This document shows positions 1 through 41,713 of a DNA stretch of 41,713 bases, in pieces. Made by a program: the position numbers and the translations under genes. The notes beneath the pieces were generated by a model, which searched no databases, had not been told where the DNA came from, and saw only the letters and a list, made by a program, of their open reading frames with translations. How positions within the stretch are numbered: position 1 is the stretch's first letter; each line of letters opens with the position of its first letter. Origin of the DNA: a virus; the IMG/VR virus record IMGVR_UViG_3300023178_000097, positions 1-41,713 of that record. One strand, 5' to 3'.

Positions 1-18
1 TCCTGTAGGGTAACGGGG

Positions 19-47
19 TTGCATTTTTATCAATAGTATAGTATAAC
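19..47 (+). promoter_or_regulatory. Putative sigma70-type promoter ahead of the DUF1127 gene
   Basis: A -35-like TTGCAT (19-24) is followed after 17 bases by TATAAC (42-47), five of six matches to the -10 consensus. The predicted start near 54 leaves a leader of about 48 bases before the ATG at 102. A second TATAAC at 56-61 has no recognisable -35 box. Prediction from sequence only. Confidence 0.55.
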
Positions 48-101
48 TAATAACATATAACTACTCCTGCCCATGAAGGGTTAAACACATAGGAGTAGAA
101 A

Positions 102-263
102 ATGTTTAAAAGATTACTAAATAAAATAATTGAAGCAAGACAAGCCCAAGCAAATGCTCGTATTGCTGAAATGCACCTCTGGAGAATGTCAGACAGAGAA
201 CTTAACGATCTAGGTATTGGTCGTGGTGACATTAAAAGAATAGTTCGTGGCAACACACTATAA
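102..263 (+). CDS. DUF1127 (YjiS-like) small protein, 53 aa
   Basis: A 53-residue basic protein with an Arg-rich N-terminal helix (MFKRLLNKIIEARQ) followed by the DUF1127 signature: W, then R-x-L-N-D-L-G-I-x-R-x-D-I (residues 27-43). The start is set by AGGAG at 91-95, six bases before the ATG. DUF1127 proteins are abundant in alphaproteobacteria; characterised members (for example CcaF1 of Rhodobacter sphaeroides, and Agrobacterium paralogues) bind RNA or affect RNA turnover and phosphate uptake. It lies behind a promoter-like sequence at the head of the rightward transcript. Inference: a host-derived regulator used to steer host RNA metabolism. Family call is firm; role in the phage is a guess. 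Confidence 0.85.
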   Translation: MFKRLLNKIIEARQAQANARIAEMHLWRMSDRELNDLGIGRGDIKRIVRGNTL

Positions 264-286
264 ACACAACACACAAGGACACACAC

Positions 287-529
287 ATGGAAAAATATAC
301 CTCTAATCCGTATCAAATACGTACAGACCTTTTGGCTATGTCAAAAGAAATGTTAGACAAAACATATGACACACAGCTTCAACTAGCATACGCAGCTATG
401 GAGCAGTACAAAGACAATGCTGAACTAGCTTTAGAAGCTTGGAAAAGATACATCCCTACAATGTACACTCCAGAAGAAGTTAAGAAGCAAGCGGAAACAT
501 TATACGAGTTTGTAGTCAATAAAAAATAA
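287..529 (+). CDS. Hypothetical protein, 80 aa
   Basis: A soluble, mostly helical 80-residue protein with no family I recognise. AAGGA about seven bases before the ATG supports the start. It is rich in Tyr, Glu and Ala, ends in Lys-Lys, and has no Cys, signal peptide or membrane segment. It follows the DUF1127 gene by 23 bases and is probably co-transcribed with it. Confidence 0.6.
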   Translation: MEKYTSNPYQIRTDLLAMSKEMLDKTYDTQLQLAYAAMEQYKDNAELALEAWKRYIPTMYTPEEVKKQAETLYEFVVNKK

Positions 530-557
530 AGTCTAATAAGTCTTTGGGAGGAGGCAA

Positions 558-1013
558 ATGGACCCAGTTACTATAATTTCAGGGGCCACTGTTGCCTTCA
601 ATGCCCTTAAAAAAGGCTTTGCTGTAGGAAAAGATCTTCAGGATATGTCCAGTCAACTAACTAAGTGGGCAGGGCATATGTCTGATCTAGGTCAGGCTGA
701 AAAACAAGTTAAGAATCCCCCTTGGTGGAAGTCCATTGGAGGTTCTGTAGAGGCCGAAAGTTTGGAAGTTTTTGCAGCCAAACGAAAAGCAGAGGCCATG
801 AGAAAAGAATTGAAGGATTATATATCTTTCACGATGGGGCCATCAGCATGGGACGAGCTAGTGGCAATCGAGGCCAAGATTCGTAAACAAAAGAAAGAAC
901 AAGAATACCGTAAAGCAGAACTACAAGAAGCAATAATTACTTGGACAATATCAGGTTTCTTATTACTACTAGGTTTTGGTACTCTTGGATTTATATTATA
1001 CATGGTGGCATAA
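558..1013 (+). CDS. Tail-anchored membrane protein upstream of terminase; possible lysis protein
   Basis: A 151-residue protein with a very strong ribosome site (GGGAGGAGG just before the ATG). Residues 1-30 are mildly hydrophobic, residues 70-125 form a charged, probably coiled-coil helix, and residues 126-150 are a clear membrane segment ending in YMVA at the C-terminus. In T7 the holin and Rz genes flank the small terminase, so its position suggests a holin- or spanin-like role. However, the single C-terminal membrane helix is not the classic layout of either. Its stop overlaps the next start (TAATG at 1011-1015). The gene is certain; function is open. Confidence 0.7.
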   Translation: MDPVTIISGATVAFNALKKGFAVGKDLQDMSSQLTKWAGHMSDLGQAEKQVKNPPWWKSIGGSVEAESLEVFAAKRKAEAMRKELKDYISFTMGPSAWDELVAIEAKIRKQKKEQEYRKAELQEAIITWTISGFLLLLGFGTLGFILYMVA

Positions 1014-1375
1014 TGGCTAGAAACCTAACAGAGAAACAACAGAAGTTCCTTGATGTCCTTTTTGACGAGGCTAGGGGAGATCCTGTGACAGCTAAAAAAC
1101 TGGCAGGGTATGCTGAAGGTGTTTCTACATCAAGTATTGTTAATGCCTTGACAGACGAGATTGCAGACCTTACAAAGAAGTTCATAGCACAATCGTCTAC
1201 TAAGGCTGCATATACTATGTTCTCTGTTATGGCTGATCCTACTGATCTAGGTGTAAAAGAAAAAATGTTAGCAGCTAAAGACATTCTAGATCGTGCAGGA
1301 TTTACAAAAACAGATAAGGTAGAGGTGAAAGCTGCAGAGCCACTATTCATCTTACCTGCGAAAGAAGATGAGTAA
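1013..1375 (+). CDS. terS: Terminase small subunit-like protein
   Basis: 120 residues. It opens with the small-terminase pattern LTEKQQKFLDVLFDEARGD, with an AGYAEG helix-turn-helix segment near residues 30-36 and a second half matching LaAAkdiLDRAGF plus a charged tail (residues 85-120). Small terminases bind the packaging site and recruit the large subunit. An upstream in-frame ATG at 941 would overlap the membrane-protein gene. The ATG at 1013, sharing one base with the previous stop, is far more likely. Immediate downstream genes are a second HTH protein and the large terminase, as expected of a packaging module. Confidence 0.75.
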   Translation: MARNLTEKQQKFLDVLFDEARGDPVTAKKLAGYAEGVSTSSIVNALTDEIADLTKKFIAQSSTKAAYTMFSVMADPTDLGVKEKMLAAKDILDRAGFTKTDKVEVKAAEPLFILPAKEDE

Positions 1376-1889
1376 AAGAGCATCAGAGGCTAACCACCCG
1401 ACTAAAGTAGACTGGCAGATACCGTTACGAGGTGAAAAAGGAGAATGGTATCCTGTTGTCAGAGTAGGAAGACACGTACCATTTGGTTACAAACAGGATG
1501 AAGAAGACGAAATGCTTCTGATTCCTATCCCTGAAGAACTAGAACTTTTAGAAAAAGCAAAGTTGTTCCTTCAAGACTACAGTGTTAGACAAGTAGCTAA
1601 GTGGTTGTCTGATCAGTCTGGTAGAAACATCTCACATGTAGGGTTATACAAACGTGTCAGAATGGAAGAAAAAAGACGGAGAGCCTCCTCAAACTACCGT
1701 CAGTATGCCAAAAAATATAAAGAAGCGGCAAGGAAGAGCAAGAAGATCGAAGAAGAAAGACTTGGTGGAAAGCACACCAGAAGTCTTGACACAGACGAAG
1801 AATACATCTACCTTGAGCACGGAGAACGATGCCCCTTCTGTGGAAACACAAGAGGTGATCTTCCAACCGAATCCGGGGCCACAGACTAA
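1368..1889 (+). CDS. HTH DNA-binding protein of the packaging module
   Basis: 173 residues. The N-terminal 60 residues are acidic-aromatic (GEKGEWYPVVRVG). A helix-turn-helix follows at about residues 73-97 (VRQVAKWLSDQSGRNIS), then a long basic helix (about 100-135), and a C-terminal CPFCG motif. It looks like a second terminase-associated DNA-binding protein, but I cannot name the family. It overlaps the preceding gene by eight bases. Its last 236 bases overlap the long 5' part of the large-terminase frame, so either both frames are translated there or the terminase starts later than 1654. Confidence 0.7.
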   Translation: MSKRASEANHPTKVDWQIPLRGEKGEWYPVVRVGRHVPFGYKQDEEDEMLLIPIPEELELLEKAKLFLQDYSVRQVAKWLSDQSGRNISHVGLYKRVRMEEKRRRASSNYRQYAKKYKEAARKSKKIEEERLGGKHTRSLDTDEEYIYLEHGERCPFCGNTRGDLPTESGATD

Positions 1890-3240
1890 GTTCCTTGCTT
1901 CAACAGAACAAGAAGTCCTATATGGAGGAGCAGCAGGTGGTGGAAAAAGCTATTCGTTGGTTGCAGATCCAGTTAGGTTCTTTACAAACCCACATGCACG
2001 AATGCTACTTGTTCGTCGTAGTACAGAAGAGCTTAGAGAACTTATCTCTGTAAGTAAGCAACTATACCCAAGAGCTATACCGGGTATACGATTCATGGAA
2101 AGAGATAAGACTTGGGTTGCCCCTAATGGTGCTACACTCTGGATGTCGTATCTTGACAGAGATGACGATGTTATGAGATACCAAGGTCAAGCCTTTAACT
2201 GGATTGGGTTTGACGAATTAACACAGTGGCCTACTCCATATGCTTGGAACTATATGAGGTCACGTCTTCGTGCAACAAAAGCTTCAGGTTTACCTCTCTA
2301 CATGAGAGCAACATCAAACCCAGGGGGTCCGGGACACCAATGGGTTCGTAAACACTTCTTAGATCCAAGCCCACCTAACAAAGCTTTCTGGGCTACAGAT
2401 GAACACGGTGAAGTAATTAAATGGCCTCAAGGCCACAGCAGAGAGGGACAACCTCTTTTTAAACGTAAGTTTATTCCTGCTACCCTTTTTGATAACCCCT
2501 ACCTAGCAGAAGATGGAATGTATGAAGCCAACCTTTTATCTCTGCCTGAGCATCAACGAAGACAGTTGCTTGAGGGTGACTGGGACATTAACGAAGGATC
2601 AGCTTTCCCAGAGTTTAACAGACGTATACACGTTGTTGAACCATTCGATATTCCAAGCAACTGGGTACGTTTCAGAGCTTGTGACTATGGGTATGGGTCT
2701 TATACTGGTGTAGTCTGGATTGCAGTTGTTCCAGGATCTGAACAGCTAATTGTGTACAGAGAGTTGTATGTATCTAAGATAATAGCCACTGATTTGGCTG
2801 ACATGATCCTGGACATAGAACAAGATGAGAAGATTAGATATGGAGTTCTTGACTCTTCTCTTTGGCATAATCGTGGTGATACTGGCCCTAGCCTTGCTGA
2901 ACAGATGATTGTAAAAGGTTGTAAGTGGAGGCCAGCGGATAGATCAAGAGGGTCTAGAGTAGCAGGTAAAAACGAAATACATAGACGACTGCAGGTTGAC
3001 GAGTTTACAGAGGAGCCAAGGCTTGTCATATTTTCTAATTGCACTAATCTTATATCTCAGCTTCCCTCTATTCCTTTAGATAAGAGAAACCCTGAGGATG
3101 TAGATACTAATTCGGAAGATCACCTATACGATGCTTTGAGGTATGGTGTGATGACAAGACCTAGAAGCAGTCTATTTGATTTTGATCCCGCTTCACAACG
3201 TACAGGGTTTCAAGCATCAGACCCAACATTCGGTTACTAA
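1654..3240 (+). CDS. terL: Terminase large subunit (packaging ATPase/nuclease)
   Basis: 528 residues from a GTG at 1654; an ATG at 1705 is an alternative. Walker A GGAAGGGKS is at residues 91-99, and a Walker B-like WIGFDELTQW around 183-192 has the catalytic Glu. A coupling-type segment SNPGGPGHQW is at 221-230. The C-terminal RNase H-fold nuclease has acidic residues D344 (RACDYG), D400 (GVLDSS) and D489/D493 (EDHLYDALRYG). It translocates DNA into the prohead through the portal encoded next door and cuts concatemers. The first 75 residues are low-complexity and basic and lie wholly over the upstream gene, so the true N-terminus is uncertain. Family identity is certain. Confidence 0.95.
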   Translation: MSEWKKKDGEPPQTTVSMPKNIKKRQGRARRSKKKDLVESTPEVLTQTKNTSTLSTENDAPSVETQEVIFQPNPGPQTKFLASTEQEVLYGGAAGGGKSYSLVADPVRFFTNPHARMLLVRRSTEELRELISVSKQLYPRAIPGIRFMERDKTWVAPNGATLWMSYLDRDDDVMRYQGQAFNWIGFDELTQWPTPYAWNYMRSRLRATKASGLPLYMRATSNPGGPGHQWVRKHFLDPSPPNKAFWATDEHGEVIKWPQGHSREGQPLFKRKFIPATLFDNPYLAEDGMYEANLLSLPEHQRRQLLEGDWDINEGSAFPEFNRRIHVVEPFDIPSNWVRFRACDYGYGSYTGVVWIAVVPGSEQLIVYRELYVSKIIATDLADMILDIEQDEKIRYGVLDSSLWHNRGDTGPSLAEQMIVKGCKWRPADRSRGSRVAGKNEIHRRLQVDEFTEEPRLVIFSNCTNLISQLPSIPLDKRNPEDVDTNSEDHLYDALRYGVMTRPRSSLFDFDPASQRTGFQASDPTFGY

Positions 3241-3249
3241 GGAATCCCT

Positions 3250-5397
3250 ATGGAAGAAGATGACATTTTTGAATCAGAAGAACTTTACATGGATGACTCA
3301 GAATCATCTTTTGTAGAGGACAAGAAAGACTCTGAGGAGTATGACGATCCTACTGTAGGTTCTATCGTTAGTCTTGTTGAGGAAAGGTTTTCTCGTGCAG
3401 AGAAAGCTAGGTACTCTGACGAACAACGTTGGATTAAGTCTTACCAAAACTATAGAGGTATCTACGGACCAGACGTACAGTTCACTTCAACAGAAAAGTC
3501 TCGTATCTTTGTTAAAGTAACTAAGACAAAGGTTCTTGCTGCTTACGGTCAGATTGTAGATGTTCTCTTTGGGTCTAACAAGTTTCCTGTTTCAATTAAC
3601 CCCAGTGTCTTGCCAGAGGGTATTGCTGATGCTGTTAACTTTGAAACACAAGAGCAAAACAGAAAAGCACAGCAAGAAGAGCCTATGCCCTCTCCAGAGG
3701 ATATGAAGCTTCAGCCGGGTGAAACAATTATTGACCTGCAAGAACGTCTTGGTGGTTTGAAAAGAAAGCTTGAGCCTGTCTCTGATATTCTTGAAGATGG
3801 CCCGGGTACAACACAAACTAAGATTACTTTCCATCCTGCTATGGTTGCAGCTAAGAAGATGGAAAAGAAGATCCACGATCAGCTAGATGAATCTAATGCT
3901 AAGAAGCAACTACGTGTTGCAGCATTTGAAGCTGCTTTGTTTGGCACAGGGATTATGAAAGGTCCTTTTGCTGTAGATAAAGAGTATCCTAATTGGTCAG
4001 AGGATGGTGAGTATACACCAACGATTAAGACTGTTCCACAGACTTCTTCTGTTTCTATCTGGAACTTCTACCCTGATCCAGATGCTAACAACATGGACGA
4101 AGCTGAGTATGTTGTAGAACGTCACAAGATGTCTCGTTCACAACTACGTGCTTTAAAACGTAGACCTTTCTTCCGCAAAAATGCTATTGATACTGCAATC
4201 GAGATGGGTGAGTCCTACACTAAAGAGTGGTGGGAACAGCTTATGGAGGATGCAGACCAAGAAACTAAGTCTGAAAGATTTAACGTTCTTGAGTTCTGGG
4301 GATACGTAGATACTTCTATTCTAGAAGACCATGACGTAGACATTCCAAAAGAATTGAAAGATCAAGATCAAGTATCAGTAAATATCTGGGTATGTAACGG
4401 TCAAGTCCTACGTCTTGTAATGAATCCGTTTACTCCTTCTATCCTTCCGTACTATGCTGTACCCTTTGAAGTTAATCCTTACTCATTCTTTGGGGTAGGT
4501 ATAGCGGAAAATATGGATGATACACAGAGCCTTATGAATGGATTTATGCGTATGAGTGTAGATAATGCTGCACTTTCGGGTAACCTTCTTATTGAGATTG
4601 ATGAAACAAACCTAGCCCCTGGGCAAGATCTTTCTATCTACCCTGGCAAGGTCTTCCGTAGAATGGGGGGAGCACCTGGACAATCTATCTTTGGTACATC
4701 ATTTAAAAACGTTTCTCAAGAAAACATGCAGATGTTTGATAAGGCAAGGGTATTAGCAGATGAGTCAACTGGCTTTCCATCTTTCGCACATGGTCAAACA
4801 GGGGTACAGGGTGTGGGCCGTACTGCTTCTGGTATTTCCATGCTTATGTCTGCTGCCAACGGCTCTATCCGTACAGTAGTTAAGAACATTGACGATTATC
4901 TACTAGGTCCACTAGCCAAAGCATTCTTTAGCTTTAACATGCAGTTTGACTACGATCCTGAGATTAAGGGTGATCTAGAAGTTAAAGCTGAAGGTACTGA
5001 ATCCTTAATGGCTAATGAAGTACGTAGCCAACGCTTGATGCAATTTCTTGGTGTGGTACAGAATCCTGTACTTGCACCCTTTGCTAAAATGGATTATATT
5101 ATCAGAGAGATTGCTAAGTCTATGGATCTTGATCCTGATAAACTTACAAACTCTTTGTCGGATGCAGCAGTACAAGCTGAAATCCTAAAGAAATTCCAAG
5201 CAGAGAACCCACCTGAAGTAGACCCTAATGCACCGCAACAAGGTGTTAAAGCTCCACCTAATCCACAGCAGGGAGCACCTGCAGGTGTTCAAGTCCAAGA
5301 CACCCAAGGTTCTGGTGGTGGAAACATGGGTACAGGAACAGCACCTCAACCAGGGGAGCAGGGTTTCTCAGGTAACACAGGACAAGCCCAAGCATGA
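3250..5397 (+). CDS. Portal (head-tail connector) protein, podovirus type
   Basis: 715 residues, in the size range of large podovirus portals. The protein opens with an acidic region (residues 1-40). A long helical body with aromatic-rich segments (such as FYPDPDANNMDEAEYVVER) follows, typical of P22-like portals. Residues from about 640 on are a Pro/Gln/Gly-rich tail. It forms the dodecameric ring at one capsid vertex through which DNA passes, and it directly follows the large terminase by nine bases. The ATGA at 5394-5397 couples it to the next gene. The call rests on size, composition, gene order and general resemblance. Confidence 0.9.
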   Translation: MEEDDIFESEELYMDDSESSFVEDKKDSEEYDDPTVGSIVSLVEERFSRAEKARYSDEQRWIKSYQNYRGIYGPDVQFTSTEKSRIFVKVTKTKVLAAYGQIVDVLFGSNKFPVSINPSVLPEGIADAVNFETQEQNRKAQQEEPMPSPEDMKLQPGETIIDLQERLGGLKRKLEPVSDILEDGPGTTQTKITFHPAMVAAKKMEKKIHDQLDESNAKKQLRVAAFEAALFGTGIMKGPFAVDKEYPNWSEDGEYTPTIKTVPQTSSVSIWNFYPDPDANNMDEAEYVVERHKMSRSQLRALKRRPFFRKNAIDTAIEMGESYTKEWWEQLMEDADQETKSERFNVLEFWGYVDTSILEDHDVDIPKELKDQDQVSVNIWVCNGQVLRLVMNPFTPSILPYYAVPFEVNPYSFFGVGIAENMDDTQSLMNGFMRMSVDNAALSGNLLIEIDETNLAPGQDLSIYPGKVFRRMGGAPGQSIFGTSFKNVSQENMQMFDKARVLADESTGFPSFAHGQTGVQGVGRTASGISMLMSAANGSIRTVVKNIDDYLLGPLAKAFFSFNMQFDYDPEIKGDLEVKAEGTESLMANEVRSQRLMQFLGVVQNPVLAPFAKMDYIIREIAKSMDLDPDKLTNSLSDAAVQAEILKKFQAENPPEVDPNAPQQGVKAPPNPQQGAPAGVQVQDTQGSGGGNMGTGTAPQPGEQGFSGNTGQAQA

Positions 5398-5582
5398 GCT
5401 TAAAACTACTCGTAAATAATAAAGACATTTGGGTATCATTTGTTGAAGAACTAGATGCTCGAATTACACAAGTGCATGTTCAAATGGAACAAGCAGCCAC
5501 ACCAGAAGTACTGTATCGTTTACAGGGGCAAGCTCATGCCCTACGTAGATTGAAGACGTTAAGGGATCAAGTGAATGGCTAG
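5394..5582 (+). CDS. Small hypothetical protein between portal and virion protein, 62 aa
   Basis: 62 residues, predicted as two helices with a heptad-like pattern (VQMEQAATPEVLYRLQGQA). The start overlaps the portal stop by four bases (ATGA), and its end overlaps the next gene by eight bases, so it is almost certainly translated as part of the head operon. I do not recognise a family. Size and place suggest a head-assembly or connector accessory protein, but this is inference only. Confidence 0.7.
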   Translation: MSLKLLVNNKDIWVSFVEELDARITQVHVQMEQAATPEVLYRLQGQAHALRRLKTLRDQVNG

Positions 5583-8500
5583 AAGAGACAGATCACCAAA
5601 ACCTATGTTAAGACCAGAGGGGTTTGCTGTTTCAGGTGAAACAGAAAGAATGCTTGAACCAGAAGCAAACCCTACTTCCCCTACAGAGGTTATGAAGACT
5701 GGTCTTACTGAAGAAATTTTGGATAAAGCTGAAGACTACGTAGACAACCCTCCACCTGTTACACCTCAAAGCCCTGTTCAAAAAGCTATAGACAAGGGTT
5801 TGATAGGTGACGCAGACGAAGACTTTAAAGTAAAAATTAGCAAGGCTACTCCTGAAGGTCGTAAAGCTATTGAAGGTATGGCCTCAAGAGTTCTAGGTAA
5901 AGAGTTTAATGGTGACCTAGACGCATTCTACTACTGTACAACCTTTATTTCTGACATGTTAGACAGCATTGGTGCTGATCCTTTAGATGATAAAGGGAAT
6001 GAGTACAATAGAACAAGAGCTAATGCTTACATGAAGTATGGTACTCCTGTTGATATAGAAGACATTCAAGAAGGTGACATCGTTATCTTTGATTTTCCAA
6101 AACTACCCAATGGAAGATTAACACTAGACCCAACAAGAGGTAAACGAAACGGCCTTGGTGACCATGCAACTTTCTATGCAGGAGATCGTCTTGATGTCAA
6201 CAAACCTGGTAGTAACTTCATAGGTGTTCTAGGTGGTGAGCAAGGTCAAGATGCTGCTATAAGCATGAAAGCTTTTGATAAGTCTCATATCCTTGGGATA
6301 AGAAGAATACAGTACGACAATATTGATTACAATTTTACCAAAGAACTAGCAAAAGTTAATCCAGACTTTAACAAGTTTATAGATGAGCAAGCTAAACAGT
6401 TTGACTTTAATGCTTTTGAAAACCAAGCCTATAATCCAATGCAGGGAAACAATAGATTAACTTCAGGGTTTGACGAAGGTGGTTTTGCCTCTAAAGCTTT
6501 AGACTTTATTACTAGCCCACTGACAGGTGACTACAGAAAAGAAAGGCCAACGAGTGTCCAAATGGCAGAGCTAGGTCTTGAAGCCTCCCCAGTAGGAACT
6601 GTTGGAGATATCGTAGAAGACCCTAGTTTATCTAATATAGCTATGTCTGTAGCACCTGACTTATTGGGTCTTGGCCCTGTAAAAGGGGTAGCAAGAACAC
6701 TTATACGTAAAGGTGCAGATAAAGTATCTGACATAATTAAAACTGTAGATGGTGACGTATACGACTACGATGATATTGTAAAACTAGAAGATACTGTTGA
6801 TGACTGGGCTAAAGGATACTTAACAAATAAACAGTTAAAACAAAAATTAGCAGAGTCTGGTGTTAAGATTAACAACCCTAGAATTACTAAAAAAATGGAT
6901 CCTACTGATATTGAGTTTAACATGCCTGACGGTGGTTCTTATAAGTACGGTCAAATTCCAACTACACCAAGACCTGCCAAATATGATCAAGAAATGATTT
7001 CTGTGTTTCCAAAACCAGAAAGAATGTTTCCTGAGGATGCTAGACCAAAAGGTGGTGACTATCTAAACCCTGCCACAGGTGAAGTTATCTCAGGTAGAAA
7101 TGTTTCTGCTGCTACTCTCAAGATATCTCCTGACGGTAAACCATCATTCAAAGTTTCTAATGATGATGTTGAATCAGTGGGATCTACTGGTAAAGGTAAG
7201 ACACAGATCAAAACAAACCTGTTTAAAAAGAAAGCAGGTTGGAAGTGGACAAATGCTCCTGAGGGCATGGAAGACATTGCAACCCTTATCTCTGTTGAAA
7301 ATAAAGGTAAGCATTATTACACGATTGAAACAGACTTTTCTAAAGGTGTTAATCTAAAGAAGTATCCTAACTCTAAGACAGAGCCAAGACTTAGACCAAC
7401 TGTTGTTGGTGAAATAGAGCTTGGGCCACAAGTAGGTACTATCTCTGTTCGTGGTAAAGAACATCCAGTCTACTCTCGAGTAAGAACATTTAACGAAGGT
7501 GGTGCAGTCATGCAAAGACAAATGGAAATGGCATTTATGAATGACGGTGGCCTGACGGACGATGGGTTAGAAGTAGACCCAGTGTCAGGTAACGAAATAC
7601 CTAATGGCTCCTTAGCTGAAGAAGTAAGAGATGACATTCCTGCACAACTATCTGAAGGTGAATACGTTGTTCCTGCTGACGTTGTTCGATTCTACGGTGT
7701 AAAGTTCTTTGAGGACTTACGTATGGAAGCTAAACGTGGTCTAGCAGAAATGGAATCTAATGGACGTATCGGTGGGGAGCCTGTACCTGAAGGTGGGCCA
7801 CAGGCTAATGAAGCACCCATCACAGATCAAGAGATGTCTGCACTAAGAGAACTTGCTATGGAGATGAATACAGGTGGTATGGTTCCTTCTGTTAATCCTA
7901 ACATGCAACCACCTCCCCAAGCTGTAGGAAATACTTCAATACAACAACCACAGATGATGAACAAAGGTGGTACTGTTCTTGGGTTTGATGACGGTGGAGA
8001 TCTTTCTGCTGTTCAATCAAAACCTCTTACTGGTGGTGGTTTAGGATTCTCACTCTTTGGCCCTTATACAAATGATGGCAGCCTACCAACTGGCTTTGGA
8101 GATGATGTAAGAGATACACCATTCCAAGAAGGGCAGGTAGTTGAACTCTTTAAAGATAACCAAGTTTTATCCTTTGTTATGATGAGAGATTACCAACTAT
8201 ACCTTGATAAGATTGAAGAAGGTTGGTTGACCAAAGAACAAAAAGATGCTGCCTTGTTAGAGCAAGGACCAAGTGTTGAAACAGACGATACTACTACAAC
8301 AAGTGATGAGACTACTGATACAACAGGTAGCTCTAACGACAAAACAGACTACAGACAATTTACTACTAAAACTGGCACAACACCACCTAAGAACGTTGCT
8401 GACATGACAAACGACGAACTTAAAGTTGCTCTAGAGGGAATGAATATTGTTGGTCGAACAGGTTCAACCCTAGCCTACACAATGGGTCTTCCAGTAGGTG

Positions 8501-9162
8501 CCTTAGTTGGATCTCAACTAGCTGCCAACTATAACAACATGTTAGAAGTTGCTAGAGATAGAAAACTTATATCTGACAAAGAATACGAAGATAAACGTAA
8601 AGGAAGTATCTTTGGTGGTGAGAAGAGCCTCTTTGACAATTTAATTGATAGATCAGACCAAAACGAAAAGCTAGGCACTACTAACAAAAAAGGTAAAGAC
8701 TTTGGAGATACTTGGTTAGGTGACTTACTAGGCTTTGATGGTAAAGCAGGTGTGCAAGGGCCAGGATTAAAAGATTCATTTGGTGGAGCACGTAGAGATC
8801 AAACTGCCGTTATACCATCAATCCAAGATACTAGTGCTGCTGATAATCAAACAGCAGCGGAAGAGGCTATGGGGAGAACTACGTCTTCTACTCCTAAGAC
8901 ACAAGCAGAAAAGACTGCAGCAGCTAAATCTGCTACTGATGATTGGGTATCAGCAACTCAAGCAGTACAGTCTACAAGTACTGATGATCCTAAAGCATGG
9001 TCTGATGCAATTAAAGCACAATCAGAGGCAAGTAAAGCTGCAACTAAAGCTATTCAAGAAGCTTCAGGTTGGTCTGGTGGATTCTTTGGCAGTGCATCAA
9101 ACCCTGACTGGAGAGATGCTGCTGCCGAAGGTGGCTTAATGTCCAACAAGAAAAAGAAATAA
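5575..9162 (+). CDS. Giant virion protein with a CHAP/NlpC-like peptidase domain
   Basis: 1195 residues. Around residues 115-205 there is a Cys-His hydrolase pattern: C121 in YYCTTFISDML, then an EGDIVIFDF strand (166-174), then H197 in GDHATFYAG. This is the layout of CHAP/NlpC-P60-like peptidoglycan amidases of the TIGR02594 type. Much of the rest is linker-like with repeated D/N-E/D-GG motifs (FDEGGF, FNEGGA, MNDGGL, FDDGGD). A segment near residues 675-745 (EVRDDIPAQLSEGEYVVPADVV) recurs in large virion proteins of marine podoviruses, to my recollection. The C-terminus (about 1080-1195) is Ala/Gln/Thr-rich. Likely virion-borne; it may open the cell wall during DNA entry. The catalytic assignment is from pattern only. 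Confidence 0.75.
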   Translation: MARRDRSPKPMLRPEGFAVSGETERMLEPEANPTSPTEVMKTGLTEEILDKAEDYVDNPPPVTPQSPVQKAIDKGLIGDADEDFKVKISKATPEGRKAIEGMASRVLGKEFNGDLDAFYYCTTFISDMLDSIGADPLDDKGNEYNRTRANAYMKYGTPVDIEDIQEGDIVIFDFPKLPNGRLTLDPTRGKRNGLGDHATFYAGDRLDVNKPGSNFIGVLGGEQGQDAAISMKAFDKSHILGIRRIQYDNIDYNFTKELAKVNPDFNKFIDEQAKQFDFNAFENQAYNPMQGNNRLTSGFDEGGFASKALDFITSPLTGDYRKERPTSVQMAELGLEASPVGTVGDIVEDPSLSNIAMSVAPDLLGLGPVKGVARTLIRKGADKVSDIIKTVDGDVYDYDDIVKLEDTVDDWAKGYLTNKQLKQKLAESGVKINNPRITKKMDPTDIEFNMPDGGSYKYGQIPTTPRPAKYDQEMISVFPKPERMFPEDARPKGGDYLNPATGEVISGRNVSAATLKISPDGKPSFKVSNDDVESVGSTGKGKTQIKTNLFKKKAGWKWTNAPEGMEDIATLISVENKGKHYYTIETDFSKGVNLKKYPNSKTEPRLRPTVVGEIELGPQVGTISVRGKEHPVYSRVRTFNEGGAVMQRQMEMAFMNDGGLTDDGLEVDPVSGNEIPNGSLAEEVRDDIPAQLSEGEYVVPADVVRFYGVKFFEDLRMEAKRGLAEMESNGRIGGEPVPEGGPQANEAPITDQEMSALRELAMEMNTGGMVPSVNPNMQPPPQAVGNTSIQQPQMMNKGGTVLGFDDGGDLSAVQSKPLTGGGLGFSLFGPYTNDGSLPTGFGDDVRDTPFQEGQVVELFKDNQVLSFVMMRDYQLYLDKIEEGWLTKEQKDAALLEQGPSVETDDTTTTSDETTDTTGSSNDKTDYRQFTTKTGTTPPKNVADMTNDELKVALEGMNIVGRTGSTLAYTMGLPVGALVGSQLAANYNNMLEVARDRKLISDKEYEDKRKGSIFGGEKSLFDNLIDRSDQNEKLGTTNKKGKDFGDTWLGDLLGFDGKAGVQGPGLKDSFGGARRDQTAVIPSIQDTSAADNQTAAEEAMGRTTSSTPKTQAEKTAAAKSATDDWVSATQAVQSTSTDDPKAWSDAIKAQSEASKAATKAIQEASGWSGGFFGSASNPDWRDAAAEGGLMSNKKKK

Positions 9163-9184
9163 TCCAATATAACTATAAGGCTAC

Positions 9185-9202
9185 CCAGGGAATCAACCCT
9201 GG
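9185..9202 (+). other. Small hairpin in the leader of the scaffold gene
   Basis: A perfect 6-bp inverted repeat (CCAGGG, AATCAA loop, CCCTGG) lies in the 61-base gap between the giant virion protein and the scaffold gene. No T-run follows, so it is not a classic terminator. It could protect or process the mRNA. A TATAAC at 9168-9173 lies just upstream but lacks a -35 box. Confidence 0.4.
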
Positions 9203-9223
9203 CCCCAACATAAGGAAAATGAT

Positions 9224-10171
9224 ATGAATGTAGCAGTTAAAGCAACCCCTAAGAATGCAGGATTTGTAGATCGTGGGTTTAACCATGTACAACGTAAAAA
9301 ACGTATGGAAGAAGAAGAGGCAGAGATTGCTCGTCTAGAAGCTGAAGCTCGTGGTGAAGAGTATGTTGAGAAAAGTGAACCCAGTGGCACGGATACTGAG
9401 GACACCAAGGTACAAGCCACAAGTAATACAGAACAAGAAAAAGAAGATACCACGGAAGTCGAAACACAAGAAGATGACTCAAGCTTGAGTGCTGAAGAAA
9501 AGTCTTTCAAGAAACGTTATGGTGACTTACGTAGACATATGCAAGAGAAAGAGAAAGAATGGAATGACCGTCTTGAATCTCTTGAGAAACGTAAAGCTAC
9601 TGATGCAGTAGTTGCCCCTAAGTCTGATGAAGACATTGAGGCTTGGGCAAAACAATACCCAGATGTAGCAGGTATTGTTGAAAAGATTGCTTCTAAGAAA
9701 GCAAAAGAGATGTTCAGTAAAGCAGAAGAACGTCTAAAAGAATTAGATGAAGCTCATAATGAAGCACTACGAATGAAAGCAGAAAATGTTATTCGTAAGT
9801 CTCACGATGACTTTGATGAATTAAGACAATCAGAAGAATTCCATGATTGGGCAGAAGCACAACCTAAATGGGTTAAGGATGCTCTGTACGAAAACATGGA
9901 TGATCCTGCATCTGTTATTCGTGTGATTGATCTTTACAAAGTTGATAACGGTATGACCCCTGCAGCTAAAAGAAATACTCGTAAAGCTGCAGCATCTACT
10001 GTTACCAAAGGAACTCGTACTTCTATTGATGCAAAGGGTGTATCAGGCCAGATCAAAGAGTCTGATGTAGCCAAGATGTCAGCTAAGGAGTTTGAGGCTC
10101 GTCAAGACGAAATTCAAGCAGCTATGGCTTCTGGTAAATTTGTCTACGACATGTCTGGTGCAGCCAGATAA
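9224..10171 (+). CDS. Capsid scaffolding protein
   Basis: 315 residues, strongly charged and almost entirely helical, with long Glu/Lys-rich coiled-coil segments (about 25-45, 85-125 and 150-190). The acidic middle has no Cys and few aromatics. The C-terminus has a short basic/hydrophobic segment, as in scaffolds that contact coat protein. It lies directly before the major capsid gene, as in T7 (gp9-gp10). AAGGAAAA precedes the ATG. Scaffolds co-assemble inside the prohead and leave before packaging. Assigned from composition and gene order rather than a recognised sequence motif. Confidence 0.8.
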   Translation: MNVAVKATPKNAGFVDRGFNHVQRKKRMEEEEAEIARLEAEARGEEYVEKSEPSGTDTEDTKVQATSNTEQEKEDTTEVETQEDDSSLSAEEKSFKKRYGDLRRHMQEKEKEWNDRLESLEKRKATDAVVAPKSDEDIEAWAKQYPDVAGIVEKIASKKAKEMFSKAEERLKELDEAHNEALRMKAENVIRKSHDDFDELRQSEEFHDWAEAQPKWVKDALYENMDDPASVIRVIDLYKVDNGMTPAAKRNTRKAAASTVTKGTRTSIDAKGVSGQIKESDVAKMSAKEFEARQDEIQAAMASGKFVYDMSGAAR

Positions 10172-10175
10172 ACTA

Positions 10176-10203
10176 TTGACACTTAAGAAGTGTTCAATAT
10201 AAC
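10176..10203 (+). promoter_or_regulatory. Sigma70-like promoter with an embedded palindrome, upstream of the capsid gene
   Basis: A consensus TTGACA (10176-10181) and TATAAC (10198-10203) are separated by 16 bases. A perfect 6-bp inverted repeat ACACTT-AAG-AAGTGT (10179-10193) overlaps the -35 box and fills most of the spacer, the position expected of an operator. It lies just after the scaffold stop and would give the major capsid gene its own transcript with a leader of about 205 bases. Sequence prediction only. Confidence 0.6.
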
Positions 10204-10210
10204 TACACGT

Positions 10211-10257
10211 ATCTAATATAGAGCCTCCCTTAGGGACTACCTCTATAGATACTTTTT
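10211..10257 (+). terminator. Hairpin plus T-run in the capsid leader (terminator or attenuator-like)
   Basis: TATAGAG (10217-10223) pairs with CTCTATA (10241-10247), enclosing an inner TCCC-TTA-GGGA hairpin. ATC/GAT at the base extends the stem across a 3-base bulge. Five T residues follow at 10253-10257. The structure begins almost at the predicted start of the upstream promoter. It could therefore end scaffold transcripts, act as an attenuator, or simply stabilise the capsid mRNA. The remaining leader to 10414 holds no ORF I can support, but contains a 10-bp palindrome (GTTGCGCAAC, 10316-10325). Confidence 0.45.
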
Positions 10258-10414
10258 CATAAAAGTCTAAACTACAAAGAACCACCTGTTCAAGTATAGG
10301 CCCAGTAGGTACTCGGTTGCGCAACTGATTGCCTTTCTGCACCCTAGAAAAGTAACAGCCTCTTTAAAGGTGTTTAGCTTTCTCTTAAAGCCAAATATCA
10401 TGGAGGATTTAACT

Positions 10415-11488
10415 ATGGCTTTTGCATCCGCTTCAGGTTATACCAACCTGCCAAATGGGAACTTTTCCCCAGTCATCTACTCGAAAAAAGTGCAGCTTGC
10501 GTTCAGGAAGAGCACAGTTGTAGGTGACATCACGAACTCCGAATATTTCGGGGAGATCGCAAACCAAGGTGATACAGTGAAAATTATGAAGGAGCCTGAG
10601 ATTTCAGTCTCTGCATACACTCGTGGCACCACCATCGCAGCGCAAGATCTTAGTGATGACGATTTCTCGTTAGTCATTGATAAAGCTAACTATTTTGCTT
10701 TCAAGATGGACGATATCGAAGAGGCACATAGCCACATCGATTTTATGAACCTTGCTACCAACCGTGCAGCTTATCGTCTTGCTGATCAGCATGACCAAGA
10801 AGTTCTAGGTTACTTGTCAGGTTATTCACAGTCTTCATTGCACAGCAATGCTGACACTGTTAACACAACAGTTAACGGCACAAAAGCAAACTCGACAGCA
10901 GGTTCTGACGAATTGCTTTCAGCAAACAAGCTAAACAAAGGTGACTTTGGTAACATCACTACTTCAGGTGCTGATGACCATTCGATCCCTGTTGCAGCAC
11001 GTTTGCCAGGTGCAACTGCACTACCAACAGCATACGTTTCACCAACAATGTTGGTTGCTCGTATGGGTCGTCTACTTGATCAACAACAAGTTGACAAAGA
11101 TGGTCGTTGGATCGTAATCGATCCTGTCATGATGGAAATCTTGATGGACGAAGATTCACGTTTCCTACAATCTGAGTGGGGTGCTTCAGGTGGCCTACGT
11201 AACGGTCTAGTCATCAACAACTGGAATGGTTTCAGAGTTTACTCTTCTTCAAACCTACCTTCTGTTGGTACTGGTGCTGCTACAACAGGTACAGCTAACC
11301 AAAACACTAACTACGGTGTTATCGTTGCAGGTCATGATTCAGCCGTTGCTACTGCAGAGCAGATCAACAAGACTGAAACATACCGTGACCCAGATTCTTT
11401 TGCTGACATCGTGCGTGGTATGCACTTGTACGGCAGAAAAATCCTAAGACCAGAAGCATTGGTCACAGCTAAGTACAACTTGGCATAG
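10415..11488 (+). CDS. Major capsid protein
   Basis: 357 residues from the ATG at 10415, chosen because GGAGG sits eight bases upstream (10402-10406); the earlier in-frame ATGs at 10370 and 10400 lack such a site. The sequence has the hallmarks of a HK97-fold podovirus coat protein. It has an N-terminal segment on VVGDITNSEYFGEIANQGDTV, a long middle helix beginning near HSHIDFMNLATNRAAY, and a C-terminal part with WIVIDPVMMEILMDEDSRF and a SNLPSVG strand. Codon choice differs slightly from neighbours (more C-ending codons), as often seen in highly expressed coat genes. The gene is behind its own promoter and directly follows the scaffold. Confidence 0.9.
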   Translation: MAFASASGYTNLPNGNFSPVIYSKKVQLAFRKSTVVGDITNSEYFGEIANQGDTVKIMKEPEISVSAYTRGTTIAAQDLSDDDFSLVIDKANYFAFKMDDIEEAHSHIDFMNLATNRAAYRLADQHDQEVLGYLSGYSQSSLHSNADTVNTTVNGTKANSTAGSDELLSANKLNKGDFGNITTSGADDHSIPVAARLPGATALPTAYVSPTMLVARMGRLLDQQQVDKDGRWIVIDPVMMEILMDEDSRFLQSEWGASGGLRNGLVINNWNGFRVYSSSNLPSVGTGAATTGTANQNTNYGVIVAGHDSAVATAEQINKTETYRDPDSFADIVRGMHLYGRKILRPEALVTAKYNLA

Positions 11489-11498
11489 TAAAATAAAG

Positions 11499-11524
11499 GA
11501 GGGGGCCATGAGAGTGGCCCTCTT
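11499..11524 (+). promoter_or_regulatory. Hairpin overlapping the ribosome site after the capsid gene
   Basis: Bases 11499-11508 pair with 11515-11524 (core GGGCCA/TGGCCC, extended with two G-U pairs) around a 6-base loop. The left arm contains most of a very strong ribosome site, AAGGAGGGGG (11496-11505). It may act as an RNA switch on translation of the leader peptide and the methyltransferase, or as a processing/termination element after the capsid gene. No clear T-run follows. Confidence 0.5.
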
Positions 11525-11534
11525 ACTCACATGA
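11508..11534 (+). CDS. Possible 8-residue leader peptide (MRVALLLT)
   Basis: The strongest ribosome site in this area (AAGGAGGGGG) is close to this ATG, not to the methyltransferase ATG at 11531, which has no Shine-Dalgarno sequence of its own. The 8-codon frame ends at TGA 11532-11534, sharing the ATGA with the methyltransferase start. The layout is that of a translationally coupled leader ORF. It may simply be a device to load ribosomes. Not provable from sequence alone. Confidence 0.4.
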   Translation: MRVALLLT

Positions 11535-12064
11535 ATCTAGTTTCTTCTGAATACAAAATAGTCCTAGCTGAAACACATGACCTCACTAAGAAACAGTGGG
11601 GAGGTGGACACAGTATAGACAAGCTTCCTAGATACGAAGGTTTTTTGAAGAGCTTAGATGTTAAAAGTATTTTGGACTATGGATGTGCTAATGGTAAATT
11701 CAAAGTCTATATGAACAAAAAGAAACCAGACTACTTTGTTTATGAGTATGACCCTGGAATCAGAGGTAAAGACCATCCACCCCACCCTGTTGACTTTGTA
11801 GTTTGTTGTGACGTAATGGAGCACGTTGAACCAGACTACCTAGATAACGTAATGAAACACTTACAGATTTTGGTGAAGAAGGGTGGGTTCTTTAATATTT
11901 CTACAAAAGAAGCTATTACTATTCTTTCAGATGGTAGTAACGCACACAAGATTGTAGAGACTGGGGAATGGTGGATAGACCTCTTCAAGAAATACTTTGA
12001 AGTCCTAGACGTAGAGATAAAAAGATTTGAAACGAATTTTAAAGTGCTCCCAAAAACTGTTTGA
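11531..12064 (+). CDS. Class I SAM-dependent methyltransferase
   Basis: 177 residues. Motif I ILDYGCANGKF (around residues 46-56) is the SAM-binding glycine loop. DFVVCCDVMEHVEPDYLDN near residues 93-111 matches motif IV/post-IV of the Methyltransf_11/23 type, and LVKKGGFFNIST is the following strand. No target-recognition domain or NPPY/DPPY motif is present, so a small-molecule, sugar or protein substrate is more likely than DNA. It lies between capsid and tail genes, an unusual site for a methyltransferase. It overlaps the next gene by 38 bases. Substrate unknown; a link to the sugar cassette downstream is possible but unsupported. Confidence 0.8.
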   Translation: MNLVSSEYKIVLAETHDLTKKQWGGGHSIDKLPRYEGFLKSLDVKSILDYGCANGKFKVYMNKKKPDYFVYEYDPGIRGKDHPPHPVDFVVCCDVMEHVEPDYLDNVMKHLQILVKKGGFFNISTKEAITILSDGSNAHKIVETGEWWIDLFKKYFEVLDVEIKRFETNFKVLPKTV

Positions 12065-12404
12065 GACAGTTATCCTTCCTCTAGATAATATAAACTCAGT
12101 TAGTGATAACAGACACGATCCTGCCTTTGATGCTACACTAAAGAAAAGTCTAGAAACAAAAGGGATGATACATCCTATCTTGGTTTGCTTAGACAAAGAC
12201 TTTAAACAAACAGACATAAGACGTTTTGAACGTAGACCTGTACCAGAGAACATAGAAGAGAAGTACAGATGTCTGATAGGAAACAACAGATACAAGTTTG
12301 CTCTTGATAACGGATATACTCACATTGAGTGCCACGTAGTAAAAACTTTTGATGATGTTAAACGTGCACACCGTAAGACAGAGATAGAACCAAGAAAGAT
12401 GTAA
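12027..12404 (+). CDS. ParB/Srx-like domain protein
   Basis: 125 residues from a TTG at 12027, a weak start; the recognisable fold begins near residue 13 (ETVILPLDNINSV). It shows ParB-N-like features: a strand with LPLDNI, then GMIHPILVC, then CLIGNNRYKFALDNGYTHI, the GxxRyxaa-type element that in ParB/sulfiredoxin-fold proteins binds nucleotides or cuts DNA. The usual GxHR is replaced by GNNR. The last residues are basic. It overlaps the methyltransferase by 38 bases, so the two look like a unit. Methyltransferase/ParB-like pairs are known in phages, but the function of this pair is not clear. Confidence 0.65.
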   Translation: MKRILKCSQKLFETVILPLDNINSVSDNRHDPAFDATLKKSLETKGMIHPILVCLDKDFKQTDIRRFERRPVPENIEEKYRCLIGNNRYKFALDNGYTHIECHVVKTFDDVKRAHRKTEIEPRKM

Positions 12405-12405
12405 G

Positions 12406-13125
12406 ATGGCAACCTACGTTACACTTGTTAATGAACTACTCACTAGACTTAATGAGGTTACCCTTTCTACTGCAGGTAGTGGGTTTGATGATGTACGTAA
12501 CGTACAAGCACTAGCTAAACAAGCTGTAAATAACTCCATTAGAAATATCTTACAGACAGGCCAAGAGTGGCCTTTTCTTAAGACTACGTACACTCAGACA
12601 TTAACTGCAGGTACAAGAGAGTACGACTTTCCCTCTGACTTTTCTAGAGCAGACTGGCAAACTTTCTATATTAAACAGCTTTCAGGTGGGACTAATATTC
12701 CTACAGCTATGAAAGTTATTTCTTATGATGAGTACGTCCAAAAGTATCGTCAAGGAGATGACACAGGAGATCAAACAGGTATCTCTGCTCCTACTCTTGT
12801 CTATCAAACAAACGAAGAGAAGTTTGGAGTAACACCTATTCCTGATGCAGCATACGAGGTTGAGTATATTTACTGGTCATTTCCTTCAGACCTAGTTACT
12901 TACGATGATGTAACAGTTATTCCTGACAGATTTAAACACGTAATTATTGATGGTGCTATGATGTACATGATGCGGTTTAGATCTAATGAGCAGAGTGCTG
13001 CAGTACATCAAGGTGTTTTCCAAGAAGGTATTAAATCTATGAGAAGAATACTTGTAGATGAACCTCTAAGAATAAGATCAACAGTAGTTGAAAGAGCTAA
13101 TGTAGGTTTGAGTAGAGTAAGCTAA
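12406..13125 (+). CDS. Tail tubular protein A-like (gp11-type head-tail adaptor)
   Basis: 239 residues. The N-terminus (LVNELLTRLNEV, then a helix with LAKQAVNNSIRNIL and EWPFL) has the pattern of podovirus tail tube A/adaptor proteins, which form the ring below the portal. A beta-rich middle (TREYDFPSDFSRADW) and a YWSFPSDLVTYDDVTVIPD segment follow. The gene comes after the capsid and its start follows the previous stop by one base. The next gene begins on its last base, so the two are coupled as in T7 gp11-gp12. Confidence 0.75.
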   Translation: MATYVTLVNELLTRLNEVTLSTAGSGFDDVRNVQALAKQAVNNSIRNILQTGQEWPFLKTTYTQTLTAGTREYDFPSDFSRADWQTFYIKQLSGGTNIPTAMKVISYDEYVQKYRQGDDTGDQTGISAPTLVYQTNEEKFGVTPIPDAAYEVEYIYWSFPSDLVTYDDVTVIPDRFKHVIIDGAMMYMMRFRSNEQSAAVHQGVFQEGIKSMRRILVDEPLRIRSTVVERANVGLSRVS

Positions 13126-14675
13126 TGGCAGACAACTTAGGCTCTTTTAAAGTATTTGCACAGGGTGGCTTAAACCTAAACAGAGATGTTCTGTCACAAG
13201 GTGAGCTACAGCCCGGATCTGCTATATCTTTGTTGAACTACGAACCTGCTATTGAAGGTGGTTACAGACGTGTAAGTGGTTACAGCAACGATTATGGTGT
13301 AGTTCCAGGTAACAGTGCAAAGAAGGTCTTAGGGGTAGCAGTCGTAAATGGTATCAACGATGGTATCCTAGCTGCTCGTGAACCCAACAGTGGTAGCAAC
13401 TATCTTTATTACTGGGACAATGCTACAGAGGCTTGGGTTGCAGTAACTACTTCTGGCTCACCTACAATGACAGGTGTGATAAAAGTAAGGTTTACAAAGT
13501 TCAACTGGGGTACTCCAAAGGTTATTCTGACAGATGGTGTAAACCCTGCTGCTACCTACGATGGTACAACTTACACACAGATAACAGCTACTGAGGCTCC
13601 TACAGATCCTAAGTTTGCTGCAGTCTTTAAGAACCATATGTGGTTGGCAGGAGATCCTGCAGAGGATCAAAATCTATACTTTAGTGCACCCAATGATGAA
13701 ACTAAGTGGTCACCTGCAGATGGTGCAGGAGTTATCAACGTAGGATTCCCTATTGTAGCAATCAAACCATTTCGTGATTCACTATTTATATTTGGTACTA
13801 ACAATATTAAAAGGCTTGTTGGTAACAATATTTCAGACTGGCAGGTACAACACGTAACAGATGACCTTGGTTGTCTAGCTACAGATAGTGTTATTGAAAT
13901 TGGTGGTGACCTAATCTTTTTATCACAGGATGGTTTAAGACCTATCTCAGGTACAGACAAGATTGGTGACGTTCAACTTGAAACATTAACTAAAAATATT
14001 CAGTCTTTTATGTCTGACGTTGTTTTGACTAATGACCTTGATGCAGTATCCTCTGTTATCATTAGAAAAAAATCTCAGTTTAGGTTGTTCTACAACGTAG
14101 AAGACGGAAATGCACTTCTTGGTGGTTTACGTCTAGGTCAACAAGGTGGTATTGGTTTTGAGTTTGGTCAGATGATTGGTATTGAAGCTACCTGTGCAGA
14201 TAGTGGATATATTGATAAAGAAGAATATGTGATTCATGGTGATACTACAGGGAAAGTATACAGACAAGAATCAGGAAATAGTTTTGGTGGGGATAGCATT
14301 GTAAGCTTATACCAAACTCCTTTTCTTCATATGCAAGACCCAGAGCAACGTAAGATTATACACACTGTAGCTACGTACCTCAGATCAGAGGGTGACAGTG
14401 AAATCATTATGTCAGTTATTTATGATTATGATGACAACACTATTTTAAACCCCACTAACTTTACACTAAGTACTGAGGGTGCGGCAGCTTATTACAACGA
14501 AGCAATTTATAATGACAGTGCTACAATTTGGAGTGGTAACCCATCACCAGTTCAAAGGGTAAATGTTTCAGGTTCAGGAAAATCAGTATCTTTTAGATAC
14601 GTTACAAATGACACTAATGCTTCACACAGTATTCAAGGTATTGTTGTGACGTTTGGAGTGGGGGATAGACTTTAA
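13125..14675 (+). CDS. Tail nozzle/tail tubular protein B-like
   Basis: 516 residues, almost all beta, with repeated Gly-rich turns and blocks such as WLAGDPAEDQNLYFSAPND and DSLFIFGTNNIKRL that suggest a propeller-like or multi-domain beta fold. This fits the nozzle protein of short-tailed phages that plugs the tail until infection. It starts on the last base of the preceding tail gene and ends immediately before the fibre gene (TAAATGG). Assigned from size, fold type and position; I do not see a diagnostic motif. Confidence 0.65.
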   Translation: MADNLGSFKVFAQGGLNLNRDVLSQGELQPGSAISLLNYEPAIEGGYRRVSGYSNDYGVVPGNSAKKVLGVAVVNGINDGILAAREPNSGSNYLYYWDNATEAWVAVTTSGSPTMTGVIKVRFTKFNWGTPKVILTDGVNPAATYDGTTYTQITATEAPTDPKFAAVFKNHMWLAGDPAEDQNLYFSAPNDETKWSPADGAGVINVGFPIVAIKPFRDSLFIFGTNNIKRLVGNNISDWQVQHVTDDLGCLATDSVIEIGGDLIFLSQDGLRPISGTDKIGDVQLETLTKNIQSFMSDVVLTNDLDAVSSVIIRKKSQFRLFYNVEDGNALLGGLRLGQQGGIGFEFGQMIGIEATCADSGYIDKEEYVIHGDTTGKVYRQESGNSFGGDSIVSLYQTPFLHMQDPEQRKIIHTVATYLRSEGDSEIIMSVIYDYDDNTILNPTNFTLSTEGAAAYYNEAIYNDSATIWSGNPSPVQRVNVSGSGKSVSFRYVTNDTNASHSIQGIVVTFGVGDRL

Positions 14676-17600
14676 ATGGCAGGTTATACAAGACAGAGTG
14701 CTGCGGATATTGTTTCTGGTCAGGTTATCAAAGCTGAACCAGTCAACAACGAATTTCAGCAGATACTAGCAGCCTTTAATGAGGCAACAGGACACAAGCA
14801 CGATGGATCTTCTGCTGAAGGTGCTTATATCCCAACGATCTCAGACACAAACAACTTTACTAAAGTAGTAATTGATACTGCCAATAACAGGATCAACTTC
14901 TTTACAAATGTTGGCAGTGCTGCAGTAGAACAGATAAGGATACAAGATGGAGCTATTGTTCCTGTCACTGATGAAGATATTGATCTGGGTTCTGCGAGTG
15001 CTGAGTTTAAAGATCTTTACATTGATGGTGTGGGTTATATTGACACTCTTGCGGTGCATGAAAATGCTACTATTACGGGTAACCTTACCGTTAATGGGAA
15101 TACTACTCTTGGTAGTGACGATAGTGATACTGTTACAGTAAATGCTGATGTTGCCTCAGATCTTATCCCTTCTGCAGATGGCACATATGACCTAGGTTCT
15201 TCTACTTCAGAGTGGCAAGACCTATACATTGATGGTACAGCAAACATTGACAGCCTTGTAGCTGACACAGCAGACATTAATGGTGGTACTATTGATGGTA
15301 CTACTATTGGTGCTACGACTCCTGCTGCTGCTGACTTTACCACAATGGATGCATCTAGTAACGCAACTGTTGGTGGTACACTTGGTGTAACAGGTAATAC
15401 AACCTTATCTGGTACTCTTGGAGTAACAGGTGTTTCTACTTTCTCTGATACAGTCTGTGCACCTAACCTAAAAGCCACAGGAACATCAACTCTTAGTACA
15501 GTAGATATTAATGCAGGTAATATTGACAATACTGTTATTGGTGCCACTACTCCTGTTGCAGGTAGCTTTACTACACTTAGTACGACAGGACAGGGTACTT
15601 TTGCTACAGTCGATATCAATGGGGGTACTGTTGATGGTACTACTATTGGTGGTGCTACACCAGGTGCTATAACAGGTACAACAGTTACAGCCAATACCTG
15701 CTTTGTGGGTGACATCACAGGTAATGTAGCAGGTAACGTAACTGGCAACGTCACAGGTAATATCACTGGTGACGTTACAGGAGATGTCACAGGAAATCTA
15801 ACAGGTAACGTTACAGGAAATGTGACAGGAGATGTTACTGGTGATCTGACTGGTAATGTCACAGGTAATGTTACAGGAAACGTAACAGGTGACTTAACTG
15901 GTGATGTAACATCAACAGGTACCTCTTCTTTCTGTGATATTAACATGACAGGTACTGCAGGACTTGATATGGGTTCTGCTAAGATTACCTCTCTTGGAAC
16001 ACCAACCCTTGATGGAGATGCAAGCACTAAGTGTTATGTGGACCAACAAATCAGTAACCTGATTGGTGGTGCTCCTGGTGCTCTTGATACTCTGAGTGAA
16101 CTAGCTGATGCTATCAACAATGATGCAGACTTCTACACATCTCTTACAACTTGTTTAGGTACAAAACTAGCATGTGCAGGTGGCACTATGTCAGGGGATA
16201 TTACCCTTGGTGCTAATAAAGCCACATCTACAGCCACACCTGCTACAGATGATACATTGACTCGTAAGGGTTACGTAGATACTCAGGATGCTCTTAAACT
16301 GAGCTTGACTGGTGGCACAATGTCTGGTGCCATTGCAATGGGTACATCTAAGATTACAGGTCTAGGTGATCCAACTGCTGCTCAAGATGCAAGTACTAAA
16401 AACTACACAGACACTTGTGTTGCCACAGCAATGCCTTTGTCAGGTGGTACATTCACAGGAAATGTAGAAACTACTTGTCCTATTATTTCTTGCTACACAC
16501 CTGCCAATGCATGTGACCTCACAAATAAGTGTTATGTAGATGGTATCTTACAATCAGCTACTGCAGCCTGTACTTCTGCTGCATGTGCACTAGCAAGTCA
16601 AACTGCTTCAGCTACTTCAGAGACTAATGCAAGTAACTCAGCTACTGCTGCTGCAACCTCAGAAACAAATGCTGCTGCATCTTATGATAGCTTTGACGAC
16701 AGATACCTTGGCAATAAATCATCAGACCCATCAGTAGACAACGATGGTGATGCTCTATTAACTGGTGCATTATACTGGAATACTACAGATAATGCTCTTA
16801 AAGTTTACACAGGATCTATCTGGTCTTCTGCAGCATTTACACTTGGTGATGCTCTTACTCAAATTGCAGAAGATACTACACCACAGCTAGGTGGCCCTCT
16901 AGATGGTGACTCTGAGTGTATCTACAACGTATCAAGTGTTTGTGCTACAAACCTATATGGTACTTTTACAGGTAACCTGACAGGTGATGTAACTGGTACT
17001 GTCTCCTCTCTTTCTAATCATGACACAGATGATCTAGCAGAAGGTACAAATCAGTACTTCACAACAGCTAGAGTTGATAGTCACCTAACAGGTGGTACAG
17101 GTGTTACTTACACAACTGGTAACATTTCTATTGGACAGTCTGTTGGTACATCAGACAACGTTTGTTTTGGATCAGTATGTGTAACAGGTAATCCTACCCA
17201 GGCTTGCCAACTTGCAACAAAAGAGTACGTTGATACGATTGCTGCTGCAGGTATTCACTACCATGATCCAGTACGTGTTGAATCACCAGATAGTGCAGGT
17301 AGTTTGAATGCTACTTATGACAATGGTTCATCTGGTGTAGGTGCTACACTTACCAATGCAGGAACACAAGCTGCCTTAGTTATTGATGGTGTAACACTAA
17401 ACACCAATGATCGTGTCCTTATCTATAGCCAAACAAATGGTTACGAGAATGGTGTCTACACAGTAACCAACACTGGTTCAGCTTCGACTAACTGGGTTCT
17501 TACTCGTGCTACAGATGCTGACAGCTATGGTGCTTCAGATCAGAATGCACTAGGTGAAGGTGACGCATTCTTCGTAAAAGAAGGTGACACAGGTGCAGGT

Positions 17601-18623
17601 GAACTGTACGTGATGAACACATCAGGTACAATTACATTTGGTACTACTAACATTAGCTTTACTGTTATAGCTGAGACTGCTGTATACGATGCAGGTTCAG
17701 GCTTGACACTAGATGGTACAACCTTTAATGTTGGTGCAGGAACAGGTGTTACAGTAAATGCTAACAATGTTGCCATTGGACAGGCAGTAGGTACAGGTGA
17801 CACAGTAACCTTTGCTAGAGTATGTGCTCCTGTCACAGGAGATGTAACAGGTAACCTTACTGGTAACGTCACTGGTAACGTGACAGGTAATGTTACAGGT
17901 AACGTAACTGGATCTTCAGGATCTACAACAGGTAATGCAGCAACAGCAAGTGCTTGGCAAACAGCTAGAACACTTTGTATCTGTGGAGATGCTTTAGGTT
18001 CTGCTTCGATTGATGGTTCTGGTAACGTAAACCTATCAGTAGCTGTTCAAGATGACAGCCATAACCACACAGTAGCTAACGTTGATGGACTAGCAACATG
18101 CCTTGCAGGTAAAGCCTCCAACACAGGTCAGAACTTTTCAGGAAATATCTGTGCTCCTGTAACATGTGGTACAAGTTGTGTGAAAGCACCAGTAATTTGT
18201 GGTGAAAGTTGGCTTGCAGTAGGTGGCAGATGTATCTGTAACTCAGCAGGTGATTATGGTTCTATCTCCATTGTTGGTGGTGACAATGGTTGGACAGGAT
18301 ACTCAATTAATAACCAGTACGTATTTATGTCACAGGGTACTGAGGTAGGTATCTATAACGATATTACCAACGAGTGGATGTTCAACGCAGGTTGTAACGG
18401 AGATGCTTGCCTATATCACAATGGAGCAGTAAAACTCCAAACAGCTTCTTATGGGTCTTATACTCATGGAAATCACTGTGCATCCTCTTGTGTGAAAGCA
18501 CCAGTACTTTGTGCAACAACAGCAGTTTGTGCAACATGCTTCAAAGGAGATGGGGCAGGACTAACTAATATAGCAGGGTACTCCATTGCTACTGCTATGG
18601 CATATGGAAATGCTTTAAGCTAA
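14676..18623 (+). CDS. Giant tail fibre with T-G-N/D repeats and Cys-enriched tip
   Basis: 1315 residues. The N-terminal 50 (MAGYTRQSAADIVSGQVI, then FNEATGHKHDGS) is the usual virion-attachment segment of marine podovirus fibres. The shaft consists of beta-helix-like repeats: two tracts of GN/DVT units (residues 345-412 and 1055-1078), and several collar-type segments with TKxYVDxxI and GGTMSGxI. Residues 600-670 are Ala/Thr/Ser-rich. I count 36 Cys, sparse in the first 340 residues and dense towards the C-terminus, where CxC, CxxxC and GxxCVKAPVxC motifs recur. Fibres of this type normally have almost no Cys. The C-terminal part also has a GDGAGLTNI repeat typical of the family. Likely the primary host-recognition fibre. 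Confidence 0.85.
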   Translation: MAGYTRQSAADIVSGQVIKAEPVNNEFQQILAAFNEATGHKHDGSSAEGAYIPTISDTNNFTKVVIDTANNRINFFTNVGSAAVEQIRIQDGAIVPVTDEDIDLGSASAEFKDLYIDGVGYIDTLAVHENATITGNLTVNGNTTLGSDDSDTVTVNADVASDLIPSADGTYDLGSSTSEWQDLYIDGTANIDSLVADTADINGGTIDGTTIGATTPAAADFTTMDASSNATVGGTLGVTGNTTLSGTLGVTGVSTFSDTVCAPNLKATGTSTLSTVDINAGNIDNTVIGATTPVAGSFTTLSTTGQGTFATVDINGGTVDGTTIGGATPGAITGTTVTANTCFVGDITGNVAGNVTGNVTGNITGDVTGDVTGNLTGNVTGNVTGDVTGDLTGNVTGNVTGNVTGDLTGDVTSTGTSSFCDINMTGTAGLDMGSAKITSLGTPTLDGDASTKCYVDQQISNLIGGAPGALDTLSELADAINNDADFYTSLTTCLGTKLACAGGTMSGDITLGANKATSTATPATDDTLTRKGYVDTQDALKLSLTGGTMSGAIAMGTSKITGLGDPTAAQDASTKNYTDTCVATAMPLSGGTFTGNVETTCPIISCYTPANACDLTNKCYVDGILQSATAACTSAACALASQTASATSETNASNSATAAATSETNAAASYDSFDDRYLGNKSSDPSVDNDGDALLTGALYWNTTDNALKVYTGSIWSSAAFTLGDALTQIAEDTTPQLGGPLDGDSECIYNVSSVCATNLYGTFTGNLTGDVTGTVSSLSNHDTDDLAEGTNQYFTTARVDSHLTGGTGVTYTTGNISIGQSVGTSDNVCFGSVCVTGNPTQACQLATKEYVDTIAAAGIHYHDPVRVESPDSAGSLNATYDNGSSGVGATLTNAGTQAALVIDGVTLNTNDRVLIYSQTNGYENGVYTVTNTGSASTNWVLTRATDADSYGASDQNALGEGDAFFVKEGDTGAGELYVMNTSGTITFGTTNISFTVIAETAVYDAGSGLTLDGTTFNVGAGTGVTVNANNVAIGQAVGTGDTVTFARVCAPVTGDVTGNLTGNVTGNVTGNVTGNVTGSSGSTTGNAATASAWQTARTLCICGDALGSASIDGSGNVNLSVAVQDDSHNHTVANVDGLATCLAGKASNTGQNFSGNICAPVTCGTSCVKAPVICGESWLAVGGRCICNSAGDYGSISIVGGDNGWTGYSINNQYVFMSQGTEVGIYNDITNEWMFNAGCNGDACLYHNGAVKLQTASYGSYTHGNHCASSCVKAPVLCATTAVCATCFKGDGAGLTNIAGYSIATAMAYGNALS
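15708..15911 (+). repeat. 17 tandem 12-base units coding G-N/D-V/I/L-T in the fibre
   Basis: Seventeen consecutive 4-residue units (fibre residues 345-412), in the order GDIT, GNVA, GNVT and so on, fill exactly 204 bases. The DNA copies differ mainly at synonymous positions (for example GGTAACGTTACA, GGAAATGTGACA, GGTAATGTCACA). The protein repeat is thus conserved while the DNA is not a clean tandem repeat. Confidence 0.9.
17838..17909 (+). repeat. Six further G-N/D-V/L-T units in the fibre
   Basis: A second tract of six 12-base units (GDVT, GNLT, then four GNVT) corresponds to fibre residues 1055-1078, directly before a GSSGSTTGN linker and the Cys-rich tip. It uses mixed synonymous codons like the first tract. 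Confidence 0.85.
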
Positions 18624-18639
18624 ACGAGGAAAATAAATC

Positions 18640-20034
18640 ATGGCAGATCAATTTTGTAGAATAGCCTGTGCAAATATTTGTAATATGTCTTTTAATGGTG
18701 ACGGTATAGTTTGTCTCCTTACGACTGACGCAAGTACAAGCTACGTTATTCGAGATATATATAAACAAGATGAAGCAGCTGACTTAGCCAATAAGTGCTA
18801 CAAGGGTGACCTTTATATGGATGGTGTTAAAGTTGGGAGTGATCTTTCTGCTTCGCTCACAGGTAACTTAATTGTCCCTCCCTCTACTACACTTTGTTAT
18901 AAAGAGACATCTGGTAATTACCCTATGACGTTTGGTGTTGTAAAAGCGCAAGTAGGGGGAAGTGCAAACCATACTGAAAGTTACTTATTTTGCTGCGCTT
19001 TAATGGTGGGTAACGCTGCAGGAACACACTGTAAATGCTGTGGTTGTTGTGGCTGTATGTGTCTAAGCGGCATATGTTGTGATAACTGTTGGTACTGTGG
19101 TACTGCACACTACGATCCAGGTTTTGCTAATGCGTATGCTGCCCATCATTATGATGGTAACTCTGTTTCAAATTTTTATGTTTTCTATAAACAATCAAAT
19201 TGTACTACATATACTTTATGTTATAGTTGTTATACTAACTACTGTACTACTGCTATTGCACCAGATATGGCTGTAACATCAATGCCTGGTTGTTCAAAAG
19301 TACACAACTGGAGAGCTTGTACCTTTGCAGACCTAGAATGCTTCATATGTGTTTGTAACTTTAATGGATCAGGTCGTAGTACATACGGTAAAAATGGTAT
19401 ATCTATGGTGGGCTGTCGTGGATGCTGTGCTTGTAGAGCCGCTATCGAATGGGATCAAGTAAACGGAAATATGTCGTTATATCGTTTTAATACTTGTTGC
19501 GTTTGTAGTGGCAATCCTAGTTCAATTTGTAGTTGGTGTATCTGGTGTGGTAGTCAGTCATCACTAAGTGCAATTCAATGTTTTTGCACTATTATGGGCA
19601 ACCTCAGCGGTGCAAAAGTAGGTGTATTCTGGTCATGTTACTGTGAAGAGTGGATGGTTTACGGACACTATTATAGATGTCTGGCTATTGCTAACAGCAA
19701 TATGACACAAGAATGGTTCCTTTGTGCAGGTCCTGATTTTGGTGATACAACAATGTTCCGTGCAACAGATGACGGAAAAAGATTCTGGTGGTGGCTAAAC
19801 TGTAGTTGTAAACACGCTTTCATTGATTTTGATTCAATGATTAAAGGAACAACTGAAGTTTCTTACCTATCAGATACACCTTACACAACTGGTAATTGGT
19901 GTTATCCAACTGGTCTAACTGGTCATGTCTTTGTTTCACCTGCTTGTAATATACCAACATATGCGAATTCATGTGATTATCCTACTATTGACTGTGATAC
20001 AAAAATTAGAATTTATGGTATTAAATCAACTTAA
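18640..20034 (+). CDS. Cysteine-extreme probable tail fibre/tip protein (about 50 Cys in 464 aa)
   Basis: 464 residues with about 50 cysteines by my count (near 11 percent), in CC, CxC, CxxC and CxxxC arrangements. The densest stretch is around residues 125-153, where CKCCGCCGCMC is followed by further CC and CxxC pairs. Aromatic residues (Trp, Tyr, Phe) are also frequent. The N-terminus and the repeated ANKCYKGDLYMDGVKVG element resemble fibre-associated proteins. It follows the fibre gene by 16 bases and ends in KIRIYGIKST. A GAGGAAA ribosome site precedes its ATG. No known metal-binding domain is recognisable, and I cannot name a family. Cys may form disulfide cross-links, bind metal or carry modifications; all are inference. 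Confidence 0.75.
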   Translation: MADQFCRIACANICNMSFNGDGIVCLLTTDASTSYVIRDIYKQDEAADLANKCYKGDLYMDGVKVGSDLSASLTGNLIVPPSTTLCYKETSGNYPMTFGVVKAQVGGSANHTESYLFCCALMVGNAAGTHCKCCGCCGCMCLSGICCDNCWYCGTAHYDPGFANAYAAHHYDGNSVSNFYVFYKQSNCTTYTLCYSCYTNYCTTAIAPDMAVTSMPGCSKVHNWRACTFADLECFICVCNFNGSGRSTYGKNGISMVGCRGCCACRAAIEWDQVNGNMSLYRFNTCCVCSGNPSSICSWCIWCGSQSSLSAIQCFCTIMGNLSGAKVGVFWSCYCEEWMVYGHYYRCLAIANSNMTQEWFLCAGPDFGDTTMFRATDDGKRFWWWLNCSCKHAFIDFDSMIKGTTEVSYLSDTPYTTGNWCYPTGLTGHVFVSPACNIPTYANSCDYPTIDCDTKIRIYGIKST

Positions 20035-20043
20035 AGGATTATC

Positions 20044-20072
20044 TTGCTTAACGTAATTTAGTCTATTATAAT
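20044..20072 (+). promoter_or_regulatory. Near-consensus sigma70 promoter driving the heptose cassette
   Basis: TTGCTT (20044-20049), a 17-base spacer and a perfect TATAAT (20067-20072) sit in the 89-base gap between the Cys-rich fibre gene and the heptosyltransferase. This is the best host-type promoter in the window. It would let the sugar cassette be read by host RNA polymerase independently of the structural genes. The predicted start is near 20079. Confidence 0.65.
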
Positions 20073-20078
20073 ACTCAC

Positions 20079-20097
20079 CAGTCCCTCTATGGGTCTG
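20079..20097 (+). other. Hairpin at the 5' end of the heptose-cassette transcript
   Basis: CAG-T-CCC (20079-20085) pairs with GGG-T-CTG (20091-20097) across a T-T mismatch, with loop TCTAT. It begins where the promoter at 20044-20072 is predicted to start transcription, so it may stabilise the 5' end. There is no T-run, so it is not a terminator on its own. Confidence 0.35.
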
Positions 20098-20123
20098 TAA
20101 AGATAACAATAAGAAAGAAGACT

Positions 20124-21056
20124 ATGACTACTGTTTTTATGATTGATGGTGGGGCAGGAAGGGCTATAGCAGCTATCCCTGCCTTACTAAAGTTTAAAAG
20201 AACCAACCCTAAAGAAAATTTTAGAGTTTTGGTTTATGGGTGGGACACTATTTTCTGGGGAATACCAGAACTACAAGACCACGTTTTTAACCCAGAGCAA
20301 AAAGGTTCTTTTGAACAGTTTCTGTTGGATGCAGACAGAGTAATATCTCCAGAGCCTTATAGAGTACCTGGGTACTACAAACAAGAAAAGTCTCTTGCAG
20401 AAGCTTTTGATTATCTAATTAATAACACGGATGATCACTCTGACCTTGAAAATCCTGTATTAAAAACAAGTAGGCCAGAAGAGTTTAACGCTGCTAAGTT
20501 TATGCAGGAAGTTAAACAACAACAAAAAAAGCAAAAAACAATCGTTATACAACCCTTTGGTAGATCAATCGAAAGACCACAGGAAAACGTTACTCTTGAT
20601 GCATCATCACGTTCTATAAACCCTGATGTTTATCTTAAGTTAGTTAAAAAACTTTCAGCTAAATTTAACTTAGTCTTATTTGCTGAAAGAAACTTTTGGC
20701 TTCCTGAAGATACCTTTACCATGAAACCTGAGGCTGACCTTCGTATGTGGACAGCTTTTATTGACGCAGCAGATTACTTCATTGGTTGTGACTCTGTTGG
20801 GCAACACATGGCAAGGGCTGTGAATACTCCTGGTACTGTTATACTTGGTTCCACCTTTGCTATAAATACCTCTTATCCTGATTACTTTAATATTATTGAA
20901 AAGGATGTTCCTAAAAAATATTCACCTATACGTCTTTCTCAACTTGAAGGAAACTTAGCTGATAGAGTAAATGAAGCTACTGTTGAATTTACAGATGAAG
21001 AAATAAATGATATATATTCAAATATCTTGAAAGACATAGAAAAGAAGGTGAAATAA
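20124..21056 (+). CDS. GT9-like glycosyltransferase, probable heptosyltransferase
   Basis: 310 residues, GT-B style. It opens with a nucleotide-sugar GT-like start (MIDGGAGRAIAAIPAL, residues 6-21). The C-terminal half carries the GT9 signature DYFIGCDSVGQHMARAVNTPG (starting at residue 217), followed by VILGST. It resembles the (V)GxDxGxxHxAAA-xxxP segment of WaaC/WaaF with Asp223 and His228. GT9 enzymes transfer heptose from ADP-heptose to LPS core, and relatives modify proteins. Downstream genes make exactly that donor, which supports the substrate. It ends one base before the next start. AAGAAAGAAG precedes the ATG. The acceptor is unknown (host lipid A core or phage protein). Confidence 0.75.
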   Translation: MTTVFMIDGGAGRAIAAIPALLKFKRTNPKENFRVLVYGWDTIFWGIPELQDHVFNPEQKGSFEQFLLDADRVISPEPYRVPGYYKQEKSLAEAFDYLINNTDDHSDLENPVLKTSRPEEFNAAKFMQEVKQQQKKQKTIVIQPFGRSIERPQENVTLDASSRSINPDVYLKLVKKLSAKFNLVLFAERNFWLPEDTFTMKPEADLRMWTAFIDAADYFIGCDSVGQHMARAVNTPGTVILGSTFAINTSYPDYFNIIEKDVPKKYSPIRLSQLEGNLADRVNEATVEFTDEEINDIYSNILKDIEKKVK

Positions 21057-21057
21057 A

Positions 21058-22767
21058 ATGTCTAATATCTTAGTGATTAATCCAGGACATAATGGATCTG
21101 CTGCTTTTTGGCAGCACGATAAGCTTAAGTTTTATATAGAAGAGGAACGTTTATCTAGATATAAGTATGATGGAAACCCATACAGAGGTATGGTTGAAGC
21201 ATTACAATATGGGGTAGATATTCTTGTTATAACAGGAACATCTGAAGAACTACCTAGACTTGCTTGGACTGGTGAAGATCCTTATACTGCTTTCCTAAGA
21301 AAGTTTAACCCTAAGTTAAAAACTATTAACATTGGTGCAGATCACCACTTTGCTCATGCCTGTTCTGCTTTTGTGAACTCTGGTTTTAGTAAAGCTGCTG
21401 CTGTTATTATTGATGGTGCAGGATCAAGAAGAGGAATAAAAGTATCTGACGAAGTAACAAATTACGGTTTTGAAACTGAAACTATTTTTGATTGTTGTTG
21501 GGATGATGGTTTTACTAGAAAGTACACTGTCTATGGAGGTAATCCAGATACATTCTTAGCTGCGTCTGATAGTATATATATGGATAGTTCCGTAACTCTT
21601 GTTAAAGCCTACGAAGCTGTATCTGAATACTTAGGTTTTACTTTTATTGAAGCAGGTAAAACAATGGGTCTTGCCCCATACGGTCAAAAGGATGACTCAA
21701 TACCTAATCTTTTTGTAGATGGGAAGGCTAACAGAAATATGCTGATACCTAATTACCCTGCAGGTGCTCATATTGATTATAACAGAATTGAAAAGCTTAG
21801 ACTTAAAGAAGACCCTAAAGCTTGGCACACTGATCCTAGTAAAGTTACAGAAGAGGCTATGAATCTAGCCTGGTCTGTTCAACAGGAAACACAAGAACTA
21901 GCAGGTGACCTTATTGAAAAAGCCGTAGATATGACAGGCAAGAAAAACATTGTTATTGCAGGGGGCTATGGTCTAAACTGTGTAGCTAACTATTACTACA
22001 AGAAACGTTTTCCTGATCTTAATATCTATGTTGATCCTGTCTCCCATGATGGTGGTACTACTATAGGTACTGGAATATACTTCTGGAACAAAGAATACGA
22101 AAGTAAACTAAAACGTCCACTAACAACACTTTACTTAGGTCCAGAACGTAAAGAAAATTATGACCTTCTAGAAAACTACGACACAAAGGATGTTACTCCT
22201 GCTGATGTAGCAAAGCTTATCTCTGAGAAAAACATTGTTACTATTTTTCAAGGTAGATCAGAAGCAGGTCCAAGAGCACTAGGTAATCGTTCTATACTTT
22301 ATGATCCCACAGACCCACAAGGCAAGGATGTTGTCAACAAAGTAAAAGGACGTGAATGGTTCAGACCCTTTGCAGGATCAATGCTCAAGGAATATTTTGA
22401 GGAATGGTTTGAAACATACGGAATGGAAGAGTCACCATTCATGATGTATGCAATGGACTTTAAGTCTGACAAGCATGGTGAATGTCCTGCTATCACGCAC
22501 GTAGATGGTACATGTCGTATCCAGACGGTAACCAGAGAGCAGAACGAAGCCTATTACGATCTGATTGAAGAGTTCCGTAAGATCACTGGTGTACCAATCC
22601 TGTTTAATACAAGCTTCAACCTAGCAGGTGAACCACTTGTAGAGACACTAGAAGATGCTCTGCACACAATGGAGAACTGTGATATCAAGTATATGTACCT
22701 ACCAGAAGTAGGTAAGCTTGTTATGGTAGCTTCTGAGCAAACTGAAGAAGATTCTCAAACACCTTAG
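21058..22767 (+). CDS. NodU/TobZ-family O-carbamoyltransferase
   Basis: 569 residues, the normal length of the family. The Kae1-like domain shows NPGHNGSAAF (8-17), the metal-binding DHHFAHA motif (95-101) and VIIDGAG. The central region has GGYGLNCVANY and SHDGGTTIGTG. The YrdC-like C-terminal domain has GPRALGNRSIL and PILFNTSFNLAGEP. These enzymes make carbamoyl-AMP from carbamoyl phosphate and ATP and pass the carbamoyl to a sugar hydroxyl. Pseudomonas WapO carbamoylates heptose in LPS core, so a heptose acceptor is consistent with its neighbours. It is tightly linked to the heptosyltransferase and overlaps the oppositely oriented gmhB by 47 bases tail to tail. Confidence 0.9.
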   Translation: MSNILVINPGHNGSAAFWQHDKLKFYIEEERLSRYKYDGNPYRGMVEALQYGVDILVITGTSEELPRLAWTGEDPYTAFLRKFNPKLKTINIGADHHFAHACSAFVNSGFSKAAAVIIDGAGSRRGIKVSDEVTNYGFETETIFDCCWDDGFTRKYTVYGGNPDTFLAASDSIYMDSSVTLVKAYEAVSEYLGFTFIEAGKTMGLAPYGQKDDSIPNLFVDGKANRNMLIPNYPAGAHIDYNRIEKLRLKEDPKAWHTDPSKVTEEAMNLAWSVQQETQELAGDLIEKAVDMTGKKNIVIAGGYGLNCVANYYYKKRFPDLNIYVDPVSHDGGTTIGTGIYFWNKEYESKLKRPLTTLYLGPERKENYDLLENYDTKDVTPADVAKLISEKNIVTIFQGRSEAGPRALGNRSILYDPTDPQGKDVVNKVKGREWFRPFAGSMLKEYFEEWFETYGMEESPFMMYAMDFKSDKHGECPAITHVDGTCRIQTVTREQNEAYYDLIEEFRKITGVPILFNTSFNLAGEPLVETLEDALHTMENCDIKYMYLPEVGKLVMVASEQTEEDSQTP

Positions 22768-23368
22768 TCTTTTTTCTTAGTTTCTCCTTAGAGAACTTTT
22801 GAAGATCTTTTTCAGTAGCTACCCCATGACCAGTACGTACTAAGATTGGGGTAGCACCAATACGTTCCGCAGCTTTAAGATCTGTCACCTTATCACCTAC
22901 GTAGAACCCTTTGTCTTTAAATCTAATTTTGTTATTGAATACTTCTTTTTCAGCACGATGAAACATACCAATGTTAGGTTTAGCATAGTAGTCCTCTTTT
23001 AATGAAGACTCAGAATAGAATAAACCATCAATGGAGTAGATACCTGCATTGCCAAAGACTTCCATCATACGTTGATGAATGGCTTCTACCTGTGCATGTG
23101 TCTGCTCTTTTTTAGTAATACCACCTTGGTTAGTTAGAATTACTACTTTGTAGCCTTTTAATCTAATCAAACGAATAGCTTCCAGTGATCCAGGGATAGG
23201 CTCCCAGTCATCAGGATCAGTTAGGTAGTGTCCTTTATCTATGTTGATAACACCATCACGATCTAGACCAACAATAGACTTAGGAAACACAGTAGGCCAA
23301 TCAGGGGGTAGGTTTTGTTGTTGAACTTGTTGTGGGTCTTGTTCTATTATGTGTTTGAATCGAGACAT
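22721..23368 (-). CDS. gmhB: D,D-heptose-1,7-bisphosphate 7-phosphatase (GmhB-like), antisense in the cassette
   Basis: 215 residues of the HAD superfamily. The catalytic motif GLDRDGVIN (residues 34-42; D36 and D38) is followed by HYLTDPDDWEPIPGSLEA and VILTNQGGI, as in GmhB, and by the C-terminal GDKVTDLKAAERIG acidic motif. It removes the 7-phosphate in ADP-heptose synthesis. The cysteine/histidine zinc loop of typical GmhB is absent: between FYSES and KPNIGM there is no Cys. The N-terminal 25 residues are an extra Gln-rich extension. It is the only - strand gene inside the + strand late region and needs its own promoter or readthrough, which I cannot identify. Confidence 0.85.
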   Translation of the reverse strand: MSRFKHIIEQDPQQVQQQNLPPDWPTVFPKSIVGLDRDGVINIDKGHYLTDPDDWEPIPGSLEAIRLIRLKGYKVVILTNQGGITKKEQTHAQVEAIHQRMMEVFGNAGIYSIDGLFYSESSLKEDYYAKPNIGMFHRAEKEVFNNKIRFKDKGFYVGDKVTDLKAAERIGATPILVRTGHGVATEKDLQKFSKEKLRKKTKVFENLLQFAQKLP

Positions 23369-23382
23369 AGTGGATATTACCT

Positions 23383-23793
23383 ATGAAGAAAGTTTTCGTT
23401 AACGGTGCTTTTGATGTTCTGCACTCTGGACACCTTGATCTCCTTGATTTTGCAGGGATGTTAGGTGGTCATTTGCTCGTAGCTATTGACACAGACGCAC
23501 GTATTGAGTATAACAAGGGTATTGGAAGACCTTTTAATCCTTTGTCAATACGTAAACATATAATGTCTATGTTAAAGCCTGTCAATAGTGTCAGAGTATT
23601 TGATACAGACCAAGAGCTAGTTGACATCATAAGGCAGTATGAACCAGACGTAATGGTAAAAGGATCTGATTGGAAGGGGAAGACAATACTTGGGGAGGAG
23701 TACTGTAAAGAAATAGTATTCTACGAGAGAACCAATGGGCAGTCTACCACAAAAGCAATCGAAGATTTTATTACTAGGAGACAGTTGCTATGA
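23383..23793 (+). CDS. hldC: Heptose-1-phosphate adenylyltransferase (HldE C-domain type)
   Basis: 136 residues of the cytidylyltransferase-like fold. NGAFDVLHSGHLDLL (7-21) has the HxGH active site at 14-17, and PDVMVKGSDW (89-98) and the NGQSTT loop (118-123) match the nucleotidyltransferase half of HldE. It converts heptose-1-phosphate plus ATP to ADP-heptose. In many bacteria this activity is the C-terminal half of bifunctional HldE; here it is a free protein. It starts 15 bases from the divergent gmhB start and its last 59 bases overlap the kinase gene in another frame. Confidence 0.9.
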   Translation: MKKVFVNGAFDVLHSGHLDLLDFAGMLGGHLLVAIDTDARIEYNKGIGRPFNPLSIRKHIMSMLKPVNSVRVFDTDQELVDIIRQYEPDVMVKGSDWKGKTILGEEYCKEIVFYERTNGQSTTKAIEDFITRRQLL

Positions 23794-24490
23794 TGAGTAT
23801 CACACAGGAACTGTAACCAGAATAAGCCCAGAGGCACCTGTACCTGTCTTTGATCTTACCTCAACTGTAATCAAAAGAGGTATGGCATATAACGTCTACA
23901 ATAACCTAGTTAATCTAGGAACTAGGGTAGACATCATAACAGAGTACAGAGAACGTAAACACAGATACGTTGATGACAAGACTGGTCAGCAACTGATCAG
24001 AGTAGATGAAAAGATTAAGACAGAGCACATAGATACAGCAGACGAAAACTTAAGTATGTATGATGCTGTTGTCATCTCAGACTACAACAAAGGATTTGTA
24101 GCAGAAGGTGACATAAAAGATTTTAGAGCTAAGTATAACGGCCCTATCTTTGTAGATACTAAGAAGACTAACCTAGCTCAGTTTGATGGCTGCTTCGTAA
24201 AGATAAACCAGTACGAGTTTGAAGCAGCAGAAACACTAACAGACGATCTGATCGTCACATACGGCTCAAAGAAAGTCGAGTACAAAAACAGAACTTACCT
24301 ACCCCCTAGTGTAGAAACTCATGATGTGTGTGGTGCAGGAGATACGTTCCTAGCAGGACTTGTTTTTAAGTACTTGGAATCGTATGATATGGATGCTGCT
24401 ATTAAGTTTGCAATGGATGCAGCAGCAGTAACTGTACAACACAGAGGTGTGTATGCACCTACACTAGATGAGGTAGTAAATGAGACTTGA
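23735..24490 (+). CDS. hldA: PfkB-family heptose-7-phosphate kinase (HldE N-domain type)
   Basis: 251 residues. It begins with KILLLGDSCYDEYHTG, then RISPEAPVPVF (29-39), a strong HldE kinase-domain match. YNVYNNLVNLG corresponds to the PfkB GGxxxN region and the C-terminal DVCGAGDTFLAG (197-208) holds the catalytic Asp203. It phosphorylates C1 of heptose-7-phosphate, yielding the substrate of GmhB. It is shorter than the roughly 318-residue HldE kinase domain and lacks parts of the lid. The start overlaps hldC by 59 bases; no other start would keep the N-terminal strand. Gene order is the reverse of the domain order in HldE. Confidence 0.88.
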   Translation: MGSLPQKQSKILLLGDSCYDEYHTGTVTRISPEAPVPVFDLTSTVIKRGMAYNVYNNLVNLGTRVDIITEYRERKHRYVDDKTGQQLIRVDEKIKTEHIDTADENLSMYDAVVISDYNKGFVAEGDIKDFRAKYNGPIFVDTKKTNLAQFDGCFVKINQYEFEAAETLTDDLIVTYGSKKVEYKNRTYLPPSVETHDVCGAGDTFLAGLVFKYLESYDMDAAIKFAMDAAAVTVQHRGVYAPTLDEVVNET

Positions 24491-24836
24491 AGGCTTCGTT
24501 AAGAAAGGTTGGGGGTCTGAGCTAATCTGGGCAACCAACGACAAGTATTGTGGTAAGTTCTTACAATTTCACTTTGGTGGTAAGTTTTCTATGCACTTCC
24601 ACAAAGAGAAAGATGAAACATGGTACGTCCTATCTGGTAAGTTTGAAGTACACTGGATTGATACTGAAGATGCAACATTACACGTTGAAGAGTTAAACGA
24701 GGGAGACACATGGCATAACCCACCTCTAGTTCCTCATCAAATATTTTGTTTAGAGGAAGGTACACTTGTAGAAGTTTCTACTCCTGATTCCGTTGAAGAT
24801 AACTATCGTGTCGGAAAGGGAGACAGTCAAGAATGA
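24480..24836 (+). CDS. Cupin-fold protein of the sugar cassette
   Basis: 118 residues forming one cupin barrel. The first motif is GGKFSMHFHKEKDETWYVLSG, with metal ligands H39, H41 and E46; the second is in PPLVPHQIFCLEEGTLVEVS, with H86. Small cupins of this kind are found in LPS and sugar-nucleotide clusters, where they act as isomerases, epimerases or binding proteins. The window lacks GmhA, the isomerase that starts heptose synthesis. Whether this cupin replaces it is speculation. Start overlaps the kinase stop by 11 bases, and its stop overlaps the next gene by four bases (ATGA). Confidence 0.8.
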   Translation: MRLEGFVKKGWGSELIWATNDKYCGKFLQFHFGGKFSMHFHKEKDETWYVLSGKFEVHWIDTEDATLHVEELNEGDTWHNPPLVPHQIFCLEEGTLVEVSTPDSVEDNYRVGKGDSQE

Positions 24837-25603
24837 AAATCTTAGTTACAGGTAGCAATGGTTTTATCGGCAAAAATCTTATCAATAAACTACAGGATGA
24901 ACATGAAATTATTAAGAACGAATGGGGGATGTCGTTCCCCTCAATTAAGAATCTAGACTGGGTTATACACCTAGGGGCTATTAGCTCCACCACAGAAACA
25001 AACATCTCAAAGATATATAGACAGAACCTAGAGTTCACTATTAAGTTATACGAAGAATGTATTAATAACGATGTTAAGTTTCAATTTGCTTCTAGTGCCT
25101 CTGTGTACGGATTGAAGTCAGACTTTAAGGAGACTTCTCCTCTTAATCCTCAGAACCATTACGCACGTAGCAAAGCTATGTTTGAGAGATACGTAGAGTT
25201 GAGAAATGCTCCTATTACTACACACATATTTAGATATTTTAACGTCTACGGACCACAAGAAGAACACAAAGGAAATCAAGCAAGTCCCTTCACCAAGTTT
25301 ATGGAACAAGCTAAGACGAGTGGTAAGATAAAGATCTTCAAAGGGTCTCCTAAGTACTTCAGAGATTTTATCCATGTAGACGAAGTTGTAGACTACCACC
25401 AGAAATTCTTGAGTATAGATGAGTCAGGTGTTTGGAATGTTGGTACAGGTAAAGCTCGTAGCTTCTACGATGTAGCCCTAGAGATTTCTGATAAGACTGG
25501 TGCAACTATAGAGTTTATTGATTTCCCAGAAAATTTAAAAGGTAATTACCAAGAGTTTACTAAAGCAGACACAACAAAGCTTTGGGACACTCTTTCAGTT
25601 TAA
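24833..25603 (+). CDS. hldD: ADP-L-glycero-D-manno-heptose 6-epimerase
   Basis: 256 residues, extended SDR fold. The nucleotide-binding loop is GSNGFIG (7-13). The HldD-specific block GAISSTTE is at 48-55, the catalytic YxxxK is at Y110/K114, and RYFNVYGPQEEHKG is at 134-147 (compare RYFNVYGPREGHKG in E. coli HldD). A C-terminal PENLKGNYQEFTKADTTKL also matches HldD. It converts ADP-D,D-heptose to ADP-L,D-heptose, the last donor-making step. It is about 50 residues shorter than the E. coli enzyme because the last helices are missing. It overlaps the cupin gene by four bases. Family identity is very strong. Confidence 0.92.
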   Translation: MKILVTGSNGFIGKNLINKLQDEHEIIKNEWGMSFPSIKNLDWVIHLGAISSTTETNISKIYRQNLEFTIKLYEECINNDVKFQFASSASVYGLKSDFKETSPLNPQNHYARSKAMFERYVELRNAPITTHIFRYFNVYGPQEEHKGNQASPFTKFMEQAKTSGKIKIFKGSPKYFRDFIHVDEVVDYHQKFLSIDESGVWNVGTGKARSFYDVALEISDKTGATIEFIDFPENLKGNYQEFTKADTTKLWDTLSV

Positions 25604-25614
25604 GGTAAAGTATT

Positions 25615-28600
25615 ATGGCTATTATACCAGAAGGTGATGAAAAGTTCTATGATGAGAAAGGTAATCTACCTTCTTATATTCAGGATGACCTCGATAGAGT
25701 TGCATCTGAAGGTAATATTCCTGCTGACCCAGATAACTATACCATATCTGGGGGGTCAGGTAACTGGACTATTACATGGTCTGATGGTACTACTGCCAAT
25801 ACTACTGTACGTAATCCTTTGAGTGCAGCTAATGATGCTCGTCTTTTAGCTAATGCTTTTGAAGCTAGAAAAGGCAGTACAGCTACTACAAGCACTACTA
25901 CGAACGGAATACCCGATTGGGTAGATCCTGACTATGGTTATGACGTAAACAACCCACGTAAACCAAACATGAGAGAGATGATGGAAGCTCTTTCAGGTAA
26001 AACAGTAGAAGAGCTTTATTCATCTGGGGAGGATTACTCCCAAATAACTAAAAAAGCAAGTGAACTTCTGTATGGTGTTGTTGGATCAAATACAGATACT
26101 AGAAACTGGAATGCTATCTTTGAAGCAGCAAAAGTTTCAACAGGTGGTCCTAATGTAGACACTTTTGATTTTAAATATGATCCCAATCGTCTTGAGGCAG
26201 CAGCAAATATAGCCACCTCCAAGATGTATGGTGGGACAAGTGTTTCTTATAAGGTCAGTGATGATCCTAATCAACCTTCTTTTGCTTATGTAACAGCAGC
26301 AAATGGGACTATACTAAGAAGTTTGGATCTTAATAATTCAGACTCTACTATAGGTACTTTGAAAAGTTTTGGTGTTAGAGATTCCTCTTGGATTGACCCA
26401 GTTAAAGAAGCTATGTCAGGAGACATATACCTTAATTCAGACTTAAGAAATACTTACTTCAACACATTCAACACTATAGCAAATTCTTATTCTCCCTGGG
26501 AAGACTACAATGATTTTTGGGATATGGAGTTTGTATCTGGTATTTCAACACCACAGCCAAAAGTATCTACTGCTCAAACAATAGACTCCACAGACACTGG
26601 TACTACTGCAACAACAACAGAAACTATTGATGATACAGAGACTGGTCAAACTATTACATCTCCAGACGTTGAGACTGTTGATGAAGCTGTCGGGGATGTT
26701 GGCACAGATACTACAAAACCAACTTATGAAGATGTCCCACAGGCCGTGACTATGGATACAACCTCTACTGGAACTACTGGAACTACTGGTGTTATACAAC
26801 CAAGCACAACAGGAACAGTTAGTACTCCTCTACAAACTTCTGGTATTTCAGCAGTACCAAACCAAATAACAGTAAAACCCAACTACACTGGAACAACTAT
26901 GTCTAACTTGACTAGTCAATCTCAAGGTGGCTTTGGTGGTATAAAAACTTATCAAAACCAGTTTGGTCAAAAGATTCAGGCAACGGTAGATGCTTCAGGA
27001 AATCCTATAACTTATGTTCCACCAGGTTACACTGCTGTGGCAAGAGGTGGACTTATGAATGGTTATGAAAAAGGTGGCTTAGAGTCTGACCCAAATAAAT
27101 CAAGTGAAGATATTTATCTTAAGATTGCTCAAAGAGTGATGAACTTTCAAGGTAATTCATCAGATCTTAAAAAACAAATGTCGGCTAACCCTGCCCTAGC
27201 TGCAAAGCTTGGTAGTCTTACAGATGCTTTAAGAAATATGTCGTCAGTGAGAATGGGAGCACAGACAGGGACTGATGTTGACAACCTTGCTTCAACTATT
27301 GGTCCTGAAGAGTTTAAAGAAATGCAGAAGAATGTTGTTACTGAAACCATGACTGGTCCTCGACAGTCAGCAGTAGCACAGGTAACCCCAGATGAAGCTG
27401 ACATGATAAGTACAGATGCAGGGCAAGCTCCTGCTCAAGCTTCTATGGCAGAAGCTGCAACTGTTGGTACGGTAACACAAGCTCAAATGCCAACACAGAC
27501 AGGGGCAAGTACAGTAACTACATCAACTGTTACTCCTGAAGTTCAAGCAGAAACTGATAAGCTACAAGCACAACAAGGTGTAGTTTCTGAAGAGGCACAG
27601 GTAACTGCACAACAGCAAGAGACTAGCTCAGTAACTGGAATGGAAGCTGCTCAAGGGCAAGCTATCATGATGGAGAACCCAGTACAGAGGGAGATCCAAG
27701 AAGGTGAGCTTATATCTGGTGCAGCTAATGCTGAAAAAGCTGCTAAGTTTACTGAACAGATTGAGGCTGCTACAGCAACACCAAGTAAACAAGCTACTGT
27801 TGCAGGACAACTAGAAGGTCTTATGCAACAGTTTGAAGGTGGAGAAACACCTCCTTGGGCTGCAGGTTCAATGAGAACTGCAATGGCTACACTAGCTGCT
27901 AGAGGACTGAGTGCTTCTTCAATGGCAGGACAGGCTGTAATCCAAGCAGCTATGGAATCTGCACTACCAATAGCCCAAGCTGATGCAGCTACTCGAGCAA
28001 GCTTTGAAGCACAGAACCTAAGTAATAGACAACAACGTGCAATGCTTGCAGCACAGCAACGTGCTACCTTCTTAGGGCAAGAGTTTGATCAAGAGTTCCA
28101 AGCTCGTGTACAAAACTCTGCACGTATTGGTGATATTGCCAACATGAACTTTACTGCAGAGCAAAACATTGCTTTAGAAAATTCTCGTGCTGCAAATACT
28201 ATGGAGCTTAACAACCTTTCTAATAAGCAAGCTATGGTTATGGCAGAGGCTGCAGCATTAGCTAACCTTGACATGGCTAACTTGAATAACCGTCAACAGG
28301 CTGCAGTGCAGAATGCACAAAGCTTCCTACAGATGGATATGACTAACTTAAACAATGCTCAACAAACTGAAATGTTTAAGTCACAGCAGAACCTACAAGC
28401 TTTGTTTACAGATCAGGCCGCAGAAAATGCTGCTGCACAGTTTAATGCAACAAGCGAGAATCAGACTAATCAATTCTTTGCTTCACTTTCTGCACAGGCA
28501 TCTCAGTTCAATGCATCCCAAGCTAATGCTATGGATCAATTCAACGTGAATAACGTGAATGCTTTAAGACAATTTAATGCTGAGATGCAAAATCAAAGAA

Positions 28601-28956
28601 CGATGTTTAATGCACAAAATGGTCTTGTTATTGCACAAGCTAATGCTCAGTGGAGACAGAACATTGCCACTATGAACACTGCTGCTCAGAATGAAAGTAA
28701 TATGCAGTTTGCACAAACTATGAATGAGCTAACAGCAACTAACCTTGACGAGATTTGGCAACGTGAAAGAGATCTTTTATCTATGGCTTTCCAAGTCTCA
28801 GAAAATAATGCTAACAGAGCTAATGAGGTTGTCCTTCAAAAGATTGCTGCACAAGCTCAAAAGGATGCTGCAGAGTTACAGGCTGACCTTGAAGCAGAAG
28901 CAAACACAGGTGACTTTATTAAAGAGATACTAGTTGGTATCGCAGGATGGACTTAA
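25615..28956 (+). CDS. Large internal virion/ejection protein, Asn/Gln-rich coiled coil
   Basis: 1113 residues. Residues 1-100 are globular, with NYTISGGSGNWTITWSDGT. The region 320-410 is Thr-rich and low complexity (TSTGTTGTTG). A linker carries ARGGLMNGYEKGGL near 480. From about residue 690 to 1090 it is one long helical region with repeats such as LNNRQQ and NLNNAQQ, QFNA (FNATSENQ, FNASQAN, FNAEMQN). The last residues (FIKEILVGIAGW) are hydrophobic. Similar Ala/Asn/Gln helical proteins are internal core components of marine T7-like phages, ejected with DNA. No enzymatic motif is visible. It follows hldD by 11 bases. Confidence 0.7.
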   Translation: MAIIPEGDEKFYDEKGNLPSYIQDDLDRVASEGNIPADPDNYTISGGSGNWTITWSDGTTANTTVRNPLSAANDARLLANAFEARKGSTATTSTTTNGIPDWVDPDYGYDVNNPRKPNMREMMEALSGKTVEELYSSGEDYSQITKKASELLYGVVGSNTDTRNWNAIFEAAKVSTGGPNVDTFDFKYDPNRLEAAANIATSKMYGGTSVSYKVSDDPNQPSFAYVTAANGTILRSLDLNNSDSTIGTLKSFGVRDSSWIDPVKEAMSGDIYLNSDLRNTYFNTFNTIANSYSPWEDYNDFWDMEFVSGISTPQPKVSTAQTIDSTDTGTTATTTETIDDTETGQTITSPDVETVDEAVGDVGTDTTKPTYEDVPQAVTMDTTSTGTTGTTGVIQPSTTGTVSTPLQTSGISAVPNQITVKPNYTGTTMSNLTSQSQGGFGGIKTYQNQFGQKIQATVDASGNPITYVPPGYTAVARGGLMNGYEKGGLESDPNKSSEDIYLKIAQRVMNFQGNSSDLKKQMSANPALAAKLGSLTDALRNMSSVRMGAQTGTDVDNLASTIGPEEFKEMQKNVVTETMTGPRQSAVAQVTPDEADMISTDAGQAPAQASMAEAATVGTVTQAQMPTQTGASTVTTSTVTPEVQAETDKLQAQQGVVSEEAQVTAQQQETSSVTGMEAAQGQAIMMENPVQREIQEGELISGAANAEKAAKFTEQIEAATATPSKQATVAGQLEGLMQQFEGGETPPWAAGSMRTAMATLAARGLSASSMAGQAVIQAAMESALPIAQADAATRASFEAQNLSNRQQRAMLAAQQRATFLGQEFDQEFQARVQNSARIGDIANMNFTAEQNIALENSRAANTMELNNLSNKQAMVMAEAAALANLDMANLNNRQQAAVQNAQSFLQMDMTNLNNAQQTEMFKSQQNLQALFTDQAAENAAAQFNATSENQTNQFFASLSAQASQFNASQANAMDQFNVNNVNALRQFNAEMQNQRTMFNAQNGLVIAQANAQWRQNIATMNTAAQNESNMQFAQTMNELTATNLDEIWQRERDLLSMAFQVSENNANRANEVVLQKIAAQAQKDAAELQADLEAEANTGDFIKEILVGIAGWT

Positions 28957-28957
28957 T

Positions 28958-29890
28958 ATGGCAGAAGAACTTTCAGCAAGACAAAGAAAAAAACTAGAAA
29001 GACAAATGAACTCACTGGCAGAAGCTATCCTTGGTGATCCAACTGGTAAATCAAGTTCTTCTACAAGAGAAAGTTTGATGTCTGCAAGAGGGCAAGCCTC
29101 AAAGACAAAGGCTGCTATGAGTGATGCATCGTATGGTGTTAAACGTTCTTTTGATAACTTAAGAAAACAAAGTAAAGCTGAAGCTGAAGAAGAAAATGAA
29201 AAGCTAATGGCTAGGCTTTCTAGTTTTATTGTTGGTGCTAGGGAACCAAGTGATAGTGAGACACCAAGTTTAGATTGGTACAATTCACAAGACATTGATT
29301 CAGATGCACCCTTTGATCCCACCTCTTCAAGACCAAATCTTACTAATACAAATGCTCAAACAGAAAGAGTAGAGGCTACAGATCAGAACAGAGCATCAAG
29401 GCAAGGGCTACCTGCCTTTATCCTAGCAGGTTCTGAGTTTAGATCTGCTATATCTGACACTGAAGCTAAGTCTTATGATAGTATGTTTGCTAATGCAGAG
29501 AGTGTAGATGGTAAATTCCTTGGCATGGAAATTACTGCTATGCCTATGTCTGCGATATATGATTTAACTGAGTTAAATGGTGACTTTCATAAAAGAAACT
29601 TGGAACTAGGGCATGACACGACTGCTGTAGGTAAATACCAGTTTGTTGGGAATACCCTCCGTGATCTAAGAGATAGAGGTGTGTTAGAAGAGTTAGGTAT
29701 TACTGAAGACACTATCTTTAATGAAGAGACACAAGATAAAATTGCTGTATACCTTGTACAACGTAGAGTTAAACCTAATTACTCCTTGAAAAAAGCCAGA
29801 GAAGAAATGGGTAAAGAGTGGGAAGGATTTAAAAAGTTGTCTGAGGAAAGACAGAATGCAGTAATAAGAGAAATTAGAGGTACTTTATAA
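28958..29890 (+). CDS. Virion protein with a lysozyme/transglycosylase-like domain
   Basis: 310 residues; the ATG at 28958 directly after the previous stop is preferred over the in-frame ATG at 28934. Residues 1-165 are a charged helical and linker region. The C-terminal part (about 180-310) has FLGMEITAMPMSAIYDL, then HDTTAVGKYQFVGNTLRDL (222-240) and VQRRVKPNYSL. This is the pattern of a lysozyme-like fold in phage structural proteins, where AxGKYQ marks the sugar-binding region. It probably makes a local hole in peptidoglycan during DNA ejection. The catalytic Glu cannot be assigned safely. The end overlaps the next ATG by one base. Confidence 0.7.
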   Translation: MAEELSARQRKKLERQMNSLAEAILGDPTGKSSSSTRESLMSARGQASKTKAAMSDASYGVKRSFDNLRKQSKAEAEEENEKLMARLSSFIVGAREPSDSETPSLDWYNSQDIDSDAPFDPTSSRPNLTNTNAQTERVEATDQNRASRQGLPAFILAGSEFRSAISDTEAKSYDSMFANAESVDGKFLGMEITAMPMSAIYDLTELNGDFHKRNLELGHDTTAVGKYQFVGNTLRDLRDRGVLEELGITEDTIFNEETQDKIAVYLVQRRVKPNYSLKKAREEMGKEWEGFKKLSEERQNAVIREIRGTL

Positions 29891-30423
29891 TGACTGCATC
29901 CCTTAAGGCTCCTATTCCAGGTCAATCTCTAACAGATACTCCAAAGAACTATCCTTGGGAAAGACCACCTCAGATCACAGACTACAATGAGGCTATCAAA
30001 TATCATATTGAAAGATTGACAGATGTAGATGTTATGGACAACGTATTCTTTGCTTTGGAGTACGGCATACCTTCTTCTATCCTTGTTGAAACAATGATGA
30101 CTGCTGCTGTTGGACAAGGCATTCATAACGTTGATATAAGCTTAATTGTTTTTCCTATTGTACATGCTTTTGTAAAGAGTGCTGCAGATGAAGCAGGTAT
30201 AAAGTACAAAGAAGAGTTTAATGGTGACGTAGAAGATCCTATAACTAGGGCTGCTATGTTGGTTCGTAAATCATTAAAAGCTACACCAGAAGAACAGAAA
30301 GACAGTGGCTTTGAGGTGGTGGAAGAAGTGGCTGAAGAACTAGAGGGATCATCTGAGTCTGAGGCAATGCCAGAAGAAATGCCAAAAGAAGAAAAACCAA
30401 CAGGCTTAATGTCGAGGATGTAA
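29890..30423 (+). CDS. Virion-associated hypothetical protein, 177 aa
   Basis: 177 residues. The start opens with PIPGQSLTDTPKNYPWERPPQ, a proline-rich segment that I recall from virion genes of marine podoviruses. A helical middle (residues 30-110) includes FALEYGIPSSILVETMMTAAV and a hydrophobic stretch SLIVFPIVHAFV. The C-terminus is acidic and repetitive (VEEVAEELEGSS, PEEMPKEEKP). It begins on the last base of the lysozyme-like gene and is followed by the next start after one base, so it belongs to the ejection-protein operon. Specific role unknown. Confidence 0.6.
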   Translation: MTASLKAPIPGQSLTDTPKNYPWERPPQITDYNEAIKYHIERLTDVDVMDNVFFALEYGIPSSILVETMMTAAVGQGIHNVDISLIVFPIVHAFVKSAADEAGIKYKEEFNGDVEDPITRAAMLVRKSLKATPEEQKDSGFEVVEEVAEELEGSSESEAMPEEMPKEEKPTGLMSRM

Positions 30424-30424
30424 A

Positions 30425-31672
30425 ATGAGAGTAAATATAAGTAGGGTCTTATCCCACGCTGCAGGTAGTCTTGCAGAAGAGATGAGAAACAACAGAGAAT
30501 TTGTACGTACATCTAGTGATAGGCTAAAGGCAGACTTGTTTGCTCAAGGGCAAGAACGTAGAAATGCTCAGAAAAAAGCAAGACTTGATATGGAATCTGC
30601 TGTGGACTTCTTGTCTAACGAAGGGTTAGAAAGAGAGAAGCTTCTATATCTATTGTCTGAAAACCCAAAAGAACTTATGACACTTGCTGAGATAGCAAAC
30701 AAAAGAAAACTTGATGGTTCTCTAAGTGCTACTGCTTTAAACAATGCAGTTGAATTATCTCAAAACTTTGAAGCACCAGACATGACTCCCTCAGAATTAA
30801 TCAGAAAAGCTACACCAGACTTTGTGCAAGCTGCTGATGTAGAGATGCCTGAGGATAAACGTAACTTAGTTCAACGTCTATTTACACGTCCGGGTATGGA
30901 TGTGATTGCAGGTGATGTGTATGCTAGTGAGATTATGCCAGGTGTAACTGGTGCAGACATTGTATCTAGTATGCAAGCTGCTGCTATTGAGGGTAAGAAA
31001 GGTCCAAGATCAGGTCGTATAGACTACGGATCATTACAACCTGTTGATGATAGACTTATCTTAGACTTACAGAATGATTTGATAGCTGAGTATGATTCCC
31101 TACTAACCAGAGAGTATAACAAGCTAGTATCCTTACCACCAGAAGAAAGGGCTGCGAATCAGAGTAGGATTCGAGATCTCTCAACTACCCAGGATATTGG
31201 TGGTAAGAAAGAAAGATTAGCTAAAATGATTGAACTTCTTGGGCCAAGTCTAGCTCAAGATTATTTCACTAGCAGCCCTGAGATATTTGTAAATCAACCC
31301 GGTTTTATCTCTACTGAAACTATTGAAACATACCTAACACCAAGTGATGAAGAACTTCCTGGAAATGGTGATGGAAATGGTGATGGAAATGGTGATGGAA
31401 ATGGTGATGGAAATGGTAATGGTGAAGGTGATCAGCCTGAGACACCTGAGGTAGAGTTTTCAATTGTTACTGTTGAAGAGGGAGAAGACCCTAAAAGAGC
31501 AGCACAAGACTGGTTCAGAAATAACACACCAAGACCAGATGTAGACTCTGATAAGATGGTAGCTATCCAGACACCAGATGGAATCAAGTACTATAAGTAC
31601 GTCAACAAAAGAGGTTCAGGCACTGGTGCAATGATTATAGTTGAAGAAGTACAACTTTCAACTGAGGAATAA
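30425..31672 (+). CDS. Hypothetical internal virion protein with a GNGD tract
   Basis: 415 residues. Residues 1-90 are helical and charged, typical of an internal-virion coiled coil. A mid region includes MPEDKRNLVQRLFTRPGMDVIAGDVYAS. Residues 313-332 are a GNGD tract, followed by an acidic QPETPEVEFSIVTVEEGEDP and a C-terminal beta-rich domain (TPDGIKYYKYVNKRG, about 355-410). I do not recognise the family. The tract looks like a flexible, calcium-binding-like acidic hinge between two domains. Spacing to neighbours is one or two bases, so the genes are co-translated. Confidence 0.6.
   Translation: MRVNISRVLSHAAGSLAEEMRNNREFVRTSSDRLKADLFAQGQERRNAQKKARLDMESAVDFLSNEGLEREKLLYLLSENPKELMTLAEIANKRKLDGSLSATALNNAVELSQNFEAPDMTPSELIRKATPDFVQAADVEMPEDKRNLVQRLFTRPGMDVIAGDVYASEIMPGVTGADIVSSMQAAAIEGKKGPRSGRIDYGSLQPVDDRLILDLQNDLIAEYDSLLTREYNKLVSLPPEERAANQSRIRDLSTTQDIGGKKERLAKMIELLGPSLAQDYFTSSPEIFVNQPGFISTETIETYLTPSDEELPGNGDGNGDGNGDGNGDGNGNGEGDQPETPEVEFSIVTVEEGEDPKRAAQDWFRNNTPRPDVDSDKMVAIQTPDGIKYYKYVNKRGSGTGAMIIVEEVQLSTEE
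31361..31420 (+). repeat. Five tandem 12-base copies (GGAAATGGTGAT)
   Basis: Four identical copies of GGAAATGGTGAT (31361-31408) and a fifth with one change (GGAAATGGTAAT, 31409-31420), coding G-N-G-D units. Identity at DNA level contrasts with the diverged fibre repeats and suggests recent slippage expansion. Confidence 0.95.
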
Positions 31673-31674
31673 GT

Positions 31675-34600
31675 ATGGGCAGAGAACCTAGAGTAACCAC
31701 AGGTAGAATGTCTGTTGATCAATTCAACAGCATCATGGGTATAAAAAAGAAACCAGAGCTTGAAACCTTTGAGGGAAACAAGTCTGGTTCTTTGATTGAT
31801 ACTCTGATGGAAGACAAGAACTACACAGTCATCCGTGACTACATGGAAGACCGTATGGGTATGACTGAAAGAAACTACGACAAGAGAGAGATCGTAGATG
31901 CCTATATTAACAACATGCGTAAGTTTAACTTTGGTCAGTCTATCACAACACTAGAAGAATTAGCACACCTCAACAAAGGTAATGAACAAGAACTAGAAGA
32001 GAGAAGAAGAATAGCAGGTAATGCTTATAAACTCTTTGATAGTCTTGGTGGTGCATTTAGCAAAGGTAGGACGATAGGTGAAAAAGCTGATGCAGTTTAT
32101 GACTATGCTCGTGCTTTAATATGGGATCCAGTTAACGTTGTCAGCTTTGGGGTCGGCAAGATGTTTGCAGCAGGAGCATCTAAGGCAGCTACACAGATAG
32201 CAAAGAAAGCTGCTATAGAATCTGCTAAAAATCTTTCTAAGCAAATGGGTAAAAGAAAAGCTGCTACCCAAAGTGGTAAGAGGGAGCTTCAAGAGGCAGC
32301 ACAAAAAGAATTTATGAAGACACTCATGCAGGATTCTTCATACAAAGCTGCTAGACAAAAAGCTTTCAAGAAAGAACTTCTTGGAGCCACAGGTTTTGAT
32401 ACTCTTGTAGCAGGTGGGATTGATGCTGCACAACAACGTGCTCGTGTTAAAGCAGATGTGCAAAACGAGTATGATCCAGTAGGGGGAATGCTTGCTCTTG
32501 CCGGGGGTTTGACTGGTGGTGGCCTTGGTCTTGTTCTTGAAAAGACTAGAGGGACACAAAGACTTCCCCTCTATTCTCAGTTGATTGATAGATCAGAGAG
32601 ACTGACCCTAGCAGCTAGAAGGGAAGCTACTGACTTAGGTGTTGGTAAAGAGAACCTCAAAGCAAATGCTAAGAAACTTAATAAAGAGTTGTCTGAGTTT
32701 ACTAACAATGCAGAGGGTTGGGCAGAGCAGGTAAGGGAAGGACTAGACCTTAGACTTGCCAACAAAGAAATAAAAGGTGGAGAATGGGATAGCTTGTTTG
32801 ACTATGAGTTAGTTCATTACTTTTACTTTGGTGACAAGGCTAATGGTCAAAGGGGTCTTCGTGATATCCTATATGACAATGGGGTTGGTGCATGGAAGCC
32901 AAGAGAAAAGGGTGACACCTTCAATCTGTACATGAAAGATGTATACGGATTACTTGATAAGAAAAGTAAGGCTGAAGTACAAAAGCTATACGATAATATC
33001 TTCAACAAGTTTGACAACACATTCAAGGGTGACACTGTTGATCAGTTCTTTTCTAAGTTCTCTTCAATGTCGTCAGATGCAGGTAGGATTCTGGCACTAT
33101 CAAAGCACTTGAATAACCTTACATACCTTGTCAACAAACCATTGAAAGAGATCAATGCTGAAGAGGCTATCACAAAAGTAGTAGACTCATACAACACAAG
33201 GGTTAAAAACTTTTGGGGTAAGGGTGCAACAATACAAAACAAGTTGATTCAGAACTTGGTTACTCACCCTGGAACTACAGCCCTTAACCTAAAGGGTTGG
33301 TTACAAGCTACATCTCTCCAGTCTGCTTCAGACATGATAAGAGGAACTTTGTACGGAGGCAGATCACTCTGGGAAGACTTGATGGGTAATAAGCTTTCTG
33401 CTGTTGAATACAGAAACAAAGCTAGACTTATGGTTTCTCTGCAGACACAAAAGCTAAACAACTTAGTAGATCCGTACATGACATACGAGACTGCTATGGA
33501 TCTGTTGACATTCAGACCAGAAGCAAGAAAAGAATTGTATCGATACCTAGTTGGTGGTGTTGAGATTGAAGACGTACTCAAAGAGTTAGACTTAGACCCA
33601 ACAGAAAAGCTAACAAGGACTCAGCTAGATAAGCTGATGAACACTATTCAGACTGCTTACGGTGTTAAAGCACAAGACTTCTTAATGAAGACTCAGGAGT
33701 ATATGTATGCTCTTGATAAGCAGGTCAGACTAAAGTATGGGGAAACACTACAGGACTTCATGAACAGGGATGATGCTTGGGAGTATATCTCTGAGGGTGC
33801 TACGGATGGGTTCAAAGAGTTTCTTGAGATTGAAACTAGAGCAGTTAACGAAGCCTTAGAAAATACTTTCTCAAAGTCTTATGCAGATAATGAGACAACA
33901 CTAGGTAAGGTTGCAGGTATTATTGAAGAGTCTCGTAACGTACCTGTCATAGGTGCTCTTGTTCCTTTCGGTCAGTTCTTTAACAACACTATTGCTTTTA
34001 TGGCTAATCATTTAGGTGCATCTATGGTGTATAAGGGTATGACAGGTACAGTTAAAGAAGGGGATGCTATGACTTATTTTACCAAGGCTGCTGCAGCTTA
34101 TGGTATACTAGGTCTTATCATGGCAAAAGAAAAACAGAACATGGACGAAGGTCTTGCTTGGCATGAAGAAAGAGCAAGTGACGGTAGTGTTATCTCAAGA
34201 CAGTTAGACTTTCCATACAGCCACTACAAACTGATGGGTAGAATCTTAGCCTATGAAGCAGAGAATGACGAACTAAGTCCTGAGCTTATGAAAGAGTTTG
34301 CTAAGATTGCAGGACCAGAGGCTCTCACCAGATCTATCGGGGAAGCAGGTGCAACTGCAACGGAGTTATTTAAGTCCATTATCGGTGGAGAAATGAGTGA
34401 AGCTAAGAAGCATTCAATGATGCTGTTAGGTGACTCTACTGCCATGTACATGTCTGGCTTCACTAGATGGGCTGACCCTGCTAACCAACTGATTGCAGTA
34501 TCTCGAGGTGAGGACTACGTTCCAAGAGACAGAAAGCAAGGCACACGATTCTTAAATGATGGTCTTAGGTATGTTGATCAAGTTTTTGAGTTGTTAGCAG

Positions 34601-35151
34601 ATGAAAAGAGACTACCTCCTGAGAAAGAAAGTGCTACTCAACAGACAGCAGGGGCTGCACCTATTGGTAGGATCTTTGGTTACAGAACATCTGATGCACC
34701 AAACAGTGTTGATATAATCTTTAATGATGTCAACAGACCTGAGTGGTACACTGGTATCTACGGTACACCTGAGTCAGCTAACCTGTTTAAAAAGTTTGTG
34801 TTCCCTGTCCTAGAATACCATGCTGATAGAATACTTGAAGATGGATCTTGGGATTCTTTACCACAGGAAAAAAAGAAGAAAGCTTTAAACTACATTCTTC
34901 AAGATGCTAAACAACAAGCAAAAGAAAGTATGAGAGCACAAACTTCAGATGAACCAAGAAAAGCTGTTCTGATCCAGGACATACTTTCTAAGTCTGTGAC
35001 TGCTGCTGAAAGAAGAAAGTTCTTTAGATACTTTGATACATCAGAGGAATCACTGTGGGAACTAGATGTACCACAACTAGACTTGCTACTCAGTTTCTTT
35101 GAAGATGAAAGTGTTGTCAACAAAGCAGTAAAAGAAACGGTACTGCCATAA
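31675..35151 (+). CDS. Very large internal virion (ejectosome) protein, 1158 aa
   Basis: 1158 residues, the last gene of the rightward unit. Mostly helical and charged. A mildly hydrophobic block at about 150-185 (NVVSFGVGKMFAAGASKAATQIAK) and a Gly-rich block at about 270-290 (PVGGMLALAGGLTGGGLGLVL) could insert in membranes during ejection. A further hydrophobic segment is near 800-825 (AAAYGILGLIMAKE). The place, size and composition match the T7 gp16 position, although no transglycosylase motif is seen. The gene is followed within a few bases by the bidirectional terminator. Assigned from context. Confidence 0.7.
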   Translation: MGREPRVTTGRMSVDQFNSIMGIKKKPELETFEGNKSGSLIDTLMEDKNYTVIRDYMEDRMGMTERNYDKREIVDAYINNMRKFNFGQSITTLEELAHLNKGNEQELEERRRIAGNAYKLFDSLGGAFSKGRTIGEKADAVYDYARALIWDPVNVVSFGVGKMFAAGASKAATQIAKKAAIESAKNLSKQMGKRKAATQSGKRELQEAAQKEFMKTLMQDSSYKAARQKAFKKELLGATGFDTLVAGGIDAAQQRARVKADVQNEYDPVGGMLALAGGLTGGGLGLVLEKTRGTQRLPLYSQLIDRSERLTLAARREATDLGVGKENLKANAKKLNKELSEFTNNAEGWAEQVREGLDLRLANKEIKGGEWDSLFDYELVHYFYFGDKANGQRGLRDILYDNGVGAWKPREKGDTFNLYMKDVYGLLDKKSKAEVQKLYDNIFNKFDNTFKGDTVDQFFSKFSSMSSDAGRILALSKHLNNLTYLVNKPLKEINAEEAITKVVDSYNTRVKNFWGKGATIQNKLIQNLVTHPGTTALNLKGWLQATSLQSASDMIRGTLYGGRSLWEDLMGNKLSAVEYRNKARLMVSLQTQKLNNLVDPYMTYETAMDLLTFRPEARKELYRYLVGGVEIEDVLKELDLDPTEKLTRTQLDKLMNTIQTAYGVKAQDFLMKTQEYMYALDKQVRLKYGETLQDFMNRDDAWEYISEGATDGFKEFLEIETRAVNEALENTFSKSYADNETTLGKVAGIIEESRNVPVIGALVPFGQFFNNTIAFMANHLGASMVYKGMTGTVKEGDAMTYFTKAAAAYGILGLIMAKEKQNMDEGLAWHEERASDGSVISRQLDFPYSHYKLMGRILAYEAENDELSPELMKEFAKIAGPEALTRSIGEAGATATELFKSIIGGEMSEAKKHSMMLLGDSTAMYMSGFTRWADPANQLIAVSRGEDYVPRDRKQGTRFLNDGLRYVDQVFELLADEKRLPPEKESATQQTAGAAPIGRIFGYRTSDAPNSVDIIFNDVNRPEWYTGIYGTPESANLFKKFVFPVLEYHADRILEDGSWDSLPQEKKKKALNYILQDAKQQAKESMRAQTSDEPRKAVLIQDILSKSVTAAERRKFFRYFDTSEESLWELDVPQLDLLLSFFEDESVVNKAVKETVLP

Positions 35152-35154
35152 AGA

Positions 35155-35181
35155 AAACCCCCAGGAATTAACTGGGGGTTT
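35155..35181. terminator. Bidirectional intrinsic terminator between convergent units
   Basis: A perfect 10-bp stem AAACCCCCAG (35155-35164) and CTGGGGGTTT (35172-35181) around a 7-base loop lies four bases after the rightward stop. On the + strand it is followed by TAGTTT; on the - strand by TTTTCTTTA. It lies between the convergent stops at 35151 and 35185, so it can stop both transcripts. Confidence 0.9.
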
Positions 35182-35184
35182 AGT

Positions 35185-35433
35185 TTAAGACGATTTATCT
35201 TTATGTTTTTTATGATCAAGCATCAGACAGGAATAACAGAATGCTTGACTAACGATCTCGTCTGATCGCATATACTTCCCAGAGGCAAGTAACCCTGATA
35301 AGGCTGCTCCTGCGAAGTAATCCCTAGCAGGTATTTCACCACTAGGAATCTCTGATTTGATAAACTCTTGGGCTTCTTGCTCAAGGGTTTTCTTTTTTGG
35401 TGGCCTACCTCTTGGCCTCTTTTGTGTAGTCAT
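35185..35433 (-). CDS. AT-hook small DNA-binding protein
   Basis: 82 residues from the ATG at 35433 (an in-frame TTG at 35436 is less likely). Residues 5-15 (QKRPRGRPPKK) are a textbook AT-hook core (RGRP flanked by basic residues) that inserts into AT-rich minor grooves. The rest is a small helical domain with CYSC near the C-terminus. It is the last gene of the leftward replication operon and overlaps the preceding gene by 29 bases. Probably a phage nucleoid or transcription factor; not a family I can name. Confidence 0.75.
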   Translation of the reverse strand: MTTQKRPRGRPPKKKTLEQEAQEFIKSEIPSGEIPARDYFAGAALSGLLASGKYMRSDEIVSQAFCYSCLMLDHKKHKDKSS

Positions 35434-35701
35434 CAATTAAAAACTCTACGTACTGCTTCAGTTTCATTAAGTCCTCAAGACCATTTTTCTTTTTATATCT
35501 ACTGACATACTTGACTATGTTACCCTCCAGAAAGTTAAGGTTGTTAGCCATTATATACTCAATAGGTTGTATTGTACTATCCTTATAGTGATTACCACCT
35601 ACCTGAAAGGATAGTGTTGAGTTGTCAGCATGGGAACATTCACCACACTTACCGTCATCATCAAGGAAGTTACCACACAAAGAGCAAGCTTGAATAGTCA
35701 T
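35405..35701 (-). CDS. DUF3310 (T7 gp1.7-related) protein with a zinc ribbon
   Basis: 98 residues from the ATG at 35701, which shares ATGA with the upstream stop; an ATG two codons earlier (35707) is possible. The N-terminus carries CSLCG and CGEC (a four-Cys zinc ribbon). The main domain has VGGNHYKDSTIQPIEYI, NFLEGNIVKYVSRYKKK and DLMKLKQYVEFLI, the DUF3310 pattern. T7 gp1.7, a relative, acts as a nucleotide kinase; activity for this family in general is not settled. It sits in the nucleotide/replication operon, which is consistent. Confidence 0.85.
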   Translation of the reverse strand: MTIQACSLCGNFLDDDGKCGECSHADNSTLSFQVGGNHYKDSTIQPIEYIMANNLNFLEGNIVKYVSRYKKKNGLEDLMKLKQYVEFLIDDYTKEAKR

Positions 35702-36123
35702 AGACATACTAGCTCTGCCTCCGTGTAGGGAATGTGGAAGAACCTCTCACCACTAGAAATGTTTTTACCATACGCAGCTTTAAGGTTTTCTAGTTTGAGT
35801 TGAGATCCTTTGATCCTCCAAACTTGCTTGAGATCTTTTCTAAAGACGTAGAAGGTTACGTTGTTATTATACTTCTTTAGTAGTCTTTGTTTTCTACCGG
35901 GTATACGTATCTCTGCCCAATGAGTAGGCCAGTCATCTGTCCAGGCTGTCTTTACTTCTGCTTCACTGAAGACAGTAGTACCATCTTGCTCTGATTCAAC
36001 ATCAGCATAATAGTTTTCTGCTACTCTTTTAACTGTGTGACCTTCACTCTCAAGGAGTGTCACGAGAGCTTTCTTTGCAGGGTTATCCCACTTGTCATAG
36101 TCTGCTCTGTCGAAACCTCTCAT
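35698..36123 (-). CDS. Possible PD-(D/E)XK-like nuclease-fold protein
   Basis: 141 residues. ADVES (about 40-44) and SEAEVKTAW (about 53-61), spaced in the D-x(n)-ExK style, with following strands (HWAEIRIPG, VTFYVFRKD) point to a restriction-endonuclease-like core, perhaps a nuclease or an inactive relative. I cannot name the family. The start is coupled to the 51-residue gene by ATGA (36120-36123) and the stop to DUF3310 in the same way. Confidence 0.55.
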   Translation of the reverse strand: MRGFDRADYDKWDNPAKKALVTLLESEGHTVKRVAENYYADVESEQDGTTVFSEAEVKTAWTDDWPTHWAEIRIPGRKQRLLKKYNNNVTFYVFRKDLKQVWRIKGSQLKLENLKAAYGKNISSGERFFHIPYTEAELVCL

Positions 36124-36275
36124 TTACCTTGACCCCTATATGGTTTTGTTGATCTACGTTTATGTTTGTTCATTGAACCTAGCTTCATTGAAGATATTCT
36201 TTTTGACTGGGATGTTTTCTTCTTAGTAGCTTGGTGTGAGTTAGCTGATGCACCCACAAGCTGAACCTTAGCCAT
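36120..36275 (-). CDS. Very basic 51-residue protein, translationally coupled
   Basis: Start MAKVQLVGASANSHQ, then Lys/Arg clusters (TKKK, SKRIS, NKHKRRS, KPYRGQGK). No acidic residues appear in the protein as translated by eye. GGAG lies about nine bases upstream, and the ATG lies over the DUF1289 stop. The TGA overlaps the next gene's ATG by four bases (ATGA). This coupling on both sides makes it very likely real despite its length. A nucleic acid-binding role is plausible from charge alone. Confidence 0.7.
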   Translation of the reverse strand: MAKVQLVGASANSHQATKKKTSQSKRISSMKLGSMNKHKRRSTKPYRGQGK

Positions 36276-36456
36276 TGTCTTTTCTCCACATTAATTCGTG
36301 AAGCAGTTTCTTCTGCTCGTAATCGGACAGTATCATCCAATCCCTTATTTCGTCAAGTGTTCTTTTACACCCCACACAAAGACCATCTTCAATACGACAG
36401 ACCTTTATGCAGGGTGAAGGGACAGTACCCAGTTTCTTTCTACGTTGCCTATTCAC
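36268..36456 (-). CDS. DUF1289 family small Cys-rich protein
   Basis: 62 residues from a GTG at 36456, just inside the reductase stop region; an ATG at 36498 would add a hydrophobic stretch that looks like a frame shadow of the reductase C-terminus. The core SPCIKVCRIEDGLCVGCKRT followed by EIRDWMILSDYE is the DUF1289 signature with four cysteines, which suggests a metal or Fe-S site. The family is common in proteobacteria; function unknown. It follows the reductase and precedes the basic 51-residue gene with overlaps. Confidence 0.8.
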   Translation of the reverse strand: MNRQRRKKLGTVPSPCIKVCRIEDGLCVGCKRTLDEIRDWMILSDYEQKKLLHELMWRKDNG

Positions 36457-38203
36457 ACTGACGTAGACCAGTAGCAGGATCGTAGTAGCAAGCACCACCC
36501 TCTTCTACGTAGTCCTGTGTTTCTTCTACTACAGGTTCCTCTGCTACTTCCTCAGAGGTAGAAGCGTTAAGGATACCATAACGTTTACCTGCTGCTCTGA
36601 ATGTTGTGCAACCAGATGAACCACCATCGTAGGCATCCATATAGACTTTCTTGAACTCTTCCCATGTTACATCTTCACCAACGTTACATGTCTTTGAACA
36701 AGCTGAGTCAACAAAGCGAGAGGCAACGTTCAATACTTTGACGTGATCAAACACTGACAGTTCGTCTGCAGTCTTACCCTTCACACCAAAGACACGATAC
36801 CCATAGTCTTCTACTCGTTCAACCTTTGGTCCATCAAAGGTTTGGATAGTTCTGTCGTAGTAATGTGAGAAGACAGGCTCGATTCCAGAGGATACGTTGT
36901 CTGCTGACAGACTGATAGTTCCTGTTGGAGCAACAGAAAGCAGATGACTGTTACGAATACCATAATCGCTAATGAGATTACGGATATCATCAGGAAGAGA
37001 CTTAGCAAAGTCACTCTCCAAATAAGCCTGAGTAAAGAGAGGGAAAGCACCCTTCTCCATAGCCAACTCAACAGATGTACGATAAGCAACATTCCTAATC
37101 ACCCCCATGATTTCTTCAAGGGTCTGCAGGAATCTTTCACTGCCGTACTCAAACCCTAGTGCTTCGATAGCATTAGCTACACCAGTAACACCAAGACCCA
37201 TTCGACGTTTACTCTTAGCTTCTTGCTCCTGTTCTTTTAGTGGATACGTTGCACGATCAACCACATTATCCATAGCACGGACAACATGTGGAATGTCGTT
37301 ACGTAGTTGGTTCATGTTGAAGACGTACTTACCTTCATGCTCTACTACATACTTAGTCAGGTTAAATGAGCCAAGTAGACATGCACCATTGGGTGGTAGT
37401 GGTTGCTCACCACATGGGTTGGTAGCTGCAATCTTTTCTGCGTACCACAGGTTGTTCTTCTTATTAATACGATCAATGAAGAGGATACCAGGCTCTGCCC
37501 AGTCCCATGTAGAACGTAGGATCTGATCCCATAGTGCAGTAGCACTTACTGTTTTGTAGACACGTCCATCAAACTTTAGATCAAAGTCTAAGTCTTCTTT
37601 TACAGCTTTCATAAACTCATCAGTCACACCCACAGAGATGTTAAACTGTGTCAGTGTGTCACTGTTGTTCTTTGCTGTGATGAACTCTTCAATGTCAGGA
37701 TGATCAACACGTAGGACACCCATCTGTGCTCCACGTCTGTGACCTGCTGATGCGATAGTACGACAGACAGCATCAAAGATACCCATGAAAGATAGAGGAC
37801 CAGACGACTTAGAATCTAGTGACTTGATCAGTGTACCTCGTGGACGTAGTGTACTAAAGTCATAACCAATACCACCACCTAGTCTCATGGTTTCAGCAGC
37901 ACGTCTTGCTGCCTCCATAATACCGTCCATGCTATCTTCAATAGTCATTGACACGAAACAGTTGTAAGGTGTCACACGTCTTGGTGCACCCATAGCAGAC
38001 TGGACACGTCCTGCAGGTAGGAATCTTTGATTGTATAAGATGTTACGAAAGTTATTGAAGTGTGATTCATTATCTTTCAGAGCTTCAGCTACTCGAGTCA
38101 TTGCTTCCCGGAATGTTTCCCCTTTGCTACGATACTTCATAGCATGGATCTCTTCACTGATTGTTAGTGTTGGGCCGTATACTTCTTCGTGAACATCTTT
38201 CAT
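36449..38203 (-). CDS. nrdJ: Class II (adenosylcobalamin-dependent) ribonucleotide reductase
   Basis: 584 residues. The N-terminus has FLPAGRVQSAMG, TPYNCF (C82) and RLGGGIGYDFS, the active-site NPCGEQPLP motif is at 262-270 (C264, E266), and LGVTGVANAIEALG and SVAPTGTISL follow. A C-terminal Cys pair region ends GACYYDPATGLRQCE. The layout without an ATP cone or NrdB partner fits the class II B12 enzyme. It converts ribonucleotides to deoxyribonucleotides for phage DNA synthesis. The start follows AGGAG by seven bases and the ATG overlaps the MazG stop (ATGA). The host would have to supply B12. Confidence 0.93.
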   Translation of the reverse strand: MKDVHEEVYGPTLTISEEIHAMKYRSKGETFREAMTRVAEALKDNESHFNNFRNILYNQRFLPAGRVQSAMGAPRRVTPYNCFVSMTIEDSMDGIMEAARRAAETMRLGGGIGYDFSTLRPRGTLIKSLDSKSSGPLSFMGIFDAVCRTIASAGHRRGAQMGVLRVDHPDIEEFITAKNNSDTLTQFNISVGVTDEFMKAVKEDLDFDLKFDGRVYKTVSATALWDQILRSTWDWAEPGILFIDRINKKNNLWYAEKIAATNPCGEQPLPPNGACLLGSFNLTKYVVEHEGKYVFNMNQLRNDIPHVVRAMDNVVDRATYPLKEQEQEAKSKRRMGLGVTGVANAIEALGFEYGSERFLQTLEEIMGVIRNVAYRTSVELAMEKGAFPLFTQAYLESDFAKSLPDDIRNLISDYGIRNSHLLSVAPTGTISLSADNVSSGIEPVFSHYYDRTIQTFDGPKVERVEDYGYRVFGVKGKTADELSVFDHVKVLNVASRFVDSACSKTCNVGEDVTWEEFKKVYMDAYDGGSSGCTTFRAAGKRYGILNASTSEEVAEEPVVEETQDYVEEGGACYYDPATGLRQCE

Positions 38204-38577
38204 CTGTTATCTCCTGATCCTTTTAATTTTCCACGTTTTTGTCTGTCGTCTAGCTTGGCAATGTTAAGCTCAAGCACCTCTTGTAGTCCGTTACCATAGA
38301 TGTTTGCTAAAGCTGTAGCATAAAAAACAACATCTCCTAGTTCTTTCATGATCTCTTCACCCTTGAAGCGACTACTATCACGAATAAGTTTCTTGATCTT
38401 TTCTGCTACCTCTCCTGCTTCACCAACAAGACCAAGTGTGTTCTCAACTAACCTGTCTTGTCCCTCTGTTAAAATCTTTTTTTCTACCCAGTCAGAGTAG
38501 TCTGACACCTTTACTTCATCTGCAGTCTGGAATGCTTCAAAGTAACCTATTGAATCCAGATCTTTAGCTGTCATCAT
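38200..38577 (-). CDS. mazG: MazG-like nucleotide pyrophosphohydrolase
   Basis: 125 residues. The all-alpha NTP pyrophosphatase motif is GLVGEAGEVAEK (E53, E56, E59) with the partner KELGDVVFYA (E79, D82), the EExxE-ExxD metal-binding set. MazG enzymes cleave non-canonical or stress nucleotides such as dNTPs or ppGpp; phage versions are frequent in marine podoviruses. Its start overlaps the 45-residue gene by ATGA and its end overlaps nrdJ. Confidence 0.88.
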   Translation of the reverse strand: MMTAKDLDSIGYFEAFQTADEVKVSDYSDWVEKKILTEGQDRLVENTLGLVGEAGEVAEKIKKLIRDSSRFKGEEIMKELGDVVFYATALANIYGNGLQEVLELNIAKLDDRQKRGKLKGSGDNR

Positions 38578-38711
38578 TTTTCTTTTACCTCTATCTCTTT
38601 TATTTCCACGTCATCTATATCATAGATAGTGTCCTGAAGAATGTCTTCAAGACTTCTCTCTACACTGTCTGAAGCAATAAAGTTTGCCTCAGGATCTAAC
38701 TCTATTAGCAT
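38574..38711 (-). CDS. Small acidic protein, 45 aa
   Basis: A 45-codon frame beginning MLIELDPEANFIASDS and ending EIKEIEVKEK, with many Asp/Glu. The stop (38574-38576) overlaps the MazG ATG by four bases (ATGA), the same coupling used elsewhere in this operon, which is the main reason to accept it. No clear Shine-Dalgarno and no recognised family. It fills most of the gap between MazG and endonuclease I. The remaining 59 bases hold nothing I can support. Confidence 0.55.
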   Translation of the reverse strand: MLIELDPEANFIASDSVERSLEDILQDTIYDIDDVEIKEIEVKEK

Positions 38712-38770
38712 TGTCACTTCTAACAACACAGGAACCTCCAAGTTATATAGCCTAAACTAATTACGTCAAT

Positions 38771-39166
38771 CTATTCTTTCAACCAATCATCAGGAATTGA
38801 TTTATCTGCGTACTTAAATCCGTACTTCTTACACCAGTCACCATAGGATGACTTAGCACCTTTATATAATTTTGCTCTACTGTTTTGAAATACAAAACGA
38901 ATGTCCAGATCAGGAAACTGCTTCTGGATTTCACGATGTTTGCGTCGATCGTTTGCTACGAAACGTCCCTTGGTTTCTATTATGATACCATTGGACAAAA
39001 CGAAGTCAGGTGTATACGTTCTTACTTTTAAGTCAACCCACTTAATCTTTTCTTTCTCGTAGGTAAACTTAATTCCTTTGGATCGTAACTCTTTTGCTAC
39101 ATCATCTTCAAAGCCAGAACGATACCCTGCCTTGAGTGCTGCTGCCCTAAACTTCTTTCTGTTCAT
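38771..39166 (-). CDS. T7 endonuclease I-like Holliday junction resolvase
   Basis: 131 residues from the ATG at 39166; an earlier ATG at 39208 would add a run that overlaps the exonuclease gene. It aligns by eye along its whole length with T7 gp3: YRSGFEDDV, GIKFTYE, TYTPDFVLSNGIIIETKG, DLDIRFVFQNSRAKLYKG and SYGDWCKKYGFKYADK. The catalytic set of T7 (E20, D55, E65, K67) is present as E20, D54, E64 and K66. It resolves branched DNA and degrades host DNA. Confidence 0.95.
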   Translation of the reverse strand: MNRKKFRAAALKAGYRSGFEDDVAKELRSKGIKFTYEKEKIKWVDLKVRTYTPDFVLSNGIIIETKGRFVANDRRKHREIQKQFPDLDIRFVFQNSRAKLYKGAKSSYGDWCKKYGFKYADKSIPDDWLKE

Positions 39167-40019
39167 TGTAGGTAAAGTCCTCTGGTACGTTTGGTTTCTT
39201 AACCACATCTACCAGGAGTACGTCACCATTACCATAAACAAATCGTCTGGCCTCAGGCCAACACTTCTTGTTGAACTCACAGAATCCACAGGAAGGATGT
39301 AGCTTTGTGTTAGGGCTAGTCTTTGACTGGGGTACAGGCTCAAAGCCTCTGTCAGGTATTTCACCTGCCACCATTTCTTTGACTTGCTCTACCTCTTTTT
39401 CTTTCTGTTCTAACTCTGGTGTGAAGTCATAGACATCAAGGCAAAGTGAACCGTTTACTTTATCAACAACAAGGAAAGCACCGTGTGTTTTGTTAGTTAC
39501 CAGTGGATCATCCTTAGCTGCGTACACGTAAGAACTTAGCTGACTGATGTACCCGAAAGGATCTTCTTTCCTCAGGTTACCTTCAGCAAATTTCTTGAAC
39601 GAGTAAGGGGATGCGGATTTAACATCCACTGTCATGCCATCAATGACTGCATCCCTGTGTCCTGCTAAGTCATTAATACGCATACGATCCTGAGTACCTG
39701 CTACTGTGTGACCAGAAGCCTCAACAATAGCAAGCACAAGCTCTTCAATCATGTCACCGTAGAAGAACTTCAACAGGTCCGATGGAGCAAGAGGACGTGC
39801 TGTTGCAGGTTCGTTAATCTTATACCAAAGTTTTCTTTTACATGGACTACCAATAGAAGAGAACGACAGGTAACCTCTTGGTTTCTGTGGTGTTCTGAAT
39901 CTTGAGGTAGCTGTCTTGCCGATACGGTCACCCATCTTCAAGCTAATCAAGTGATCCCATCCGTTGTGCCCAAGGATGGTGTCTTCCATATCTTTAATGA
40001 GTGTACTGATGTCTGGCAT
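39147..40019 (-). CDS. Cas4/RecB-type PD-(D/E)XK exonuclease with Fe-S-type cysteines
   Basis: 290 residues. SPCKRKLWY has Cys60. The nuclease core is GHRDAVIDGMTVDVKSASPYS (D123, D132, K134). The C-terminus holds CGFCEFNKKCW (C244, C247, C253). Together the one plus three cysteines match the 4Fe-4S cluster arrangement of Cas4 and AddB-like nucleases. In T7-like phages this gene probably takes the place of the gp6 exonuclease in DNA recycling and recombination. It overlaps the endonuclease I start by 20 bases. AAGGA precedes the ATG. Confidence 0.85.
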   Translation of the reverse strand: MPDISTLIKDMEDTILGHNGWDHLISLKMGDRIGKTATSRFRTPQKPRGYLSFSSIGSPCKRKLWYKINEPATARPLAPSDLLKFFYGDMIEELVLAIVEASGHTVAGTQDRMRINDLAGHRDAVIDGMTVDVKSASPYSFKKFAEGNLRKEDPFGYISQLSSYVYAAKDDPLVTNKTHGAFLVVDKVNGSLCLDVYDFTPELEQKEKEVEQVKEMVAGEIPDRGFEPVPQSKTSPNTKLHPSCGFCEFNKKCWPEARRFVYGNGDVLLVDVVKKPNVPEDFTYNEQKEV

Positions 40020-40039
40020 TGTCTATCCTTTTTGTTGTA

Positions 40040-40061
40040 CCCCCACCCCGAAGGGTGAGGG
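40040..40061 (-). promoter_or_regulatory. Stable intercistronic hairpin with a UUCG tetraloop
   Basis: Read on the leftward mRNA, CCCUCACCC pairs with GGGUGGGGG (one U-G pair) around a C(UUCG)G loop, the extra-stable tetraloop class. It lies after the SSB stop (40092) and before the exonuclease start (40019). No U-run follows in this direction. It could protect the abundant SSB message or set a processing point. On the + strand it is followed by CTTTCTTCT, so it might also act weakly as a + strand terminator. Confidence 0.6.
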
Positions 40062-40091
40062 CTTTCTTCTAGGGGAAAGGAACAGGAAAAC

Positions 40092-40613
40092 CTAGAAGGG
40101 GATTGAGTCCTGAGGTTCTTGGGAGGAGGTGGAAGACGTAGAACCACCAGAACTCGATTGGTCTGTGAACATTGAACGTGGTTGGGAGGATCCACCTTCT
40201 GATTCATAGACCACATGATCTAGGACTTGAAGACCTAGAAGACGTGAACCTTTACGTGCACCTGCATCGTATAGTTCAAACTTCACAATACCCTCACTTC
40301 CGTTACCAATGAAACCCTTTTCATCTAGGTTCCAAAGCTTACCAGTAACATCAGCTACCAGAGGTGCACCCCCTTGCCACTCATATTTACCTTTGTGAGG
40401 ACGATCTAGGGTGACTCTCCACCCATTATCTGTTTCTGTAAACTTTTTACCAAGACCTGCTTTCTGCAAAGTCTTCATAGTCTTTTCATCAGTATGAACC
40501 GTTACCTTATACATACCGTCAGTCTCATTGTGGAACTCTGCACGGTCACGGTTGGACTCAAACACTTTAGCCCATTCAATCATACCTTTAATTTCGTGTT
40601 GTGTTGATGGCAT
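40092..40613 (-). CDS. gp2.5-like single-stranded DNA-binding protein
   Basis: 173 residues. Beta-rich OB-like body (EFHNETDGMYKVTVHTDEK, GWRVTLDRPHKGKYEW, GIVKFELYDAGARKGSRLLGLQVLDHVVYE), as in phage gp2.5-type proteins. The C-terminal 30 residues are a Ser/Gly/Gln linker ending QEPQDSIPF, a terminal Phe tail resembling bacterial SSB tails (DDDIPF) that recruit partners. AAGGAGG precedes the ATG. It lies between the DNA polymerase and the exonuclease, a classic T7-like order. Confidence 0.82.
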   Translation of the reverse strand: MPSTQHEIKGMIEWAKVFESNRDRAEFHNETDGMYKVTVHTDEKTMKTLQKAGLGKKFTETDNGWRVTLDRPHKGKYEWQGGAPLVADVTGKLWNLDEKGFIGNGSEGIVKFELYDAGARKGSRLLGLQVLDHVVYESEGGSSQPRSMFTDQSSSGGSTSSTSSQEPQDSIPF

Positions 40614-40665
40614 CTTGCCCTCCTTTACTTACGTTTCTTGTATGTAGTCTTTATAGTTAATGTTG

Positions 40666-41713
40666 TCAATGGGTTTCTGCCCAATTTTTTCCTATGTCAG
40701 ATGAACCAGGTGTAGGTATCTTGAATCCTAGTTCCTGACCAGTCTCAAGCATACACTGTTCTTGTATCTTACCAAGACGTTTGGCTTCTTCCTCTGTGCC
40801 TATGACCTCTACTTGATATTCATCGTGGATAAACCCAACCATCTTGAAGTTGATACCTTCCTTACGTGCTGCGTCATGCCACCGTAGGAGTGTGTGCTTC
40901 ATGAGACAAGCCTCACCATTCTGCAGGATACCTGCTAGTGCTTTGTGTGCATTGGGTACTACAACCTTACGTCCGTCATACCCTTTGAAGTAACCTTGTT
41001 CTGCTACGTAGGGAATCAGTCTGTTCTTTAGATTGTAGAGTCCATCAATAGACATCTCAAATCGAGTACGTGCATCCTGTGCTTCTTTCATGTTGACCTT
41101 GAGGATCTGTGCTGTCTTAGCTACACCTGCACCTAGCAGCCAAGCATAGATGAAAGTCTTAGCCATGTCTCGTGTACCGTTGGGTACATCCAAGGCTTTC
41201 TTGTTGAGGTTGTGGATGTCTGTCTCGTCTTCTTTCTTACCCACCATGATAGCTTGTGCATACTGGTCTGCATCAAAGTGTCTCCAAAGGTAGTCGGCTA
41301 ATACTCGTAACTGAATACCATCAGCGTCAGTGCCAACCAACCAAGAACCAGAAGGTACAGTCCAACAAGCACGTAAGTGTAAATCATATTGTTTCTTTAC
41401 CTCTTCTACTGGTGACTTAGCATCACCGTGGAATGGTGAAGATATGTTAGCTGTGTTAGGATCTTTGTGAGCACAACGTCCAGTCCATGCACCAATGCTC
41501 TGAATCCTACCATGAATACGTGAGTCGTCCTTACACTGGCCTATCCACTCCACCAGTGAACTTCGTCTACCCTCAAGGGTCAACCACTGTGCTAGAGCTT
41601 TGGCTCCTGTGGGGGCATCCTCAGGCAGTGTGCCAAGGTTTGCCTCTGATACTGTGAAACCGTACCAATCAAGGTCAGCTTTCTTGTTGTCGTAAAATTC
41701 TTGATCCATTGCT
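40666..41713 (-). CDS. Family A DNA polymerase, C-terminal part (cut by window edge)
   Basis: At least 347 residues of the polymerase domain; the 5' part lies beyond the window, so the ATG at 41709 is internal. Motif A is DADGIQLRVLADYL (D128 catalytic). Motif B is RDMAKTFIYAWLLGAG (K184, Y188), close to T7 RDNAKTFIYGFLYGAG, and motif C is FIHDEYQVEV (D296, E297). The Tyr at the E. coli 762 position is typical of virulent phages. Motif A has Gln where T7 and E. coli have Glu (E480/E710). The 3' exonuclease domain is out of view. It replicates the phage genome. Confidence 0.95.
   Translation of the reverse strand, partial: AMDQEFYDNKKADLDWYGFTVSEANLGTLPEDAPTGAKALAQWLTLEGRRSSLVEWIGQCKDDSRIHGRIQSIGAWTGRCAHKDPNTANISSPFHGDAKSPVEEVKKQYDLHLRACWTVPSGSWLVGTDADGIQLRVLADYLWRHFDADQYAQAIMVGKKEDETDIHNLNKKALDVPNGTRDMAKTFIYAWLLGAGVAKTAQILKVNMKEAQDARTRFEMSIDGLYNLKNRLIPYVAEQGYFKGYDGRKVVVPNAHKALAGILQNGEACLMKHTLLRWHDAARKEGINFKMVGFIHDEYQVEVIGTEEEAKRLGKIQEQCMLETGQELGFKIPTPGSSDIGKNWAETH

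Follow-up and report, generated by a model that had tools for sequence, protein, structure and literature searches.

Among described systems, the closest to the locus reported here are TibC and Aah, glycosyltransferases of GT-B heptosyltransferase fold encoded beside the autotransporter adhesins TibA and AIDA-I, in which many acceptor sites per adhesin are modified with ADP-heptose as the likely donor (PMC4358343). TibC modifies Ser and not Thr, and its structure includes an iron finger with four Cys as well as an additional beta-barrel domain (PMC4358343). The LPS heptosyltransferases WaaC, WaaF and WaaQ belong to GT9, are covered by PF01075 and possess Asp13, a catalytic base that a review assigns to all heptosyltransferases (PMC5713226). 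Attachment of a sugar to the sulfur of Cys is an established natural modification in the glycocins, with SunS and ThgS as their enzymes (PMC6405829, PMC12457901), although glycocins are short peptides bearing few S-glycans. In cyanophages, the 'LPS gene clusters' known from P-SSM2, S-SSM7 and S-SM2 have been described as possibly functional or as 'stuffer DNA' (PMC3037559).

We analysed a window of 41,713 nucleotides (positions 1 to 41,713 of IMG/VR virus record IMGVR_UViG_3300023178_000097) in which a Cys-rich tail-tip gene is followed by a glycosyltransferase (GT) gene and a sugar cassette (Table 1). Like TibC/Aah, the locus combines a GT modelled in the GT-B heptosyltransferase fold (TM about 0.6 to TibC), a dedicated GT gene beside putative adhesin substrates with many potential acceptor sites, and ADP-heptose as the likely donor; unlike them, its putative substrates are phage tail proteins rather than autotransporters, its proposed acceptor is Cys rather than Ser, and its GT is a 310-aa protein with a single Cys. 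We consider it probable, at about 0.68, that this GT S-glycosylates, probably S-heptosylates, the tip and fibre adhesins in the manner of TibC/Aah but on Cys.

Table 1. Features of the tail-tip region and the adjoining cassette in the window
Feature	Coordinates	Strand	Details
Tail fibre	14676..18623	+	1315 aa, 35 Cys; PHROGs tail fiber E=1e-19
Cys-rich tail-tip protein, proposed main acceptor	18640..20034	+	464 aa, 50 Cys
GT9-like glycosyltransferase, phrog_8954, proposed Cys S-glycosyltransferase	20124..21056	+	310 aa
Nol/NodU-like carbamoyltransferase	21058..22767	+	PF16861 E=8e-62, PF02543 E=2e-20, phrog_1601 E=7e-153
GmhB-like D-glycero-D-manno-heptose 1,7-bisphosphate 7-phosphatase	22721..23368	-	NF006506 E=1.5e-38, under curated cut-off
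HldE C-domain-like heptose-1-phosphate adenylyltransferase	23383..23793	+	TIGR02199 E=2e-27, under curated cut-off; phrog_7878
HldE N-domain-like heptose-7-phosphate kinase (PfkB)	23735..24490	+	TIGR02198 E=2e-35, under curated cut-off; PF00294
Small cupin, possible sugar isomerase	24480..24836	+	PF07883 E=6e-9; phrog_7851 E=6e-42
HldD-like ADP-heptose 6-epimerase	24833..25603	+	TIGR02197 E=7e-69, 232.5 bits vs cut-off 274.6

The tip ORF runs from an ATG to a TAA and encodes exactly 50 Cys, or 10.8% of its residues, as the first-pass annotation had estimated from the same sequence. Its base composition predicts 18.6 Cys (P(>=50) = 4e-10), and the remaining window proteome, excluding the tip and the fibre, contains 0.56% Cys (tip versus rest, P = 1e-46). 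In a second sample, the contig IMGVR 3300023175_001185 matches the window at 100% identity over 21.5 kb free of gaps, so the Cys-richness does not stem from a frame or assembly error, the first of the doubts raised with that annotation. A change of genetic code, which it had already discounted on the grounds of ordinary codons (TGT 42, TGC 8; n=50), is likewise unsupported: the class II ribonucleotide reductase NrdJ on the minus strand of the window (E = 3e-158) retains the Cys in NPCGEQ, which we take to be the catalytic-site motif of the NrdJ family, indicating that TGY is read as Cys in this phage. The assignment to the tail region also holds. Searches of Pfam and PHROGs returned no domain for the tip, in keeping with the earlier statement that it shows no zinc or Fe-S domain of a known kind.

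The window phage, a virus of marine bacteria, is of the HMO-2011 type, with Roseobacter phage CRP-9 as its nearest cultured relative by terminase (89.8% identity); the syntenic cultured relatives CRP-9 and HMO-2011 both lack the GT. Residues 1-95 of the tip (18640-18924) share 40% identity with the N-terminus of Roseobacter phage CRP-113 gp38, a 444-aa protein with 2 Cys whose gene lies directly 3' of a tail fibre gene. Past residue 95 we found no significant similarity between the two proteins, and full-length homology is unsupported (z = 1.0). Among viral contigs the tip has a single homologue, the identical copy; beyond these contigs the one further homologue is this N-terminal domain in the Autographiviridae phages CRP-113 and CRP-171 (L003 32729-34063 and L004 32896-34230). 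The 95 aa shared between an HMO-2011-type phage and Autographiviridae point to tip exchange between phage families. In 13 relatives of the window phage the tip module has 0% DNA coverage while the GT gene is 100% covered, and the tip thus appears to be a swapped module, differing at one and the same site in all of them. The fibre preceding it is itself enriched in Cys (2.7%, P = 1e-13), most strongly near its C-terminal end, a feature missed in the first reading of the sequence. Its N-terminal part aligns with Cys-free fibres of GT-less phages (L151/L157/L158 and CRP-9 gp47), of which CRP-9 gp47 is 669 aa long, has 0 Cys and is 49% identical over 721 columns.

By family matches, the cassette downstream of the tip would cover most of the ADP-heptose pathway. 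The best profile matches for these steps are clear by E-value, ranging from E=7e-69 to 2e-27, but all lie under the curated NCBIfam cut-offs; the two HldE domains are encoded by separate genes, and no SIS-type GmhA was identified. PHROGs gives the small cupin the label 'cysteine dioxygenase', which is doubtful, since the position of the gene within a heptose cassette suggests a sugar isomerase or epimerase instead. The carbamoyltransferase probably carbamoylates the sugar. The cyanophage 'LPS gene clusters' of earlier work (PMC3037559) contain the same cassette as T4-GC 302-308; in P-SSM2 and S-SSM7 we find it adjoining hypothetical proteins that are rich in Cys. The word cysteine is absent from the main text of that paper, and among open-licence PMC papers we found nothing on Cys-rich cyanophage tail proteins, leaving earlier reports elsewhere possible.

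The AF2 model of the GT (pLDDT 95.6) is predicted to adopt the heptosyltransferase (GT-B) fold, with Foldseek matches to WaaC (E=4e-10), WaaF (1e-9), TibC (1e-9) and a Veillonella GT9, in a range extending to ~1e-8, at TM-scores of only about 0.5-0.7 (for TibC, 4rap, E=1.4e-9 and TMq 0.62). The NCBIfam RfaQ profile matches at E=3e-7, under its curated cut-off, and PF01075 gives 17.3 bits and does not reach its cut-off of 22, a distant Vibrio GT scoring 24.5. In an alignment with E. coli WaaC and WaaF, the equivalent of WaaC Asp13 is Arg in 9/10 phage GTs and Lys in one (L148), and R13 is nearly invariant across 49 GT relatives. D223 is invariant among the phage enzymes and aligns with the donor-site Asp of the DTGLSH motif (WaaC D261), and the nearly invariant R163 falls at or beside WaaC Lys192 in a region where the alignment is weak. 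No Cys occurs at the invariant or nearly invariant columns of the 49 relatives. The phage GT resembles the GT9 LPS enzymes in fold and donor-site Asp, but has Arg/Lys in place of Asp13 and is encoded beside tail fibres; because the iron finger, Asp13 and a PF01075 score above cut-off are all wanting, we claim membership of neither BAHT nor GT9. A strong base may be dispensable when the acceptor is a thiol. SunS belongs to family GT2 and has a GT-A fold, in contrast to the GT-B fold that Foldseek indicates for the phage enzyme, and the window GT has no GT2 Pfam match.

Cys-rich proteins recur beside the GT at most of the loci surveyed. At least 569 IMG/VR viral contig stretches match the GT, and a GT-anchored survey comprised at least 80 loci, of which the 52 with at least 5 kb upstream were used. 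Under a strict test (an ORF on the GT strand with >=4.5% Cys, >=12 Cys and >=130 aa), 42 of these 52 loci pass among the matches listed, compared with 0/252 genes in GT-negative DNA, and the Cys-rich ORF mostly lies 1-3 genes upstream of the GT. A looser test, asking for >=8 Cys within some 150-aa segment, is passed by 47/52 of the same loci among the matches listed; 5/29 GT-negative pieces reach 8-9 Cys, whereas most GT-positive loci reach 13-31. The cultured cyanophages P-SSM2, S-CAM1, S-SSM7, S-CAM3 and Sf-FS3 and single-cell viruses with a GT homologue have 1-3 neighbouring proteins with about 8-12% Cys, and the four close GT matches in the genome collection, all in MAG contigs, also adjoin Cys-rich proteins. 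In one MAG contig labelled Woesearchaeota (L165), the GT directly follows a 593-aa protein with 52 Cys that begins with a signal-like hydrophobic segment.

Among the matches listed, only one GT-positive phage (L055/L057, its entire 58-kb contig examined) clearly has no Cys-decorated adhesin, with no Cys-rich protein encoded alongside its GT. This exception indicates that the GT needs no Cys-rich protein nearby or can have another target, and the GT of this phage may have another acceptor. The GT of this 58-kb group (G001; L055/L057/L095-L097) is 53-54% identical to that of the window and adjoins Gly-rich, almost Cys-free fibre genes. The strict test is also failed by L056, L085/L086 and a few others, the L056 contig encoding a 3584-aa fibre with clustered Cys.

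So that loci would not be chosen by their GT, we additionally compared clades assembled from relatives of a neighbouring tail gene. Across four clades, a Cys-decorated fibre or tip occurs at 48/48 loci with the GT and 0/19 without: 17/17 against 0/9 in the HMO-2011-type clade, 22/22 against 0/1 in cyanomyoviruses, 6/6 against 0/7 in a freshwater clade and 3/3 against 0/2 in cultured Vibrio phages. At the nine GT-less HMO-2011-type loci, the homologous fibres (1096-1760 aa) contain zero Cys and the next gene is Cys-poor. Tail proteins of the GT-bearing Vibrio phages K482, K479 and SBP1 contain 41, 39 and 41 Cys, compared with 5 and 9 Cys in 2662 and 1359 aa in D456 and 168E36-1, which have no GT in the sequence examined. 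Owing to kinship and near-identity within clades, these counts are not independent events, although the four clades are independent. Homologues lacking the cysteines, which the first-pass annotation would have held against a significance of the residues, thus do exist, yet the Cys-poor ones belong to phages without the GT. We regard a functional link between the GT and Cys decoration as almost certain, and the sequences show Cys decoration going with GTs of this family in phages and proteins that are unrelated to one another.

The heptose genes do not show the same association. S-SM2 and P-TIM68 each have an LPS cluster that encodes a kinase, an adenylyltransferase, an isomerase and an epimerase, but they lack this GT, and neither genome encodes a protein above the Cys-rich threshold, ruling out heptose genes as the determinant of Cys-richness. 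Conversely, in Aeromonas phage HJ05, Vibrio phage K482 and L148 the GT homologue adjoins Cys-decorated fibres, and no heptose gene was matched in the regions examined. By gene content, Cys decoration tracks the GT and not the heptose genes. Hosts of phages without heptose genes may supply ADP-heptose from their own LPS pathway. Heptose is absent from cyanobacterial LPS (PMC4515613), which could explain why cyanophages bring their own ADP-heptose genes.

These distributions bear directly on the alternative that survives best, in which the cassette attaches sugars to Ser, Thr or Asn of the tips and the cysteines have a role of their own, such as disulfide cross-linking, that is co-inherited with glycosylated tips. 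TibC, the protein-modifying structural match, does modify Ser (PMC4358343), and Ser, Thr and Asn are abundant in the Cys-rich proteins. Any separate Cys function would, however, have to be tied to the GT every time: the decoration accompanies the GT in unrelated folds, also among relatives without nearby heptose-gene matches, and is absent when heptose genes are present but the GT is missing. We consider this alternative improbable.

BLAST sorts the Cys-rich proteins found near the GT into 13 multi-member families, with about 16 singletons besides and no similarity from one group to another; they include Gly-rich adhesins (PF21722) and, by sequence inspection, proteins with Hep_Hag-like, RCC1-like and DUF1566-like repeats; two opposite-strand members, probably spurious, were left out of the Cys-spacing analysis. 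Within 137 Hep_Hag-like repeats, Cys makes up 8-24% at positions -1, 6, 7, 10 and 11, <=2% elsewhere and 0% at the conserved N, N, I/T, A, I/V, G, A/S and N. Cys columns correspond to A, Q, E and S above expectation in Cys-free homologous fibres, with I and R depleted, and Cys lost in homologues are replaced by S, N, T and Q beyond expectation and rarely by W. No sequon around Cys was found. Cys ranks among the better-conserved residue types in these proteins (76% conservation among homologues at 57% identity, 52% at 41% identity), and one cyanophage adhesin family has 19 invariant Cys columns; selection therefore maintains Cys, some of which may have a structural role, as would fit the invariant columns. 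Cys-Cys adjacency is the strongest spacing pattern (obs/exp 1.38), whereas CxxC spacing (distance 3) is not enriched over local shuffles (obs/exp 1.07). A predicted structure of one Cys-rich adhesin is of low confidence (mean pLDDT 57.9).

Such conservation and the enrichment of adjacent Cys could be taken to favour a tip locked by disulfides, in which networks formed after lysis would toughen the fibre while the GT modifies LPS or some other target. This we hold to be unlikely, and more so than the Ser/Thr/Asn alternative: homologous fibres of similar length have 0 Cys, Cys of the Hep_Hag-like repeats occupy variable positions only, conservation falls to just 52% at 41% identity, the Cys number is odd in 35/83 representatives, and the tie to the GT would go unexplained. 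The lack of a CxxC excess, the gain and loss of Cys with the GT and the variable Hep_Hag-like positions together disfavour disulfide and metal roles as what the Cys are there for, two of the three options offered in the first-pass annotation; comparative evidence favours the third, thiols for glycosylation.

Highly unlikely, in our view, is that the thiols receive a different cassette-made modification, for instance a non-heptose sugar or S-carbamoyl. Two observations would suit this idea: no other cassette gene accompanies the GT as constantly as the carbamoyltransferase, and the Asp base known from heptosyltransferases is missing from the GT. But many phages that do not carry this GT also have a carbamoyltransferase (134 records, versus 53 with the GT), and L148 and the Vibrio and Aeromonas phages combine Cys fibres with a GT homologue and have no carbamoyltransferase match in the regions examined. 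A metal-binding tip, whose Cys clusters (CKCCGCCGCMC in the window, CCSRECNGCNGC in cyanophage adhesins) would hold Zn, Fe-S or other metals, is the least credible, given the tip's lack of a Pfam or PHROGs domain, unenriched CxxC and the fact that unrelated families have composition, not a motif, in common.

Returning to S-glycosylation by the GT, we envisage the tip ORF product as the host-binding tip of the tail fibre, and the cysteines of both this protein and the preceding fibre as acceptor sites for sugars. ADP-heptose would be made by the phage's own HldE/GmhB/HldD-like enzymes, and the GT9-like enzyme would move the sugar to Cys thiols under the reducing conditions of the cytoplasm, prior to virion assembly or in the course of it, giving stable S-glycosides to which the carbamoyltransferase probably adds carbamoyl on the sugar. 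The greater stability and enzyme resistance of S-glycosides relative to O-glycosides (PMC7020787) offer a plausible reason for using Cys. The product would be a hyper-S-glycosylated adhesin, in contrast to the glycocins with their few S-glycans, and the sugar coat of the adhesin could serve host binding, shielding or stability. Within this scheme Cys is the likely acceptor, heptose is somewhat favoured as the sugar, possibly in carbamoylated form, and we infer a role of the coat in host binding or shielding.

We put at even odds the broader proposition that phages widely encode a protein modification system built on one GT9-related enzyme, which would S-heptosylate tens to >100 Cys per adhesin and by its presence reshape the amino-acid composition of many unrelated tail proteins, and that part of the cyanophage 'LPS clusters' decorates the phage itself. 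If true, structural proteins would be S-glycosylated at many sites, and by an enzyme family that has no relation to the known glycocin S-glycosyltransferases. Some of the cyanophage 'LPS' genes, for which a 2010 study had not settled a role (PMC3037559), would then have a function, and phage host recognition would gain a further, post-translational level. As several GT-bearing phages are cultured isolates, the proposition can be tested now.

Further proteins accompany the GT at individual loci. Phage proteins near the GT in L084 and L092 contain RCC1-like 'LWxWGxNxxGQLG' repeats, in some of which variable positions are occupied by Cys, and small DUF1566-like proteins with several Cys surround the GT in L085, L088 and L089; L085 also encodes a Cys-free, collagen-like Gly-X-Y protein about 900 aa long. 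In some cyanophages, 2OG-Fe(II) oxygenases are interleaved with the GT cassette (L010 25390-25857, 27511-28998 and 31766-32380; several in L012), as is a tryptophan halogenase in S-SSM7, hinting at further tailoring.
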